Shown piece by piece: positions 1 to 64,000 of a stretch of DNA of 64,000 bases. The notes below the pieces were generated by a model. That model worked only from the letters and a program-made list of their open reading frames with translations. It searched no databases and was not told the DNA's origin. This DNA comes from Lysobacter enzymogenes (lineage in GTDB: Bacteria; Pseudomonadota; Gammaproteobacteria; Xanthomonadales; Xanthomonadaceae). The DNA is taken from the NCBI RefSeq assembly GCF_900106525.1, contig NZ_FNOG01000007.1:41534-105533 (forward strand), in the 5' to 3' direction. The position numbers were made by a program, and so were the translations under genes. Every line of letters begins with the position of its first letter. Position 1 is the first letter of the stretch.

Positions 1-66
1 GGGGTGAGAGTGGTGCCGCGAACTCGAAAGAAACGCCGCGGAAGAAGCGCGGCGGAACCCACCTAT

Positions 67-152
67 CGTCATGCCCGCGAACGCAGGCATCCAGGGCTTC
101 ACCGCGAGATGACTCTGAAGTCTCTGGATCCCCGCCTTCGCGAGGATGACGG
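67..152. repeat. REP-like palindromic repeat pair
   Basis: Two inverted arms, beginning CGTCATGCCCGCGAA and ending GCCTTCGCGAGGATGACG, enclose a short spacer containing ATCCAGGGCTTC and its approximate inverse GAAGTCTCTGGATCC. The same arrangement recurs at 5520-5631 and as a single arm near 22305, so it is a dispersed extragenic palindromic family. Bases 1-215 show no convincing gene; the window appears to open in intergenic DNA. Confidence 0.6.
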
Positions 153-215
153 CTTCGAGCATGCGCAGCGCACGCTCTTACCGTGTCGCCGTGTCGCCGT
201 GTCGCTGTATTGGCG

Positions 216-584
216 CTAGGCCCAGGCCGGTTTGCCATCCTCGAACGAATGCGAGACCGGCTCCAGCTCCGGTGCATCGTGCCGGTCGAGGCTGCCGAGC
301 AGCAGCGCGATCGTCGGCGCGTCGTCGATCGCGCCCAGCGCGCTGCCGCAGTGCGGGCAGAACGCGCGGCTGGAGTGCGGCGAGGAGCGATAGACGGCGG
401 GGCGGCCTTGCGGCCCGGTCCAGCGGACGCGTTCGCTGGGGAACTCGATCCACGGCGCGGCCAAGGATCCGGTGTGCTTGCGGCACTGGCCGCAGGAGCA
501 ATAGTGCGGATTGCCGGCTGGGCCGGTAGCTTCGAACCGGATGCGGCCGCACAGGCAGCCGCCGGTGTAGAGAACGGGATCCAC
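216..584 (-). CDS. GFA-domain (glutathione-dependent formaldehyde-activating enzyme-like) protein
   Basis: A 122-residue protein with the full zinc-binding cysteine set of the GFA/CENP-V fold: CLCGRIR near residue 10, CSCGQCRKHTG near residue 30 and FCPHCGS near residue 75. The length is typical of single-domain members. The family is named after an enzyme that speeds S-hydroxymethylglutathione formation from formaldehyde and glutathione, but most members have no proven substrate and that activity is disputed, so only the fold is claimed. It reads away from the window's left edge and lies upstream of the rho terminator region on the same strand, with no obvious operon partner. The start is the first in-frame ATG, just before the conserved YTGGCLCG. 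Confidence 0.85.
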   Translation of the reverse strand: MDPVLYTGGCLCGRIRFEATGPAGNPHYCSCGQCRKHTGSLAAPWIEFPSERVRWTGPQGRPAVYRSSPHSSRAFCPHCGSALGAIDDAPTIALLLGSLDRHDAPELEPVSHSFEDGKPAWA

Positions 585-739
585 GCGTCACCTGCAAGTC
601 GATGCGATGGCGACGAGTATGCCCGTCGCATGCCCACGTCATCGAACTCGCACCTACGAACGGATGTCGCCTGACGTCTCCAGCGCGCGACGTCGCAGCG
701 CCTTATGCAGCCCTCGCCATCGCCGATCGCAGAAACGAC

Positions 740-767
740 AAGGGCCTGAGGTCGCCCCCAGGCCCTT
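740..767 (-). terminator. Probable intrinsic terminator of rho
   Basis: On the minus strand, just after the rho stop codon, AAGGGCCTG (767-759) pairs perfectly with CAGGCCCTT (748-740) around a 10-nt loop, followed by a modest T-containing stretch (GTCGTTTC). Position and stem strength fit a factor-independent terminator; the U-tract is weak. Confidence 0.6.
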
Positions 768-788
768 CGATGACTGCCGATTCCGCGC

Positions 789-2591
789 TTAGCGCTTCAT
801 CGAACTGAAGAACTCGTCGTTCGACTTGGTCGTCTTCATCTTGTCCAGCAGGAACTCCATCGCGCCGATCTCGTCCATGCCGTGCAGCAGCTTGCGCAGG
901 ATCCAGATCTTCTGCAGCAGCTCCGGCTCGATCAACAGGTCTTCGCGACGCGTGCCCGAACGGTTGATGTCGATCGCCGGGTAGACGCGCTTCTCGGCGA
1001 TGCGGCGGTTCAAGTGGACTTCCGAGTTGCCGGTGCCCTTGAACTCTTCGTAGATCACCTCGTCCATCTTGCTGCCGGTGTCGATCAAGGCGGTGGCGAT
1101 GATCGTCAGCGAGCCGCCTTCTTCGACGTTGCGCGCGGCGCCGAAGAAGCGCTTGGGACGGTGCAGGGCGTTGGCGTCGACGCCGCCCGACAGCACCTTG
1201 CCCGAGCTCGGCACGACGTTGTTGTAGGCGCGGGCCAGGCGGGTGATCGAGTCGAGCAGGATCACCACGTCCTTCTTGTGTTCGACCAGGCGCTTGGCGC
1301 GCTCGATCACCATCTCGGCGACCTGCACGTGGCGCGCGGCCGGTTCGTCGAAGGTCGAGGAGACCACTTCGCCGCGCACGGTGCGCTGCATTTCGGTCAC
1401 TTCTTCCGGACGCTCGTCGACCAGCAGCACGATCAGGTGCACGTCGGGATGGTTGTGCGTGATCGCCGTGGCGACCTGCTGCATCATCATCGTCTTGCCG
1501 GCCTTGGGCGGCGAGACGATCAGCGCGCGCTGGCCTTTGCCCTGCGGCGCCATCAGGTCGAGGATGCGGCCGGTGATGTCCTCGGTGGACCCGTCGCCGC
1601 GCTCCAGACGGAAGCGCTTGCGCGGGAACAGCGGGGTCAGGTTCTCGAACAGGACCTTGTTCTTCGACGCTTCCAGCGGCTCGCCGTTGATGCCGGCGAC
1701 CACCGACAGGGCGAAGTAGCGTTCGCCGTCCTTGGGGAAGCGGATGCGGCCGGAGAGGTGGTCGCCGGTGCGCAGGTTGAAACGGCGGATCTGGCTGGGT
1801 GAGATGTAGGTGTCGTCCGGGCCGGCCAGGTAGCTGGCCTCGGCCGCGCGCAGGAAGCCGAAGCCGTCGGGCAGGATTTCCAGCACGCCGTCGGCGGCGA
1901 CGCCTTCGCCGTGGCGGGTCAGGACTTTCAGCAGGGCGAAGATCACGTCCTGCTTGCGCGCGCGGGCGACGCCTTCCTGGATGCTCAGCTGATCGGCCAG
2001 GTCCAGCAGCTTCGGCGCCGGCATGCGCTTGAGGTCGCCCAGCGAGTACTGCGGGAAGCCCTCGGGCACCTGCGGGTGCGGACGCGGAACGAAGTTTTCG
2101 CCGTTGTCGCCGAAATCCTCGCCGCCGCTGCCGCCGCGCTGCTGCTGGCGGTTGTTGCGGTCGCGCTCGCGGCGGTTGCGGAAGCGGTCGCGGCGGTTGT
2201 TGCCGCCGCGGTTGTTGTCGTAACCGCCGTCGCGCTGCTGGCCGGCCTGGTTCTGCTGGCCTTGCTGCTGCGCGTTGTTGGACTGGCCGCCGCCGTCGTT
2301 GGCGTGGCCGTTGTTGGAGGGGCCGTTGTTCTGCGGCGCGGCGGTCTCGGCGGCGCCGGAGGCGGCCGGAGCGGACTCGCCGGCGCTGGCGGCCGGGGCG
2401 GACGCGGCGGCCTTGGACGGGCGCGGCGCGGGCGCGGCTGCCGCAGCGGGTTCGCTGGCGGGCATCGGCGCGGGAATCAGGGGGCTGGCATCGGCGACGA
2501 TGGCCGGAGCGGCCTCGGCGGCTTTGCTGGCGCGCGGCTTGCGCACGCGCTTCTCGGCGGTGTCGCCAGCGTCGGGGGTCTTATCGGACAA
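789..2591 (-). CDS. rho: Transcription termination factor Rho
   Basis: A 600-residue hexameric RNA-dependent helicase that ends transcription of untranslated RNA. The conserved body begins near residue 180 with the Rho N-terminal helix bundle and cold-shock RNA-binding fold, followed by the RecA-like motor with P-loop PPKAGKT at about 361-367 and the [10 protein letters not shown] segment. It is about 180 residues longer than E. coli Rho: residues 1-86 are Ala/Pro-rich, and 87-168 are rich in Asn, Gln, Gly and Arg and surely disordered. I chose the TTG at 2591 because it is preceded by GAGGAACC and starts the family-like SDKT sequence. An upstream in-frame ATG at 2771 would add 60 low-complexity residues that look like untranslated leader. 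It is transcribed in the same direction as trxA, with a 370-bp leader between. Confidence 0.95.
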
Positions 2592-2719
2592 GCGGAGGTT
2601 CCTCGCTAAGCGGCGAGCGCTCGCATCGGGCGAGCGGGACGTCAGGGACGTGGGTTGATGTGATGAGTTGCTAGACGGGGTGCGGCGCGGGGACGCGGAG
2701 TCCGACGCCGGGTACTGCG

Positions 2720-2748
2720 AAACTAGCACTGCTGCGGGGCTGCGGCAA
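2720..2748 (-). promoter_or_regulatory. Candidate sigma-70-type promoter for rho
   Basis: On the minus strand, TTGCCG (2748-2743) and TAGTTT (2725-2720) are separated by 17 bp, about 130 nt upstream of the TTG start of rho. The -10 match is weak. The long leader is compatible with the autoregulatory attenuation known for rho in other bacteria, which is inference here. Confidence 0.3.
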
Positions 2749-2961
2749 GATTCTCCCTTCCTGCCGTTCACCTGGCCGGGCCGGCGTCGGCCGGTCCGGG
2801 CTCAGGACCGCCCGCGCCCGTGGCGGGCGCGAACGTCGTGTCGCTGTGGATCTCGCTGTGGGCCGCGCCGCGCGGCGCGGATCGCGTCGATCCGGCTGGA
2901 GCTTGCTTGCTGGAGCCGCCCGGGCCGCCGCGGTCGCGCCGGCCCGGTTGCGGCGCCGGGC

Positions 2962-3294
2962 TCAGATGGCCTTGTCGATCATCTGGGTCAGCAGGGTCTT
3001 GATGTTCGGCGGCGCGCCCAACTGGGTGGAGTGGATCTGGCCGTCCTTGAACATCATCAGCATCGGAATGCTGCGGATGTTGAAACGCACGCCGAGCGCG
3101 GGATGTTCCTGCACGTCGACCTTGACCACCTTGGCGCGGCCGTCGTATTGCTCGGCCAACTGCTCGACGATCGGGCCGATGGCCTTGCACGGGCCGCACC
3201 ACGGCGCCCAGAAATCGACCAGGACGGGTTCGGACGACTGCAGCACGGTGGCGTCGAAATCGGTAGCGCCAGCATGCAGAACTTTTTCGCTCAC
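2962..3294 (-). CDS. trxA: Thioredoxin
   Basis: A 110-residue thioredoxin: a cytoplasmic dithiol-disulfide oxidoreductase that is recycled by thioredoxin reductase and keeps cytosolic protein thiols reduced. The active site WCGPC lies near residue 32 within FWAPWCGPCK, and the conserved cis-Pro region reads IRSIPMLMMF. The length is standard. The chosen start is GTG at 3294, preceded by GCAGGAG at good spacing and giving the family-typical SEKVLH beginning; the longer ATG frame (3363) adds 23 unconserved residues. It lies directly upstream of rho on the same strand and is divergent from rhlB, the rho - trxA - rhlB arrangement of xanthomonads. Confidence 0.95.
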   Translation of the reverse strand: MSEKVLHAGATDFDATVLQSSEPVLVDFWAPWCGPCKAIGPIVEQLAEQYDGRAKVVKVDVQEHPALGVRFNIRSIPMLMMFKDGQIHSTQLGAPPNIKTLLTQMIDKAI

Positions 3295-3582
3295 GGGGGT
3301 CTCCTGCGGGTGCCAAACCATACGGTTTAGACTAATTTGGAACGGAACGCCCGGGCGGGCCATGCCGGGCGGGGGCTTACGCTAAACTGGGGCGTTTCGT
3401 GGCGCCTTCAAGGCCCCTTCAAGGGCTGGGACACAGCGTATCGCGTCGCGCCACGGCCTCCTCGAACCGGTCTTCCCGCTACATAAAACGGGTGCCGGCT
3501 CGGCCCCGGCAGTCTGCTTCGCCGACGCCACCCACGCAAGCGACACCCTACGGCGCCGAACCGGCGCGGATTCCGGAAACGC
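3295..3582. promoter_or_regulatory. Divergent trxA-rhlB intergenic region
   Basis: A 288-bp gene-free stretch that must hold the promoters of both trxA and rhlB. Visible elements are a small palindrome AAACC-ATAC-GGTTT near 3315-3328 and a tandem CCTTCAAGG-type direct repeat near 3403-3425. No promoter hexamers are clear enough to call. Confidence 0.4.
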
Positions 3583-5388
3583 ATGAGCGACAAGCCTTTA
3601 ACCGATATAACGTTCTCCTCCTTCGACCTGCATCCGAGCTTGCTCGCGGGTCTGGAAGCGGCCGGGTTCTCCCGCTGCACCCCGATCCAGGCGCTGACCC
3701 TGCCGATCGCCCTGACCGGCCGCGACGTCGCCGGCCAAGCCCAGACCGGCACCGGCAAGACCCTGGCCTTCCTGGTTGCGGTCATCAACCGCCTGCTGAC
3801 CCGCCCGGCCCTGGCCGAGCGCAAGCCCGAAGACCCGCGCGCGCTGATCCTGGCGCCGACCCGCGAGTTGGCGATCCAGATCCACAAGGACGCGGTCAAG
3901 TTCGGCTCCGACCTGGGCCTGAAGTTCGCCCTGGTCTACGGCGGCGTCGACTACGACAAGCAGCGCGAGCTGCTGCAGAAGGGCGCCGACGTCATCATCG
4001 CCACCCCGGGCCGGCTGATCGACTACGTCAAGCAGCACAAGGTGGTCTCGCTGCACGCCTGTGAAGTGTGCGTGCTCGACGAAGCCGACCGCATGTTCGA
4101 CCTGGGCTTCATCAAGGACATCCGCTTCCTGCTGCGGCGCATGCCGATCCGCACCGAGCGCCAGACCTTGCTGTTCTCTGCGACGCTGAGCCACCGCGTG
4201 CTCGAGCTCGCCTACGAGCACATGAACGAGCCCGAGAAGGTCGTGGTCGAGACCGAGTTCATCACCGCGGCCAAGGTCCGGCAGAAGGTCTATTTCCCGG
4301 CCGACGACGAGAAGATCCCGCTGCTGCTGGGCCTGCTGTCGCGCAGCGAAGGCGCGCGCACGATGGTGTTCGTCAACACCAAGGCCTTCGTCGAGCGCGT
4401 CGCGCGCGCGCTGGAGCGCGGCGGCTACCGGGTCGGCGTGCTGTCGGGCGACGTGCCGCAGAAGAAGCGCGAGTCGCTGCTCAACAAGTTCCAGAAGGGC
4501 CAGCTCGAGATCCTGGTCGCCACCGACGTGGCCGCGCGCGGCCTGCACATCGACGGCGTCAGCCACGTCTACAACTACGACCTGCCGTTCGATGCGGAAG
4601 ACTACGTCCACCGCATCGGCCGCACCGCGCGCCTGGGCGCCGAGGGCGACGCGATCAGCTTCGCCTGCGAGCGCTATGCGATGAGCCTGCCGGACATCGA
4701 GGCCTACATCGAACAGAAGCTGCCGACCTCGCCGGTCGACGCCGAGCTGCTGGTGGCGCTGCCGCGTCCGCAGCGCGAGGCGCCGCCGCTGGAAGAGGGC
4801 GACGAGGAAAGCGAGAGCATCGGCGCGATCTTCAAGGAAGCGCGCGAGCAGCGCGCCGCCGACGAACAGCGTCGTGGCGGTGGCGGCAGCGGCCGTGGCC
4901 GCGGCGGCCCCGGCGGGCGCAGCGGCGGTCGCGAAGGCGGCCGCAGCGAAGGCCGTCGCGACGGCGCGCCGCGCCGTCCGCGCAGCGAAGAAGGCGCACC
5001 GGCCGTGGCCGGCGCCGAAGCCGGCGCGCCGCGTCCGCCGCGCAAGCCGCGCGCCGAAGGCGCCGTGGCCGCGACGGCGCAGGACGCCGCTCCGCAGGCG
5101 CCGCACACCGGCACGAGCCCGGCGGCCGAGGGCGAGCGCGCGCCGCGCAAGCGCCGTCGCCGTCGCGGCGGCCGCCGCATCGACGGTGGCGCCGAGGGCG
5201 CCGCGCCGAACCAGGCTGCGCAGACCGGTCAGCCGGCCGCTTCGGCGCCGGTGGTGCCCAAGGCGGTGCCGGCCAAGCCGGCCGCCGCCGCGCAACCGCA
5301 GCAGCCGGGCCAGCCCTCGTCGCTGCTGAGCCGCATCGGCCGCAAGCTCAAGTCGCTGGTCGCGCGTCCGCCGCGTACCCAGCACTGA
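3583..5388 (+). CDS. rhlB: DEAD-box ATP-dependent RNA helicase RhlB
   Basis: A 601-residue RNA helicase of the DEAD-box family. In enterobacteria RhlB unwinds RNA for the RNase E degradosome. Visible motifs include the Q-motif region (GFSRCTPIQ), motif [24 protein letters not shown] at about 167-170, SAT, the C-terminal RecA motifs and HRIGRTAR near residue 345. The two RecA domains end near residue 385. The remaining roughly 200 residues are a Gly/Arg/Ala/Pro-rich basic tail (RGRGG, RKRRRRR) that is likely disordered and RNA-binding. The long tail is usual in xanthomonad-type RhlB. The start ATG gives the conserved MSDKPLTD beginning. It is divergent from trxA. Confidence 0.93.
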
Positions 5389-5519
5389 GAACATCGCGGC
5401 GAAGCGGCGCGAGCCGCTTCGCTGCGAGATCCGGGCCGAAGCGAACGGCCGCGGGCCCGAAGGCCCGGCCGCGAAACTTCGATCTTTTCGATCCGTCCCC
5501 ATCGTGTCGATCCCCACCC

Positions 5520-5631
5520 CGTCATCCCTGCGAAGGCGGGGATCCAGGGCGGCATCGCGACACCGCTGCGAAGTCTCTGGATATTCGGCTCCGCCGAAGA
5601 AAAGCGAAGCCCGCCTTCGCGGAAATGACGG
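5520..5631. repeat. REP-like palindromic repeat pair
   Basis: A second copy of the family at 67-152: arms CGTCATCCCTGCGAAGGCGG and GCCCGCCTTCGCGGAAATGACG in inverted orientation around the same ATCCAGGG / TCTCTGGAT inner motif. It sits between the convergent 3' ends of rhlB and the secreted protein gene. The rest of 5389-5745 shows no gene. Confidence 0.6.
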
Positions 5632-5745
5632 TCCTGTGGGCTCGAATCGAGCCCAAGGGCGTCCAGGCCCGATGCCCCCGCCGCGCGCCGGGCCGAGCGC
5701 GGATCGGAAACATCGGGCCGTGGGCCCCGCCAGCGCAGGCCGGCC

Positions 5746-6183
5746 TTACTGCGTGCGGCTATAGAACACCGACCAGGTGTTGGCCGCGGTCTCCGACAAC
5801 TGGAACACGTCCAGGTCGCCGTCGCCGTCGATGTCCAGCAGCTGGTACTGGTTGCCGTAACCCGGCGACGCCGGCCAACCGACCCCGAAGGCGCCGCCCG
5901 CGTACGGCCAGGTGCTGCCCACGCCGCCGCTGCCGGGTTCGAAGTGGCCGCGGCGGCCGCTTCCGCCGGCGTTGCACCAGATGGTCAGGCGCCAGTTTGC
6001 CGGGGTGCCGCCGAAGAACGGGAAAATCACGAAGCGCGCGTTGTTGAAGCCGGTGGAACCGGCCGGGCAGGCCAGGGTGGCGATGTTGATCGGCGCGTCG
6101 TACGACTCGGCGCGAGCGGCATCGGTGTAGAGCCCGCTGGCGGCGAGGGCGGCGCAGACGAGCGAGAGCTTGAGCGTGTGCAT
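5746..6183 (-). CDS. Small secreted protein of unknown function with a DxDxDG loop
   Basis: A 145-residue protein I do not recognise. Residues 1-25 form a clear Sec signal peptide (MHTLKLSL start, hydrophobic core, cleavage after AARA). The mature part has two cysteines (TLACPAG and IWCNAGG), several aromatic residues, and near the C-terminus DIDGDGDLDVF. That loop resembles the calcium-binding repeat of FG-GAP/VCBS proteins, so the protein is probably periplasmic or extracellular and may bind calcium; this is inference. The start is well fixed: AAGGAG lies 7 nt before the ATG at 6183. It is divergent from ftsE with about 250 bp between. Confidence 0.75.
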   Translation of the reverse strand: MHTLKLSLVCAALAASGLYTDAARAESYDAPINIATLACPAGSTGFNNARFVIFPFFGGTPANWRLTIWCNAGGSGRRGHFEPGSGGVGSTWPYAGGAFGVGWPASPGYGNQYQLLDIDGDGDLDVFQLSETAANTWSVFYSRTQ

Positions 6184-6432
6184 GATCCGACTCCTTGGAA
6201 GCGTCGAAGGGCATCCCGCCCGGAATGGGTCGGGACGTTCGCTGCGGATGTCGGACTGGAAAAGCCGAGCCGGCGCGTGACGCCGGCGGCCGCGCATGCG
6301 CCGGCCTGCGAGGTCCGCGCGTGCGGACGGCCGGTCTTGAAAGGTGCGGCGCGGGCCGCAGCGCGAACATAGGCCAAACCCGCGCGCCGAAACGTGATGT
6401 TTTCCGGCGATTCGCTCTGCGATACTTCCGCC

Positions 6433-7119
6433 ATGACCGTCCTGCGCTTCGACAACGTCAGCAAACGCTACAGCAGCGGCCACGAGGCCCTCAGCGAAGT
6501 CAGCTTCGAGGTGGCCCAAGGCGAGATGCTGTTCGTCACCGGCCATTCCGGCGCCGGCAAGAGCACCCTGCTCAAACTCATCCATCTCAGCGAACGTCCC
6601 AGCCGCGGCGCGGTGGTGTTCGGCGAGAAGAACCTGCTCAAGGTCGGCGGCCGCCGCATCGCCCTGCACCGGCGCGAGGTCGGCGTGGTGTTCCAGGACC
6701 ATCGCCTGCTCGCCGACCGCAGCGTCGCCGACAACGTCGCCTTGCCGCTGCTGTTGCGCGGCCTGCGCCGCAACGACATCGGCCGGCGCGTGCGCGCGGC
6801 GCTGGAGAAGGTCGGCCTGGGCGCGCGCGCCAGCGCATTGCCGGGCGAATTGTCAGCCGGCGAACAACAGCGCGTAGGCATCGCCCGCGCGATCATCGGC
6901 GAGCCGCGCCTGCTGGTGGCGGACGAACCCACCGGCAACCTCGACCCGACCCTGTCCGCCGAAATCATGGCCCTGTTCCAATCATTGCCCGAGCGCGGCA
7001 CCAGCGTGCTGGTGGCCAGCCACGACCTGGCCCTGGTCAAGCGCATGAAGAAGCGCGTGCTGGTGCTCAACCACGGCCGCCTGGTCGACGACATCGCTCC
7101 GGAGGATCTGGCCGAATGA
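6433..7119 (+). CDS. ftsE: Cell division ATP-binding protein FtsE
   Basis: A 228-residue ABC-type ATPase that pairs with FtsX at the division septum. In model bacteria the complex activates periplasmic cell-wall hydrolases through EnvC-like partners. Walker A GHSGAGKST lies near residues 37-45, the signature is LSAGEQQRVGIARA, and Walker B leads into ADEPTGNLD. The length is normal. The ATG at 6433 gives the typical MTVLRFDNVSKRY start; an upstream ATG at 6394 would add 13 residues of no similarity. The stop overlaps the ftsX start by 4 bp (ATGA), indicating translational coupling. Confidence 0.95.
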   Translation: MTVLRFDNVSKRYSSGHEALSEVSFEVAQGEMLFVTGHSGAGKSTLLKLIHLSERPSRGAVVFGEKNLLKVGGRRIALHRREVGVVFQDHRLLADRSVADNVALPLLLRGLRRNDIGRRVRAALEKVGLGARASALPGELSAGEQQRVGIARAIIGEPRLLVADEPTGNLDPTLSAEIMALFQSLPERGTSVLVASHDLALVKRMKKRVLVLNHGRLVDDIAPEDLAE

Positions 7120-8144
7120 GCGCGCACGACCTTCGCGACGACGACGTCCTTCCCACCGATCCGTCCCAATCCGGCGTGCGCCCGTCCGAGCTGCGCGCCG
7201 AACGCGCCGAGCCCGCGGTCGAGGCGTCCTCGCAATCGCGCCTGGGCATGTGGCTCGATCACCACCTCTACAGCCTGGTCGCCAGCGTCGGCCGCCTGCT
7301 GCGCAAGCCGTGGGCGGCGCTGCTGACCATCGGCGTGATGGCGGTGGCGCTGGCGCTGCCGCTGGGGCTGTGGGCGGCGCTGAACAACATCGAGCGTTTC
7401 GCCGGCGACGTGCAGCGCTCGCGCCAGATCAGCGTGTTCCTCAAGCCGCAGATCAAGGTCGAGCGCGCCCGCGCCCTGGCCGAAGAGCTGCGCGCGCGGC
7501 CGGACGTGGGCGGGGTGGAACTGCGCACGCCCGAGCAAGGCCTGGCCGAATTGCGCGAAAAGAGCGGGCTGGCCGAGGCGCTGGCCGCGGTGGAATCCAA
7601 TCCGCTGCCGAGCCTGCTGGTGGTGACGCCCAAGAGCGACGAACTGGCGCTGGCGCAATCGCTGGAACAACTGGGCGAGGCCGACGTGGTCCAGCACGAC
7701 GCCGGCTGGCGCCAGCGCCTGGACGGCTGGCTGCGCTTCGGCACCCGCCTGGCCTGGGTGCTGGCGGCGATGCTCGGCCTGGGCGCGCTGCTGGTGGTCG
7801 GCAACACCGTGCGCCTGGACATCCAGTCGCGGCGCGACGAAATCGCCGTGCTGCAACAGCTCGGCGCCACCGACGGCTTCATCCGCCGGCCGTTCCTGTA
7901 CCTGGGCGCCAGCTACGGCCTGGCCGCCGGCGCGGTCGCGCTGGCGCTGCTGACCGCGGCCGACCACAGCCTGCGCGAATCGCTGAGCGCGCTGGCGCAA
8001 AGCTACGGCAGCCGCTTCGCCCTGCAGGGCTTCGATCTGCTGCACGCGCTGGGCATCCTGGCCGGCGCGGCCGCGCTGGGCTGGCTCGGCGCCGGCCTGG
8101 TCACCGGCCACTACCTGCGCCAGACCCGCGGCGGCCAAGGCTGA
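7116..8144 (+). CDS. ftsX: Cell division protein FtsX
   Basis: A 342-residue inner-membrane permease-like partner of FtsE. After a cytoplasmic N-terminal stretch of about 60 residues comes a first membrane helix (WAALLTIGVMAVALALPLGL), then the periplasmic loop that contacts the cell-wall hydrolase activator, then three C-terminal helices with the conserved RRDEIAVLQQLGA segment between them. The N-terminus is longer than in enterobacteria and rich in Asp, Glu and Ser. It overlaps ftsE by ATGA and is followed by a REP-type repeat pair rather than by rpoH. Confidence 0.94.
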   Translation: MSAHDLRDDDVLPTDPSQSGVRPSELRAERAEPAVEASSQSRLGMWLDHHLYSLVASVGRLLRKPWAALLTIGVMAVALALPLGLWAALNNIERFAGDVQRSRQISVFLKPQIKVERARALAEELRARPDVGGVELRTPEQGLAELREKSGLAEALAAVESNPLPSLLVVTPKSDELALAQSLEQLGEADVVQHDAGWRQRLDGWLRFGTRLAWVLAAMLGLGALLVVGNTVRLDIQSRRDEIAVLQQLGATDGFIRRPFLYLGASYGLAAGAVALALLTAADHSLRESLSALAQSYGSRFALQGFDLLHALGILAGAAALGWLGAGLVTGHYLRQTRGGQG

Positions 8145-8161
8145 ATCGAGCCTCGCAGGCT

Positions 8162-8331
8162 CCCTGTAGGAGCGGCGCGAGCCGCGACCAACCGAAGCGA
8201 CGTACGAAAGCGCCCCTCTGAAGCCTCGATCCCGATGCTCGGGGTTTCTTCCGGGGCTGGGTCTCGGCTCCGGCAAGTACAGGCTGTTCGACCTCTTCGG
8301 TTGGTCGCGGCTTGCGCCGCTCCTACAGGGA
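8162..8331. repeat. Inverted REP pair (GTAGGAGCGGCGC family)
   Basis: CCCTGTAGGAGCGGCGCGAG at 8162 continues into CCGCGACCAACCGAAG and is mirrored at 8295-8331 by the near-perfect inverse, with about 97 bp between. The same family occurs at 14490-14667, 20721-20813 and 37569-37674, always between genes. It could form a large hairpin after ftsX. Confidence 0.8.
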
Positions 8332-8498
8332 GCCATCGCGGCATCGAAAACCGCCGTCAATCCGCAATCGTGCCGCGCAAGACTCGGAATCCGCCCCCGC
8401 TTGCGCCTAGAATCGGGGTTCCCCCGCACGACCCGCGTCGCGTACCGCCGCCGCCGTCCCGGCTGCCGCCGGTGCGTGCGCAGACGCCAAGGCCCCGA

Positions 8499-9353
8499 AT
8501 GCAAAGCCAGACCCTGCGACATTTCGACAACACCGCGCCGCGGGTGATGGTGGTGGACGGCTCCAGGCTGGTCCGCAAGCTCATCGCCGACGTGCTCGCG
8601 CGCGAGCTGCCGAACGCGCGCATCGTCCAGTGCGGCAACATCATCGAGGCCAAGCTCGCGCTCGATCACGGCGAAGTCGATCTGGTCACCACCTCGCTGG
8701 TGCTGCCCGACGGCGACGGCATCGCCCTGGCGCGCGCGGTGCGCGAGGCCGCGGGCCAGGCCTACGTGCCGGTGATCGTGGTCTCCGGCGACGCCCAGGC
8801 GCACCTGGAAGCGCGCCGCTTCACCGAAGACGTCACCGACTACTTCGACAAATCGCTGGGCCAAACGGCGCTGGCCGAATTCATCCGCGGCTACGTGCAG
8901 CCGCAGCCGATTCCCGGCGCGCGCGTGCTCTACGTCGAAGACAGCCGGGTGGTGGCGGTGGCGACCAAGCGCATGCTCGAACGCCACGCGCTGCAGGTGC
9001 TGCACTTCATCGGCGTGGAAGAAGCGCTGGAACACCTGGAAGCGCACCGCGCCAGCGGCCGCGACGGCGGCGACGCCGGCGCCGACCTGGTGCTGACCGA
9101 TGTGTATCTGAAGGGCGAACTGGCCGGCAAAGACCTGCTCGCCAGACTCCGCAACGACTTCGCTTACGGCAAGCGCCGTCTGCCGGTGCTCGTGATGACC
9201 GGCGACGCCAATCGCGACAACCAGAGCGAACTGCTGCGCGCCGGCGCCAACGACCTGGTGCTCAAGCCGATCGAGGAGCGGCTGCTGGTGACCAAGACCC
9301 TGTTCCAGTTGCGCCTGTCGCGCATCGGCGAAACCGCGGCGGCCACGGCATGA
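8499..9353 (+). CDS. Response regulator with two receiver domains, the first lacking its phospho-acceptor
   Basis: A 284-residue protein made of two CheY-like receiver domains and no output domain. Receiver 1 (about 14-135) keeps Asp20 and Lys118 but reads [14 protein letters not shown] where the phosphorylated Asp should be, so Ser66 replaces it. Receiver 2 (about 141-270) looks intact: ED at 147-148, Asp201 (LTDVYLKG), MTGD and Lys256 (LKPIEE). The first domain is probably a pseudo-receiver and only the second is phosphorylated. The ATG at 8499 is chosen because similarity starts there; the longer frame begins inside the REP element. The stop overlaps the ung start by ATGA, so the two form an operon. 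Confidence 0.85.
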
Positions 9354-10054
9354 GCGACGGCGACCGCGACATCAAGCTCGATCCGTCCTGGAAGTCGCGC
9401 ATCGGCGACTGGTTCGGACGCGAGGACATGCAGGCGCTGTCGCGCTTCCTGCGCGAGCGCAAGGCCGCCGGGGCGCGGATCTTCCCGCCCGGCCCGCAGA
9501 TCTTCTCCGCCTTCGACGCCACGCCGTTCGACCAGGTGAAGGTGGTGATCCTCGGCCAGGATCCGTATCACGGCTACGGCCAGGCCCACGGCCTGTGCTT
9601 CTCGGTGCAGCCCGGGGTGGCGGTGCCGCCGTCGCTGGACAACATCTTCAAGGAAATCCAGCGCGACCTCGGCATCGCCCGGCCCGACCACGGCTGCCTG
9701 CTGCCGTGGGCGAACCGCGGCGTGCTGCTGCTCAACGCGGTGCTCACCGTCGAGGAAGGCCGCGCCGGCGCGCATCAGGGCAAGGGCTGGGAAGGCTTCA
9801 CCGACCACGCCGTCGACGTGCTCAACCGCGAGCGCGAGGGCTTGGTGTTCCTGCTGTGGGGCAGCTACGCCCAGGCCAAGGGCAAGGTCATCGACCCGCG
9901 CCGCCACCGCGTGCTCAAGGCGCCGCATCCCTCGCCCTTGTCCGCGCACCGCGGCTTCATCGGCTGCGGCCATTTCTCCGCCGCCAACGAGTACCTCGCG
10001 CGCCAGGGGCAGGCGCCGATCGACTGGACCTTGCCGCCGCGCAGCGCGCTGTAG
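9350..10054 (+). CDS. ung: Uracil-DNA glycosylase
   Basis: A 234-residue family 1 uracil-DNA glycosylase. It removes uracil arising from cytosine deamination or dUTP misincorporation and starts base excision repair. The water-activating loop GQDPYHG is at 69-75 (catalytic Asp71), the uracil-recognition segment reads [10 protein letters not shown], and the DNA-intercalating loop is [11 protein letters not shown] near residue 190. Length and motifs are canonical. The ATG at 9350 overlaps the stop of the double-receiver regulator, so translation is probably coupled. Confidence 0.96.
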
Positions 10055-10958
10055 CGGTTCGGCGGGCCGCTCGGCCCTTAGCTCTAGTGATGTCGTCCTG
10101 GCCGCCGGCTTTGCGGCCGGGCGGCTGTGCGTGTGTTTCGGATTGCGGTTGTCCGGCTGGCCGGAGCGGTGTCGGCCGGTCGCTGCGCTGTATCGCGCGC
10201 CGCGCTGCGGATCGTGGCGGCGGACCGGCCCAGGCCGCGAAGGCCAAACGTCTCTGAGCCGAGCCGGGCGCGGCATCGCGCCATCCGGGGCCGAATGTGT
10301 TCGCAGGGCACCGCAGAGGCCTTGTGAATGAAGAAAAACGGCTCAGACAAGTCTGAAATTTTGCGTGGTAATGGGGCCGCGATTCAGGATATTTAGCGAT
10401 GTCAGTCACATTTATTTGGACCTAAAGCGTCGCTATTTGCCCTCATATCGCCTGGAAATGGAGTGTTTTCACGCTATTACGGGTGTTTCCCCGCTTTTCC
10501 GACCCGGAAAACCCCCGGCACAGTAAATCTGCCGATGTCCTTGCGTCCGGGGTTTCTCCGATGGGGACAGGTGTCAGGAGTTGGAGGTGCCGAGCGGTCG
10601 TTACCAGGCGCTCGGGGCCGCTACAGGGGGCAGACGAAGTGATCAGGCAGTCCACGCAATGCATCTGTTCGAGCGCATTCAAAGCGCACGAGGTGTGGCG
10701 TCGAATCACGTTTGCCGTGCCGCACGTGCAGGTCGGGTCCCGATCTCGCCGTCGTCCCCGGTGGCCGCGCCGTATCGGCGCGCCGGTTCCTCAAGCATTC
10801 GCGGCGGTGGCCGCGGATGCGGGCGGCGTCTTCGCTGCCTGCCTTTCGCGCCGGCCAGCCGGCGCGGCTTCCATCGCGTCCGTCGCACCGCCCTTGCGCC
10901 ATCTGCGGGCGCAAGGCCGGGCGGTCGCGATTCCCATTGGACTACTTGAGGTGACCCC
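10055..10958. other. Long gene-free interval with AT-richer core and small palindromes
   Basis: About 900 bp without a credible gene. The central part (roughly 10325-10530) is clearly more AT-rich than its surroundings and contains two perfect short palindromes: TCAGAC-AA-GTCTGA (10343-10356), followed directly by AAATTTT, and TTTTCCG-ACC-CGGAAAA (10495-10511). It may hold the ung terminator and an extended promoter/leader of the ribbon-helix-helix gene or a small RNA. Long frames crossing it show no family features. Confidence 0.4.
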
Positions 10959-11174
10959 ATGAAAGAAACCCGGCGCCGTATGACCCTCAACCTGGCCGGC
11001 AGCGAAATGCAGTTCCTCGAAGAGCTGTGCGTCCGCAAGGGCGTCAGCAAGACCGCGGCGATCCGTCAGGCGCTGCGCCTGTATCAGGTGGTCGAGGATC
11101 GTGCCGACAAGGGCAAGAAGATGTTCTTCGTCGACAACAGTACCAAGGAGCGCTCCGAGCTGATGCTGCTCTGA
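10959..11174 (+). CDS. Ribbon-helix-helix (CopG/Arc-type) small regulator
   Basis: A 71-residue protein with the layout of a ribbon-helix-helix DNA-binding domain. A short beta-strand RRRMTLNLA is followed by helix one (SEMQFLEELCVRKG) and helix two (SKTAAIRQALRLYQVVEDRA). The KG-SKTAAIRQALRLY segment is the classic CopG/MetJ-type signature. The C-terminal 25 residues are charged (KGKKMFF, TKERSELMLL). Such proteins bind as dimers through the beta-ribbon, often as autoregulators or antitoxins; no toxin gene is adjacent, so an antitoxin role is not supported. The start ATG follows GAGGTGACCCC. It is preceded by an unusually long non-coding interval. Confidence 0.75.
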   Translation: MKETRRRMTLNLAGSEMQFLEELCVRKGVSKTAAIRQALRLYQVVEDRADKGKKMFFVDNSTKERSELMLL

Positions 11175-11323
11175 CCCCGCGGATCAGACCGCACGGATCA
11201 GATCGCGCGGCCGCAAGTCCGCCGCACGTCCGGGCTGCGGCGGGCGGACAGCGCGGTTCGCGCGCGGTCGCGCCGGATCGGCCGGCGCGGCAACGCGTCG
11301 GCGCCTCGCCTCGCCGGCGCGCT

Positions 11324-12178
11324 TCAGGCGAAGAACGTGCGCACGATCAAGGCGGCCTCGTGCAAGGCCGCGGGCGCTTCTTCCGGCGGCGTCAGCAGGC
11401 CGAAACCGCAATCGGGCAGCGGCGGCAGCCGCGGCGAGCGGGCGATCGCCAGCCCCGGCCCGATCGCCGACGCGTTGAGGCAGCCCACGCCCAGGCCCGC
11501 GCGCAGCGCCGCCTGCAGCCCGGCCACGCCGCTGGCCAGATGGGCGATGCGATGCGCGCTGCGATGCCGCTGCAGGCGTTGCACCGCCAATCCGTGCAGG
11601 CCGCAGCCCGGCGGCAGCAACACCAGCGGCAGCTCGGCTTCCTCGCGCAGGTCCAGGCCGGGCGCGGCGACCCAGTGCAAGGCTTCGCGCCGCAGCGGCA
11701 GACCGGGCACGCGCGTGCGCGCGGCGCCGGCGTGCAGGATCACCGCCAGGTCGTACTGACCTTCGGCATGGCCCTGCGCCAGCGTCGCGCTCTGGCCGAT
11801 GCTGACCTGCAGGCGCAATTGCGGGCAGCGCCGGCCCAGGTGGCCGAGCAGACCGGCGATCTCGTCGTTGCGGAAGTAATCGCTGATCGCCAGCCGTGCA
11901 TCGGTGCGGCGCACTTCGTTGCGGACTTCGTGCAGGGCCAGCTCGCCCAGGGCCAGCATCTGCCGCGCGTGGCCGATCAGGCGCCGCCCGGCCGGCGTCA
12001 GGTCCACGCCTTGGCGCGAGCGCGACAACAAGGCCGCGCCGGCAGCGGCTTCGAGCTTCTGCAACTGCTCGCTGACCGCCGATTGCGAGCGGAACACCCG
12101 GCCGGCGCCGGCGGAGATGCTGCCGGCTTCGGCGACGGCGACGAAGGCGCGGAGCTGGTCCAGGTCGAGGCTGCGCAT
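11324..12178 (-). CDS. LysR-family transcriptional regulator
   Basis: A 284-residue LysR-type regulator. The winged helix-turn-helix occupies residues 1-60 (LDLDQLRAFVAVAEAGSIS, then SQSAVSEQLQKLE), and the rest is the effector-binding domain with VGCLNASAIG near the C-terminus. It is divergent from a tautomerase-family gene, with an 11-bp perfect inverted repeat in the shared promoter (12191-12236), so that gene is its likeliest target. The ligand cannot be told from sequence. The start is the ATG giving the usual MRSLDLDQL beginning. Confidence 0.9.
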   Translation of the reverse strand: MRSLDLDQLRAFVAVAEAGSISAGAGRVFRSQSAVSEQLQKLEAAAGAALLSRSRQGVDLTPAGRRLIGHARQMLALGELALHEVRNEVRRTDARLAISDYFRNDEIAGLLGHLGRRCPQLRLQVSIGQSATLAQGHAEGQYDLAVILHAGAARTRVPGLPLRREALHWVAAPGLDLREEAELPLVLLPPGCGLHGLAVQRLQRHRSAHRIAHLASGVAGLQAALRAGLGVGCLNASAIGPGLAIARSPRLPPLPDCGFGLLTPPEEAPAALHEAALIVRTFFA

Positions 12179-12190
12179 GGCGGCACCGTT

Positions 12191-12236
12191 ATCGGAATAG
12201 CCGATGGATGAGCGGCAATCTTCCCGCTATTCCGAT
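12191..12236. promoter_or_regulatory. Candidate LysR operator between regulator and tautomerase gene
   Basis: ATCGGAATAGC (12191-12201) and its exact inverse GCTATTCCGAT (12226-12236) are separated by 24 bp, so equivalent points lie 35 bp apart. The pair starts 13 bp upstream of the LysR start and about 70 bp upstream of the tautomerase start. The layout fits two operator half-sites in a divergent LysR-controlled promoter. Confidence 0.55.
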
Positions 12237-12307
12237 GGACGCCGCAAGCCTAGCCTGTACCTGCATTCCGGGGCCGAGTGATGCCGGCCCGCCACGAGAC
12301 CGCCGCC

Positions 12308-12718
12308 ATGCCGCACCTGAACCTGCAGATTTCCGGCCCCGCCGACTCCGAACTGGCGCGCCGCGCCAGCGCCGCGATCGCCGACCTCACCGTCGAGGTG
12401 CTCGGCAAGCGCCGCGAGCTGATCGCGATCGAGGTGCGCTTCGTCGAGCGCGCGCACTGGTTCGTCGGCGGCCGCAGCCTGGACGAGCTGGGGCGCAATT
12501 CGTTCTTCCTCGACATCAGCATCACCGACGAGACCAACACCAAGGACGAGAAGGCGCGCTTCATCGAGCAGGCCTACGCGCGCCTGTCGGCCTTGATCGG
12601 CGAGGTGCACGAGGTGTCCTACATCCACGTCGTCGATGCGCGCGCGGCCGCGTACGGATACGGCGGCGCGACCCAGGAACATCGCTACCAGGCCGCCCGC
12701 ATCGCTGCGCCGGGTTGA
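12308..12718 (+). CDS. Tautomerase-superfamily (4-oxalocrotonate tautomerase-like) protein
   Basis: A 136-residue protein of the tautomerase superfamily, whose members use the amino-terminal proline as general base. I chose the ATG at 12308 because it puts Pro at position 2 (MPHLNLQ), which becomes Pro1 after methionine removal. The in-frame ATG at 12278 would bury that residue and has no better ribosome site. The body fits a 4-OT/MIF-like beta-alpha-beta fold (LIAIEVRFVERAHWFVGG, FFLDISITDETNTKDEK). It is about twice the size of classical 62-residue 4-OT, matching the longer double-fold members. The substrate is unknown. It is divergent from a LysR regulator. Confidence 0.75.
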   Translation: MPHLNLQISGPADSELARRASAAIADLTVEVLGKRRELIAIEVRFVERAHWFVGGRSLDELGRNSFFLDISITDETNTKDEKARFIEQAYARLSALIGEVHEVSYIHVVDARAAAYGYGGATQEHRYQAARIAAPG

Positions 12719-12728
12719 TCGATCGTCT

Positions 12729-13640
12729 TCAGATCGCGTCGGCCGGACCGACTGCGGCCTGCGCGCGCAGCCAGTCGCGCAGCGCCGCCAGCCCGGCGGG
12801 CTCCACGCCCGGCGCCCGCACGAACCAGTGCGGGTAGCCGTCGAGCGCGGGCCCGAACGGCTGCACCAGCGCGCCGCTGGCCAGATCGTCGGCGACCAGC
12901 GCCAGGCTCAGCAGCGCCACCCCGTGGCCGGCGATCGCGGCCTGGATGGCGTGGCTTTCGTCGGTGAAGCGCAGGCCGGCGTCGACATCCAGGCCGGCCA
13001 GCTCGGCCAGACCGGCGCGCTCGCGCCACAGCCGCCAGGTTGGCGTGTCGGCGGTGGGGTGGCGCCATTCCGAATGCAGCAGCATGTTCTCGTGCAGATC
13101 GCGCGGTTGCCGCAGCGACAGGCGCGGGCTGCACACCGGGGCGAAGCGGTTTTCGATCAGCGGCTCGGCCTCGAGGCCGGGAAACGGCCCACGGCCGTAG
13201 CGGATCGCCGCGTCGGCGAGGCCGGCGTGCAGGTCGACCGGGTCGTCGGAGGCGTGCAGACGCAGGTCTAGGTCGGGACAGGCCTGGCGGAACGAGGCCA
13301 TGCGCGGTACCAGCCATTTGGCGGTGAACGACAGCGTCGCCGACAAGGTCAGCGCACGCCGCTGCGGCGGCGCGCGCAACGCCTCGACCGCTTCGGCGAA
13401 GGCGTCGAAACCGTCGCGCAGCACCGGGAACAGCCGCTCGGCTGCGGCGGTGAGGGCGACGCGGCGGGTCTGGCGTTCGAACAGGCGCAGACCGATGTGC
13501 TCTTCCAGCGCGCGCACCTGATGGCTGATCGCGGTCGGGGTGACGGAGAGCTCCTGCCCGGCGCGCTTGAAGCTGCGCAGCCGCGCAGCGGCCTCGAACG
13601 CGCGCAGGGCGCTCAGCGGGGGCAGGCGGCGGCCGGGCAT
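12729..13640 (-). CDS. LysR-family transcriptional regulator (GcvA-like)
   Basis: A 303-residue LysR regulator. The DNA-binding part begins RRLPPLSALRAFEAAARLRS and continues TPTAISHQVRALEEHIGLRLFER, a form typical of the GcvA-like group. The effector domain follows, with LSATLSFTAKWLVPRMASF near residue 95. The ATG at 13640 gives the family start; the longer frame to 13838 runs through the promoter into the neighbouring azoR gene. It is divergent from azoR over 135 bp, so control of the azoreductase is the natural hypothesis. It is convergent with the tautomerase gene, with only 10 bp between stop codons. Confidence 0.9.
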   Translation of the reverse strand: MPGRRLPPLSALRAFEAAARLRSFKRAGQELSVTPTAISHQVRALEEHIGLRLFERQTRRVALTAAAERLFPVLRDGFDAFAEAVEALRAPPQRRALTLSATLSFTAKWLVPRMASFRQACPDLDLRLHASDDPVDLHAGLADAAIRYGRGPFPGLEAEPLIENRFAPVCSPRLSLRQPRDLHENMLLHSEWRHPTADTPTWRLWRERAGLAELAGLDVDAGLRFTDESHAIQAAIAGHGVALLSLALVADDLASGALVQPFGPALDGYPHWFVRAPGVEPAGLAALRDWLRAQAAVGPADAI

Positions 13641-13775
13641 GGATGAGGTGAGTTCATTCGTCGCTTGAGAAATCGGAGTTTGTCGCCTGCGGCACGTGGT
13701 TTCAACATGGCCTGCATCGCGGCAAGGCCTCGAACAGACCAAGCCGAACTCATCCATCACCTTGCGAGCCCCGTC

Positions 13776-14468
13776 ATGACCCGACTGCTCCACATCGACT
13801 CCAGCGCCCGCTCCGGCGGCTCCGACACCCAGGCCCACGGCTCACACAGCCGCCGCCTCAGCGCCCGTTTCGTGCGCCGCTGGCGCGAACTGCGCCCCGA
13901 CGACGAGGTGACCGTGCGCGACGTCGGCCTGCACCCGCCGGCCCCGGTCACCGGCGGCTGGATCCATGCCGCCTTTACCCCGCCCGAGAGGCGCGAAGCC
14001 TGGATGCGCGACGCGCTGGCCGAGAGCGACGCGCTGGTCGACGAACTGCTCGCCGCCGACGTGATCGTCGCCGGCGTGCCGATGTACAACTTCGGCATGC
14101 CGGCGCAGTTCAAGGCCTGGATCGACAACATCGTGCGGGTCGGCCGCACCTTCGGCTTCGACCGCACCCGCGAAGGCGAACCCTACTGGCCGATGCTGGC
14201 CGACAGCGGCAAGCGCCTGGTGCTGCTGAGCTCGCGCGGCGACTACGGCTACGGCAAGGGCGAACGGCTGGAAGCGATCAACCACGTCGAACCCGGCGTG
14301 CTGACCCCGCTGCGCTACATCGGCATCACCCAGGCCCATAGCGTGGCCGCGGAGTACGACGAATTCGGCGGCGAACGCCTGCGCGCCTCGCTGGAACGCG
14401 CCGAGGGCGAGATCGACGCGCTGGTGGAGCGTCTGGTCGCGGAGCATTCGTTGCGCGCTGCGGCGTGA
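13776..14468 (+). CDS. azoR: FMN-dependent NAD(P)H azoreductase/quinone reductase
   Basis: A 230-residue flavodoxin-fold oxidoreductase of the AzoR family. Such enzymes reduce quinones and azo compounds by two-electron transfer from NAD(P)H via FMN and protect against thiol and quinone stress. The phosphate-binding start is LLHIDSSARSGGS. The flavin-contacting segment VPMYNFGMPAQFKAWIDN near residue 100 and the LLSSRGDYG loop near 150 are typical. The length is about 30 residues greater than E. coli AzoR. It is divergent from a LysR regulator. Confidence 0.88.
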   Translation: MTRLLHIDSSARSGGSDTQAHGSHSRRLSARFVRRWRELRPDDEVTVRDVGLHPPAPVTGGWIHAAFTPPERREAWMRDALAESDALVDELLAADVIVAGVPMYNFGMPAQFKAWIDNIVRVGRTFGFDRTREGEPYWPMLADSGKRLVLLSSRGDYGYGKGERLEAINHVEPGVLTPLRYIGITQAHSVAAEYDEFGGERLRASLERAEGEIDALVERLVAEHSLRAAA

Positions 14469-14489
14469 GCCGGCGACAGTTGCGCAATA

Positions 14490-14667
14490 CCCCTGTAGGA
14501 GCGGCGCGAGCCGCGACCGCGCCAACGCAACTAAGACGAATCTTTCACCGAGGCGTACAGGTTCGAGCTATCGCCGCATTCGCGTCATAACAAATGTTTA
14601 CGGCGATCACCCTGTGTCGCCGCAGTTGCATTGGCGCGGTCGCGGCTTGCGCCGCTCCTACAGGGGG
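14490..14667. repeat. Inverted REP pair (GTAGGAGCGGCGC family)
   Basis: The left arm at 14490-14530 contains CTGTAGGAGCGGCGCGAG and runs on through CGCGCCAACGCAA. The right arm at 14626-14667 is its near-perfect inverse. The roughly 95-bp spacer is AT-richer (CATAACAAATGTTTA). The element fills most of the gap between azoR and the EcsC-family gene. Confidence 0.8.
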
Positions 14668-14802
14668 CGGCCGCCGCGGCGCTGAACGGTGGTGGGGCGC
14701 GGACTTGTAGCCGCCCCCCGCCACCCCTACCTTCGCCAAGTCGCGGAGCGATTTCGCGACCGGCCGCCGGCCATGGATTCCGGCGATGCGAGGCGAGGGG
14801 CG

Positions 14803-15678
14803 ATGACCGAAGACGCGCAGTTGCTGAACCATCCGGCCGATGCGGCCGATCTCAAGCGCGCGGTGGCGTTGCTGGAGACGCCGTCGATCACCGCGCGCAT
14901 GGCGGCGCTGGCCGGGGCGCCGATCGAGTTCGGCATGTCCAAGTTGCCGCGCTTCGCCCATGAGCGCATCCACAAGATCGTGCACGCGGCGATGCACAAG
15001 GCCGCGTCGGCGGCGCTGAGCACGGTCAAGGAGGCGCCGAGCAAGCGCGCTTCGACCAAGACCCACAAGCTGGCCGCGGCGGTGTCCGGCGCGGCCGGCG
15101 GTTTGTTCGGCGTGGCCGGATTGGCGATCGAACTGCCGGTGACCACGGTCATCATGATGCGTTCGGTCGCCGACATCGCGCGCAGCGAAGGGTTCTCGCT
15201 GTCCGAGCCTTGGGTGCAGGCGGCCTGCGTGGAGGTGTTCGCGTTCGGCGGCAACAGCAAGCGCGACGATGCCGCCGAATCGGGTTATTACGCCTCGCGC
15301 GGCGTGCTGTCGGAGCTGACCAAGAACGCGACCCGCGAGCTGGTGCACCTGGCCGGGCACCGCGGCGCGCACGAGGTCACCCAGGCCTACGCCAAGAAGC
15401 AGGCGGCGACGTGGATGGCCAAGCTGATCGATACGGTGGCCACGCGCTTCGGCATCGTCATCACCGAGAAGACTGCGGCGCAGATCGTGCCGGTGATCGG
15501 CGCGGCCACCGCGGCGACGATGAATGTGTTGTTCACCAACCACTACCAGGACATGGCGCGCGGGCACTTCATCGTCAAGCGGCTGGAGCTGAAGTACGGC
15601 GCGCAGGCGGTGGAGCAGGCGTACCGGCAGGTGAGGGCGGGCGAGGCGCCGGCGCCGCAAGCGCGGCTCGAAGGCTAG
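14803..15678 (+). CDS. EcsC-family protein
   Basis: A 291-residue protein resembling the EcsC family, named after the third gene of the Bacillus ecs ABC-transporter locus; its biochemical role is unknown. Recognisable segments are the Gly/Ala-rich membrane-like stretch AAVSGAAGGLFGVAGLAIELP, then VTTVIMMRSVADIARSEGF, then the conserved CVEVFAFGG. The C-terminal half has another apolar stretch (IVPVIGAATAATMNVLFTNHY). No ABC transporter genes are nearby, so it is a stand-alone member. I prefer the ATG at 14803, which follows AGGCGAGGGG; an ATG at 14773 would add 10 residues. Confidence 0.78.
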   Translation: MTEDAQLLNHPADAADLKRAVALLETPSITARMAALAGAPIEFGMSKLPRFAHERIHKIVHAAMHKAASAALSTVKEAPSKRASTKTHKLAAAVSGAAGGLFGVAGLAIELPVTTVIMMRSVADIARSEGFSLSEPWVQAACVEVFAFGGNSKRDDAAESGYYASRGVLSELTKNATRELVHLAGHRGAHEVTQAYAKKQAATWMAKLIDTVATRFGIVITEKTAAQIVPVIGAATAATMNVLFTNHYQDMARGHFIVKRLELKYGAQAVEQAYRQVRAGEAPAPQARLEG

Positions 15679-15726
15679 GCGCGGCCCCGAGGTCGGGCGC
15701 GGGGTTGCAGCGCCGCGAACTGGAAC

Positions 15727-15794
15727 AAAGGCGTCGGGCCTGAAGGCCCTCCTACAGTCGCCTGCGTGGGAGGGCGTTCAGGCCCGATGCTTTT
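15727..15794. terminator. Large hairpin between convergent genes (GGGCCTGAAGGCCC family)
   Basis: GGCGTCGGGCCTGAAGGCCC at 15730 is mirrored by GGGCGTTCAGGCCCGATGC ending near 15790, with A-rich sequence before and TTTTGTCT after. It can fold as a long stem between the convergent EcsC and sensor-kinase genes and could serve as a bidirectional terminator. It shares its core with the repeats at 34982-35280. Confidence 0.6.
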
Positions 15795-15802
15795 GTCTCA
15801 GA

Positions 15803-17113
15803 TCAGGCCGAGGCCTTCAGCGCCAGCGTCGTGCGCGTCCCGCGTTCGGCCTTGTCGAAGCGCAGGCTCCAGCCCAGGTGTTCGCACAGCCGCGAGATCA
15901 GGTCCAGGCCGATGCCGCCGCCTTCGCGGCCGCCGCGGGCGACGCGGGCGTAGATCGCGCTGATTTCCTCCGGGGTCATGCCGTGCCCCGGGTCTTCGAT
16001 CACCACGGTGGCGTCGCCCAGCAGGCGGATCGCGATTTCGCCGCGGTCGCTGTTCTCGATGGCGTTGCGCAGCAGGTTGCCGATCGCCGCCTGCACGATC
16101 GGCAGCGGCGCCAGGATTTCGCACGGCGGCAACGGCGCGATCGCCAGGGTCAGGTCCTTGTCGCGGGTCAGGTGGCGGTGGTCTTCGACGATTTCCGGCA
16201 ACAGATGATCGAGCGCGACCCGGTCGCTGTTCGCGCTCAGGCGCTTGGGATCCTTGGCCAGCACCAGCAGCAGCGAGATCAGTTGTTCGACATCGCGCGA
16301 AGTGCGGCGGATGCGGTTGAGCTGGTGGCGGGTGCCGGCCGGCAATTCGTTGTGGTCCAGCGCGATTTCGGCCGCGCCGGCGATCACCGAGATCGGCGTG
16401 CGCAGCTCGTGGCTGGCGCTGTCGATGAAGGCGCGTTCGCGCTCGACGTAACGGTCGTTGCGCTGCAGGTAGTCGTTGACCGCGTCGGCGATCACCACCA
16501 GTTCCGAGCTGGCCGAGTCGGGCACGTCCACGCGCTGGCCGGAGCGGTCCGGGCGCAGGCCGCCGATGCGCTGGGCCATGTTGGTCAGCGGCCGCACCAG
16601 CCGGTGCACGCCCCAGCCGATGACCGCGCACAGCAGCAACAAGGTGGTGATGGCCGAAGCGGCGATGGTCAGCGCGAGGTCGAACTCGCGGTGTTCCATG
16701 TCGTCGATGTCCAGCGCCAGGATCAGGCGGCGGCCGTCGACGTCGCGCACCAAGGTCACGTACTCCACGCCGGCGACGACGACTTCGTCGTGCACACCGG
16801 GCGGAAGCGTGGCCAGCTCGCGCGGCGGCGGCCGGGTGGCGCTGTCGTACAGCGACAGCGCCTGGGTGTCGCTCCAGCGGTAGTCCGGGTCGCCGCGGCT
16901 GCGCTCGATGAAGTAGTCCATCTCGGTGTTCATCAGCGAGGTCCACACCAGGTGTTCGGCGTGCTCGTTGACGAAGAACCCTTGCACCACCACCGCGATC
17001 GACAGCAGCGCGGTGTAGCCGAACAGGCCCAGCAGGATGCGCTGGCGCAGGCTGGAGCGCGCGCGCAGCGGCGCGGCGGCCGGCGCCGGGGCGCGGTCAG
17101 ACGGCGCTGCCAT
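15803..17113 (-). CDS. Membrane sensor histidine kinase (envelope-locus two-component system)
   Basis: A 436-residue inner-membrane kinase. Helix one is at about 28-47 and helix two at about 148-168, framing a periplasmic domain of roughly 100 residues with PPGVHDEV. A HAMP-like linker and the H-box (SASHELRTPI, His235) follow, then the N-box (LLRNAIENSDRG), DPGHGM and GGGIGLDL in the ATPase domain. Its start overlaps the 3' end of the adjacent regulator by 17 bp, so the two are co-translated. It is a paralogue of the kinase at 41103-42377. It is divergent from pap2-eptA, which suggests sensing of envelope or cationic-peptide stress as in PmrB-type kinases; the signal is inferred. Confidence 0.9.
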   Translation of the reverse strand: MAAPSDRAPAPAAAPLRARSSLRQRILLGLFGYTALLSIAVVVQGFFVNEHAEHLVWTSLMNTEMDYFIERSRGDPDYRWSDTQALSLYDSATRPPPRELATLPPGVHDEVVVAGVEYVTLVRDVDGRRLILALDIDDMEHREFDLALTIAASAITTLLLLCAVIGWGVHRLVRPLTNMAQRIGGLRPDRSGQRVDVPDSASSELVVIADAVNDYLQRNDRYVERERAFIDSASHELRTPISVIAGAAEIALDHNELPAGTRHQLNRIRRTSRDVEQLISLLLVLAKDPKRLSANSDRVALDHLLPEIVEDHRHLTRDKDLTLAIAPLPPCEILAPLPIVQAAIGNLLRNAIENSDRGEIAIRLLGDATVVIEDPGHGMTPEEISAIYARVARGGREGGGIGLDLISRLCEHLGWSLRFDKAERGTRTTLALKASA

Positions 17114-17810
17114 CGGCCTCGTGGTCGCCCGACTCCGCCGGCACCGCCAAGCGATAGCCCACCCGCGGAAGCGTCTGGATCAGCTTGACCGGGTACGGCC
17201 CGTCGACCGCGCGGCGCAGTTCGTAGATATGCGAACGCAGCATGTCGCCGTCGGGCGGGCTGTCGCCCCACAGCGCGTGCTCCAGGCGTTCGCGGGTGAC
17301 CGCGCCGGGGCTGGACTGCATCAGCACTTCCAGCAACTTGCGGCAGGCCGGATACAGATGCAGCGAGCGGCCGCCGCGGCTGACTTCCAGTGTGGTCAGG
17401 TCGAGCTTGAGGTCGGCGACCTGCAGCACCTTGCTGCGGCCGCGGCCGGCGGCGCGCGCGGCCAGCGCTTCCAGCCGCACTTCCAGTTCGGGCAGGGCGA
17501 AGGGCTTGGTCAGGTAGTCGTCGGCGCCGGCGCGGAAGCCGGCGATCTTGTCGGGCAACTCGTCGCGCGCGGTCAGCATCAGCACCGGCACGTCGGAACC
17601 GGCTTCCTCGCGCAGGCTGCGCAGCACTTCGCGGCCGTCCAGGCGCGGCAGCATCCAGTCCAGCACGATCGCGTCGTAGCGCTGGGTCACCGCCAGGTGC
17701 AGGCCGGTGGGGCCGTCGGGCGCGGCGTCGAGGGTGTAGCCGCGCGCTTCGAAGTAATCGAAGAGGTTGGCCACCAGGTTGCGATTGTCTTCCACCACCA
17801 ACAGGCGCAT
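17097..17810 (-). CDS. OmpR-family response regulator (PmrA-like context)
   Basis: A 237-residue regulator. The receiver domain has VEDN at 6-9, phospho-acceptor Asp51 (VLDWMLP), MLTARDE and KPFALPELE. A C-terminal winged helix follows with RERLEHALWGD, RSHIYELRRAVD and VGYRLA. The start is the ATG at 17810 after GCAGGAG. It is the first gene of the regulator-kinase operon and is divergent from the PAP2/EptA genes. An 11-bp-spaced direct repeat GTCGGAAC in the shared promoter is a plausible binding site. It is closely similar throughout to the regulator at 42386-43105. Confidence 0.92.
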   Translation of the reverse strand: MRLLVVEDNRNLVANLFDYFEARGYTLDAAPDGPTGLHLAVTQRYDAIVLDWMLPRLDGREVLRSLREEAGSDVPVLMLTARDELPDKIAGFRAGADDYLTKPFALPELEVRLEALAARAAGRGRSKVLQVADLKLDLTTLEVSRGGRSLHLYPACRKLLEVLMQSSPGAVTRERLEHALWGDSPPDGDMLRSHIYELRRAVDGPYPVKLIQTLPRVGYRLAVPAESGDHEADGSAV

Positions 17811-17950
17811 GCGCCGGTTCTCCTGCCGCGGGCGCGGCCTGAACTGAGTGTGCCCCAAGCCGGGGCGCGAGGTCTTGCCGGGAACTGACGCGCGGGGTGC
17901 GCGAAGCCCCCCAGCTCCCCGGCACAGGCCGCCAGTGTGGTTACGGTGGC

Positions 17951-17969
17951 GTCGGAACCCCGTCGGAAC
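17951..17969. promoter_or_regulatory. Candidate response-regulator binding site
   Basis: GTCGGAAC occurs twice (17951-17958 and 17962-17969) exactly 11 bp apart, one helical turn, as OmpR-family dimers usually require. It lies in the 353-bp interval between the divergent regulator/kinase and PAP2/EptA operons. No other copy was noticed nearby. Confidence 0.45.
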
Positions 17970-18163
17970 AAGGGGCCGCGGCTGCGCCGAATCTGAACGC
18001 AGCGCCGCGCGCACGCCCGGATTTTCCCTGTTTAACGAGCCCACAACCCGGTTCCGACCGCTCTCCGACAGCGCCGTTTCGATCATCGCCGCACAGCCCG
18101 CTTCGCCGACGTTGTCGCCGCCGCCCGGGTTTCTCACGCCCGCTCACGAGCTCGTTGCCGTCG

Positions 18164-18991
18164 ATGAATCGTTCCGTATCCAGGCCGCTCGCACCGGCCG
18201 TCCCCGCCACGGCCGCCGTGCCCGCCGCATTGCCCCTCGTGTTGCCCGGCGTTCCCGCCGGCGTGTCGGCGCGCGGTTTCCTGCTGCGCCACGCGCTGTG
18301 GCCGCTGCTGGCGCTGGCGGCGCTGTCGGCGTTGAGCATGGGTCTGGGCGCCGACTTCTGGCTGGCGGACCGGCTCTACGCGCTGCAAGGCGGGCACTGG
18401 GCGCTGCAGAACGCCTACCTGACCGAGCACGTGATCCACCGCTTCGGCCGCGACGTCAGCACCGCGGCGTGGCTGGGCGTGTTCGCGTTCTGGCTGTTCG
18501 CGCGCTCGCGCCCGGCGCTGGCCGAATGGCGCCGGCCGCTGGCCTACCTGTTGCTGGCGACGTTGCTGGCGGTGTCGCTGGTGTCGGGCCTGAAGTCGCT
18601 GACCAACATGGACTGCCCCTGGGATCTGAGCCGTTACGGCGGCGACGTCGCGTTCTACGGCTTGTTCGACGCGCGTCCGCCCGGACTCGACCGTGGCGTG
18701 TGCTTCCCGGCCGGCCATGCCAGCGGCGGTTACGCCTGGGTGGCGTTGTATTTCTTCTTCCTGCAACTGCGGCCGCGGCTGCGTTGGCGCGGGCTCGCGG
18801 TCGGCCTGGGCGTGGGTCTGCTGTTCGGGATTTCGCAGCAGCTGCGCGGCGCGCATTTCTTCTCGCACGATGTGTGGACGCTGGCGATCAGCTGGTTCGT
18901 AGCGCTAGCGCTTTACTTGGCGATGGCGCGGCGCGAGGCGCCGAAAGCCGCGTCCGCAGCGCAAGCCGCGCTGCAGGGAGCCGGCCGATGA
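18164..18991 (+). CDS. PAP2-family membrane phosphatase (lipid A phosphatase-like)
   Basis: A 275-residue inner-membrane protein with about five hydrophobic segments and the three-part PAP2 phosphatase signature: KSLTNMDCPWDLSRYGG, then CFPAGHASGGYAW and then GAHFFSHDV. Members remove phosphate from lipid substrates on the periplasmic face, such as undecaprenyl pyrophosphate or the 1- or 4'-phosphate of lipid A. Because the next gene encodes an EptA-type transferase with a 4-bp overlap, lipid A dephosphorylation linked to phosphoethanolamine addition is the most economical reading, though not proven. The N-terminal 30 residues are Pro/Ala-rich. The start is the ATG at 18164 before MNRSVSRP. 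Confidence 0.85.
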   Translation: MNRSVSRPLAPAVPATAAVPAALPLVLPGVPAGVSARGFLLRHALWPLLALAALSALSMGLGADFWLADRLYALQGGHWALQNAYLTEHVIHRFGRDVSTAAWLGVFAFWLFARSRPALAEWRRPLAYLLLATLLAVSLVSGLKSLTNMDCPWDLSRYGGDVAFYGLFDARPPGLDRGVCFPAGHASGGYAWVALYFFFLQLRPRLRWRGLAVGLGVGLLFGISQQLRGAHFFSHDVWTLAISWFVALALYLAMARREAPKAASAAQAALQGAGR

Positions 18992-20655
18992 GCGTCGTCG
19001 CCCGTTCGCAACTGCGTTGGCCGGCCTGGCTGTCGTATCGCCCCGAGCTCAGCGTCGAGACCATCGTCCTGCTGGCCAGCGTGTTCTTCGCTGCGTTCGC
19101 CAACAACGCGTTCTGGCGCGCGGCCTCGGCCGCCGGCGCGTTCGCGGCCGGCCACGGCATATGGGTGGCGGCGTGCGTGTTCGTCGCCGTGGTCGCGATC
19201 ACCTCGCTGTTGCTGGGCCTGTTGCTCAATCGCTGGACGGTGAAGCCGCTGCTGACGGTGCTGCTGCTGGTCACCGCGGGCGCCGCGCACTTCATGAGCC
19301 AGTACGGGATCTACCTGGACACCGGCATGATCCGCAACGTGCTGCAGTCCGACGGCAAGGAGTCGGCGGAGCTGTTCACCGCCGGGCTGATCCTGCCGCT
19401 GCTGCTGTACGGCGTGCTGCCGGCCGCGTTGCTGTGGCGGGTGCGGGTGAAGCCGCGGCCGCTGGGGCGCGCGCTGCTGGTGCGGCTGGGCCTGCTGGTC
19501 GCGTCGCTGGCGCTGGCGGGGCTGGCGCTGATGGGCTCGTTCCAGGACATCTCGGCGCTGCTGCGCAACCACAAGGAAATGCGTCACCTGGTGACGCCGG
19601 CCAATTACCTGGTGTCGCTGACGCGGGTGGCGCTGGACGACTCGGCCTCGCGCGTGCGCGGCCGCGCGCCCATCGGCACCGACGCGCGCGTCGCTGCGGC
19701 ACGCACTGCCAGCCCGAAGCCGCGCCTGCTGGTGCTGGTGGTGGGCGAAACGGTGCGCGCGCAGAACTGGGGCCTCAACGGCTACGCGCGCCAGACCACG
19801 CCGGAACTGGCGCGGATCGCGCCGGTCAATTTCCCCGACGTGACCGCCTGCGGCAGCAGCACCGAGGTCTCGGTGCCGTGCATGTTCTCGCCGTATGGCC
19901 GCGCCAACTACGACAAGGACCGCATCCAGGGTTCGGAATCGCTGCTCAACGTGCTCGAGTACGCCGGCATCCAGACCTTGTGGCGCGACAACCAGACCGG
20001 CTGCAAGAACGTGTGCAAGGGCCTGGCGTTCGAATCGTTCGAGCATGCCAGCGATCCCAAGTTCTGCGGGCCCGACGGCTGCTTCGACGAGGTGATGCTG
20101 AGCGGCCTGCGCGAGCGCGTCGGCGCCAAGCCGGGCGACGCGGTGGTGGTGCTGCACCAGTTGGGCAACCACGGCCCCGCCTATTTCCGCCGCTACCCCG
20201 ACCGCCTGCGCCGCTACACCCCGACCTGCGACACCAACGAACTGGGCAAGTGCGACCGCGAGCAGATCGTCAACGCCTACGACAACGCGGTGATGGCGAC
20301 CGACGAGTTCCTCGCCCGCACCATCCGCTATCTGGCGCAGGACAATACGCGCGACACCGCGTTGATCTATGTGTCCGACCACGGCGAGTCGCTCGGCGAG
20401 AACGGGCTGTACCTGCACGGCGTGCCGTACGCGATCGCGCCCAAGACCCAGACCAAGGTGCCGATGGTGATGTGGTTCTCGCCGGGCTTCGCCGCCTCGC
20501 GCGGGCTGGATCTGCAGTGCCTGCGCACCGAATCGGCCAAGCCGGCGAGCCACGACAACCTGTTCCACTCGGTGCTGGGGCTGATGCAGGTGGAGACGAG
20601 CGTGTATCAGAAGCCGATGGACCTGTTCGCGTCTTGCGTGCACGCGAAGGGTTGA
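18988..20655 (+). CDS. eptA: Phosphoethanolamine-lipid A transferase (EptA/MCR-type)
   Basis: A 555-residue inner-membrane enzyme. About five N-terminal membrane helices occupy residues 20-185, followed by a periplasmic sulfatase-like catalytic domain. Family motifs are VVGETVRAQNWGLNGY (metal-binding Glu), CGSSTEVSVPCMFSPY (nucleophile Thr and disulfide Cys), the disulfide cysteines around CKNVCKG and CGPDGCF, and SDHGESLGENGLYLHG. The enzyme moves phosphoethanolamine from phosphatidylethanolamine to lipid A phosphates, lowering negative charge and polymyxin binding. It overlaps the PAP2 gene by ATGA and is divergent from a PmrAB-like pair. It is a chromosomal core-type gene; nothing nearby suggests mobility. 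Confidence 0.93.
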   Translation: MSVVARSQLRWPAWLSYRPELSVETIVLLASVFFAAFANNAFWRAASAAGAFAAGHGIWVAACVFVAVVAITSLLLGLLLNRWTVKPLLTVLLLVTAGAAHFMSQYGIYLDTGMIRNVLQSDGKESAELFTAGLILPLLLYGVLPAALLWRVRVKPRPLGRALLVRLGLLVASLALAGLALMGSFQDISALLRNHKEMRHLVTPANYLVSLTRVALDDSASRVRGRAPIGTDARVAAARTASPKPRLLVLVVGETVRAQNWGLNGYARQTTPELARIAPVNFPDVTACGSSTEVSVPCMFSPYGRANYDKDRIQGSESLLNVLEYAGIQTLWRDNQTGCKNVCKGLAFESFEHASDPKFCGPDGCFDEVMLSGLRERVGAKPGDAVVVLHQLGNHGPAYFRRYPDRLRRYTPTCDTNELGKCDREQIVNAYDNAVMATDEFLARTIRYLAQDNTRDTALIYVSDHGESLGENGLYLHGVPYAIAPKTQTKVPMVMWFSPGFAASRGLDLQCLRTESAKPASHDNLFHSVLGLMQVETSVYQKPMDLFASCVHAKG

Positions 20656-20720
20656 GGCGGTATTGCGCGGCGGTTCGGTCGGGAAGTTTTCGCGGGTGAG
20701 GCAGCGGGCGGCGTAGGTGC

Positions 20721-20813
20721 GGTTTCGCGGTCGCGGCTTGCGCCGCTCCTACAGTCGGAAACGAAACCGGCCGCAGCCCCTGTAGGAGCGGCGCAAGCCG
20801 CGACCGCGAAACC
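20721..20813. repeat. Perfect 34-bp inverted REP pair
   Basis: The 34 bp from 20721 (GGTTTCGCGGTCGCGGCTTG...) are exactly inverted at 20780-20813, with a 25-bp spacer. It is the tightest and most perfect member of the GTAGGAGCGGCGC family in the window. It lies between the convergent eptA and patatin genes, where it would make a very stable hairpin. Confidence 0.85.
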
Positions 20814-20844
20814 ACGGCTACGACGATAGCGACCGTTCGCGGCG

Positions 20845-22110
20845 CTAACTCGCCCCCCACCAACGCCGATGCAGCACCCGCGCATGGCTGCGCCGCAGCC
20901 AACGCCGCACGCGGCTCTCGTCGGCGCGCTCCGGATACGGCCAGACCGCGGGCGCGGCGTCGGACACCCAGCCGTTCTGCCGCCACAGCGCATCGTGCGC
21001 GGCGAAGTAGCCGTGGTTGACCAATACTTCGAATTCGACGTCGAGGAACCGGTCCAGGTCGGTGCGCAGGCGGCCGAGCACGTCGCGCACCAGCGCGGGG
21101 CTGTAGCCGTCGGCGCCTTCGTCGCGGTAGCCGGTCAGGCTCCAATAGACGCCGCTGAAGGCGCCGCTTTCGGCCTGGCTGAAGAACAGCCGCTTGCGCA
21201 GCGCTTCGGCCTGATTGCTCATGACCTGGGTGTAGCGCAGCAGCCGCGACAGCCACCAGCGTTTGCTCTGGAATACGAACGGGCCGCCGGCGTCGGAGAC
21301 CAGCACTTCGCGATAACGCCGCAGGCTCGGCTCGGTAGCGAGGTTGTCGTAGACGCCGCCGTCGCTGAGCTCGATGCGCGCGCGCAGCGCGTCGCCGTCG
21401 TCGCCGCGGTAATCGCCGCGCTGGTAGTCGCCGGGATCGGCCTCGAAACGCACCGGCCCGAACACCGGCGGAAAGCTCGAGGACGCAGCCACCGCGCAGC
21501 TCAGCCGCACCCGCCGCGCGCCGTCGCGCAGGTAGCCGGCGAGGTAGTCGCCGACGCGGCGGCGCGAGAATTCCCAGTTCACCCCGAAGGTCAGGTCGGT
21601 GGCGCAGAACACGAACGACGGCGACTGCGGCAGTTCGTCGAGATGGCGCTCGCCGAAGGCGCGCTGATAGCCGCGTTCGAGCAGGCCGATCCGCCACGAC
21701 GGCTTGAGCCAGTTGAACGGCAGCGTCGCCAGCACCGGCAGCGTGCGCAGGTCGCGCGCGGCCACCGTGCGGAACGGCTCGACCACCGTGGCGAGGAGGT
21801 CGATGCGGTCGCTCCAGGCGGCGAAGCTTTCCTCGGCGTCGCGGCGGGTGTCGAGGTAGCGGCAGGCCAGCCAGGCCGACACGATGCTGCCGCCGGAGAC
21901 CGAGCTGATCAGGCTCAGGCCGGCGAGCAAGCCGGCTTCGTGCAGGCGCAGCAGCCCGCCCAGATGAAATAGTGCGGCGCGGTAACCGCCGCCGGACAGG
22001 CACAGGGCGCGGCCTTCGCGCTGGTTGATGCCGCTGTGCGCGGCCAGCTCGGCGCGGCGCGCCTCGCGGCGCACGCGCAGGCGCTCGAGTTCGACTTCGG
22101 TGCTTTGCAT
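20845..22110 (-). CDS. Patatin-like phospholipase
   Basis: A 421-residue lipid acyl hydrolase of the patatin family. The oxyanion-hole glycine motif is LSGGGYRAALFHLG near residue 38; the nucleophile elbow reads SVSGGS near residue 70, with Ser in place of the first Gly of GxSxG; the second member of the Ser-Asp dyad is in LSDGGVYDN near residue 240. The region after 260 is unassigned, and a basic C-terminus (RRWLRRSHARVLHRRW) could bind membranes. No signal peptide is seen, so it is cytoplasmic or exported by another route. The ATG at 22110 is chosen for MQSTEVELERLR; an upstream ATG at 22230 adds 40 unconvincing residues. The substrate is unknown. Confidence 0.85.
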   Translation of the reverse strand: MQSTEVELERLRVRREARRAELAAHSGINQREGRALCLSGGGYRAALFHLGGLLRLHEAGLLAGLSLISSVSGGSIVSAWLACRYLDTRRDAEESFAAWSDRIDLLATVVEPFRTVAARDLRTLPVLATLPFNWLKPSWRIGLLERGYQRAFGERHLDELPQSPSFVFCATDLTFGVNWEFSRRRVGDYLAGYLRDGARRVRLSCAVAASSSFPPVFGPVRFEADPGDYQRGDYRGDDGDALRARIELSDGGVYDNLATEPSLRRYREVLVSDAGGPFVFQSKRWWLSRLLRYTQVMSNQAEALRKRLFFSQAESGAFSGVYWSLTGYRDEGADGYSPALVRDVLGRLRTDLDRFLDVEFEVLVNHGYFAAHDALWRQNGWVSDAAPAVWPYPERADESRVRRWLRRSHARVLHRRWWGAS

Positions 22111-22304
22111 GCGGGACGCCTCGCTCGCGGGCGGCGCGCACGGGCGCCGCGGGGCAGTCCGCCATTGTGTGCGGACGGCGTCTCCCAGGCTGTGACTGCG
22201 GCGCATGGCCTCACGCTCCGGCCTCGCCACAGGGGCGGGGAGGCCGGAGCGCCCGCGTGTGCGTAGGCCGCTGCGAGGAAAGGGCTGAGAGCGAAAGTCA
22301 AAAT

Positions 22305-22331
22305 GGGTTCCGGCTTTCGCCGGAACGACGG
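22305..22331. repeat. Single REP-like hairpin
   Basis: GGTTCCGGC-TTTC-GCCGGAACGACGG is a short palindrome resembling one arm of the elements at 67-152 and 5520-5631. It lies in the 288-bp gap between the patatin and glycosyltransferase genes, which shows no gene. Confidence 0.45.
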
Positions 22332-22398
22332 TGTCGCGGCGGCGCGGTTCGCGCGAACGCCCGCTGGTTCGCGGCTCAGGCCGCGAACTGCGCGCGGC

Positions 22399-23769
22399 TC
22401 AGGCCACGCGCTCCAGCGGCAGCGCCGGCGCGTCCTGGCCCAGCCGCGGCGGCGGCAGCAGGCCCCATTGATTGAGCGCGCGGATCGCCGCGACGCCGCC
22501 GTTCTCGGCGCGGATCTTCTCGCCCAGTTCCTGCGCCGCGCGCACGCGCTCGGGCCGCAGCGCGTCCTCGACCGCCTGCGCCATCTGCTGCGCGGTGACC
22601 GTGCGCCGGTCCAGCGCCGGCGGCGCGGTGCCCAGCGCATTCATGCGTCGCGCCCAGAACGGCTGGTCGCCGAAGAACGGCACGAACACCGACGGCACGC
22701 CGGCGCGCGCCGCCGCCACCGTGGTGCCGGCGCCGCCGTGCTGCACGGTCGCGGCCATGCGCGGGAACAGCCAGTCGTGCGGCGCGGCTTCGATCACATA
22801 GACCTTGTCGTTCAAGCGTCCCGGCTCGCAGCGCAGGCCGCCCCAGCCGGTCGCCAGCACCGCGCGCCGGCCACCCAGGCGCACCGCGTCGAGCACCACC
22901 TGGGTCAGCGCCTCGGCGTTGTTGGCCAGCATGCTGCCGAAGCCGAAATACACCGGTTTTTCGCCTTCGGCGAGAAAATCGGCCAGGCCCTGCGGCGGCT
23001 GCCACACGTCGGCCTGATCGAGGAACCAGCTGCCGGTGACCTTGACCTCCTCGGGCCAGTCATCCGGCGGCGGCAGGATGTGGCGGCTGTAGCCGTACAG
23101 CACCCGCATGCGTTCGGGATTGGTGTCGAAGAACGGCCCATACCACGGGAACAGCGGCAGCTTGAGCTGCGGCCGGATCGCGCCGTTGACCGCCGGCTTG
23201 AGCGTGTACCAGGCCAGCAGCTTCATCACCGAGAACAGCGCCATGTTGACCGCGCCGGGAAACTCGCGCTCGGACCAGAACGACAGCGGCGAGAGTTTGC
23301 GCGAGGGCGTGAACGGTTGCAGATGGGCCTGGATGAAGGGAATGCCGTCGGCCTCGCCGATCGCCTTGGCCAGCTGGGTGACGATGCCGGTGCCGACCAG
23401 CAGCGCCGCGCCCTTGCACGCCGGCCGCGCTTCCTGCGCCCAGGTCGCCGCCCACTGCGCGAACTTGGCGCGGGTGTGCTGGACCAGGTACCAGGGGTTG
23501 AGCGCCTTGTCGACGGTTTCGGGATTGTTGGTCAACAGGTCGCTGAAGTCGGCGCTGATCGCCGAGAACTCCAGCCCGGCCTCGCGCACCAGCGGGGCGA
23601 AGTTGTCGCTGGTGACGATGCGCACCGGATAGCCGGCGCGCTTGAGCGCCTGGCCCAGGCCGATGCACGGGCGCGCGTCGCCCTGGGTGCCGACGGTGAA
23701 GATCACCACCGCGCCGGGGGTGACGGGGGCGGCGGCTTCGGCGGCGATGGGAAGTGCGGATGCGGACAC
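22399..23769 (-). CDS. GT1-family glycosyltransferase (sterol/macrolide glucosyltransferase-like)
   Basis: A 456-residue GT-B fold enzyme. The N-terminal acceptor half begins VIFTVGTQGDARPCIGLGQALKRAG, typical of the GT28/UGT group. The C-terminal nucleotide-sugar half has PVYFGFGSM and the signature APHDWLFPRMAATVQHGGAG, then GVPSVFVPFFGDQPFWA. Members transfer a sugar from UDP- or dTDP-sugar to lipids, sterols, polyketides or peptides. The start is GTG at 23769 with AAGGAG 6 nt upstream, only 10 nt after the NRPS stop codon, so translation is probably coupled and the NRPS product is the natural candidate acceptor (inference). Confidence 0.88.
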   Translation of the reverse strand: MSASALPIAAEAAAPVTPGAVVIFTVGTQGDARPCIGLGQALKRAGYPVRIVTSDNFAPLVREAGLEFSAISADFSDLLTNNPETVDKALNPWYLVQHTRAKFAQWAATWAQEARPACKGAALLVGTGIVTQLAKAIGEADGIPFIQAHLQPFTPSRKLSPLSFWSEREFPGAVNMALFSVMKLLAWYTLKPAVNGAIRPQLKLPLFPWYGPFFDTNPERMRVLYGYSRHILPPPDDWPEEVKVTGSWFLDQADVWQPPQGLADFLAEGEKPVYFGFGSMLANNAEALTQVVLDAVRLGGRRAVLATGWGGLRCEPGRLNDKVYVIEAAPHDWLFPRMAATVQHGGAGTTVAAARAGVPSVFVPFFGDQPFWARRMNALGTAPPALDRRTVTAQQMAQAVEDALRPERVRAAQELGEKIRAENGGVAAIRALNQWGLLPPPRLGQDAPALPLERVA

Positions 23770-23779
23770 GGACGTCTCC

Positions 23780-26700
23780 TTACGAATAAGCGGCGACCAG
23801 CGGCAGCGCGGCCGGCGGCGGCGGATCCAGGCGCGCGGGTTGCGCCGGTTCGCCGAGCAGGCGTTCGCGCAGCACCCGGCCGATGTGCGCGGCCGCGCGC
23901 GGCTCGAGCATGGTCTGGTGGTGGCAATCGATTTCGTGCACGTCGAAACGGCCGGCCACGTGCGCCTGCCAGGCGTTGGCGCGGTAGTGCAGCAGGCCGT
24001 CGAGGTCGACGCGCTCCTTGCGCTTGGCATCGAAGAACAGCACGTCGGCGTCGATGCGCTGCGGCACGTAGCGGCGCGCCAGGGTCAGGTTGTTGCGGGT
24101 GACCGCGGCGACGTGTTCGATCAGCTTGGCGTCGTCCTTGAGCACTTGCTGCACCAGCGGGTTGGAGAACACCTCGTATTCCTGGCACAGCAGCTCGGTC
24201 AGCGCGCGCATGTCCTGCGGTGCTTCGCGCAGGCGGTGGTGGAAGCCGAGGAACTTGAGCACGGCCTGGGCCTGCTGGGCTTCGTCGGGCAGCGCCGGTT
24301 CGGCGGCGAAGGGATAGGAATCCATCATCGCCAGCAACTCGACCGTGTCGCCGTCGCGCTGCAACTGCGCCGCCACCGCGTGGCCGATCAGCCCGCCCAG
24401 CGACCAGCCGAGCAGGCGGTACGGGCCCTGCGGCTGGACCTTGCGCATCTGCGCGATGTAATCGGCGGCGATCTCCTCGATGCTGCCCGGCAGCGCGCCG
24501 CCGCGCAGGCCGCGCGACTGCAGCGCGTACAGCGGCAGCTCGACCTGGCGCAACATACCGGCGAAGGCCCAGCCTACGCCGGTGACTGGGTGGATGCAGA
24601 ACAGCGGCCGCTGCTGGTGTTCGGCCGCGCGCTCGCGCCCGCCGCCGCGCAGCGCCAGCAGCGCGCCGAGCGGATCGTTGTCGCCGCCGCTGCGTTCCAG
24701 CGCCGCGGCCAAACCGGCGATGGTCGAGCCTTCGAACAGCGCGCCCATCGACAATTCCGAACCGAAGTGGCGCGGCAGCGCGGCGACCAGTTCGGCCGCC
24801 GACAGCGAGTCGCCGCCGAGTTCGAAGAAGTTGTCGTGGATGCCGACCCGGTCGAGCTTGAAGATCTGCTGCCAGATCGAAGCCAGCTTGCGCTCGGCCT
24901 CGGTGCGCGGCGCCACATAGGCGCTGCGGCGGTCGCGCTCGGGCGGGCGCAGCGCCTTGCGGTCGAGCTTGCCGCTCGCGGTCATCGGCAGCGCCGCCAG
25001 TTCGATCCACGCCGACGGCACCATGTAGTCGGGCAGGCGCGCGGCCAGCGCGCGGCGCAGCGCGTCGGCCTCTGCGGTCGCGCCGGCGGACGGCACCACG
25101 TAGGCGGTCAGCAGCGCGTTGCCGGCGGCGTCGCGGTGCAGCGCGACCGCGGCCTCGGCGACGTCGGCGAAACCGCGCAGTTGCGCTTCGATCTCGCCCA
25201 GCTCGACGCGGTGGCCGCGGATCTTGACCTGCTGGTCGGCGCGGCCGAGGTATTCGAGCACGCCGTCGTCGCGCCAGCGCGCCAGGTCGGTACAGGCGTT
25301 CGCCGGGCCGGAACGGATCGGCGAGGAAGCGCTCGGCGTTGAGTTCGGCGCGGTTGCGATAGCCGTGGGCGACGCCGTGGCCGCCGATGTACAGCTCGCC
25401 GGCGCTGCCGGTCGGCATCGGCTGGCCGGCGGCGTCGAGCACGTAGACGCGGGTGTTGAGCAGCGGCCGGCCGATCGGCGGCGAAGCGCCGTTGCCGGCG
25501 GCCAGGGTGTCGGCGGTGATCTCCATCGCGGTCGACCACACCGTGGTTTCGGTCGGCCCGTACAGATTGGTCAGCCGCGCGGCCTTGCGCACCAGCTGCT
25601 GGGCCAGTTCCGGCTGCAAGGCTTCGCCGCCGATCAGCGCGTGCACGCGTTCCAGGCGCGCGTCCGAGTTGGCCAGCAGCATGCGCCACAGCGACGGGGT
25701 GGCCTGCATCGCATCGATGCGCTGTTCGTCGATCAGCCGCGCCAGCGCCAGCGGATTGCGCGCGACTTCGGCGGTGGTCAGCACCGCTGCGGCGCCGACG
25801 GTAAGCGGCAGGAACAGCTCCAGGCCGGCGATGTCGAAGGTGATCGTGGTCTGGGCGAGATAGCGCTGGCCCGGCTCGGGCCGCAGCTCGCGCTGCATCG
25901 CCTGGAGGAAATTCCAGAAGCCGCGCTGGCCGACTTCTACGCCCTTGGGCACGCCGGTGGAACCGGAGGTGTAGATCACGTAGGCCAGCTGCGCGCCGCC
26001 GACTTGCGGCAGCGGCGGCGCGGCTTCGGCGTCGTAGCGCTCGTCCTGGGCGTGGGCGAACAGCAGCGGCACGCCGCGGCCGGCGAACGCATCGGCGAAG
26101 GCCGGCGCGGTCAGCAGCAGGCTCGGCGCGGCGTCGTCCAGGGTCAGGGCGATGCGCTGCATCGGCGCTTCCGGATCCAGCGGCAGATAGGCCGCGCCGG
26201 CCTTCCACACCGCCAGCAGCGCGGCCGGCAGCACTTCGTCGCGCGGCAGCGCGATCGCGACCGTGTCGCCGGGGCGCACGCCGCGCGCGATCAGCCGGTG
26301 GGCCAGGCGGGTGCTGGATTCGTCGAGCTCGCGATAGCTCAATCGGGTGTCGCCGGCGATCACCGCCACCGCATCGGGCGTGCGCGCGGCCTGACGCTGG
26401 AACTGCGCCAGCGCGGTGCTGTCCTCCAGCGCTTCGTCGGTGGCGTTCCACTGGTTCAACAGGCGCTCGCGTTCTTCCTCGCCGAGCACGTCGATCGCGC
26501 CCAGGGCGATGTCGGGGCGTTCGAGCACCTGCTCGATCAGGCGCATCAGCCGGCGCTTGTGCTCGTCGAGTTCGGCGGCCGGGTACAAGGTGGGATTGGC
26601 GTCGAAGTCGAAGCTCAGGCCCTGGCCGTCGAGGCGGTCGAACACGAACACGGTCAGGTCTTCGGCGGTGCCGTTGTGCAGGTTGCGCGCGCTGCCGCGG

Positions 26701-27788
26701 TGGCCGAGGAAGTTGTTGTAGTCGTAAGGCTCGATGTTGATGCCGAGCCAGGCCATGTGCTGGTCCGGATTGACCAGGCCCAGGTCGCGGCGCAGTTCCT
26801 CGAAGCGGTACTGCTGATGGCGCAGCGCCGACTTGACCGTACGCGAGGTCTGCTGGAACAGCTCGCTCATGCTCATGTCCGCGCGCATCTGCAGGCGGAT
26901 CGCAACCACGTTGGCGACCATGCCCGGGGTGCTGCGCAGCGCATGGCTGGAGCGGCCGGTGACCGGCATGCCGAACACCAGGTCGTGGGCGCCGCTGGCG
27001 CGGTGGTAATAGGCCGCGATCAGCGCGATCAGCACCTGCGGCAGGCTCACGCCGTTGTCGCGGGCGATTTCCACCAGACGCTCGCGCCCGGCCTCGGACA
27101 CGCGGCCGCTGGCGCGGCGCAGGCCGCCGTTGTTGCGCACGCGACGGCGCGCCAGGGTCACCGCTTCGGGCAGGTCGGCGAGCTGCTCCAGCCAGTACTC
27201 GCGGTCGCGGCGGTAGCGGTCGGAATCGCGATAGGACGCTTCGGCCTCGATCAGCGAGGCCAGCGTGCCGTAGCCGCTCGGTTCGGGCTCGACGCCGTCG
27301 CGGTAGGCGCAATACAGCTCGTTGAGGCGCTTGGCCGCCATGCCGCCGCTGTAGCCGTCGTAGACGGTGTGGTGGGCGCGCTGGTACCAGCAGTACAGAT
27401 CGTCGGCGTACTTGAAGATCGCGCCGACCCACAGCGGGTCGTGGGCCAGATCGACCGGACGGTTGATCTCGGCCTGCATCCAGCGTTCGGCGGCGGCGCG
27501 CGGATCGGGCTCGCCGCTGAAATCGATGTAGGGCGTCTCGAACTCGTAGCGCTCGCGCACGATCTGATAAGGCAGGCCGTTGTGCTCGACGATGCGCGCG
27601 CGCACGGCTTGCGCTTCGTCGGCGAATTGGCGCAGCGCGCGCTGGAACAGCGCCGGCTCGACCGGCCCGTGGATCTCCACCGCCTCGGCGATGTTCAAAG
27701 TCGCTTCGGCCGAGGCGAGCTTCTGTCCGACCCACAAGCCGCGCTGGGCGGTGGTGAGCGGCAGGCCGGATGCATGGAGTTCGTTCAT
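23780..27788 (-). pseudogene. Single-module non-ribosomal peptide synthetase (C-A-PCP-TE), frame broken
   Basis: Two overlapping frames together encode one complete module of about 1339 residues. Condensation domain: residues 8-430 with intact HHTVYDG (139-145). Adenylation domain: about 460-950 with [20 protein letters not shown] and SGKLDRKAL. Carrier domain: [13 protein letters not shown] with the phosphopantetheine Ser. Thioesterase: GWSLGG, with a late His (CHHQTML). Around 25286-25292 the expected Y-R-T-G-D-L-A-R-W motif reads LYR then shifts frame; the DNA is 8 nt short (CTGTACC joined to GACCTGG). Read by the Stachelhaus scheme the pocket is approximately D-I-L-Q-I-G-L-V-W-K, closest to glycine codes as I recall them. 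Either a real inactivating deletion or a sequencing error. Start ATG at 27788. Confidence 0.85.
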
Positions 27789-28178
27789 GGCGCTTCCTTT
27801 GAACCGGCGCCGGGACGCGCGACGCCGCCGGCTGCCGGCGGACGCGCTGTCCGTCGGCGCGCCGTGACGAATGCGCGCGAGCCTGCGGCCGACTCGTTCT
27901 TACGAGTGGCCCCCTCTCCGTGTGTATAGCGAATTCGAAGTACAAACATGGCCGCAGCGCAGCGCGCCTGGGCGGGGCCTCTGTCCGTAGCCATCCGGCG
28001 CGAACGGCGGACGGTGGGCCTTAGTTCTTATCGGTACAGCAAAGGGGGGAAGGTCCGGGCGATGCCCGCGTTTCGGGCGCGGCGCGATCGCATCGGAAGG
28101 CGACGCTGCGCGGATGCGTTGTGCGCCGCCTTCGGAATCAATATCCCCGAGCGCTCAAGTCATGTCCATCAAGTGCGA

Positions 28179-28235
28179 TGAGAGGCATATCACAAGTCGA
28201 GGATTTACGAACACGACGGTGAGAGGCTTATCACA
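28179..28235 (-). promoter_or_regulatory. Two tandem CRP/Clp-like binding sites
   Basis: Read on the minus strand, TGTGATAAGCCTCTCA (28235-28220) and TGTGATATGCCTCTCA (28194-28179) both fit TGTGA-N6-TCACA with one mismatch in the right half. They differ from each other at a single base and lie 41 bp (about four turns) apart. Clp, the CRP homologue of Xanthomonas/Lysobacter, recognises this consensus. They lie about 390-450 bp upstream of the NRPS start. Confidence 0.5.
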
Positions 28236-28616
28236 AGACGGATATGTGAAGGTTTTCGGACAACGCACAAGCCATCGCCGATGCGTTCGACGGTTCGCGC
28301 GAAGTACGAAATTTCCCTGGAAAAATGCCGATTTCGCGCGCTATCGCAGACTCGCGTTCAATCACGCGAAAGTTGTGATCGTGTCCGATTCGTTTCCGCT
28401 CAACGCGAACGTGTTTTCATCGCGGGCAATAGATTGGTTCGCATGCGAATGTCGATCGCGGTCGCAAGCGGCGGTGAGGGTTGGTGAAAATTTATCCAAT
28501 GCGGAAAACCGCAGCGGGGCCGATCGACGCGCTCGGCTCGGTGGCCGGACGCGGCGCAGATGACAGCTGGGCGACAGGCGCCTCCGGCCGCGCGCCGGGG
28601 CCGCGGATGGGTTACG

Positions 28617-28633
28617 ATGAGAATCGTTCTCAT
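28617..28633 (+). promoter_or_regulatory. Fur-box-like palindrome at the TetR gene
   Basis: ATGAGAA-TCG-TTCTCAT is a perfect 7-3-7 palindrome close to the core of the Fur consensus (TGATAATNATTATCA type). It ends 14 nt before the TetR start codon, overlapping the position of a promoter or leader, so iron-dependent repression is plausible. Confidence 0.55.
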
Positions 28634-28647
28634 TTGGAGCTGTCGCC

Positions 28648-29310
28648 ATGACCCTCCTGTCGCCCACGGCCGTGGACGACGCCGGCGCGCGCGAAGCGGC
28701 CGCGGCGTCGGCGTTCCTGGCCCTGCCGCCGGATCCGGCGCTGGACGCCGCCGCGCGCCTGGTCGCGGTGTACGGCACCGGTGCGCTGCGGCTGGAGCGC
28801 ATCGCCGCGGCCGCGGCGATCGACGAGGCCGGCCTGCGCGCGCGCTTCGGCTCGGATCGCCACCTGCGCACGGCGCTGGAGCAGCGCTTCGCCGACAGCT
28901 TCGTCGCGCGCGTGCGCGCGGCGATGGACCAGTGCCGCGACGGCGACTGGAGCGGCCGCCTGCGCGCCTGGGTGCGCACCGCGGTGACCGCCTACCTGGA
29001 GCAGGTGGCGCTGCACGACGCGCTGTTCCACGACGCCCACGGCAACGGCTACGACCGCCAGGCCTGGCAGGACAATCCGGTGATCGACCAGTTGGTCGAG
29101 CTGCTGGAAGGCGGCATCGCCGCGCGGGTGTGGGCAGCGCCGGATCCGCGCATGACCGCGGTGATCTTCTTCAGCGCCATGCACGGCGCGGTCGACCGCG
29201 CCATCGCCTGCGGCGACGCGCAGGCGCAGCCGGACGAGACCCGGCACCGCCTGGTCCAGACCCTGATCGGCCATTTCGAGCGCAACGTGCAGTGGTGGAC
29301 GCGGTTCTGA
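28648..29310 (+). CDS. TetR-family transcriptional regulator
   Basis: A 220-residue regulator with a TetR-like all-helical layout. The N-terminal DNA-binding part is at about 30-75 (ALDAAARLVAVYGTGALRLERIAAAAAIDEAGLRARFG, in shortened form here: the helix-turn-helix centres on LERIAAAAAIDEAGL), and a C-terminal ligand and dimer domain ends QTLIGHFERNVQWW. The helix-turn-helix is more Ala-rich than usual. A GGAG lies 8 nt upstream of the ATG. A Fur-like palindrome sits immediately upstream. It is divergent from the NRPS-glycosyltransferase operon, so control of that operon is possible but untested. Confidence 0.75.
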   Translation: MTLLSPTAVDDAGAREAAAASAFLALPPDPALDAAARLVAVYGTGALRLERIAAAAAIDEAGLRARFGSDRHLRTALEQRFADSFVARVRAAMDQCRDGDWSGRLRAWVRTAVTAYLEQVALHDALFHDAHGNGYDRQAWQDNPVIDQLVELLEGGIAARVWAAPDPRMTAVIFFSAMHGAVDRAIACGDAQAQPDETRHRLVQTLIGHFERNVQWWTRF

Positions 29311-29338
29311 GCCCGCGTCGCGACCGCCCGGCGCGCGC

Positions 29339-29785
29339 TCAGGCGGCGTCGGAGCGCAGCAGGCGCGCCACCGCCGCGCGCAAGTCGAGATCGATCGCGT
29401 CCCAGACCGCGTCGCCGCCGATCTCGCGCGCCTCGCGCAAGGCCTCCAGCGCCGCGTCGCGCCCGCCCAGGCGCAGTTGCGCCTGGCCGAGCAGCAACGC
29501 CGGCAATGCCGCGTGGCGTTGTTGGCCCCACTCGCGCGCCGCGCGCGCGGCGAGGGTGCAGCCGGGGTAATCGCCGAGCCGGTACAGCGCTTCGGCGGCG
29601 CCGGCGCTGAGCCAGTGGCGGATTTCGTCGTCGCCCAGGCCGATGTCGGCCAATGCGATCGCGCGGGCCCAATGCTTGGCCGCCTGGCGGTGTTCGCCGG
29701 CGGTCTGGTGGGCGATGGCCTGGTTGGCCAGATCGAGCACCCGCGACTCGAAGTCGTCGGGCGGGGCGTTCATATCCGTATGCAT
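29339..29785 (-). CDS. Hypothetical TPR-like protein
   Basis: A 148-residue protein without a family I can name. It is almost entirely helical and Ala/Leu-rich, with about three helix-pair units resembling tetratricopeptide repeats (NQAIAHQTAGEHRQAAKHWARAI, shown here only in part by its AHQTAGEHRQAAKHW core; AGAAEALYRLGDYPGC; LRLGGRDAALEALREA). Such repeats bind partner proteins. No signal peptide is present. The start may be the ATG at 29785 or the internal one at 29773 (MNAPPDDF). It is convergent with the TetR gene, with 28 bp between the stop codons. Confidence 0.6.
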   Translation of the reverse strand: MHTDMNAPPDDFESRVLDLANQAIAHQTAGEHRQAAKHWARAIALADIGLGDDEIRHWLSAGAAEALYRLGDYPGCTLAARAAREWGQQRHAALPALLLGQAQLRLGGRDAALEALREAREIGGDAVWDAIDLDLRAAVARLLRSDAA

Positions 29786-29895
29786 CGATGGGTTCCTATC
29801 CTGGAGCCGGTCTCAATGTGAACGAGCGTGCTTGCACATCCATGCGAAAAAGCGCTGCCCGCGCTGTTGCCAACGCGGTGCGGGACAAAAAGGGG

Positions 29896-31254
29896 TCACT
29901 GCAGGTGGAAGGGGCGTTCCTTCGGATCGACGTCGTGCGGACCGGCCTCGCGTTCGGGCCACAGCCGCGGCTGCCGCGGCAGCCGCGCGACGAAGCGCGC
30001 GCCGCCGAGCGAGGAGGGCTCGACGTGGATCGAGCCGCCGTGGCGGTCGACCACCTGGCGCACGATGCTCAGGCCCAGGCCGTAGCCGCCGGTGGCGCGG
30101 TCGCGGCTGCGGTCGAGGCGGTAGAAGGGTTCGAACACGCGCCGGCGGTCCTCGGCCGGGATGCCGACGCCGTCGTCCTCGACGATCAGCAGCCAGTCTT
30201 CGCCGGCTGGCTCGGCGGCGACGCGGATGGCGCTGTCGGCGTAGCGCACCGCGTTGCGCATCAGGTTGGAGAACGCGCGGCGCAGGCTGCGCGGCTCCAC
30301 CGCCACCTCGTCGAGCTCGGGCGAGATCGCCCAGTCGATGCGGGTGGCGCGGCTGCGCAGCTCTTCGGCCGACACGCCGGTGGAAGAACGCAGGAAGCCT
30401 TCCAACTGCACCGGCTCCAGGCTCGGGCGCGGGCCGTTGCGTTCCAGCATGCCCAGGGTCAGCAGTTCGCCGACCAGCAGGTCGAGCTCTTCCACGTCGC
30501 AGCGCAGCGCGTGCACGCGGGCGCGCGCGACCCGGTCGTCGAGGGTGTCGGCGAGATTGGCCAGGCCGAACTCCAGCCGCGTGATCGGCGTGCGCAGCTC
30601 GTGCGAGGCGGCGTTGACCATGTCGCGCTGGGACTGGATCAGGCGGCCGATCTGGTCGGCCATGTTGTTGAAGTAGGCGGCCAACTGGCGGATCGAGGAG
30701 CCGCCGCGCAGGCGCGCGCGCGCGCCCAGGTCGCCGTCGCCGAACTGGGCGGCGGTCATCCGCAGCCGTTCCAGGTCGCGCCAGTGCGGCTGCAGCCACA
30801 TCAGCAGGCCCAGCAGCACCATCGCGAACACGGTGAGGTAGGCGACGTAGCGGATCGGAAAATCGTTCTCGGTGTAGACGATCTGCACCGTCTCGCCGCC
30901 GGGCAGGCGCAGGAACAGGTGGTGGTGCTCGTTGCCGACGTGGTCGCTGGCGCTGCCCAGGCGGTCGAGTTCGCTGCGGGTGCGCTTGGGCAGCGCGGCC
31001 AGTTCCTGGGCGTTGATCCGGCTGTAGCGCTCGGGCGCGCGCTGGTTGAGTTCGCCCAGGCGCCGTTCCAGTTCGGCGCCGGCGGCCTCGCCCAGGCGTT
31101 CGCGCAGCAGGGTCAGCTCGCCGACGAACTCGTGCCGCACCGAGGCGGAGTACTGGTCCGGGAACAGGTAGGGGAACACCTGCTGCACCACCAGGATCGA
31201 GCACAGCAGCAGCCCGGCCACGGTGAGATACAGCCGGACCAGCATCGAGAGCAT
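29896..31254 (-). CDS. Sensor histidine kinase, RstB-like
   Basis: A 452-residue kinase with helix one at about 8-30, a periplasmic domain to about 135, helix two at about 138-155, a HAMP region and the H-box AASHELRTPITRLEF (His218). The ATPase domain has NLMRNAVRYAD, EDDGVGIP, FEPFYRLDRSRD and GYGLGLSIV. The short sensor domain and H-box style resemble RstB. The ATG abuts the stop of the regulator gene (TGA then ATG), with GGAGGA inside the end of that gene, so the two are co-translated. The C-terminal 25 residues beyond the catalytic core are charged and unassigned. Confidence 0.9.
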   Translation of the reverse strand: MLSMLVRLYLTVAGLLLCSILVVQQVFPYLFPDQYSASVRHEFVGELTLLRERLGEAAGAELERRLGELNQRAPERYSRINAQELAALPKRTRSELDRLGSASDHVGNEHHHLFLRLPGGETVQIVYTENDFPIRYVAYLTVFAMVLLGLLMWLQPHWRDLERLRMTAAQFGDGDLGARARLRGGSSIRQLAAYFNNMADQIGRLIQSQRDMVNAASHELRTPITRLEFGLANLADTLDDRVARARVHALRCDVEELDLLVGELLTLGMLERNGPRPSLEPVQLEGFLRSSTGVSAEELRSRATRIDWAISPELDEVAVEPRSLRRAFSNLMRNAVRYADSAIRVAAEPAGEDWLLIVEDDGVGIPAEDRRRVFEPFYRLDRSRDRATGGYGLGLSIVRQVVDRHGGSIHVEPSSLGGARFVARLPRQPRLWPEREAGPHDVDPKERPFHLQ

Positions 31255-31953
31255 TCAGTCCTCCCAGGCGATCGGGCTGAACAGATAGCCCCGTCCCCAC
31301 ACGGTCTTGATCTTGCGCGGCTCGTGCGCGTCGTCGGCGAAGTGCCGGCGCAGGCGCGAGATGCTGACATCGACGGTGCGGTCGACGCCGTCGAAGCCGA
31401 TGCCGCGCCAGCGCCGCAGCAGTTCGTCGCGGCTGAGCACGCGGCCGGCGGCCTGGGCCAGGATCACGAACAGGTTGTAGTCGGCGGTCTTCAGGTCGAT
31501 CTCGTCGCCCTTCCAGCGCACTTGGCGCGCGGTGAGGTCGATCTGCAGGCCGCCGTAGCTCAGCACCGACGGCCCGGCCGCCTGCGGCTGGGCCTGGCTG
31601 CGGCGCAGCACCGCGCGCAGCCGCGCCAGCAGCAGGCGCGGCTCGACCGGCTTGAGCACGTAGTCGTCGGCGCCGACCTCCAGGCCGGTGACCTGGTCGA
31701 ACAGGTCCGCGCGCGCGGTCAGCATCACGATCGGCAAGCTGGATTGCTTGCGGATCTGCCGGCACACGTCGAAACCGTCCATGCCGGGCAGCATCAAGTC
31801 GAGCACGATCACGTCGGGCGGATCGTTCTCGATCGCGGCCATTGCAAGGTCGCCGCGCAGCACCACCGAGGTTTGGAAGTCGTAGCGTTGCAAGTACTCG
31901 GAGATCAGCCCGGCCAGACGGGCGTCGTCCTCGATCAGCAGGACTTTATTCAT
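31255..31953 (-). CDS. OmpR-family response regulator, RstA-like
   Basis: A 232-residue regulator. Receiver: IEDD at 7-10, phospho-acceptor Asp52 (VLDLMLPGMDG), MLTARAD and KPVEPRLLLAR. DNA-binding winged helix: RRWRGIGFDGVDRTVDVSIS followed by KTVWGRGYLFS. RGIGFDGVDRTVDV is typical of RstA. It is first in an operon with the kinase gene downstream. In enterobacteria RstA responds to acid and PhoPQ; the signal here is unknown. The ATG at 31953 starts MNKVLLIEDD; the longer frame (to 32259) runs into the opposite-strand gene. Confidence 0.92.
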   Translation of the reverse strand: MNKVLLIEDDARLAGLISEYLQRYDFQTSVVLRGDLAMAAIENDPPDVIVLDLMLPGMDGFDVCRQIRKQSSLPIVMLTARADLFDQVTGLEVGADDYVLKPVEPRLLLARLRAVLRRSQAQPQAAGPSVLSYGGLQIDLTARQVRWKGDEIDLKTADYNLFVILAQAAGRVLSRDELLRRWRGIGFDGVDRTVDVSISRLRRHFADDAHEPRKIKTVWGRGYLFSPIAWED

Positions 31954-32090
31954 GGCCACCTCATGCGAGCCGGCATGGTAGCGCCGGGGGGCGTGGGCCG
32001 TGGAGACGACACAAATAAACACATCTGCCGTTGAGGCTAGCGTCAGCCGGGTTTTCGTGTGTGAACATGGGTCTCCGAAGGAGGGACGCG

Positions 32091-32216
32091 ATGCGCAGCG
32101 GGGCGAAGGATTCGATACCGCCGGAGCGCGGACGGTTGCAAGCCGGCCGGCGCGCGGCCGCTGAGCCGATGCTGCGCGCGGCCGTGGGCCGCGCGGCATG
32201 CGGGCGTCGGCGATGA
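32091..32216 (+). CDS. Possible 41-residue leader-type small protein
   Basis: A 41-residue Arg-rich frame beginning at an ATG with an excellent ribosome site (AAGGAGGG, 5 nt upstream). Its TGA overlaps the ATG of the next gene as ATGA (32213-32216). The sequence (MRSGAKDSIPPERGRLQAGR start, then Ala/Arg-rich) matches nothing I know. The strong initiation signal and exact coupling to the membrane protein gene suggest it is translated, perhaps mainly to drive its neighbour. Low-complexity composition keeps confidence down. Confidence 0.4.
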   Translation: MRSGAKDSIPPERGRLQAGRRAAAEPMLRAAVGRAACGRRR

Positions 32217-32701
32217 GCGCGCCGGCCCGCCGCGACGGCATCGCGCGCGGCGTGGGCATCGCCGTCGCTGCCGCCTGGGTCGCCGGTTCGGCCTATGTCG
32301 CCTGGAGCCTGCACATGCCCGGCATCTGGGGCATTCCGCTGGCGGTCGCGCTGGCCTGCGCCGGCTGCCTGGTCCTGGCGCGGTGGCCGCGGGCGCTGGC
32401 GGCGCGCTGGTTGCGGGCGTGGCTGTGGACCGCGCTGTTCTGCTTCGCGCTGGTGCCGCCGGTGTACACGCTGATCGCCGACGCGGCCAACGCCTGGTGG
32501 CCCAACCGCTTCATGTGCGGCGACGGCGATCGGCTGGTGCGTTGCGGGATGATCGGGATGGAAGCCTTCGTCGTGCCCCTGGCGGTGTTCGCGACGGCCG
32601 TGGTGTACCGGCTCAGATGGCGCGACGAAGCGGTGGAGACCGCGGCGACCGCGCTTGCGCTGCTGATCGCGCTGATCTGGCTGGCGCTGGTGTCGTTCTG
32701 A
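32213..32701 (+). CDS. Small membrane protein of unknown function
   Basis: A 162-residue protein with four evident hydrophobic segments (GIAVAAAWVAGSAYVAW; IPLAVALACAGCLVLA; AWLWTALFCFALVPPVYTLI; AATALALLIALIWLALV). A loop between helices three and four has two Cys residues (RFMCGDGDRLVRCGM) that could form a periplasmic disulfide. No family is recognised. The ATG at 32213 overlaps the stop of the small upstream frame; the ATG at 32198 (5 residues longer) is the alternative. It is divergent from the RstA-like regulator. Confidence 0.65.
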   Translation: MSAPARRDGIARGVGIAVAAAWVAGSAYVAWSLHMPGIWGIPLAVALACAGCLVLARWPRALAARWLRAWLWTALFCFALVPPVYTLIADAANAWWPNRFMCGDGDRLVRCGMIGMEAFVVPLAVFATAVVYRLRWRDEAVETAATALALLIALIWLALVSF

Positions 32702-32778
32702 GCGCGGCGGCGGATGAACAGGCAACTTGACGGTTGCATTTATCCGGCGCAGGCTGAAATGCACCCAGGAGGTTGCCT

Positions 32779-33240
32779 ATGAACGCATCGACCGACCGCA
32801 TCCAACGCCGCATCCTGCTCGAAGCCCCGCGCGCCAAGGTCTGGCGCGCGCTCGCCGACGCCGAGTCGTTCGGCGAATGGTTCGGGGTCCGGCTGCAGGG
32901 CCAGCGCTTCGCCCCGGGCGAGTCCGCGCAGGGCTACATCACCTATCCCGGCTACGAGCACCTGCTGATGACGGTGGTGGTGCAGGCGATGGAACCCGAG
33001 CGCCGGTTCTCGTTCCACTGGCATCCCTACGCGGTCGATCCGGACCGCGACTACTCGCACGAGCCGCCGACCTTGGTCGAGTTCCTGCTCGAAGACGGCG
33101 AGGGCGGCACTTGGCTCACCGTGACCGAGTCGGGCTTCGACCGGATCCCGGCCGAGCGCCGCGAGGAAGCGTTCCGGATGAACTCCGGCGGCTGGGACGA
33201 GCAGGTCAAAAACATCGCCGCCTATGTCGGCACCCGTTAA
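32779..33240 (+). CDS. SRPBCC/AHSA1-family (START-fold) protein
   Basis: A 153-residue protein of the AHSA1-like branch of the START/SRPBCC superfamily. It begins DRIQRRILLEAPRAKVWRAL, continues with the typical AESFGEWFG and ends with GGWDEQVKNIAAYVG. These form a deep hydrophobic pocket for small apolar ligands; individual ligands are rarely known. The start ATG has AGGAGG 7 nt upstream. The 3' end overlaps the start of an ArsR-type regulator gene by 17 bp. The ArsR-AHSA1 pairing is very common and implies joint control, generally in stress or transport loci. Confidence 0.87.
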   Translation: MNASTDRIQRRILLEAPRAKVWRALADAESFGEWFGVRLQGQRFAPGESAQGYITYPGYEHLLMTVVVQAMEPERRFSFHWHPYAVDPDRDYSHEPPTLVEFLLEDGEGGTWLTVTESGFDRIPAERREEAFRMNSGGWDEQVKNIAAYVGTR

Positions 33241-33589
33241 GCCGGCCAAGCCCGCCGCCGCGCTCAAGGCGCCGGCGCTGCGGCGCTCGGCGCGGGTGTT
33301 CGAGGCGCTGGGCGACGAAACCCGTTTGCGCCTGGTGGTGGCGCTGTGCGCCGGCGGCGCGCTGTCGATCGCCCAGCTCACCGCCGGCACCGACATCAGC
33401 CGTCAGGCGGTGACCAAGCACCTGCAGGTGCTGGCCGGCGTGGGGCTGGTGCGCGATCTCAAGGTCGGGCGCGAACGGTTGTGGCAGTTCGAACCGGCCG
33501 AGCTGGAGCAGGCCCGGCAATCGCTGCAGCGCATCGGCGAGCATTGGGATCAGGCGCTGCTGCGGCTGAAGGCGTTCGTCGAGACCTGA
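33224..33589 (+). CDS. ArsR-family transcriptional regulator
   Basis: A 121-residue winged-helix regulator of the ArsR type. It has FEALGDETRLRLVVALCAG, then LTAGTDISRQAVTKHLQVLAG (recognition helix), then GLVRDLKVGRERLW for the wing. The metal-site ELCVCDL motif of true ArsR is absent, so it belongs to the non-metal group usually linked to SRPBCC genes. It overlaps the SRPBCC gene by 17 bp and is presumably an autoregulator of that operon. It is convergent with the cupin gene (12 bp between stops). Confidence 0.88.
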   Translation: MSAPVKPAKPAAALKAPALRRSARVFEALGDETRLRLVVALCAGGALSIAQLTAGTDISRQAVTKHLQVLAGVGLVRDLKVGRERLWQFEPAELEQARQSLQRIGEHWDQALLRLKAFVET

Positions 33590-33601
33590 GCCGCGCCGCG
33601 C

Positions 33602-34075
33602 TCAACGGTCGGTAAGGTCCAGCGCCGGCCGCCGCTGCTCGCGGCAATAGCGCTCGTAAGCGGCGCGCTGGCTCTGCGCGGTCGCGCGCAGCCGCACCGT
33701 GCCGCCAGGGCCGAGGAATTCGACCGCGCCCATCACCACCACCAGCGCGATCATCGGTTCGGCGCCAACGATCTTCCACCAATCGACGTTGCCCGGCGGC
33801 TCATAGACGTAGTCGCCCGGGCCGATCAGCTCGCCGGTGCACAGCTGGCGGGTGCCGCTGAGGTTGTAGGCGTGGATCTCGCCGGTGTGGCGGTGCAGCG
33901 GCATGACCAGGCCCGGGTCCATGCGCAGCAGTTCGACGAAGCCGCGGTCGTCGGCGAAGAAGCGCAGCGGCTTGGAGTACTTGCCGGGCGTGTCGGCGGG
34001 AATCCACGGCAGGTCGGCGCTGGCGCCGATGCGCGCGGGCAGGTAGTCGTGCAGGGTGTCGAAACCGGAAGGCAT
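33602..34075 (-). CDS. Cupin-domain protein (2,4'-dihydroxyacetophenone dioxygenase-like)
   Basis: A 157-residue cupin. Motif one is seen as MPLHRHTGEIHAYNLSG (metal ligands His, His and Glu), and the second barrel half as GDYVYEPPGNVDWWK. The arrangement, with the early LPWIPADTPGKYSKPLRFF, resembles the ChrR-like/dihydroxyacetophenone dioxygenase group of small iron-dependent dioxygenases; the actual substrate is unknown. It lies 30 bp downstream of the metallo-beta-lactamase-fold gene on the same strand and is probably co-transcribed with it. Confidence 0.78.
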   Translation of the reverse strand: MPSGFDTLHDYLPARIGASADLPWIPADTPGKYSKPLRFFADDRGFVELLRMDPGLVMPLHRHTGEIHAYNLSGTRQLCTGELIGPGDYVYEPPGNVDWWKIVGAEPMIALVVVMGAVEFLGPGGTVRLRATAQSQRAAYERYCREQRRPALDLTDR

Positions 34076-34105
34076 GGCGGTCGCTCGCAGGATGGGCGCG
34101 CCGGC

Positions 34106-34912
34106 TCAGCCGGCGATCGCGTCGAAATAGCGCTGGAACGAGGCGTCGACCGCGGCGCGGCCGCCGCCGAGGATGTTGCGGCCCAGGCTGTAGCCGTAGA
34201 CGTCCTCGAAGTCGTAGCCGGCAAGGCGCTCGCGCATCGCGCGCACGTCGGCCGGTTTCATCGGGATGTAGTTCGGATAGCTGTACATGAAGGTGGTGTG
34301 GCGGCGGTCGGACACCACTTGCAGCGCATCGCCGGGGAACAGCGCGTCGCCGCGCCCGCCGCCGCGGCGCCAGTGCAACGCGGTGCTGCCGGGGAAATGG
34401 CCGCCGCAGCGGATCAGGACCGCATCGTCGGACAGCCGCAGTTCGTCGCCGCTCCACCAGCGGATCGCCGGCGACGGCCGTTGCACCCAGTCGCGGTCGG
34501 CTTCGTGCAGATAGATCGGGACATCGCCGAGCGCGCGGCTCCACTCGACCATCGAGGCGTAGAAGTGCGGATGCGAGATCGCGATCAGGTCGACGCCGCC
34601 GAGTTCGCGCAGGGCTTGCACGGCCTCATCGGTAACCAGCGCCAGGGTTTCCCACAGCAGGTTGCCGGCGCCGGTGGGCAGGAACATCGCGCGCTGGTCG
34701 ATGGCGAAGGCCGGGCTCATGCTCAGGCTGAGCACGCCGGCGTCGTCGTCGATGCGCAGGCGATGGCGCTGGGCCAGCGACTCCAGCGTGGTCCAGCGCT
34801 GGCCGTTCCAGCCGACGTACTGGCGCTCGTCCTCGCAGATCGGGCAATGCGGCGGCGGCGCGGCGGATTCGGCGAACTGGGTGCCGCAGGTTTCGCAGAT
34901 CGGGAAGGGCAT
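34106..34912 (-). CDS. Metallo-beta-lactamase-fold hydrolase with N-terminal zinc ribbon
   Basis: A 268-residue protein. Residues 4-30 form a rubredoxin-like zinc ribbon (ICETCGT and HCPICED). The rest is a metallo-beta-lactamase fold: SHPHFYASMVEW for the usual HxHxDH (the third and fourth ligands are changed to Tyr and Ser/Met), then GGHFPGST and FPGDALQV. The incomplete first motif suggests one metal site or altered chemistry. The start ATG at 34912 gives MPFPICETCG. It is probably the first gene of an operon with the cupin. A repeat-rich 374-bp stretch separates it from the glutathione transferase gene upstream. Confidence 0.8.
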   Translation of the reverse strand: MPFPICETCGTQFAESAAPPPHCPICEDERQYVGWNGQRWTTLESLAQRHRLRIDDDAGVLSLSMSPAFAIDQRAMFLPTGAGNLLWETLALVTDEAVQALRELGGVDLIAISHPHFYASMVEWSRALGDVPIYLHEADRDWVQRPSPAIRWWSGDELRLSDDAVLIRCGGHFPGSTALHWRRGGGRGDALFPGDALQVVSDRRHTTFMYSYPNYIPMKPADVRAMRERLAGYDFEDVYGYSLGRNILGGGRAAVDASFQRYFDAIAG

Positions 34913-34981
34913 GGCGGGCCTCGCAGGGGAAGTCGGGTGCGGCCGTTGCTGTGGAAGGGACTTCGGTTGTTGTGGGAGGGG

Positions 34982-35140
34982 CTTCGGTTGTTGTGGGAGG
35001 GACTTCAGTCCCGGCGCTTTCCGGCCAGGTCTGCGGCGATCTGGCACAAGAGCGTCGGGCCTGAAGGCCCTCCCACAAGAGCGGGTTGCTCAGGGCTTAG
35101 CGCCGTGGCCGAACAACGCTTGTCGCTAGGCTTCGGTAAA
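34982..35140. repeat. Tandem duplication unit A (REP hairpin plus GST 3'-end remnant)
   Basis: About 159 bp from CTTCGGTTGTTGTGGGAGGG onward is repeated at an offset of 197 bp (see 35179-35337). The unit includes an inverted pair, TTGTGGGAGGGACTTCAG and CTGAAGGCCCTCCCACAA, able to form a stem of about 30 bp. A short partial extra copy of its first 20 bp precedes it (about 34963). Confidence 0.8.
35090..35138 (-). pseudogene. Remnant of a second glutathione transferase 3' end
   Basis: Read on the minus strand this stretch gives F-T-E-A-stop-R-Q-A-L-F-G-H-G-A-K-P-stop, against FTEAERQALFGQGAKA at the end of the intact gene at 35287. One in-frame stop and a 1-nt loss upstream show that it is decayed. 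It belongs to duplication unit A and implies that the gene tail was copied together with its downstream hairpin. Confidence 0.75.
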
Positions 35141-35178
35141 TCAGGGAAAAGTCGGGCGCCGCTGTTCGGTGTGAAGGA

Positions 35179-35337
35179 CTTCGGTTGTTGTGGGAGGGAC
35201 TTCAGTCCCGACGCTTTCCGGTCAGGTCTGCGGCGATCTGGCACAAGGGCGTCGGGCCTGAAGGCCCTCCCACAAAAGCGGGTTGCTTAGGCCTTCGCGC
35301 CCTGGCCGAACAAGGCCTGTCGCTCGGCTTCGGTGAA
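35179..35337. repeat. Tandem duplication unit B (overlaps the intact GST 3' end)
   Basis: The second unit of the duplication at 34982-35140. Its right part, from 35287, is the true coding end of the glutathione transferase gene; its left part is the downstream hairpin (TTGTGGGAGGGACTTCAG with CTGAAGGCCCTCCCACAA), probably the gene's terminator. Confidence 0.8.
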
Positions 35338-35982
35338 ATTGGCCGGCTTCGCGTAGGGGTCTTCGACGCCGGCATACGCGCGCTGGGTCGCCGGCCGTTC
35401 GCGCATCCGCTCGAACCAGCGCTGCAGGTCGGGCGTGGCGGCCAGGTCGTGGCCGAGTCCCGCGTGCGGCAGCACCCACGGGTAGCAGGCGATGTCGACG
35501 ATGGACAGCGCGTCGCCGACGATGAACTCGCGGCCGCCCAGGCGCCGGTCGAGCACGCCGTACAGGCGCGCGGCTTCGCGGGTGTAGCGCTCGATCGCGT
35601 ACGGCACCGGCTCGGGCGCGTGGGCGCGGAAGTGCCCGGCCTGGCCGGCCATCGGGCCGAGCCCGGCCATCTGCCAGAACAGCCATTGCTCGGCCTCCAG
35701 TTGGTCGCGCTGCGCGCGCGGCCACAGCAGGCCGGTCTTGCGCGCCAGGTACAGCAAGATCGCGCCGGATTCGAACACCGGCAGCGGCGCGCCGCCGTCG
35801 GCGGGGGCGTGGTCGACGATCGCCGGGATCTTGTTGTTCGGCGAAATCGCCAGGAACGGCGCGGCGAACTGCTCGCCGGCCGACAGCCGCACCGGCACGA
35901 TCCGGTGGGCGAGCCCGGTCTCTTCCAGGAACAGGCGCAGCTTCAGCCCGTTGGGGGTGGCGGCGTAGTGCAGGTCGATCAT
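35287..35982 (-). CDS. Glutathione S-transferase (YfcG/Ure2p-like)
   Basis: A 231-residue transferase. The N-terminal thioredoxin fold begins MIDLHYAATPNGLKLRLFLEE, in which the N-G-L-K segment is typical of the YfcG/nu group; the glutathione-binding part is NNKIPAIVDH and FESGAILLYLA. The C-terminal helical domain has FIVGDALSIVDIACYPWV. Members show disulfide reductase or peroxidase activity with glutathione. It is divergent from a MocR/PdxR-type regulator with 91 bp between, the usual place for that regulator's target. Its tail is duplicated downstream as a decayed copy. Confidence 0.9.
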   Translation of the reverse strand: MIDLHYAATPNGLKLRLFLEETGLAHRIVPVRLSAGEQFAAPFLAISPNNKIPAIVDHAPADGGAPLPVFESGAILLYLARKTGLLWPRAQRDQLEAEQWLFWQMAGLGPMAGQAGHFRAHAPEPVPYAIERYTREAARLYGVLDRRLGGREFIVGDALSIVDIACYPWVLPHAGLGHDLAATPDLQRWFERMRERPATQRAYAGVEDPYAKPANFTEAERQALFGQGAKA

Positions 35983-36073
35983 CTCGGCGGGTTCCGCAGC
36001 GGCAAAGGCCGCGCTCAGGAGCCCAGCTTAGGAGTAGGCTGGCGCCCCGATTGAGCCAAAACGGGTGGAATCG

Positions 36074-37546
36074 ATGGAGCCAGTTTCCGGGCGCGACGTG
36101 TTCGAGTTCCCGCTGAGCCTGCCGGCGCGCGGCCACGGCCATCTGACCCACGAACTGCACCAGCAGCTGCGCGCGGCCATCCTCGACGGGCGCCTGGCGG
36201 CCGGCGCGACCCTGCCGGCCACGCGCCAGGCCGCGGCCGGGCTCGGCATCGCCCGCAACACCGTGGTCGCCGCCTACGACCTGCTGATCGCCGAGGGCTA
36301 CGTCAGCCCGCGCCAGGGCGCCAAGGCGGTGGTCGCCGACGTCGCCGCGCGCCGCGACCGGCGCGCGCCGCAGCGGCTGCGCGCCGGGGTCGAGGACGAG
36401 CGCCTGAACCCGATGTGGCGCACCCCGTTCCTGCGCCCCGACCCGCCGCGCGAGCTGCCCGAGCGCTGCTTCCGCCTCGGCATTCCCGACCATCGCCATT
36501 TCCCCCACGCGCTGTGGCGGCGGCTGTCGGCGCAGTCGCTGCGGGCCTGGTCGCGCACCGGTTTCAGCTATCCGCCGTCGGAAGGCATCGCCGAGCTGCG
36601 CCACGCCATCGCCCAGCACGTCGCCTTCGCCCGCGCGGTGGCCTGCACCGGCGACGACGTGGTGGTGACCTCCGGCGCGCAGCAGGCCTTCGACCTGCTC
36701 GCGCGCTTGCTGGTGACGCCCGGCCAGACCCGGGTGGCGGTGGAAGAGCCCGGCTACCCGCCGGTGCGCGCGGCCTTCGCCGCCGCCGGCGCGCGGCTGG
36801 TGCCGATGGCGGTGGACGAGGAAGGCCTGTGCGTGGAACAGCTGCCCGACGACGTGCGCGTAATCAGCGTCACCCCGTCGCACCAATCGCCGACCGGCGT
36901 GGCGCTGTCGCTGCGCCGGCGCCGGGCCCTGCTCGATTTCGCCCGCCGCCGCGGCGCGTTGGTGATCGAAGACGACTACGACGGCGAGTTCCGCTTCGGC
37001 GGCCGCCCGCTCGACGCCTTGCAGACGCTCGACCGCGACGGCCTGGTGTTCTACATCGGCACCTTTTCCAAGAGCCTGTTCCCGTCGCTGCGCAAGGGCT
37101 TCATCGTCGCCCCGCGCTGGGCCCGCGACGCGCTGGTGACGGTCAAGCACTGCGCCGATTCGCACAGCGACACGGTCACCCAGTCGGTGCTGGCCGCCTT
37201 CATCCGCGACGGCCACCTGGCCCGGCACGTGCGGCGCATGCGCGCGGTCTACGCGCCGCGGCGCGCGGCGCTGCTGGCCGCGCTCGACGCCGAACTGGCG
37301 CCGTGGCTGCAGCCGATCCCGTGCGAAGCCGGCATGCATCTGGCCGCCAGCATCCGCGATCCGGAACTGGCGCCGGCGATCCTCGCGCGCCTGCCGCGGC
37401 ATATGCCGGGCGCGCAGTCGATCGGCGAGTACGCGATGGCCGCGCCGGCGCAGCCTGCGATCACCTTCGGCTACGGCGTCATCGACGCCGAAGCGATCCG
37501 GCCGGCGACGCGCGCGTTCGCGCGCGCGTTGGCGCGCATGGGCTGA
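36074..37546 (+). CDS. MocR/PdxR-family regulator (GntR DNA-binding plus aminotransferase domain)
   Basis: A 490-residue fusion. Residues about 20-85 form a GntR winged helix (LTHELHQQLRAAILDGRL, then LPATRQAAAGLGIARNTVVAAY, abbreviated here to its ATRQAAAGLGIARNTVV core). Residues about 125-490 form a type I aminotransferase fold with VTSGAQQAFDLLARLL, SVTPSHQSPTG, EDDYDGEFRF and the PLP-lysine motif GTFSKSLFPSLRKGF. MocR regulators bind pyridoxal phosphate and control vitamin B6 or amino-acid genes. I chose the ATG at 36074 over a GTG 9 nt upstream because GGTGGA precedes it at good spacing. It is divergent from the glutathione transferase gene. Confidence 0.88.
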   Translation: MEPVSGRDVFEFPLSLPARGHGHLTHELHQQLRAAILDGRLAAGATLPATRQAAAGLGIARNTVVAAYDLLIAEGYVSPRQGAKAVVADVAARRDRRAPQRLRAGVEDERLNPMWRTPFLRPDPPRELPERCFRLGIPDHRHFPHALWRRLSAQSLRAWSRTGFSYPPSEGIAELRHAIAQHVAFARAVACTGDDVVVTSGAQQAFDLLARLLVTPGQTRVAVEEPGYPPVRAAFAAAGARLVPMAVDEEGLCVEQLPDDVRVISVTPSHQSPTGVALSLRRRRALLDFARRRGALVIEDDYDGEFRFGGRPLDALQTLDRDGLVFYIGTFSKSLFPSLRKGFIVAPRWARDALVTVKHCADSHSDTVTQSVLAAFIRDGHLARHVRRMRAVYAPRRAALLAALDAELAPWLQPIPCEAGMHLAASIRDPELAPAILARLPRHMPGAQSIGEYAMAAPAQPAITFGYGVIDAEAIRPATRAFARALARMG

Positions 37547-37568
37547 GCCGCGCCGATATCGCGACGGC

Positions 37569-37674
37569 CCCCTGTCGGAGCGGCGCGAGCCGCGACCGCG
37601 GGGTATCCGCTCGCGTCGAAAGTCGCGTCGTAGTTGTGTTGTCGCGGTCGCGGCTCGCGCCGCTCCTACAGGGG
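37569..37674. repeat. Inverted REP pair (GTAGGAGCGGCGC family)
   Basis: The left arm at 37569-37600 (with a GTCGGAGC variant) and right arm at 37643-37674 are near-perfect inverses separated by about 42 bp. The element lies between the convergent MocR and TonB-receptor genes. Confidence 0.8.
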
Positions 37675-37723
37675 GCGATCGGGCCTGCGCCGCGAGCGCG
37701 GCGCAGGCCCGCAGCCAGCGACC

Positions 37724-40700
37724 TCAGTCGAACCGATAGGTCACGCTGAGGCTGTAGCGCCGGCCGAGGATGTCGTAGGTGCCGATGCCCAGCTCGGCCG
37801 GCGTGGTGCCCAGCGGCGGATCCTTGTCGAGCAGGTTCTGCACCGCCAGGTTGACCCGCACGTTGTCGCCGAAGCGGTAGTTGGCGCCGGCGCCGAGCAG
37901 CCAGTACGACGGCGCGCGCAGCACGTCGGCGGTCTCCACGGTGTTTTCGTTGTCGAACACCGCCGAGCTCAGGTAGCGCGCGTTGAGGTTCAGCCCGAGC
38001 TTGTCCTTCTGGTAGTCCACGCCGAACTGGTACTGGCGCTTGGCCATGCCGACTTCGCCGGCGTCGTCGTCCACGCTGACGCCGGTGGTCGAGCTTTCGA
38101 AGCGCTTGACCCACAGCGCGTTGGCGCTGAAGTCGAAGCGGCCCCAGTCGCCGGCGTCCCAGCGGTAGGCCAGCTCGCCGGTGATGCCCTGGAAGTGGAT
38201 GAAATCGCCGTTGCGGTAGCGCACCGCGACGATGTCGAACTGGCCGTCGGCGTTGCGCTTGATCTGCTGGCAGTAGTAGTTGGCGTTGTTGACGTTGGCC
38301 GGGTTGAACTCGGCGTTGTCGTAGCAGGCCGACAGCACGTCGTTGATGCTCTGGGCGAAGATCTGGTCCTTGAGCTTGACCTCGTTGTAGTCCACCGCCA
38401 GGCGCAGGCCGCGCACGAACTCGGGCTGCCAGACGAAGCCGGCGGTCCACGAATCGGCCGCTTCGTTGCGCAGGTTCGGTTCGCCCTGGCGCGCACCGCG
38501 CGCGGTCGCGCTGTTCTGCTGGAAGTCGACCGGGTTCAGGCCGTACTGCTGGTAGAACGCGGCGCAGTTGCGCGCGCGCGCGGCCGGGTCCGGGCCGCCG
38601 GTGACGTTGCGGCGGTCGCAGGGGTCGGAAGTGGTCTGGAACAGCTCCACCTGCGGCAGGAACAGCTCGGTGATCACCGGCGCGCGCAGCGAGCGGGTCT
38701 TGTTGCCGCGGATCTGCAGACCCGGCAGCGGCTCCCACTGCAGGCCGTAGGTGTAAGCGTTGAAGCCGCCGTTGACGCTGTTGTCGACGCGGCGGAACTT
38801 GCCGGTGATGTCGAGCCGGTGCAGGCCCGGGATGTTGGCGTCGGGCGACACCAGCGGCAGCATCGCTTCGGCGTAGTACTCGTTGGTGTGGTACTTGCCG
38901 TTGAGTCCGGGGATCGCGACCGAGCGCCCCAGCCCGCGGCGGGTGAAATCGTTCGGGGTGAAGCCGCCTTCCTCGACCCGGTACTCGTAGCCCAGCGCCA
39001 CGTTGAGCGGGCCGCTCCACAACTCGGCCACCGGGCCGCTGATGAAGGCGCTGAAGACCTTTTGCTTCTGTTCGAAGTCGGTGCGCTGGATGCCGGTGAT
39101 GTAGCGGATCGCTTCGGCCGAGGGCCGGCCCTGGCCGAACAGGTCCAGCGGCACGCAGTTGGGATCGGCGACGGGATTGGAGTTGGCCCCGGCGGTGGCG
39201 GCGTAGACCGCGTTGCGCGCGTTCGGATCGCACACCAGGCGCCCGCCGACGTTGCTGACGTTGATGGCGTTGATGAAGTTCTGCTGGTTCAGCGACACCG
39301 ACGAGGTGTGGGCCTTCATGCGGCCGTAGTTGGCCGAGATTTCCCAGTCGAACGGCCGCGACCACAGTTCGAAGTCGCCGCGCGCGCCGACCACGATGCG
39401 GTCGATGGTGCTCTGGGTGCGGTCCGGGGTCAGGCCGAGGTCGGCCGAGGTGCGGGCCAAGCGGAAGCTGCCGATGCCCAGCGCCTGCAGCTGCTGGCGC
39501 GCCTGCGCGTTGAGCAGCGGATGGGTGGATTGCACGATCAGCGCGCTGTTGAGGCGGGTGCCGGCGGTGGTGTTGCCGGTGCTGGCGATGTCGACCGGCG
39601 GATCGGCGTCGGCCCGGTAGTGCAGGCCTTCGGCGAACAGACGCACGTTGTCGGCCACGTCGTAGTAGCCGAGCACGTTGACGGTCTGGCGCTTGAGGCT
39701 GGTCAGCAGCGCGGTGATGTCGGCGGTGTTCAGCCCCTGGCCGCCGGATGCGGTGCTGGTGCCGAAGTTCACGCCCGGGTCGTAGGGCACCAGGTTGCCG
39801 TTCGGCGCGAATTGCAGATACGTGCGCTGGTTCGGGCCGAAGCCGCGCAGCGCGCCGCCGGGCAGGGTGACCGCGCCGCTGACCGGCAGCACCAGGCCGC
39901 CGAAGGTGGTGGTGAAGGTGCGCGCATCGCGGATCAGCACGGTGCCGGGGATGCCGTCGTCCGGGCCGGTGTCGAACGGCACGTTGCCGTGCACGCGGCC
40001 GTCGGTCGCGGGGTTGCGGCCGGGCTGGTTGGTGCGCATTTGCGCGGCGTTGGGATTGGCCGGGAAGGCGTAGGCGCGGGCGAAGTCGGTGCGGTCCGAG
40101 CGCACCAGGCCCTGGCTGTCGTCGTAGGACGCGCCGACCATGAGGTTGCCGCGGCCGTCGGCGAAATCGGCGCCGGCCAGCACGCTGTAGCCCATGCGTT
40201 CGTTGTCGCCGTGGTCGCTGATGCCGTAGTTGAAGTTGGCCTCCACGCCCTGGAAGCGGTCCTTGAGGATCACGTTGACCACGCCGGCGATGGCGTCGGA
40301 GCCGTAGGTCGGCGCGCCGCCGATGGCGACGTTCTCGACCCGGTCGATCATCTGCACCGGGATCGCGTTGAGGTCGACCTGGGAACCGGCGGAGGCGCCG
40401 AAGTTGGTCAGCGCGCGCGAGGTCACCATGCGCCGGCCGTTGAGCAAAGTCAGGGTGCGGTTGCTGCCCAGACCGAAGCGGTTCACGAAATTGACGCCGC
40501 CGGCGAAGTTGGCCTGGCCGCCCTCCGGGGTCTGGCCGACGCCGAAGCCGACGGTCTGGTTCAGCGCGTCGGCGACGTTGGTCATGCCGCGCTCGCGCAC
40601 CGACTCGCCGGAGACCACGCCGGCCGGTTCGAGGGTGTCGAAACCGCTGCGCGGGATGCGCGAGGCGGTGACCTTGATGCCCTCCAGCTCGGTCGCGCTG

Positions 40701-40855
40701 CGCTCGGCCGGCGCGGGCGCGGGCGCGGGCGCCGGCGCGGCGGCCTGCTGGGCCGCGGCGGCGAAGGGAGCGAAGGCCGGCGCGGCGAGGGCGACGGCGA
40801 GAGCGGTCAACAGCGGGCGACGCCGCAGGCTGCGGCGGTGGGACGGACTGGTCAT
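37724..40855 (-). CDS. TonB-dependent outer-membrane receptor (Oar/large xanthomonad type)
   Basis: A 1043-residue outer-membrane receptor. Residues 1-36 form a signal peptide ending AAAAQ, followed by a Pro/Ala repeat (PAPAPAPAPA) and TELEGIKVTASRI as the likely TonB-box/plug start. The plug continues with VVSGESVRERG, LLNGRRM, VENVAIGGAPTYGSDAIAGVVN, and the remainder is the beta-barrel with the final aromatic strand RRYSLSVTYRFD. Large receptors of this kind import siderophores, oligosaccharides or peptides using TonB energy; no binding clue is visible. The ATG at 40855 is chosen for the signal peptide. Two direct repeats ATCCGGAAAA 40 bp apart lie just upstream. Confidence 0.92.
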   Translation of the reverse strand: MTSPSHRRSLRRRPLLTALAVALAAPAFAPFAAAAQQAAAPAPAPAPAPAERSATELEGIKVTASRIPRSGFDTLEPAGVVSGESVRERGMTNVADALNQTVGFGVGQTPEGGQANFAGGVNFVNRFGLGSNRTLTLLNGRRMVTSRALTNFGASAGSQVDLNAIPVQMIDRVENVAIGGAPTYGSDAIAGVVNVILKDRFQGVEANFNYGISDHGDNERMGYSVLAGADFADGRGNLMVGASYDDSQGLVRSDRTDFARAYAFPANPNAAQMRTNQPGRNPATDGRVHGNVPFDTGPDDGIPGTVLIRDARTFTTTFGGLVLPVSGAVTLPGGALRGFGPNQRTYLQFAPNGNLVPYDPGVNFGTSTASGGQGLNTADITALLTSLKRQTVNVLGYYDVADNVRLFAEGLHYRADADPPVDIASTGNTTAGTRLNSALIVQSTHPLLNAQARQQLQALGIGSFRLARTSADLGLTPDRTQSTIDRIVVGARGDFELWSRPFDWEISANYGRMKAHTSSVSLNQQNFINAINVSNVGGRLVCDPNARNAVYAATAGANSNPVADPNCVPLDLFGQGRPSAEAIRYITGIQRTDFEQKQKVFSAFISGPVAELWSGPLNVALGYEYRVEEGGFTPNDFTRRGLGRSVAIPGLNGKYHTNEYYAEAMLPLVSPDANIPGLHRLDITGKFRRVDNSVNGGFNAYTYGLQWEPLPGLQIRGNKTRSLRAPVITELFLPQVELFQTTSDPCDRRNVTGGPDPAARARNCAAFYQQYGLNPVDFQQNSATARGARQGEPNLRNEAADSWTAGFVWQPEFVRGLRLAVDYNEVKLKDQIFAQSINDVLSACYDNAEFNPANVNNANYYCQQIKRNADGQFDIVAVRYRNGDFIHFQGITGELAYRWDAGDWGRFDFSANALWVKRFESSTTGVSVDDDAGEVGMAKRQYQFGVDYQKDKLGLNLNARYLSSAVFDNENTVETADVLRAPSYWLLGAGANYRFGDNVRVNLAVQNLLDKDPPLGTTPAELGIGTYDILGRRYSLSVTYRFD

Positions 40856-40911
40856 GGCGGTTCCCCGGATCGGACCGGCGAGGAAGCGCCGGCGCGCTAT
40901 CACTAGGCCCA

Positions 40912-40961
40912 ATCCGGAAAAGCCGCCGCAAGATCCAATTCCACCCAAATCATCCGGAAAA
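40912..40961. promoter_or_regulatory. Direct repeats upstream of the large TonB receptor
   Basis: ATCCGGAAAA occurs at 40912-40921 and 40952-40961, exactly 40 bp apart, 57-106 nt upstream of the receptor start codon. The spacing near four helical turns is compatible with two operator half-sites bound cooperatively. The regulator is unknown. The rest of 40856-41102 shows no gene. Confidence 0.35.
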
Positions 40962-41102
40962 TGGGATGGCCATTGCGTTGTGCGGGACTGTTTCAGAGCA
41001 ACGGTGTCAACCGCGGCGCGCCTGCGGTTTCCAGCATCGCGCAACGTCGGCGTCGCCGCACCCGCGCGCTGCGGCGGGCGCGGACTTCGCTCGGGCGACC
41101 CT

Positions 41103-42377
41103 CTAGTGCGGCGTCGCTTGCGCGAAGCGGATGCTCGCGCAGGTGCCGCCCTGCGGCGCGGCGGACAGTTGCAGCCTCCAGCCGTAGTGGTCGCAGATGC
41201 GCGCGATCAGGCCCAGGCCCAGGCCGCCGGTGCTCGCGTATTCGCTCATCGCCAGTCGCGCGTGCAGCGCGGCGATTTCCGCCGCCGACATGCCGTGGCC
41301 GCTGTCCTGCACGACCAGGCTGTCGCGGTCCGGTGCATGGATGCGGATCGAACCGCGGTCGCTGTTTTCTATGGCATTGCGGATCAGGTTGCCGATCACC
41401 GCGCGCAACACCTGGGCCGGCGCGCCGACCTGCGGCAGCGGCCCGGCGTCGATCGAGATCGTCAGCTCCTTGTCGCGGGCGACGTAGGCGAAGTCGTCCA
41501 CGATCCGCGGCAGTTCGGCGGCCAGATCCACCGGCGCCAGCCCGCGCAAGGCGCGCTCGGGATCGCGGGCCAGCGCCAGCAGCATCGAGGCCAGTTCTTC
41601 CATCGCCGCGGCGGTGCGTTGCGTGCGCAGCACGTGCGGGCGCAGCCCCTCGCTCATCTGCGGATGCGCCAGCGCGACCTCGGCCGAGCCGGCGATCACC
41701 GCGATCGGCGTGCGCAGCTCGTGGCTGGCGAGGTTGATGAAGGTGCGCTCGCGCTCCATGTGTTCGCGGATCCGGCCCATGTAGCGGTTGACCGAATCGG
41801 TGACCACGGCGATCTCGGCCGGCGCGGTGTCGCTCACTTCCAGCGCCGGGCCGCGGCCGTCGGGCGGCAGGCGCGCGATGAGGGCGGCGAGCCGCGACAG
41901 CGGCGCGACCAGGCGGCCGACGCCCCAATACGCCAGCGCCGCCATCAGCGCCGCCACCAGCACCACCGACAACGCCAGCGACGCGCCCAGGGTGCGTTCG
42001 CCCTGTTCCTGGTCGGTGATGTCCAGCGCCAGCGCGCGCCGTCCGCCGGCGACGTCCTCGACCAGCACCACGTACTCGCGCGAACCGGCGCGCACTTCGT
42101 CGTGCACGCCGGCGGCGAGCGCGGCGAACGGGCTGGCGGCGAATCCGGCGCCGTCGTAATAGCGCAGCGCGTCGGTGTCGGGGCCCGTGTATTCGGCCTC
42201 GTGTACGCGCCGGCCGACGACGTGCTGCATCTCGGCGTGCAGCATGGATTCCCACACCGCCTGCTCGGCGCGCTCGTTGACCCAGTAGCCGTGCGAGGCG
42301 ACCACCGCCGAGAGGATGCCGGTGTAGAGCGCGATCGCGATCAACAGGCTGCGACGCAGGCTGGGGCGTTTGCTCAT
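41103..42377 (-). CDS. Membrane sensor histidine kinase (paralogue of the 15.8-kb kinase)
   Basis: A 424-residue kinase. Helix one lies at about 8-30, followed by a periplasmic domain of about 100 residues starting VNERAEQAVWESML and containing AAGVHDEV. Helix two is at about 132-152. Next come the H-box (LASHELRTPI, His219), NLIRNAIENSDRG, DSGHGM and GGLGLGLI. The sensor domain shares the VNE-AE-VW and GVHDEV marks with the kinase at 15803-17113, so the two arose by duplication. It starts 8 nt after the stop of the regulator gene. The operon is divergent from a Fur-box-linked siderophore receptor, which suggests but does not prove a role in iron or envelope sensing. Confidence 0.9.
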   Translation of the reverse strand: MSKRPSLRRSLLIAIALYTGILSAVVASHGYWVNERAEQAVWESMLHAEMQHVVGRRVHEAEYTGPDTDALRYYDGAGFAASPFAALAAGVHDEVRAGSREYVVLVEDVAGGRRALALDITDQEQGERTLGASLALSVVLVAALMAALAYWGVGRLVAPLSRLAALIARLPPDGRGPALEVSDTAPAEIAVVTDSVNRYMGRIREHMERERTFINLASHELRTPIAVIAGSAEVALAHPQMSEGLRPHVLRTQRTAAAMEELASMLLALARDPERALRGLAPVDLAAELPRIVDDFAYVARDKELTISIDAGPLPQVGAPAQVLRAVIGNLIRNAIENSDRGSIRIHAPDRDSLVVQDSGHGMSAAEIAALHARLAMSEYASTGGLGLGLIARICDHYGWRLQLSAAPQGGTCASIRFAQATPH

Positions 42378-42385
42378 GGGTGCGC

Positions 42386-43105
42386 TCAGGTGTCCGCCAG
42401 CCGGTAGCCGACGTTCTTGACCGTGTGCAGCAGCTTGGGTTCGGCGTGCGCGTCCAGGCGCCGGCGCAGTTCGTAGATGTGGGTGCGCAGCAAGTCGCGG
42501 TCGGGGCGACGGTCGCCCCAGATGGCCGCTTCCAGACGCTCTTTGGCCACGATGTTGGGACTTTCGCGCATCAGCACCTCCAGGATCGCGCGGCAGCCGG
42601 TGTGCAGCTGCAACGCGCGTTCGCCGCGGACGATTTCCTGCGTCGCCAGGTCGTAGCGCAGCGGGCCCACGCGCAGCACGCGGGTGCGCCCGCGCCGACG
42701 CAAGGCCAAGGCGCGGATGCGCGCTTCCAGTTCGGCGATGGCGAAGGGTTTGGACAGGTAATCGTCGGCGCCGCTGCGGAAGCCTTCCAGCTTGCTGTCG
42801 AGTTCGTCGCGCGCGGTCAGCATCAGCACCGGCACATCGGTATGCGAAGCGCGCAGCCGGCGCAGCACTTCCACGCCTTCCATGCGCGGCAGCATCCAGT
42901 CCAGGACGACGACGTCGTAATCGTTGTCCTGCGCCAGCTGCAGACCCGACACGCCGTCCGGCGCCGCGTCCAGGCTCAGCCCGGCGCCTTCCAGATACGC
43001 GAACACGTTGGCCACCAGGCTCTGGTTGTCCTCGACCAACAGCACGCGCACGAGCTCGCCGCTGTCCAGCGGACGGTCCAGCGAATCGGGTGCCCGAGCG
43101 CTCAT
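42386..43105 (-). CDS. OmpR-family response regulator (paralogue of the 17.1-kb regulator)
   Basis: A 239-residue regulator. Receiver: VEDN at 24-27, Asp69 (VVLDWMLPRMEG), MLTARDE and KPFAIAELEARI. DNA-binding part: KERLEAAIWGDRRPDRDLLR followed by THIYELRRRLD and NVGYRLA. It is very similar to the regulator at 17097-17810, including ALWGD/AIWGD and HIYELRR. The first 18 residues are an extra unconserved extension (ATG at 43105), so a later start near VRVLLVEDN is possible. Its promoter region (43106-43183) is shared with the siderophore receptor gene and holds a Fur-like box. Confidence 0.9.
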   Translation of the reverse strand: MSARAPDSLDRPLDSGELVRVLLVEDNQSLVANVFAYLEGAGLSLDAAPDGVSGLQLAQDNDYDVVVLDWMLPRMEGVEVLRRLRASHTDVPVLMLTARDELDSKLEGFRSGADDYLSKPFAIAELEARIRALALRRRGRTRVLRVGPLRYDLATQEIVRGERALQLHTGCRAILEVLMRESPNIVAKERLEAAIWGDRRPDRDLLRTHIYELRRRLDAHAEPKLLHTVKNVGYRLADT

Positions 43106-43138
43106 CTGACAATGGCCTGACGTTGGGGTTTCTATATT

Positions 43139-43157
43139 AACGCGAATCATTCTCGTT
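43139..43157 (+). promoter_or_regulatory. Fur box in the divergent promoter
   Basis: AACGCGAATCATTCTCGTT is a 19-bp imperfect palindrome (9-1-9 with one mismatched pair) very close to the Fur/xanthomonad iron-box pattern. It lies 27 bp upstream of the siderophore receptor start and 33 bp upstream of the response-regulator start, so ferric-Fur could repress both directions. A TATATT sequence next to it may be the -10 region. Confidence 0.65.
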
Positions 43158-43183
43158 CTTACTGGCCGCCAGCGCCATCACCC

Positions 43184-45355
43184 GTGAGCTTTCCCGACAT
43201 GCCCGCCGCAATCACCTCTCCGACCCTCTCCGCCATCTCGCTGTCGATCCGCACCGCCCTGTTCGGCTTGCCGCTGGGCCTGGCGATGTACGCGCCGCAC
43301 GCCGCCGCCGAGCAACCGGCCGGCCACGCCCCCAGCGCGACCACGCTCGACCGCATCGAAGTGCTGGGCGAACGCGGCGCCTATCAGGTTCCGCGCACCG
43401 GCACCGCGATGAAGACCGACACCGCCCTGCTGGATACGCCGCAGTCGGTCACCATCGTCACCGACAAGCTGATCCGCGATCAGGCGATGCAGTCGATGGC
43501 CGATGTGGTGCGTTACGTCCCGGGCGTGCAGATGGCGCAGGGCGAGGGCCACCGCGACGCGCCGATCCTGCGCGGCAACACCAGTACCGCCGACTTCTTC
43601 GTCAACGGCGTGCGCGACGACGTCCAGTACTACCGCGACCTGTACAACATCGAGCGGGTCGAAGTGCTCAAGGGCCCGAGCGGCATGATCTTCGGCCGCG
43701 GCGGCTCCGGCGGCCTGATCAACCGCGTCACCAAGCAGGCCAACTGGACCGACCAGGCCGAAATCGCCGCGACGATCGGCTCGTGGGACCAGCGCCGCGT
43801 CGTCGGCGATTTCAACCGCGCGCTCAGCGACACCGCGGCGTTCCGCGTCACCGGCATGTACGAGGATTCGGAAAGCTATCGCGACGAAGTCGAACTCAAG
43901 CGCTGGGCGATCAACCCGACCCTGAGCTTCCGCGCCAACGACGCCACCACCTTCGCCTTCGGCTACGAGCACTTCGAGGACGACCGCGTCACCGATCGCG
44001 GCGTGCCCTCGCTGCTGCCGGTGCGCGGCGCGCCGCTGCGCACCGACGCCTCGACCTTCTTCGGCAACGCCGCCCTGAGCCCGACCTGGGCGCGGGTCGA
44101 CGCGCTCACCGCGACCATCGCCCACGACTTCGGCAACGGCGCGCGCATCGTCAATCAGACCCGTTACGCCGACTACGACAAGTTCTATCAAAACGTGTTT
44201 CCCGGCGCCTACACCGCCGGCAACGGCCGGGTGGCGATTTCGGCGTACAACAATCTGACCACACGCAAGAACCTGCTCAACCAGACCGACCTGACCTTCA
44301 AGCTGGAGGCCGGCGCGGTCAAGCACGAGCTGCTGATCGGCGCGGAATTCGCCCGCCAGACGACCGACAATTTCCGCGAAACCGGCTATTTCCCGGCGGT
44401 CGGCGCCAACGCCACCGCGGCGTTCGTGACCTTGCCCAACACGATCTACACCGGGCCGGTCGCGTTCCGCCAATCGGTGTCCGACGCCGACAACCACAGC
44501 GTCGCCAAGAGCGCGGCGATCTACGTCCAGGACCAGATCGAGTTCTCGCCGCAATGGCAGGCCGTACTCGGCGTGCGCTTCGACCGCTTCGACGCCGACC
44601 TGCGCAACAACCGCAACGGCACCTCGCTGTCGAGCTCGGACGATCTGGTTTCGCCGCGCGCCGGCTTGATCTACAAGCCGCGCGAGAATATCTCGATCTA
44701 CGCCAGCCACAGCCTGGCTTACGTGCCGCGCGCCGGCGAGCAGTTGGCTTCGCTGACGCCGAGCAACCGCAACCTGGATCCGGAGAAGTTCACCAACGAC
44801 GAGATCGGCGTGAAGTGGGATCTCGCCTCCGGCGTCGCCGCCAGCCTCGCGGTCTATCAGCTCGACCGCACCAACGTGGCGATCGTGGACCCGAACAACC
44901 CCGCGCAGTCGCTGCTGGTCGACGGCCAGCGCGTGCGCGGCGTGGAGCTGGAAGCTTCCGGCCGGATCACCGAGGCCTGGCAGATCATGGGCGGCTACGC
45001 CTACCAGGACAGCGAAGTGCAGACGCCGGGCGCGCAGGACGGCAATCGCCTGGGCCAGGTGCCGAAGAGCTCGTTCTCGCTGTGGAACCGCTACGACTTC
45101 AACCCGAACTGGGGCGTCGGGCTCGGCGTGATTCATCAAAGCGAGGTCTACGTGGCCACCGACAACGCGGTCAAGCTGCCCAGCTTCACCCGCGTGGACG
45201 CGGCGGCGTTCTACAACGTCAACGACAAGCTGCGCATGCAGCTCAACGTCGAGAACCTGTTCGACGAGGACTACTACGCCTCTGCGCACAGCAACAACAA
45301 CCTGCTGCCGGGCTCGCCGCGGGCGGTACGGTTGGGGCTGAGCTACCGGTTCTGA
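43184..45355 (+). CDS. TonB-dependent siderophore receptor (catecholate/Fiu-type)
   Basis: A 723-residue receptor. A signal peptide ends near APHAAAEQ, with LDRIEVLGERG as the probable TonB-box. The plug has DTPQSVTIVTDKLIRDQ, MADVVRYVPGV, RGNTSTADFFVNGVRDDVQY, VEVLKGPSGMIFGRGGSGG; the barrel ends GLSYRF. The NTSTADFFVNGVRDDVQYYRD plug region, abbreviated here, is typical of Fiu/catecholate receptors. It imports ferric siderophore with TonB-ExbBD. The start is GTG at 43184; an ATG 15 nt downstream is a realistic alternative. A Fur box lies just upstream. It is divergent from a two-component operon. Confidence 0.92.
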   Translation: MSFPDMPAAITSPTLSAISLSIRTALFGLPLGLAMYAPHAAAEQPAGHAPSATTLDRIEVLGERGAYQVPRTGTAMKTDTALLDTPQSVTIVTDKLIRDQAMQSMADVVRYVPGVQMAQGEGHRDAPILRGNTSTADFFVNGVRDDVQYYRDLYNIERVEVLKGPSGMIFGRGGSGGLINRVTKQANWTDQAEIAATIGSWDQRRVVGDFNRALSDTAAFRVTGMYEDSESYRDEVELKRWAINPTLSFRANDATTFAFGYEHFEDDRVTDRGVPSLLPVRGAPLRTDASTFFGNAALSPTWARVDALTATIAHDFGNGARIVNQTRYADYDKFYQNVFPGAYTAGNGRVAISAYNNLTTRKNLLNQTDLTFKLEAGAVKHELLIGAEFARQTTDNFRETGYFPAVGANATAAFVTLPNTIYTGPVAFRQSVSDADNHSVAKSAAIYVQDQIEFSPQWQAVLGVRFDRFDADLRNNRNGTSLSSSDDLVSPRAGLIYKPRENISIYASHSLAYVPRAGEQLASLTPSNRNLDPEKFTNDEIGVKWDLASGVAASLAVYQLDRTNVAIVDPNNPAQSLLVDGQRVRGVELEASGRITEAWQIMGGYAYQDSEVQTPGAQDGNRLGQVPKSSFSLWNRYDFNPNWGVGLGVIHQSEVYVATDNAVKLPSFTRVDAAAFYNVNDKLRMQLNVENLFDEDYYASAHSNNNLLPGSPRAVRLGLSYRF

Positions 45356-45972
45356 TCGGAGCGGGTTTTGATCGAAACGGAAGGCCGGCGCCGGATGTCG
45401 GTGCCGGCCGGCCACGCTGGGCGCCCCGGGGTTTCCGGGCGCCCGAGCGGCGACGACCCGGCGCGGCCGGCGGCCGCCGCGATCCCGGCCGGGAACTTCG
45501 GCGTCCCGATTGCGGTCTCAATGGGGCCCGCGATCCTGGCCGTCTGCCCTGATTCACGGGGCGCTACACCGCTCCCGTTTGCAGCGGTTAAGCCGGTTCC
45601 AACGCCGGCAAACCCGCTACGTAGCCTGCACGTTCGCCGCTTTTGGCTGCCGCCGCGTCTAGTGGTCGCGGTGCCGGCTTCCCGGCGTCGAATTCCTGTC
45701 GAGAGCAGGTAATAGCGTCAGCGGCCGCGGTTTCTGCCCAACCTGCTGATCAGAATCAGCTTCCTCTGGGCATCGTTGCTGTTTTTCGCGGAAGACTGAT
45801 CCGCTGCTGACATGGCTAAAGGCCGGCATCCCGTGCACTGACACAGATAATGGGCAGAAGCGTCCTGCCGAAGCGGGAGCAGCGGGGGATTGGCCAAGGC
45901 CGATGCTGTCGCATCGCCTGAGAAGGCTAGGGCAGAGCATCATGGCACCCCGCCAGCCATGGAATAGCCTGC
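45356..45972. other. Gene-poor junction between core region and accessory island
   Basis: About 617 bp with no convincing gene. Just after the receptor stop, GGCCGGCGCCG and CGGTGCCGGCC (45383-45409) form a strong hairpin without a T-tract, probably the receptor's terminator. Composition changes gradually from about 45600 onward toward the lower GC of the island. No integrase, tRNA or direct-repeat attachment site was found here. Confidence 0.5.
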
Positions 45973-46593
45973 TTGCACACGACGACGCCTCCCGAGATAA
46001 CACCTGCGGTCCGACGACTTGTTGAGAAGGTGAGCAGGAGCGGTCAAGGCGTGTACTTGGCGGTGAAGCCTGATCCCGAGGCCATTGTCAACGAATGCTT
46101 TCCGAATGTTGAGGCGAAGATCGCGCGTGCCGGAGGGAGCATGCTATGCGGCTGGCAACTCTGGGAATGGCCGCATGTTCTGGTCGAAGCAGAGTTTCAC
46201 GCAGTCTGGCTATCTCCAGAGGGCGAGATGGTCGACATCACACCCAAACCGCACGGCGAAACTCGGATCCTCTTCGTGCCCGACGAGCGGCGCCGCTATG
46301 ACGGTATGGTGGTCGACAACGTGCGCATGCCGCTGCGCGACGACCAGGTGATTCGACACTTCATCCGTGTATCGGAAGCAATCGTGCGTGTGATGAACCG
46401 AGGGGAGCGGGCTTCCCAGTACGGCCATGTCAGCGTGCCTGCACATGAGATCGAGCCGCTGCTGCAGGTTCAGAACCTTCTAGGGCAATCCTTGGGATTG
46501 GGATTACGCGATCACGACCCCTGCCTGTGTCGCAGCGGAGGCAAGTACAAACGTTGCCATGGGCGTCGTCTCGAACTCATGTTTGGCCTCTGA
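45973..46593 (+). CDS. SEC-C motif protein of unknown function
   Basis: A 206-residue protein ending in a SEC-C zinc-binding motif (DPCLCRSGGKYKRCHG). This motif is also found at the end of SecA and on many small proteins, some in mobile or defence loci. The body (about 20-165) has a conserved-looking aromatic core (CGWQLWEWPHVLVEAEFHAVW; here CGWQLWEWP and EAEFHAVW), and DDQVIRHFIRVSEAI. The start is uncertain: the longest frame opens at a TTG (45973) with no ATG until residue 57, but the sequence looks coding from about residue 10. It is the first gene with island-type codon use. Confidence 0.65.
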   Translation: MHTTTPPEITPAVRRLVEKVSRSGQGVYLAVKPDPEAIVNECFPNVEAKIARAGGSMLCGWQLWEWPHVLVEAEFHAVWLSPEGEMVDITPKPHGETRILFVPDERRRYDGMVVDNVRMPLRDDQVIRHFIRVSEAIVRVMNRGERASQYGHVSVPAHEIEPLLQVQNLLGQSLGLGLRDHDPCLCRSGGKYKRCHGRRLELMFGL

Positions 46594-46799
46594 ATGCTCG
46601 CGTATAGAGCTTCGTAAGGTTGTTAGATACTGTTGTGCACGTACTTATCTCCGATACCGGCCAGCGCTTGATTGGCCATCGATCAGCGTGCCTCATTAAG
46701 ACGGCGTGGCGCACCCACCGCAGCTTTAGAATTTCGCTAAGGGGCGGTGGCCGCGGCCAAGCCCCTTAGTGCGCACTTCAGTCTCGCGATCCCATAGCG

Positions 46800-47147
46800 T
46801 TACTCGTAGTGGCGATGGTTGACGTTATCGCCGCAGGCATAGCAACGCCGATAGGCGCCGCCGCGACTGGCATAGCCGGCGCGTTCGTAACCTAGTGGTC
46901 CGTCGCAGCGCGGGCAGTTTGGTCCTTTGCCGCGCTGCCACTGCCACAATCTGTATATGGGGGCTAGCAAAAGCCAGAGCGACGCTACCAATGCCAGCAG
47001 TGGAATCCACCGCCCAACGACCATCAGCTCGGCAAGTAGCGGGGTCGCCTGCCAATGTGAAAGGATGGCCATCGTTAGCATGGCCACCAGCAGGGCGACG
47101 GCGGCGGGGCCGAAGGCTCGAACCATTACCCAGTTCCAACGATCCAT
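46800..47147 (-). CDS. Small membrane protein with C-terminal zinc ribbon
   Basis: A 115-residue protein with two membrane helices (AAVALLVAMLTMAILSHW and WIPLLALVASLWLLLAPIY) followed by a cytoplasmic zinc ribbon with paired cysteines (NCPRCDGPLGYE and YRRCYACGDN). No family name can be given. The start ATG at 47147 has GGAGAG 3-8 nt upstream; a longer frame (47165) adds six residues. It is divergent from the OLD-family gene over 150 bp. The island gene-free interval 46594-46799 before it shows nothing recognisable. Confidence 0.65.
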   Translation of the reverse strand: MDRWNWVMVRAFGPAAVALLVAMLTMAILSHWQATPLLAELMVVGRWIPLLALVASLWLLLAPIYRLWQWQRGKGPNCPRCDGPLGYERAGYASRGGAYRRCYACGDNVNHRHYE

Positions 47148-47297
47148 AATCTCTCCGTGGCCCAAAAGTAGGATTTGATCATTCCCCCGGACGATCTCAC
47201 AGGAAGAGATCCAGTTGCTATTGAATCGGACCCGTGACCGCCCTTACCTTGGAACTCCGTAGGGGAAGTAACAACCGATTGCCAACAAGGGGGGAGC

Positions 47298-49259
47298 ATG
47301 GAGCTGATCAGGGCGCGGGTGCGCAATTTCCGCTCAGCCGAGGACACCGGCTGGTTCGATATCGGGCAGCTCACCTGCCTCGTCGGCAAGAATGAGGCGG
47401 GCAAGACTGCCGTGCTTTCTGCCCTCCATGGCATCAATCCAACTGCTGACTTTAGCTACGACAAAATCCGTGACTACCCGCGCCGGCACCTCGTTCGATA
47501 CAAGGAGAGGCATGGAGATGGCGAGGCTCGTGTCGCTGCTACCGTGTGGAAGCTCTCTGAGGCTGAAAAGCTTGTTGTAGAGAATGTGCTTGGCGAGGGG
47601 AGTTTGACCTCCGACACTATTGAGATCGAAAGCGAATACGAAAGCACAACCAACTACTGGACGATCGGAATTAATGAGCTAGTAGTGGCGAAGCACCTGC
47701 TCGCCAAGCACGGAGTGGTGGGGGAGGAGCTAACGAAATTTGAAGAAATTTCGTTCGACAAGTTCGTTACGGAAATCGATAGTACAGAAGGGGCGTCCGA
47801 GGCTCTACTGGCGGTAAAGGAGGAAATTGCTTCCTACCGAAAAGGTCGGACCACGCTTAAGGCAATCGACCTGCTGAGCGTGAAGGTGCCGAAGTTTTTT
47901 TATACATCTCACTATGACCGTATGTCAGGCGAGATCTCCATCGTAAAGCTTCAAGACGACAAGCAGCACGGCCGGCCGATGTCGCCAGGAGACCAGATTT
48001 TTCTGGACTTCTTGGAGTACGCCGGAACATCAATCGAGGAGTTGAAAGCGAGTACACGCTTGGAGGATCTGAAAGCCAAGTGTCAAGGGGCATCGAACGA
48101 TATTACCGACGAAATTTTCGAGTTCTGGAGTCAGAACGATGCGCTCGCGGTAAATATCGAGCTTGCTCAGGGATTGAGGGACGACCCACCGCCGTTCAAC
48201 TCGGGGACTGTAGCCAAGATTCGCATCAACAACTCGAACCACAAAGTGGATGTTCCGCTCTCCGAGCGGAGTGCGGGTTTCGTGTGGTTCTTCTCTTTCC
48301 TTGCTCAGTTCAAGCAAATGCGAAAGAAGGCGCCGAATGCCGTCATTCTTCTCGATGAGCCAGGCCTTACTTTGCATGGTAAGGCGCAGGCTGATCTGCT
48401 CCGCTACATCATCGAGAGACTTCTCCCTCAACACCAAGTTATCTATAGCACGCATTCGCCGTTCATGGTTCCGGTTGATCGGCTTGAGGACGTGCGTGTT
48501 GTTGAAGATGTTGTAGAACGAGATGAGCGCAACCGGCCTGTCGTCAAAGGAACTAAGGTTTCCGCCGATGTGCTCACGGTCGATAAGGACACTCTGTTTC
48601 CGCTGCAGGCCCATCTTGGGTACGAAGTAACGCAGTCACTTTTCGTTGGTGCGAATACGTTATTAGTTGAAGGTCCCTCGGACATTCTGTACCTGCAAGT
48701 GGCGTCTCATGCCCTGAAGGCCCGAAAGCGTGAAGGGCTGGATTCGCGTTGGACGATGTGCCCCTCCGGTGGCATTGATAAGGTGCAGTCGTTTGCATCT
48801 CTCTTTGCTGGGAAGGGGGTCAACATTGCCGCCCTATGCGACTACGGCAATGGCGACAAGAGCAAGGTGCAGCGCCTTCGTACTTCGCAAATCTTGAAGT
48901 CCGAGGGCATCCTCGTGGCGACCGATTTCACGGGAAAGGATGAAAGCGACATTGAGGACTTCTTCAGTCCCAGGCTATTTGCAGAAATCGTCAACGGCGC
49001 GTATGGCTTGAAGGGTAAGGGTGCGATCAAAGCGGATGCGTTTACGCAGGACGGCGCATTGGTGAGGCAAGTCAAGCAGACAGAGGCTCTGTTCAATTTG
49101 ATGGATGCCTCCGTTCCAGCGTTTGATCATTTCACGCCTGCATCTTGGCTGCTCAACAACCAAGACTTGCTGTCGAAAGACAGCCAGGAAGTGAACGAAT
49201 CGCTTGATCGTTTCGAGCGGGCTTTCAAGGCGGTCAACGCGCTGCTACCAGCGAAATAG
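47298..49259 (+). CDS. OLD-family ATPase/Toprim endonuclease
   Basis: A 653-residue protein joining an SMC/ABC-like ATPase to a Toprim nuclease. Walker A is GKNEAGKT at 30-37, Walker B is VILLDEPG near 347-354, and THSPF is the switch His region. The Toprim part has LLVEGPSDILYL (Glu near 458), DYGNGD near 515 and DESDIEDFF near 550. OLD proteins cut DNA and act in anti-phage defence (P2 Old; Gabija GajA; PARIS AriA). No UvrD-like partner (GajB) follows, so it looks like a class 1 stand-alone or part of a larger island. The start ATG follows GGGGGAGC. Codon use is much less GC-biased than in the core genes. Confidence 0.87.
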   Translation: MELIRARVRNFRSAEDTGWFDIGQLTCLVGKNEAGKTAVLSALHGINPTADFSYDKIRDYPRRHLVRYKERHGDGEARVAATVWKLSEAEKLVVENVLGEGSLTSDTIEIESEYESTTNYWTIGINELVVAKHLLAKHGVVGEELTKFEEISFDKFVTEIDSTEGASEALLAVKEEIASYRKGRTTLKAIDLLSVKVPKFFYTSHYDRMSGEISIVKLQDDKQHGRPMSPGDQIFLDFLEYAGTSIEELKASTRLEDLKAKCQGASNDITDEIFEFWSQNDALAVNIELAQGLRDDPPPFNSGTVAKIRINNSNHKVDVPLSERSAGFVWFFSFLAQFKQMRKKAPNAVILLDEPGLTLHGKAQADLLRYIIERLLPQHQVIYSTHSPFMVPVDRLEDVRVVEDVVERDERNRPVVKGTKVSADVLTVDKDTLFPLQAHLGYEVTQSLFVGANTLLVEGPSDILYLQVASHALKARKREGLDSRWTMCPSGGIDKVQSFASLFAGKGVNIAALCDYGNGDKSKVQRLRTSQILKSEGILVATDFTGKDESDIEDFFSPRLFAEIVNGAYGLKGKGAIKADAFTQDGALVRQVKQTEALFNLMDASVPAFDHFTPASWLLNNQDLLSKDSQEVNESLDRFERAFKAVNALLPAK

Positions 49260-49544
49260 CCCGCAGCCGGCTGCCGACTGTCCACGGCCGCACCCACGTC
49301 ATCGTAAGGGCGGAGTCGGTCTGAGCCGAGAGCGGCGGAACATGGGAAGTGCCAGCGTATGGGCCAAGCCGCTGCGAACGAAACCTCGATCACTTCATAA
49401 GCGACACAGATCGTCAGGGAAGTCGTTTCGCCAATTAGTTAGGCGGCGGCTCCGGGCAAGAGATAGCGATTACCACCGCGGCCGCCGACATCCGGCCGTG
49501 TTTGGTCTAAGAGCTTCGGGTGTCAATGGCCGATAGGTGCGGCA

Positions 49545-52500
49545 TTGAGCGATTTCTTTGTCGAGCTGGACCGGACTTTCCATCTGAGCGTCGCGAACGG
49601 CGCGAAGAGCGACGACATCGACCTGACCCAGCCGTTTGGTCAGCGCGGCCAGATGTCTTGGAGCGACCTGCTCGCCCGGCCGCGCGTTGTCATCCTGTCC
49701 GGCGGAGGCTCCGGCAAGACCGTCGAGATTCGCCATCGAGCTAAGCTGCTGCACGCCGAGGGCCAGTCAGCCTTCTTCCTGCGAATCGAGCATGTCTGCA
49801 ACGATTTTGCCGGCGCATTCGACAAGGCCGCCGGCAACCATGAGCAGTTCCTCGAGTGGGTCAAGTCCGGAGACGAAGGCTGGGTGTTCCTGGACTCGGT
49901 CGACGAGGCGCGGCTGAAGAGTCCGAAAGAGTTCGAGCAGGCGATCAGCTACATCGGCCGCATGCTCGAGCCAGTCCTGCAACGGGCACACATTCTCGTC
50001 ACCGGACGGGAAGCCGCTTGGCGGGCCCGTACGGATCGCGAGCTAATTCGTACGCATCTCCCCTACGAGTCGTCGACACCAGTAGTCACCTCTGATCCTG
50101 CCGAAGAACCACCGGCGCCGAAAGATAACGATTCCGAGCTGGAGGGGGCCAGCATCGACTGGCAAGTCGATGATCTCGATGCTGAGGATGACGACGGGCC
50201 CGAAGAGCCGACAAACAAGAAGAAGGATGAACCACCGGAAGCGGAGCCGAACGCAGTGCTGCTCGTCGGTTTCGATACCTTGAATGAGAAGCAGGTCGAG
50301 ACCTTCGCGCGTGCCAAGAAAGTCGCCGACGTAGCGAGCTTCCTGGAGGCCGTCACACGTAAGGAAGCGCAGTCTGAAACCGCCCGTCCGTTGGATCTGG
50401 AGGGGCTTGTCGACTACTGGAATGCGAACGGGCGCATCGGCAGCCAGTTCGAGCTCACTGAAGTCAGCATTGTTCGACGTCTATCCGAAGTCGATCCGGA
50501 TCGCGCAGAAGCCACCACGCTGAGCCGCGAACAGTTACGTCAAGCGGCACGCACGCTTGCGGCAGCAAACATGTTGATGCAGACACCGGAGATCCGACTA
50601 CTGGACGCCCCGGCCGAGCTGCATGGTGTTGAGCCGGGCGACCTGCTTAATTGGTCGGAAAAGGACATTCGCACGCTATTGCTGCGGCCGCTTTTCGTTG
50701 CAAGTCAGTTCGGCGCCGTTCGCATCTACGTGCAGAAGGCCCGAGAGTTTTTGACCGCCGAATGGTTGCACCGTCGTCTCGTCGACCACGCGTCCCGTAG
50801 CCGAATCGAAGCGCTCTTCTTCCAGGTTCAGTATGGTCGGGAAGTAGTGGTGCCGGCGATGCGTGGCGTTTTGCCGTGGTTGGCCTTGCTCGATCCCGAC
50901 GTGCTCGCGCGGGTGCGCCGCGTGGCGCCCGAGGTCATGTTCGAAGGCGGCGATCCGAGCCGTCTTCCGCTCGAGATGCGCCGCGAGTTGCTCAGCAAGG
51001 CGTGCGGCCAGTTGGCGGGCGCTTCGGGGCACGGTTCGCTGACTGACTTCCAGGCCGTACAGCGATTCGCGGCGCCCGATCTGGCCGATCACACTAAGGC
51101 GCTTCTGGCTATCCATCACAACGACGACGAAGTCGTCTATTTCTTAATGCGAATGGTCTGGCAGGGTGAGATTGCGGGAGCGCTCGACGAAGCTAAGCAG
51201 GTCGCGAGCCGCGCCAGCGATTTCAACGTGCGCCTCATCGCGTTACGTGCAGTCGCCGCGCTGGGGACGGATGCTGATCGCAAGACGGTTCGCGTGGCCC
51301 TGTTGGACGACGCCACGCCACCGGAGCGGGGGTGGGTTGCCGAGGTCGTCAAATCACTACCCCGCGATGCCGACGGCGTCGCTTGGCTGCTGCAAGCCTG
51401 CATTGGCGCCAAGCGCGAAGAGCGCTACAGCATCGATCCTCTCGCCGACGCCGTTGAGACCTACGTCGCTGAGCTGCCCCTGGCTCTGCTGCCACTTCTC
51501 GTCACGGGACTTGAGAGACTGCTGGAGCTGGCCGCGGACCACGACAACGACGATGGGGGCCATCGTCGCCGACCGAACGACTGGTTGATGAGCACAGCAA
51601 TCATAGTGCTGGATCGACTCGTCCAGGCGAAGGACACCGCCACGTTGCAGGCACCGGCGATGGCTTTGCTGCGTCGGATTCCAGTGGCCGTGCGGTTTGG
51701 CGACAACGAGGATCGTGAGGACAGCACGCGCTTGGCGGAACACGTGAGTGCGTGGGAGACGCTCAATCGCGCCCTGTTCTGGCAGGACGTGGAAGAAACG
51801 CGTGCGCATCGGCTGAAGAAGTCGGGCGAACCGCTGGTTGACATCTGGAGAGTCGGCATGTTCGGGCGCTACTGGCGCCTGACTGTCGACGATTTCGAGT
51901 ACATCCTCAAGGAAATCGGTACGCGACCACTTCTCGATGATCGCTTAGTCGCGTTATCGGCCGCACATAGCTTGTATCGCGAGAACGGTCGCCCGTCGAC
52001 CTGGCGTCAACGTTTGCGCCGACGTGCCAACGGAGTGCCTGAGCTCCAGGCGGCGCTCGCAGCACTGCTGGGACCGCTATCCGATCAGTTCAAGAAGTGG
52101 CGGCGGCAAGAGGCGCGAAGGAAGCAGCGCTCTGCGCGGGCCGCAGAAAAGCGTGAGGAAAATCGGGCGGGGTGGCGCAAGCATTTGATGGCGAATCTTG
52201 ATTCACTTCGCACACCTTTCCCGGGCGGCGGTGTCCGCAAAAATCAGCACTATCTTTCGACACGGATGCGTGAGTTCGACAAGAATTCGTCACGGTGGGC
52301 CGATGGCAGGTGGAGGTCGCTGATCCCAGAATTCGGCCACGACGTGGCCAGGGCATTCCGTGACGGTGCCGTCGCGTTCTGGCGAACAAACACGCCGGAG
52401 CTGCTTTCGACGGGCGCAGCTCCCAACAATACGCCGTTGACGACAGTATTCGGCTTGATTGGCTTGCTGTTCGACTCACGGGAGACGTCCAATTGGGCGG

Positions 52501-54167
52501 ACCAGCTGACGCACGAAGAGGCTGAGCTGGCCGCGCGATACGCAATGCGCGAACTCAACGGCTTCCCGCCGTGGTTGCCGCGACTGTTCGCCGCGCACCC
52601 CGAGGCGGTGTTGAAGGTCGTTCTAGGTGAGATTGACTACGAGCTGCGAACGGCGCTGGCCATCAACAGTCCCAGTCACGATGTGCTGAGCGACGTCAGC
52701 GGCGTTGGTAGCTGGATGTGGAACCGCCTTGCGCCGGAGCTCTTGAAACGCCTAAATGCCCCGCCGGCGAGCGCCGCGCACTTGCGTCAAGTTCTGACCA
52801 TCCTGTCTGGTTCCGAAGTGGAGGGAGCTGGCATCGCCGCGCTTGCGAGCACGCACGTGGGGAAGAGTGCTGATGAATTTGCTGCCGCGTGGTTTGCAGC
52901 CTGGATCGGCGTTGATCCCGATCATGCTCTCCCGGCACTAGCAACACACCTGGAGGCTCTTCGGGACAAGACGCGACAGACTGGTGTGGCAATGCATTGC
53001 CTGATCGCTCTCACCGGAGGACGCCGTGGGCGTCGCGTGGCTCGAGAGGGCTATCGCACGGTTCCGCATCTGACGGCCCTGTTCCTATTAATGCATCAAT
53101 ACATTGTCGAGAGCGAAGACATCGATCGAGCTGGCAAGGGCGTTTACAGCCCGACCTTGCGTGACGACGCCCAGGAGGCACGCAACCAGTTGCTCGCGCC
53201 ATTGAGGGACACGCCCGGACAGGAGGCATACTTCGCGCTGCTGCGAATCGCTGCGGAGCATCCTTCCAAGCATGGACGGGCTTGGGTTACGAGGCTTGCA
53301 TACGCGCGAGCGGTCACCGATGCGGACCGGCCTGGTTGGGGAAGCAGCCAGGTGCGAGAGTTCCAAGAGAATCTAGAGCGTACGCCACGTAATCACCAGG
53401 AATTGCATGATCTGGCGATCGATCGCCTGCTCGATTTCAAGCACTCTCTTGAGCACGGTGAGACCAGTATCGCGGGAGTACTACTGACGCCAGAGGAAAC
53501 TGAGGTCAGGAACGTCGTTGCCGACTGGTGCAGGGCCCGCGGTCTGAATCGTTATGTGATCGCACAGGAGGAAGAGTTCGCGGACAAGAAGCGCACTGAC
53601 ATCCGCTTCCTGAGCATGGCCTTCGACAACCCGGTGCCGGCGGAACTGAAGCTGGCTAACCAGTGGTCCGGGCCAGAGTTAGCCGAACGCCTCGAAAATC
53701 AGCTGTGCAATGACTATCTCCGGGATCAGCGGTCCAGTCGAGGCATCTTTCTTCTGATGCATCAGGGAGGGCGCAAATACTGGGGCCTTCCCGACGGAAG
53801 TCGGGTCACCTCGGTTGAGGAACTCACGGCAGGCCTGCAAGCGCACTGGGCGAAGGTAGCCAAGGATTTCCCGCATGTGCATGCCGTGCACGTTATCGGC
53901 ATCGACCTGACCATGCGTGCCGAGCCCAAAGGTAGGGGCGCGGCTAAGTCCACTACCAAGAAGATAGCCAACACGGCTACGAGGAAACCGACAAGCGATG
54001 TCGCCAAGAAGGTGGCTAAGAAGGCCGCCAAGAACGTCACCAAGAAGGCCGCCAAGAAGGTTACTAAGAGCGTCACCAAAAAGGCCCCTGGAAAGACAAG
54101 ACCCAAGTCGGTAGCCAAGTCAGCCGCGAAGAAGGTTGACGTGAGTAGGGCGAAGAGTCGGAAGTAA
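49545..54167 (+). CDS. Giant NACHT-like NTPase with C-terminal PD-(D/E)XK-like segment and H1-like tail
   Basis: A 1540-residue protein. Residues 47-160 form a STAND/NACHT-type NTPase core: Walker A SGGGSGKT (52-59), Walker B GWVFLDSVDEA (112-122) and a sensor-like HILVTGREAAWR (149-160). An acidic Pro-rich linker (about 175-235) follows, then roughly 1000 helical residues resembling HEAT-type repeats. A nuclease-like stretch has Asp1352 (RTDIRF), Glu1367-x-Lys1369 (AELKLANQW), then NQLCNDYL and RGIFLLMHQGG, which fits the PD-(D/E)XK core order. The last 75 residues are Lys/Ala/Thr repeats (KKVAKKAAK) like histone H1. The start is a TTG at 49545 with weak AGGTG upstream; the 285-bp gap before it shows no gene. 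It probably works with the next gene in defence; inference. Confidence 0.75.
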   Translation: MSDFFVELDRTFHLSVANGAKSDDIDLTQPFGQRGQMSWSDLLARPRVVILSGGGSGKTVEIRHRAKLLHAEGQSAFFLRIEHVCNDFAGAFDKAAGNHEQFLEWVKSGDEGWVFLDSVDEARLKSPKEFEQAISYIGRMLEPVLQRAHILVTGREAAWRARTDRELIRTHLPYESSTPVVTSDPAEEPPAPKDNDSELEGASIDWQVDDLDAEDDDGPEEPTNKKKDEPPEAEPNAVLLVGFDTLNEKQVETFARAKKVADVASFLEAVTRKEAQSETARPLDLEGLVDYWNANGRIGSQFELTEVSIVRRLSEVDPDRAEATTLSREQLRQAARTLAAANMLMQTPEIRLLDAPAELHGVEPGDLLNWSEKDIRTLLLRPLFVASQFGAVRIYVQKAREFLTAEWLHRRLVDHASRSRIEALFFQVQYGREVVVPAMRGVLPWLALLDPDVLARVRRVAPEVMFEGGDPSRLPLEMRRELLSKACGQLAGASGHGSLTDFQAVQRFAAPDLADHTKALLAIHHNDDEVVYFLMRMVWQGEIAGALDEAKQVASRASDFNVRLIALRAVAALGTDADRKTVRVALLDDATPPERGWVAEVVKSLPRDADGVAWLLQACIGAKREERYSIDPLADAVETYVAELPLALLPLLVTGLERLLELAADHDNDDGGHRRRPNDWLMSTAIIVLDRLVQAKDTATLQAPAMALLRRIPVAVRFGDNEDREDSTRLAEHVSAWETLNRALFWQDVEETRAHRLKKSGEPLVDIWRVGMFGRYWRLTVDDFEYILKEIGTRPLLDDRLVALSAAHSLYRENGRPSTWRQRLRRRANGVPELQAALAALLGPLSDQFKKWRRQEARRKQRSARAAEKREENRAGWRKHLMANLDSLRTPFPGGGVRKNQHYLSTRMREFDKNSSRWADGRWRSLIPEFGHDVARAFRDGAVAFWRTNTPELLSTGAAPNNTPLTTVFGLIGLLFDSRETSNWADQLTHEEAELAARYAMRELNGFPPWLPRLFAAHPEAVLKVVLGEIDYELRTALAINSPSHDVLSDVSGVGSWMWNRLAPELLKRLNAPPASAAHLRQVLTILSGSEVEGAGIAALASTHVGKSADEFAAAWFAAWIGVDPDHALPALATHLEALRDKTRQTGVAMHCLIALTGGRRGRRVAREGYRTVPHLTALFLLMHQYIVESEDIDRAGKGVYSPTLRDDAQEARNQLLAPLRDTPGQEAYFALLRIAAEHPSKHGRAWVTRLAYARAVTDADRPGWGSSQVREFQENLERTPRNHQELHDLAIDRLLDFKHSLEHGETSIAGVLLTPEETEVRNVVADWCRARGLNRYVIAQEEEFADKKRTDIRFLSMAFDNPVPAELKLANQWSGPELAERLENQLCNDYLRDQRSSRGIFLLMHQGGRKYWGLPDGSRVTSVEELTAGLQAHWAKVAKDFPHVHAVHVIGIDLTMRAEPKGRGAAKSTTKKIANTATRKPTSDVAKKVAKKAAKNVTKKAAKKVTKSVTKKAPGKTRPKSVAKSAAKKVDVSRAKSRK

Positions 54168-54291
54168 CGCGCCCCAAAGTGATTAGTCTGCAAGGGCTTT
54201 CAGAGTAGGGTTAGCACGACTGTGAAATCTGCGGCGACTCGGTCGCGAGCGATAGCGCCTTGATCCACCGATCAGTGGAAGCAATCTACCC

Positions 54292-57200
54292 ATGGACAAA
54301 GCAAGCAAGAATCGAAGCTACCGAGAGTTCATGCGAGCGCGGCGTCCGGAGCTGTACTCCGATACGTTGCATACCGAGGTTGGTGAATTAGACCGGCGCC
54401 AGTTCGAGTTTCATCTGCACTCGCTCACAAGCCGAAAGGAGGAGACTGCGTTCGAGAATTTCGCGCGGGTTCTGGCTGAAAAGGAGATTTGTCCGAATCT
54501 GATACCGCAGACCGGGCCGACTGGGGGCGGTGACAGCAAGGTTGATACGGAGACATATCCAGTAGCTCCATCGATTGCAACGCTTTGGTTCGAGGGTGAC
54601 CCAGTGTCCGCCGGCGAGCGCTGGGGTTTTGCCGTAAGTGCCAAGGCCGAATGGAAGCCGAAGATTCGCTCAGACGTCGCCAAGATTTTGGCAACCGGCC
54701 GCCCCTACACTCTTGTTTACTTTGTCTCGAACCAGTCCATCAAGGACAAGGACCGAGCCGAGATGGAAGACGCCCTCACCAAGGAACATGGTGTGCAGGT
54801 GCGTATCCTGGACCGGAGCTGGATCGTTGAGAAGGTTGTCCGCCACCAGCGTTGGAATATCGTCGCTGAGACGCTCCAGTTCGAGCTCGCGTCCAAAGTG
54901 ATCTCTAGTCCTGGCCCCCTTGACGCCGGAAGGCTGCGTGAGCTGGATGCTCTCGACAAGAAGATCGAGGCGGCAGCTATGTCTGGTGTCACCTTGGAAC
55001 TGGTCGAGGAGAGCTTGCAGTCGGCACTGCTCGCACGCGGTCTCGAGCGGCCACGACACGAGGTCGATGGCAGGTTCGAGCGCGCAGAGCGCCTTGCTCG
55101 TCGCACCAATCGTTGGCAACTCCAGCGCATCTGGTACCAGAAGGCTTGGACGGCCCTGTGGTGGTTCGATGACATGGAAGAGGCGGACCGAATCTATGAC
55201 CTATTGGCAGCTGAAGTACTGGCCTCCGATTGGGTTTGGGATACTGACGGCCTTGTCAATCTCTGGTTGGCCTTCCAAGCGGGTAAGCCTTCCAGAGAAG
55301 CACGTACCAGCGCTCTTCGTACTTCACTTCTGCGCCATGCCGCCGACGAGTCAAAGGAAACCAGCTCACTTTGGGCTCGGACGCAACTTCTACAGATGGA
55401 CTTGGTCGCGGGCATGCATTCAAAAAGCGATTTGCGGCCTGCCATTACTGCATTGAGCCATGTTCTGGGCGAAGTGCGCGGCAAAGTCGAATTCCCAGTC
55501 GAGCCATTGGTTCGGATGGTGCAAGAACTGGCAAATGTCATCGGTGAGTTGCCCGGTTATGACGAGCTGCTAGATACCGTCATCGAAATCGAACGCGAGA
55601 GAAATGGCGACCGAGTCGCTGGAGAGCTTCAGCTGCAGCGCGGTCTTAAAAGACTCGAGCGCAAGAAGGCGTATGACGCGATTGACGACCTGGCCCGCGC
55701 GCAGCTGCTCCTTGCCCAGGAGGACTGCCGTGATGAGTTCATTGCCGCGCTCTGCGGGACGGGCCTCGCGTACGAGTCGGCGGGTCTTCTCTACGCGGCA
55801 AGGGCGAATCTAGTGACCGCGTTGGACCGATGCTTATATTCATGGTTCAAGGAAAAATCCGTCGATCGTCGAGCGTTGCCGCTGTTGAAGAAGCTGGCTT
55901 GGCTGGATCTTCAGCTCGGTCGCGTGCCTTATGTACTCGGCTGGGTGAAGTGGTTCGCGCCAATCCAGGTCGCATTGAGTCTGGACGAGGATGACACCAA
56001 GGCGCTGTACGAGGAACTGCAGGCTATCGACAGAGTTCTTGGAATCTTGGTGTTGCGCACTGCGCACGATGATTGGCCTCGCCTCGCTCGGCTTCCGGAC
56101 CTGCTGTCAACATTGGGGTTGGAGATGTCACGTGCCGCGGCCCTCTTCATGCTGGGGTACGAGGACACGGTGCGAGCAGAGTATGGGACTGCGAATGACG
56201 ACTTGGACCAGTTTTCCAGCGAATGGCTTGCCGCTCCAGCTTCGCAAGATCTTCCCAAGCACCCAGCTTGGCACTTCGGCACAGCCACCATGACAACGGC
56301 GATCTTGGGTTGCCAAATTGAAGTCATCGTCCGTGGTGGTGTCGCGTCGGCACTGCTGGGTGAGAGCATTGTCGCGTTTCTCGAGGCGTTCTATTCCACC
56401 GCCGTTCGCGCCACAAGCATGTTTTCACCCCGAGAGCGACTGGTTATCGAGGTTCGGCAGTCGGAGGCCGCGAAGCCGCCCTTTGTTCATCGTCATGTTG
56501 AGGATGACTGTGGCGAGACGATGCTTATCGTCGCGCACCCGATTTCTGGCGCATCGGAACTGGTCGGCGAGGGTTTCGAAAAAGCGATGATTGAGCTGTT
56601 CGCGCGCGTGACGTACGAGCTGCAGCTCAGGGTTAAGCACAAGGACTTTGAGGAGATGTTTGCTAAGCATCGTGCTCAAGACCGTGCGTACCACGTAGCG
56701 CGATCCATCATTTCCGTCACGAACATTCTTGGGGCGTCGCCGCCGGGGCGCGCAGAAGACTGGGTGCAGGACAATACTCTGGCCGAGTATCCGCTCGTTC
56801 GCGCAAAAGCCTGGGTGCCGGATTCGAGTGTCGTCGCGCTTGCTGGCGCTAATGCCGAAAAAGAATCCGACTATGCTAGGGAGCCGTTGTCAGAGAAGCT
56901 CTTCGGCGTGGATGCGGTGTTGCATCGGGACATGAGGGTCATGTCGCCCATCATCCTTCCGCTCTGGGACAAAGCCAAATGGAAGGGTACTGGCGTGCTG
57001 CTGCCAGAGGTTCCTGGCGAGGTGGCACCGCCGATGATGGCCTTGGCATTTGAGAACTTTGACGCAGGCCAAAAGATCTTTCGTGGTTGGCGCAAGAAGG
57101 TGGGTGCGGAGAACCGGGACGGATGGCTTAGCGTTACTGTCATCACCGGTATTCAGCGCGACAGTCCATTGAACTACCGGGTGGCAATAGGCATTGGCGA

Positions 57201-57570
57201 GTCGTACCTGAAGGCAATGTCCGCTGACAATCGCATGTTCGCCATGGTCTACCGAATGCACGATATGACGCCATCGTCTGGTCGAAACCTCGAGGTCTTG
57301 CAAGATCACTTCAGGCGCCGAGGATTTGTTTTCCTGCTGCCGGTTGCTTTCAGCGCTACCTCGCCACGAATCGAGACGACTGAAGAGAGCTTTGAGTTGG
57401 GCATCAGGCTCTCACACCTGGTGTTCATCCCGGCATGGCAGGTTGGAGAGACGTCACCGCTTATTGGGGCCATGCGCGGAATCACTGACCCGATTCTTCC
57501 TCCAGGAGTGACCGACGCGCCATTCTTGCAGGCGATTGAACGCTTCAAGGAAAGCAAAAAGGCTCACTAG
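54292..57570 (+). CDS. Large protein with N-terminal PD-(D/E)XK-like nuclease domain and TPR-like repeats
   Basis: A 1092-residue protein. Residues 35-180 resemble a restriction-endonuclease-like fold: TGPTGGGDSKVDTETYPV (75-91, acidic Asp81/Asp85/Glu87), WGFAVSAKAEWKPKIRSDVAK (within 111-131, Lys118), then YFVSNQ and ILDRSWIVEKV. The lysine motif has Ser rather than Asp/Glu two residues before it, so the exact catalytic set is uncertain. Residues about 240-640 are helical with TPR-like units (for example FIAALCGTGLAYESAGLLYA). The C-terminal third is mixed and unassigned. The ATG at 54292 is 124 bp after the NTPase stop on the same strand. Together they look like a two-gene effector/sensor operon. 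Confidence 0.7.
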   Translation: MDKASKNRSYREFMRARRPELYSDTLHTEVGELDRRQFEFHLHSLTSRKEETAFENFARVLAEKEICPNLIPQTGPTGGGDSKVDTETYPVAPSIATLWFEGDPVSAGERWGFAVSAKAEWKPKIRSDVAKILATGRPYTLVYFVSNQSIKDKDRAEMEDALTKEHGVQVRILDRSWIVEKVVRHQRWNIVAETLQFELASKVISSPGPLDAGRLRELDALDKKIEAAAMSGVTLELVEESLQSALLARGLERPRHEVDGRFERAERLARRTNRWQLQRIWYQKAWTALWWFDDMEEADRIYDLLAAEVLASDWVWDTDGLVNLWLAFQAGKPSREARTSALRTSLLRHAADESKETSSLWARTQLLQMDLVAGMHSKSDLRPAITALSHVLGEVRGKVEFPVEPLVRMVQELANVIGELPGYDELLDTVIEIERERNGDRVAGELQLQRGLKRLERKKAYDAIDDLARAQLLLAQEDCRDEFIAALCGTGLAYESAGLLYAARANLVTALDRCLYSWFKEKSVDRRALPLLKKLAWLDLQLGRVPYVLGWVKWFAPIQVALSLDEDDTKALYEELQAIDRVLGILVLRTAHDDWPRLARLPDLLSTLGLEMSRAAALFMLGYEDTVRAEYGTANDDLDQFSSEWLAAPASQDLPKHPAWHFGTATMTTAILGCQIEVIVRGGVASALLGESIVAFLEAFYSTAVRATSMFSPRERLVIEVRQSEAAKPPFVHRHVEDDCGETMLIVAHPISGASELVGEGFEKAMIELFARVTYELQLRVKHKDFEEMFAKHRAQDRAYHVARSIISVTNILGASPPGRAEDWVQDNTLAEYPLVRAKAWVPDSSVVALAGANAEKESDYAREPLSEKLFGVDAVLHRDMRVMSPIILPLWDKAKWKGTGVLLPEVPGEVAPPMMALAFENFDAGQKIFRGWRKKVGAENRDGWLSVTVITGIQRDSPLNYRVAIGIGESYLKAMSADNRMFAMVYRMHDMTPSSGRNLEVLQDHFRRRGFVFLLPVAFSATSPRIETTEESFELGIRLSHLVFIPAWQVGETSPLIGAMRGITDPILPPGVTDAPFLQAIERFKESKKAH

Positions 57571-57593
57571 TTCAAGTGCGCATTAGAGGATGC

Positions 57594-58736
57594 TTACTCA
57601 GCTCGCCCGCCTCCCGACGTTAGTATTTGGGTGCCTCCGAATGCGGGGAAGTCAATGGCACGGCGGATGTCGTTCTCAGCAAAAGCTCTGATTGTCAAGG
57701 CTTGTTTCTCGATTCGATCGATGTCGGTGTTGGGATTTAGTCGAACTTTTCGCCGTGCAATTGCCTTTTCTGTCCTCGACCAATACTCGCCGTGATGCGC
57801 CATCTCATCCGTGGCCAGGATCATTCCGGCTTGTCCTTTGAACACGCCGACGTGATGGATGACGCGAAGCATCGACGCCAGCTTCCTGTCTCCTGTCACG
57901 AGCCAGGGGTCGACGCCTATGCCTGCTAGTCCTCGATTTTCCGCAACAAGTGCTGCATCCAGAACCATGAGGTCATGTGACCCATTCAGGGCCGCCTTGT
58001 CCATCTGATGAAAGCTCGATGGATAGCGCTGCATTGGCTTTTCGCGCTGTGTGAAATTTATGACGATGTCCCTCCACAAACCGTAAATCTCTTCACCTTC
58101 CTGTGGGGGCGGCGCAAGCACGAATCTGGCGATCTGCACCAATCGTGACGAAACAATATTTAGGTATGCCCGGGACAAGCGCAAGAACGTGGCAAACTGT
58201 GCATAGGGCGTTGCGGTGGCGTAATCTCGAGCGACCAGAAGCAGCAACAACAGCCCGCCGTAGTACTGCGCCATAAATTTTCGCTCATCCTCGTATTGTC
58301 CTGCGTATCTATCCTCCCGCACGCGACGCCCGGTACGGGACAGGTCGGGAGTAGAGCTGTGCGCATCGTCAATCCAGCTCAGACCGAACTTCGAGGGAAA
58401 GGCGTCAATAGCGCTAGCTGCCGCCGCTACTTCGCGAGCTGGTATTTCCATCAGGGCAAAGTAGGGGCTGATGTAGTACGCGAGGCCAAGCTCGTGGCAG
58501 CCGCGCAGAAATTCAACGAACTCCAATAGCCCCTGTCGTCTCAGAGTCCGGTCATCCGCGGGCACGCCGGGATCACAGCACTTAACCATGCCGATTACGA
58601 TATTCGTATCCAGCGTCAATTGCGTCTGCCGCCCCATCAGCATGTTTCGACTCACACGAGCGAAGTCGAGGCGCGGTACGTCCGTGCCGAGCCTGTAGGC
58701 TTTGCAGCACGAGACTTTTCCGAACTCAGTGATCAT
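57594..58736 (-). CDS. PIN-like domain protein
   Basis: A protein of up to 380 residues resembling a PIN-type RNase. It has LTLDTNIVIGMV near residue 40 (first acidic Asp), a central Glu within ALMEIPAREV, then DLMVLDAALVAENRG (near 260) and PWLVTGDRKLASM as the later acidic strand segments. The long helical insertion between them is unusual; classical toxin PIN proteins are about 130 residues. No antitoxin-like gene is adjacent. The start is uncertain: ATG at 58736, or the later ATG codons at 58643 or 58637, which lie just before the PIN core. It is convergent with the nuclease-TPR gene, 23 bp between stops, and shares the island's codon use. Confidence 0.65.
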   Translation of the reverse strand: MITEFGKVSCCKAYRLGTDVPRLDFARVSRNMLMGRQTQLTLDTNIVIGMVKCCDPGVPADDRTLRRQGLLEFVEFLRGCHELGLAYYISPYFALMEIPAREVAAAASAIDAFPSKFGLSWIDDAHSSTPDLSRTGRRVREDRYAGQYEDERKFMAQYYGGLLLLLLVARDYATATPYAQFATFLRLSRAYLNIVSSRLVQIARFVLAPPPQEGEEIYGLWRDIVINFTQREKPMQRYPSSFHQMDKAALNGSHDLMVLDAALVAENRGLAGIGVDPWLVTGDRKLASMLRVIHHVGVFKGQAGMILATDEMAHHGEYWSRTEKAIARRKVRLNPNTDIDRIEKQALTIRAFAENDIRRAIDFPAFGGTQILTSGGGRAE

Positions 58737-58926
58737 GTGCTCATCTATGTGGGGAAAAATGAGACCTGTGCCACCAGCCTTGCCAGGGAGGATTCGGCGC
58801 TTCCGACGCGCCGACTTCCTTTCCTGCGATCGTGATTATTTCAGGTGATCGGTTATGGGGACCATGTACGGTGAAGATGCGAGTGCACTGATCGTGCTAC
58901 CGCCGGACTTTCCGCATGATGACAAA

Positions 58927-58955
58927 AGAACAGGCGCCTCAGAGACGCCTGTTCT
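58927..58955. terminator. Bidirectional intrinsic terminator
   Basis: AGAACAGGCG (58927-58936) pairs perfectly with CGCCTGTTCT (58946-58955) around a 9-nt loop. A TTTTT run follows on the plus strand, and CTTTTG follows on the minus strand. It ends the minus-strand operon of the RHS gene and the small gene at 58977. Confidence 0.8.
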
Positions 58956-58976
58956 TTTTGCTCTTCTGGATGGCAA

Positions 58977-59237
58977 CTAAAGTTTTTGCATTTTTTCCAT
59001 GAGTGCAAGTCGCAGTTCGACCTTCTTCGATAACAAGGTGACGCCTTCGACGGTCGCCGGCTCAGTGGCGTGTTCGGTCAACACCTCGATGAGCTCCAGT
59101 GCCTTCCTGGACGCCTCCAGGGTGTCTTCCCGGCCATCGCGTGGGCTGCGGTCATCGAAGGGCTCCTGCAGCCGCTCGATCAGTAGATCGGCGACCGTTC
59201 CCATTGCCTCATAGATGCGTTTTTGCAAGTCGCTCAT
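58977..59237 (-). CDS. Small helical protein, possible immunity partner of the RHS protein
   Basis: An 86-residue acidic helical protein with no family I recognise. Its ATG comes three bases after the RHS stop codon (TGA-TCG-ATG), so it is co-translated with it, and a strong terminator follows its stop. Small genes in exactly this position after RHS or other polymorphic toxins usually encode cytoplasmic immunity proteins; the lack of a signal peptide fits. The predicted helices are DLQKRIYEAMGTVADLLIERL at the start (first 21 residues, given here only as position 3-22) and LLSKKVELRLALMEKMQ at the end. The role is inferred from position only. Confidence 0.6.
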   Translation of the reverse strand: MSDLQKRIYEAMGTVADLLIERLQEPFDDRSPRDGREDTLEASRKALELIEVLTEHATEPATVEGVTLLSKKVELRLALMEKMQKL

Positions 59238-59240
59238 CGA

Positions 59241-62200
59241 TCAAAACCTCGGTATGTGGGCGCATATTCTCGGACAAATCTTGCAGGCCTTGATCACGCT
59301 GAGCCTGTATCCGGCAATCATCATCCTGACGTCGTGCCCCTGCCGCTGCAGCGACATGATGCCGTTGTGCTGCGTAAAGAGGTCCTCCAAAAGCTGGAAG
59401 CAACCGTCGTCGTCATCGTCATCGTCGTAGTCGTCATCGTTCGCCGCGGGCTTGTTTGCAGCCGCGACGACGACCTTCGCCAGCCACCCTGGGGTGGAAA
59501 ACCACTCGAACATCGGTGTGATGACGTCGGGTAGCCGGCAAGCCGCTGAGCTGCCCGGCAGGGTCGCATCGTAAATGGGATCGCCGGTTGCTTGCCCTTG
59601 GACGGCTGAAGACATGGGGCCGACCGGTGGGCGGCTCAACGCCCAGGTCGCCCCTGACGCGGCCAACGCGCCACCCGGCGGGGGCGGCGGAGGCGGCGGC
59701 TGAAGGCCCAGGGGATCTGTGCCCGACAAAGGGCTTCCGCCCACGTACACGTAAGTGCTGATGCCCCCATCCAAGCCGATCGGGTCGCTTTGCGCATACC
59801 GTCCCGTCCCCGGCTCGTAGTCGCGGAAGTAGTTGTAGTTCAACCCGCTGGCGGCGTCGAACCGCTGGCCCGGGAACCGCATGTCGAACACGAAGGGCAC
59901 GGCGTCCAGGTCGGGATCCTGGTTCGGGGTGCTGTTGCCGAAGACCTCGCTGGCCAGATCCCATGTCCAAACGGCCACGTTGCGCACCGGGTCGATCACC
60001 GACCGAGGCGTGCCCAGGTGGTCGGGCTGCACGTAATGCAAACGCCCGACCGACGCGGCCGGACCGACCTGCACACCCACGGGCTGGTCCACGAGCCAAA
60101 TGGCTTGCTGGATGGCTGCGCCCGTGGCGCCGTAGTCGCCCAGCCACTGGCCGGCTTCGTCATATACCGTGTAGGTGTTCGTGCTGCCAACGTAGCGCCG
60201 CACCCGCTCGCCCGCGCCGTTGTAGGCGTAGTTCATGGTCGGCACGCCGGCTTGTTTCACCTGCGTGAGCCGCCCATGGGCGCCGTAGACGAACTCTTTG
60301 GTCACCCCGTCGATCGACGTCGTGTTGCCGGCCGCGTCGTAGCCGCGGGCGACGCCGCCGACGGCGGCGAGGCGATGGCTGCCGGCCGGGTAGCCGTAGG
60401 TCTGGGCTCCGCCGTTGTTGGTGAACAGCGTGCGGTTGCCGGTGGCGTCGTAGTCGTAAGCCTCCAGGACCGTGCTGGTGTCGCCGTCGCGGAACTTGGT
60501 GAGCCGGCTAAGCGAGTCGTAATCGAACTTGAGCTTGGCCGGTAGGGCAAAGGCCGCGTTGTGCAGGGCCGCCACCTGCAGCAATTCGTTGCGGGCGAAG
60601 CCGAGATCGAGGCCACCCACGGCGTTATCGCGCAGGGACTGAACGGCGTAGTTCAGGTCGTAGGTGCGGGCGAGCACCCGACCGTTCCCGTAAGTCCAGC
60701 CGGTCGCGGGGCCGAACGGGTTGTAGCCGCTGACCGTAAGCAACAGTTCGCGCGTGCCGCCCGGGGGCGTTACTCCGACGCTGGCGACACGGCCACGGGT
60801 GTCGCGGGTGTAATCCACCACCGAACCGTCGGGATAGGTGAGCGCGGTGAGTTGACCGGCCACGTTGTAGGCGTAGCGCACGGTCAGGCTGACCCCGTTG
60901 GTGGTCTGCACCTTGCGCGCGAGCTGGCCGAATCGGTCGTAGCAATACGCCGTGCTACCGCTGCTGTCGGTCATGGTCGACCGGCGGCCCTGGCCGAACT
61001 GCTCCCCGCTCGTGCACACGGTGGGTACGGCGTCGTAGGTGAAGGACACGTTCAACGCGCTGTCGGGGTAGGTGACCGCGGTCACCCGGTTCAAGACGTC
61101 GTAGCTGCGCGTGCCGGTGACGTTGCGCGCATCGGTGGCCGTCTTGAGGTTGCCGGCCGCGTCGAACGTGTAGGTCGCGTTGCCGGTGTCCGGGCTGGTC
61201 ACCTGCTTGCGCTCGCCGAAAGCGTTGTAGACGTAGCTCGTGTTCAGACGCTTGGGGTCGGTCACCTGCGTGACTTGGTCGAACACGTTGTAGGTGTAGT
61301 CCGTTTGGGCAGCGATGCCTCCGACATCTTCCAGCGTTTGGCTCAAGCGGTTGAGCGGATCGTAAGCCTGGGTGATCTGCCGCGACAGCGCGTTGGTGAC
61401 GCTCGCCACGTTGTTCTCGGCGTCGTAGCCGTAGGTCGTGGCGTGCCCGCCGGCGTTCTTGTCAGCCTGCAGCTGCCCCAGGGTGTTATAGACGCGCGAC
61501 AGCGTCTGCTTGAGGGCACCTCCCGGAGCCTTGGTGTCCTCTTGCTTGCGGTTGCCTGCGTTGTCGAGCGTGTAATGGACCGTGTCGCCGCCATTGTCGG
61601 TCACGTCAGTCAAACGTTGGGCGGCGTCGTAGGTGTAGGTGCTGAACGAACCGTCCGGTAGCGTCACCTTCTTGACCAGGCCGGTGGGCCAGTAATCGAA
61701 CAGCGTCACCCGGTCGTCGGTTTCGGTGGCGTTGTTCGGGCCGCGCACCTTGGTGGACAACACCCAGCCACGAAGGTGGTAACTGGTGTCGGTGGCGACG
61801 CCGTTGAGGTCGAGCCTCGACAAGGGCCGACCCAAGGCGTCGTAGCCGAGAGTCTCCACGGAGCGTCCCAGCGCGTCGGTGACCTTCCACAGGTCGCCCT
61901 TGCGATGGAGGCAGACAGTGGGGTTGGTGGCGCAGTTGGCGTCGTCGGTGCCGTAGTAACTGAAGGTCACCAAATCGTTCACGTCCGACCGCGGGCCGTC
62001 GATGCTCTTGAGCAGGCCGAGGGTGGGGCACGTGCTGTTGGCAGCTGAGACGTCCGCGGCCTCGCAGTAAGCGTAGGTCGTTGTGCGCGTTTCCGCGGTC
62101 GCCGTGTCCTTGACCGACACCGTGATCGGCTGGAAGCGCGCGTTACGGGTAACGCGCGTTTCGCGGTTACCCAACTTGCCGAAGATGAGGCGGTTGCTGG

Positions 62201-63965
62201 CGACGTCGCGTCGTTCCAGGGTGACCCGTTCTTGGGGCGTGCCCAGCGCTTCTTGCGTGGTGTGGGTGCGGGCCAACTGGCCGGTGACCGGGTCGTTAGC
62301 CTCGGCGTAACTGTGCTGGGTCTTGTTGCCGCGACGGTCCTCGACCAGGTTGAGTCGGCGACGGAAGTCGGTGGCTTCGTCGTTGTAGCTGTGCTTCACC
62401 GTGCCGCGGATGTCGTTGACGTCGCCGACCTTGCGGGGCGGGCCGTTCGTGACGGCGGTGGTCAAGCCGTAGGTTGTGGGGTGCCCCAACGCGTCGGTGA
62501 CGGTGGCGCCGCCGGCCGCGGTGTACGACAACGTCACGCCTTCGGCGCCACCGGCGTGCTGGCTGGAGATAACGCGGCCCTTCGTGTCGTAGGCGAACGT
62601 GCTGAAGCGCACGTTGTCTTCCGCGGTGATGCCGGTGAGGTGCACGGGGTAGCGCGTGTCCTCGTAGTGGTAGACCCGTGTGCCGCTGTTCGGGTAGGTG
62701 GCCGACGCGACTTGACCCTTGGGGCCGTAGCCGTAAGTAACCAGCGCGACGCCGGCGGAGGTCAACGAGGCGATGGTCGCGTCGCTGCCGGTGCCGTTGT
62801 AAGCCACCTTGAGCGAGCGCCCGGTCGAGTGGGTGATGGTGTCCAGTCGGCCGGCGCTGTCGTAGGCGTAGGTCAGGCCGGTGCCGTCTTCGGCTTGTTG
62901 ACCGACCATCCGGCCTTCGGAGTCGAAGGTCACGACACCGGACGCGCGGTAGAGCACCCATTGCGCTCCACTCTGGATCAACCGCTCACCGCTGTCGTCG
63001 GTGGCCCAGTAAGCGGCGCCGTCCTGGCGGAAGCGGACCTGATAGCCGCTACCATCGATCAAGGCCACGGTGCCGCCGGTGAGGGTCAACCGCATGCTGT
63101 GGGAGTGGGTCCAGCCAGACCCGAAACCGCCGGAGGCGCTGGCGACGCCCGAATGGTAGTAGCGCGAGAACGTCAGCCAGCCGAGGGCGAGATCCGTCTC
63201 GGTTTCATACTTCTCACCGGTTTTAACGTTGCACGGGTTGCCCACGGTGGACGACACACCCTTGTCGCATTCCGAGCCCTTACCCGTGATTTTCGCGATG
63301 AAGTCGGTGTTGACGCAGGCGTTGTGTTCGTCCTTCCACTCGGTGCCTTGGAGCGGGCACTGTATTCGGCGCGACCGGAGGATGGAGAGATCTACGTAGT
63401 CGCTGCTGACGCAAGGATCTTCTTCTGTGTTGGAGCCACTCAAAACCGTGGAGTGGAAATCCTTGCGTTCGAAGCGGCCTTCGTAGCCGGGGATATGCAC
63501 CTGCCAACCAGAAGCCGGCGTCAGCGTTGCGCCTCCCGGGCACTCGGGGTTCGTGGTCTGCAGCTCCGCGAGCATCAGATCGTAAGAGGCTTGTTCGGTG
63601 AGCTGGGTTTGGGAGGTGTCGCCATTGGGGTAGTAGGACCAGTTGGGATCGGCCGGCTGTTCTTTGCCCATCCAATACGACAACGTGATGTTGCCGTTGG
63701 TGTCGATTTGGCGGTCCTTGACCTTGGTGACTTGCTCCCATATCCCTGGAAAAGGCTGGTTGTGAGCGTTGACGGCGCTCAGCGCTTCTTGCTGGGTGTT
63801 GTAGGGGGTGTTCAAGCCGGTGGGCTCGAGCACTTTCCACGCGTTGCCGCTTTCCTCTTGCGCCATCGCGTTGGTGGAGAGCGCCACGCCAACGGCCAGC
63901 GTTAGGCTGGCTAAGCGAATTGTTCTGGCGCGGTGAGTGGGTGAAGCTCCATTTCTACTCGACAT
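59241..63965 (-). CDS. Exported RHS/YD-repeat protein
   Basis: A 1574-residue protein. A Sec signal peptide occupies residues 1-35 or so (basic start, SLTLAVGVALSTNAMAQ). Next come about 190 residues with several cysteines, a DUF6531-like module (NVKTGEKYETETDLALGWL, then FSRYYHSG, GSGWTHSH) and some 30 YD repeats (YDSAGRLDTITHS, YDAENNVASVTN). The RHS core ends with RYAQSDPIGLDGG and DPLGL near 1415. The variable C-terminus (about 155 residues) has a Pro8 run, an Asp-rich stretch (DDDYDDDDDDD) and CKICPRICAHI; its activity is unknown. The ATG at 63965 has AAGGAG 7 nt upstream and heads the signal peptide; an ATG at 63989 would add eight residues. No VgrG or PAAR gene is nearby. Confidence 0.88.
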   Translation of the reverse strand: MSSRNGASPTHRARTIRLASLTLAVGVALSTNAMAQEESGNAWKVLEPTGLNTPYNTQQEALSAVNAHNQPFPGIWEQVTKVKDRQIDTNGNITLSYWMGKEQPADPNWSYYPNGDTSQTQLTEQASYDLMLAELQTTNPECPGGATLTPASGWQVHIPGYEGRFERKDFHSTVLSGSNTEEDPCVSSDYVDLSILRSRRIQCPLQGTEWKDEHNACVNTDFIAKITGKGSECDKGVSSTVGNPCNVKTGEKYETETDLALGWLTFSRYYHSGVASASGGFGSGWTHSHSMRLTLTGGTVALIDGSGYQVRFRQDGAAYWATDDSGERLIQSGAQWVLYRASGVVTFDSEGRMVGQQAEDGTGLTYAYDSAGRLDTITHSTGRSLKVAYNGTGSDATIASLTSAGVALVTYGYGPKGQVASATYPNSGTRVYHYEDTRYPVHLTGITAEDNVRFSTFAYDTKGRVISSQHAGGAEGVTLSYTAAGGATVTDALGHPTTYGLTTAVTNGPPRKVGDVNDIRGTVKHSYNDEATDFRRRLNLVEDRRGNKTQHSYAEANDPVTGQLARTHTTQEALGTPQERVTLERRDVASNRLIFGKLGNRETRVTRNARFQPITVSVKDTATAETRTTTYAYCEAADVSAANSTCPTLGLLKSIDGPRSDVNDLVTFSYYGTDDANCATNPTVCLHRKGDLWKVTDALGRSVETLGYDALGRPLSRLDLNGVATDTSYHLRGWVLSTKVRGPNNATETDDRVTLFDYWPTGLVKKVTLPDGSFSTYTYDAAQRLTDVTDNGGDTVHYTLDNAGNRKQEDTKAPGGALKQTLSRVYNTLGQLQADKNAGGHATTYGYDAENNVASVTNALSRQITQAYDPLNRLSQTLEDVGGIAAQTDYTYNVFDQVTQVTDPKRLNTSYVYNAFGERKQVTSPDTGNATYTFDAAGNLKTATDARNVTGTRSYDVLNRVTAVTYPDSALNVSFTYDAVPTVCTSGEQFGQGRRSTMTDSSGSTAYCYDRFGQLARKVQTTNGVSLTVRYAYNVAGQLTALTYPDGSVVDYTRDTRGRVASVGVTPPGGTRELLLTVSGYNPFGPATGWTYGNGRVLARTYDLNYAVQSLRDNAVGGLDLGFARNELLQVAALHNAAFALPAKLKFDYDSLSRLTKFRDGDTSTVLEAYDYDATGNRTLFTNNGGAQTYGYPAGSHRLAAVGGVARGYDAAGNTTSIDGVTKEFVYGAHGRLTQVKQAGVPTMNYAYNGAGERVRRYVGSTNTYTVYDEAGQWLGDYGATGAAIQQAIWLVDQPVGVQVGPAASVGRLHYVQPDHLGTPRSVIDPVRNVAVWTWDLASEVFGNSTPNQDPDLDAVPFVFDMRFPGQRFDAASGLNYNYFRDYEPGTGRYAQSDPIGLDGGISTYVYVGGSPLSGTDPLGLQPPPPPPPPGGALAASGATWALSRPPVGPMSSAVQGQATGDPIYDATLPGSSAACRLPDVITPMFEWFSTPGWLAKVVVAAANKPAANDDDYDDDDDDDGCFQLLEDLFTQHNGIMSLQRQGHDVRMMIAGYRLSVIKACKICPRICAHIPRF

Positions 63966-64000
63966 CACAGTCTCCTTGTGAGAGGGCAATCAGGTGCCCA

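Follow-up and report, generated by a model that had tools for sequence, protein, structure and literature searches.

P0003, a protein of 1092 residues encoded at 54292..57570 on the plus strand of a 64,000-nucleotide stretch of Lysobacter enzymogenes DNA (the window), appears from sequence comparison to belong to an undescribed family. Structure models suggest a family architecture in which a nuclease-like domain is followed by a TPR-like superhelix and, at the C-terminus, by a module that also occurs in some SEFIR proteins. No conserved partner of P0003 was found. With moderate confidence we regard the locus as an island of independent single-gene defence genes, in which P0003 would be a lone module-controlled nuclease defence.

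The island and the two genes upstream of P0003

The first-pass annotation of the region reported three plus-strand genes in a lower-GC island. The frames, of 653, 1540 and 1092 codons, were confirmed by an ORF check and the composition by their G+C contents of 0.534 (P0001), 0.611 (P0002) and 0.575 (P0003), a range of 0.53-0.61 as compared to 0.70 for the genome and 0.702 for bases 1-42000 of the window. The P0002 frame starts with TTG. Downstream of the trio lies the convergent P0004 (57594..58736, minus strand), which encodes a 380-aa protein without an assigned family; it gave no match in Pfam, PADLOC or NCBIfam and is probably a gene separate from the plus-strand trio. The ORF flanking the island was not a conserved gene among the 20 genomes compared.

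The domain reading of the 653-aa P0001 (47298..49259, plus strand) as an OLD-type ATPase-Toprim protein is supported, with the Toprim part as a candidate. The ABC-type ATPase part is present, with AAA_15 matching at 77.4 bits (Pfam cut-off 32.1), and OLD-like_TOPRIM scores 17.6 bits, which is under its cut-off of 23.2. The likeness to the OLD family (P2 Old, GajA, AriA) is reflected in PADLOC scores of 80 bits for AriA, the best match, 72.5 bits for Old, spanning residues 334-516, and 48.6 bits for GajA. Relatives occur in 88 plasmid records. Whereas Gabija, PARIS and Septu have an adjacent GajB, AriB or PtuB, the scanned downstream proteins P0002-P0004 gave no PADLOC match of any kind; for the two small ORFs upstream the scan covered Pfam alone. 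P0001 thus seems to stand alone, without a recognised adjoining partner.

P0002 (49545..54167, plus strand, 1540 aa) matches NCBIfam NF058534, HyoA, at 1476.4 bits (curated cut-off 1200) over model positions 1-1430 of 1430. The family is named NACHT domain-containing antiphage protein, and by this profile match P0002 is assigned to an already named antiphage family. This membership had been overlooked earlier, and the proposal that the NTPase is part of an undescribed system is not supported. The description of P0002 as an NTPase with a C-terminal nuclease-like segment is supported: a P-loop-like SGGGSGKT at residues 52-59 (49698..49721, plus strand), beginning with S versus G in the textbook Walker A, and a PD-(D/E)XK-type motif running from D1352 to E1367-L-K1369 (53598..53651, plus strand) are both conserved. 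In the P0002 alignment S52, G55, G57, K58 and T59 are identical in 6/6 relatives, as are L116, D117, S118, D120 and E121 of an LDSxDE stretch (residues 116-121) and D1352, E1367, L1368 and K1369. Pfam called no NACHT domain in P0002, sequence searches gave no convincing solved structural relative, and the literature matches listed contained nothing relevant on HyoA or EruA. Beyond residue 1460 P0002 has a lysine/alanine-rich tail, which is absent from two of the five intact aligned relatives (L029 and L031).

Architecture of the P0003 family

The family contains 71 full-length collinear members of 1060-1167 aa, P0003 and 70 further proteins, from several phyla; 10 of the 80 loci were left out of the alignment with ORFs under 1000 aa. 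Scans of 40 of the 71 members, with the other 31 left out, gave no convincing match in Pfam, NCBIfam or PADLOC. A P-loop was found in 0/71 members by either a strict or a loose pattern, and Pfam gave no NTPase match in P0003. Searches for solved relatives by sequence with P0003, A3 and A7 gave none that was convincing; a match of A3 at E 8e-4, over the TPR-like part, is a designed helical protein. A viral fold library returned mainly TPR-type matches. The earlier suggestion of an undescribed element at this locus survives for the 1092-aa protein alone and not for an NTPase-nuclease pair, the NTPase being HyoA.

The structure model of P0003 (pLDDT 87.3) contains both the N-terminal nuclease-like domain and the TPR-like repeats that the first-pass annotation had recognised; a third, C-terminal region (about 655-1092) had escaped it. 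The predicted restriction-endonuclease-like domain covers residues 1-206 (54292..54909, plus strand). Restriction enzymes head its Foldseek list, none at E 0.001, with EcoT38I (PDB 7edb) as the best match (E 2.5e-3, prob 0.99, TMq 0.41, 13% identity) and AspBHI at prob 0.90. Neither P0003 model gave a match at E 0.001 and the lists mix in unrelated folds. Compared to EcoT38I, P0003 carries about 890 extra residues. The domain may also resemble the nuclease fold of Avs4 (PDB 8dgf; prob 1.00, TMq 0.48, E 1.1e-2). In Avs4 nuclease and TPR parts occur within one protein, and P0003 would likewise combine them in a single chain, but it lacks a P-loop (by pattern) and the STAND NTPase region and has the C-terminal module instead.

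Invariant residues in the family include D81, K83, D85, S116, K124 and D128. D81, kept in 71/71 members, is located in a loop that falls in a low-confidence stretch of the model (residues 74-82). The acid position of the (D/E)XK motif is occupied by S116 in 71/71 members, and K118 is kept in 53/71 and replaced by M in 11. Catalysis by P0003 is unsure because the site is non-canonical, with serine at the acid position and a variable K118. The same features are what a dead nuclease fold would display, and the N-terminal domain could accordingly do no more than bind DNA or protein while the module, which is C-terminal in two unrelated architectures, acts as the effector. We consider such a role distinctly unlikely, since conservation is highest in the N-terminal domain (mean column identity 59% (A7) versus 39% in the module alignment (A8)) and the invariant D81, K83, D85, K124 and D128 look more like a chemical site than a surface.

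Residues 207-654 (54910..56253, plus strand) are predicted to form a TPR-like alpha superhelix, as indicated by helix pairs in the model and by TPR proteins among the Foldseek matches. It is followed in the model by a linking alpha/beta region without an assigned role (residues 655-877; 56254..56922, plus strand), of which residues 853-871 have a pLDDT under 50. The C-terminal module spans residues 878-1075 (56923..57516, plus strand) and is defined by profile matches. A module profile built without SEFIR proteins matches three of them, at 162, 127 and 63.5 bits, showing that the module also occurs behind SEFIR domains. In the two of these three that were scanned a SEFIR (TIR-like) domain lies over the Pfam cut-off, and all three SEFIR-module proteins match the PADLOC bSEFIR model PDLC03957 as whole proteins (190-208 bits). 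P0003 itself has no SEFIR domain and gave no match in Pfam or PADLOC. The module is not part of the bSEFIR model, which matched 0/10 module fragments at E 10. Among 14 SEFIR-like ORFs found by this model two carry the module, both previously known. With a SEFIR-module protein as query no relative was found among viral contigs, and the SEFIR literature matches listed include no paper on the common module. Profile comparison showed no similarity that would derive the C-terminal part from the nuclease or from a duplication within the protein, and both origins were rejected.

Neighbours and genomic setting

As this locus illustrates, that genes adjoin within a defence island says little about whether they form one system. 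HyoA and P0003 lie on the same strand, 124 bp apart, and have a similarly low G+C. In this lineage they might form a functional pair, with the NTPase as sensor and the nuclease-TPR protein as an additional effector. A HyoA-like gene was present near a P0003 homologue in only one of 80 loci, at a distance of 5.4 kb (sequence of 5 kb or more on each side was available for only 52 of these loci), and no P0003 relative was found at the six HyoA loci (flanks 5-8 kb). In samples of 247 and 398 genomes, only the window's own genome contained both genes, and 0/14 plasmid accessions with P0003 occurred among the 30 listed of 60 HyoA plasmids. Because of the single locus and the lack of genome overlap a joint P0003-HyoA system is unsupported, and a pair seems very improbable given also the nuclease-type motif that HyoA itself carries near its C-terminus. 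The first-pass annotation had proposed the genes at 49545 and 54292 as an undescribed NTPase and nuclease-TPR pair, to be abandoned if they rarely occurred together, and outside the window's genome they rarely do.

The three-gene locus was likewise rejected on rare co-occurrence: HyoA and P0003 rarely co-occur elsewhere, and the OLD protein, also dismissed as a partner, has no relative in loci L021-L137 of the other two families (phmmer, E 1e-3). P0004 was discarded as a P0003 partner, with a single relative among the loci compared, adjoining the P0003 homologue in L074. Among adjacent ORFs at no more than 400 bp from P0003 homologues (51 upstream on the same strand, 63 downstream) the largest related group had 3 members. 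When whole flanks were considered, the largest other related group comprised 9 loci, an integrase included.

Relatives of P0003 occur in 14 plasmid records, 12 IMG/VR contigs and 1 phage record. In two of four plasmid regions examined parA/parB-type genes adjoin the relative. This distribution would suit a plasmid or prophage cargo nuclease that is not directed against phages, such as an addiction, plasmid-exclusion or plasmid-maintenance factor. We consider this unlikely: no antitoxin-like neighbour is kept beside P0003 homologues, and the module is common to SEFIR proteins, which the available part of PMC12322248 counts as phage defence.

PADLOC families matched numbered 118 among 122 P0003 neighbours versus 120 among 122 control proteins; before counting, 10 near-duplicate loci had been dropped, followed by 2 of 124 neighbours and 2 of 124 controls. 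In the 25 matches listed, component names numbered 15 for P0003 neighbours, from unrelated systems, versus 3 for controls, where the set is skewed towards a single type I restriction locus. Enrichment of P0003 near defence genes is therefore suggestive only, and on plasmids several relatives are surrounded by genes for backbone or metabolic functions rather than for defence. The defence character ascribed earlier to the locus is supported as an interpretation.

Proposed function of P0003

We propose that the locus is a small island of acquired DNA in which the OLD-type protein, the HyoA NTPase-nuclease and P0003 would each operate independently, P0003 most likely acting alone. In the resting state the C-terminal module and the TPR superhelix would hold the N-terminal nuclease quiet. 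A cue from phage infection would be answered by the module, as the putative sensor, together with the superhelix, and the released nuclease would cut DNA and stop phage growth, probably at the cost of the cell. TPR parts and PD-(D/E)XK nucleases, as predicted for P0003, are also described among the validated E. coli systems of DefensePredictor in the available part of PMC13092281, a comparison by description only.

More specifically, P0003 may represent an unnamed, phylum-crossing and NTPase-free single-protein defence whose module also occurs behind SEFIR/TIR-type NADase domains, a reading to which we give a nearly even chance. One sensing module would then serve two ways of stopping an infected cell. 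Since the module stands behind two different effectors, the question whether both respond to the same phage cue can be asked directly. If the proposal is correct, a widespread protein that pipelines annotate as hypothetical would be a defence based on a nuclease, and nuclease and TIR/SEFIR immunity would be connected through a module that belongs to no named family.

The locus and its OLD-type and HyoA genes

The first-pass annotation had placed three plus-strand genes at 47298-57570 of the window in a lower-GC setting, and both points were confirmed: the genes have G+C contents of 0.53-0.61 versus 0.70 over the window's first 42 kb. The genome assembly comprises 6.26 Mb in 23 contigs. The first gene encodes an OLD-type protein (P0001, 653 aa, 47298-49259), with Pfam matches to AAA_15 above the cut-off and to OLD-like_TOPRIM below it. 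Its top PADLOC matches were AriA (80 bits) and Old (72.5 bits), with GajA (48.6 bits) and PtuA (46.4 bits) weaker. None of the three proteins encoded downstream matched the PADLOC partner models; on the upstream side are a 206-aa ORF with a SEC-C motif (Pfam; 45973-46593), at the border of the lower-G+C stretch, and a 121-aa ORF that has no Pfam match. P0001 looks like an OLD-type gene that stands alone.

The second gene encodes the 1540-aa NTPase (P0002, 49545-54167). It matched NCBIfam NF058534 (antiphage HyoA) over its whole length with 1476 bits at a cut-off of 1200, while the EruA match was far under cut-off. The P-loop, LDSxDE and C-terminal D...ELK residues were conserved in all six aligned relatives. 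HyoA scored above cut-off in 7 genomes of a 247-genome family sample (10 with any match) and in 8 of a 398-genome phylum sample (37 with any match); relatives occurred in 60 plasmid records, 30 of them covering at least 80% of the query. Because of this score, the motifs and the distribution, P0002 is by sequence a member of a named family. HyoA and the OLD protein both belong to known kinds. A literature search for a paper describing HyoA found nothing relevant among the matches listed.

The HyoA tail (53922-54164) is a lysine/alanine-rich, histone-H1-like segment of about 80 residues; basic tails were also present in relatives at L026, L027 and L030, and absent at L029 and L031. On many Burkholderia glumae plasmids (NC_012720.2 and others) the HyoA relative is matched piecewise, and the annotation places a transposase beneath the match. 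A helicase-like protein of 1134-1172 aa and an ORF of 257-259 aa adjoin HyoA in L029 (1914-5432) and P0003 homologues in L022 (11748-15152) and L058; they are a recurring two-gene cassette of these islands.

Distribution and neighbours of the P0003 family

The NTPase had been proposed to form a possibly undescribed pair with the 1092-aa nuclease-TPR-module protein (P0003, 54292-57570). This was unsupported in both samples, since only the window's genome appeared in both hit lists. P0003 matches were found in 6 of the 247 family-sample genomes (the window's genome, three full-length or nearly so at 32-35% identity and two partial) and in 4 of the 398 phylum-sample genomes (two full-length, the window's own counted, and two with the C-terminal part only). 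When 84,980 species genomes were scanned, 85 relatives emerged, and 80 of their loci were retained; because the scan used peptide patterns taken from the nuclease and helical regions, module-only proteins could not turn up. A HyoA-like ORF lay near the P0003 homologue in one of these 80 loci (Pseudoxanthomonas japonensis, 5.4 kb downstream); both flanks reached 5 kb or more in 52 loci, and one or other flank did in 72. P0003 relatives were found in none of six HyoA loci (5-8 kb flanks). By these samples and loci, P0003 is not HyoA's partner.

An ORF of at least 1000 aa was present in 70 of the 80 loci, giving with P0003 a set of 71 collinear proteins of 1060-1167 aa that share 25-76% identity with P0003. 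The record titles name Pseudomonadota, Bacillota, Verrucomicrobia, a TM7 bacterium, a Runella, a Kiritimatiellae MAG and Desulfuromonas. Relatives occurred in 14 plasmid records (12 spanning at least 80% of the query), all annotated as hypothetical protein, 13 as single features and one as two; a Nostoc plasmid encodes one with 38% identity. Viral contigs gave 12 relatives, 10 aligned over most of their length. One lies between replication-type and terminase-type genes (L147) and another is flanked by replication-type and RusA-type genes (L150), as read from the ORFs by ourselves rather than by profile search. Such genome places are where prophages carry cargo.

Among 40 scanned members, none matched NCBIfam at E 0.01; Pfam gave two matches, each in a single member (E 0.0044 and 0.0058), PADLOC gave a single match (E 0.009), and all three were to unrelated families. 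By these profiles, P0003 has no name in any of the three libraries.

No fixed partner of P0003 homologues emerged from the ORFs lying up to 400 bp away (51 same-strand ORFs upstream, 63 downstream), where the largest related group had three members; over whole flanks the largest other group covered nine loci and included an integrase in L032. In three alphaproteobacterial loci (L087, L092, L093), ORFs of 483 aa and 1687-1709 aa lie immediately upstream of near-identical P0003 homologues, the whole probably being a single transferred block. In the window, the P0003 gene faces a convergent gene for a 380-aa protein without family match (P0004, 57594-58736, minus strand) across a 23-bp gap, followed by an RHS-repeat protein gene (Pfam). 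In Pseudomonas segetis (L074), the gene 29 bp upstream of the P0003 homologue encodes a P0004 relative (phmmer E 3.2e-29). By eye, the P0004 start, LTLDTNI, is reminiscent of PIN domains.

The 122 nearest neighbours of 200-900 aa were searched with PADLOC at E 1e-10. The best 25 of 118 families matched carried 15 component names, including Lamassu, MADS, type I, II and III restriction, HerA, Hachiman, AbiEii, dGTPase and Argonaute-associated names. The control comprised 122 length-matched ORFs drawn from 20 arbitrarily chosen stretches in six related genomes; here the best 25 of 120 families carried three component names, mostly from one type I restriction locus. Because the family totals were alike (118 versus 120), the names come from the best 25 and the control was not matched for taxon, the neighbourhood is suggestive of defence islands and does not amount to an enrichment.

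Architecture of P0003 and its C-terminal module

The full-length P0003 model was of high confidence, with a mean pLDDT of 87.3 and a pTM of 0.77. Residues 1-206, modelled separately (pLDDT 80.5; residues 74-82 below 50), best matched the solved structures of EcoT38I (E 2.5e-3), Avs4 (E 1.1e-2, probability 1.00) and AspBHI, with FokI, BamHI and Cap4 ranked lower and unrelated folds mixed among the matches. D81, K83, D85, S116, K124 and D128 were invariant in all 71 family members, E55 was kept in 69 and K118 in 53. The family has a serine where PD-(D/E)XK enzymes place the acid ahead of the lysine, and the predicted nuclease site appears to be either rearranged or dead. No member contained a P-loop by a strict pattern or by a loose one that does detect HyoA's; GDGKT, found in seven members precisely at the D81-K83 loop, is taken as a nuclease-type loop. 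Residues 207-654 were modelled as helix pairs whose top structural matches were TPR proteins such as LGN. The layout is reminiscent of Avs4, minus its NTPase. A distant 1009-aa relative (L024, 8275-11304) keeps the nuclease-like and helical parts and matches the C-terminal region in its first part alone; therefore the module (residues 878-1075) can be absent.

The two phylum-sample genomes with the C-terminal part alone encode proteins of 369 and 362 aa, in which the module comes after a SEFIR domain at the N-terminus (55.1 and 65.5 bits against a cut-off of 23). A Lactiplantibacillus plantarum plasmid encodes a third such protein beside an AbiEii-type gene; it is annotated as TIR domain-containing, and its module matches more weakly, split into two pieces (63.5 bits in total). 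With a profile built from the P0003 family alone, the three scored 162, 127 and 63.5 bits, and BLAST aligned the first to members of that family with 31-38% identity over about 180-200 residues among the matches listed. Since the three SEFIR modules formed one clade (support 0.97) in a tree of 74 modules, we infer an old exchange, not a recent fusion.

As whole proteins the three match the PADLOC bSEFIR model (190-208 bits). None of ten module-only fragments did so, and of 14 SEFIR-like ORFs found with this model in 30 loci, two carried the module, both already known. These profile results count against a simple link from the module to the tested bSEFIR proteins. They indicate that SEFIR proteins have several different C-termini, the P0003 module being one among them.

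The DefensePredictor text mentions PD-(D/E)XK and TPR proteins (PMC13092281), and P0003 may be among its systems or predictions. Nuclease activity, sensing and protection are putative functions of P0003. The module and helical superhelix would hold an effector and release it on a phage cue, the effector being a putative nuclease in P0003 and presumably of NADase type in the SEFIR proteins.
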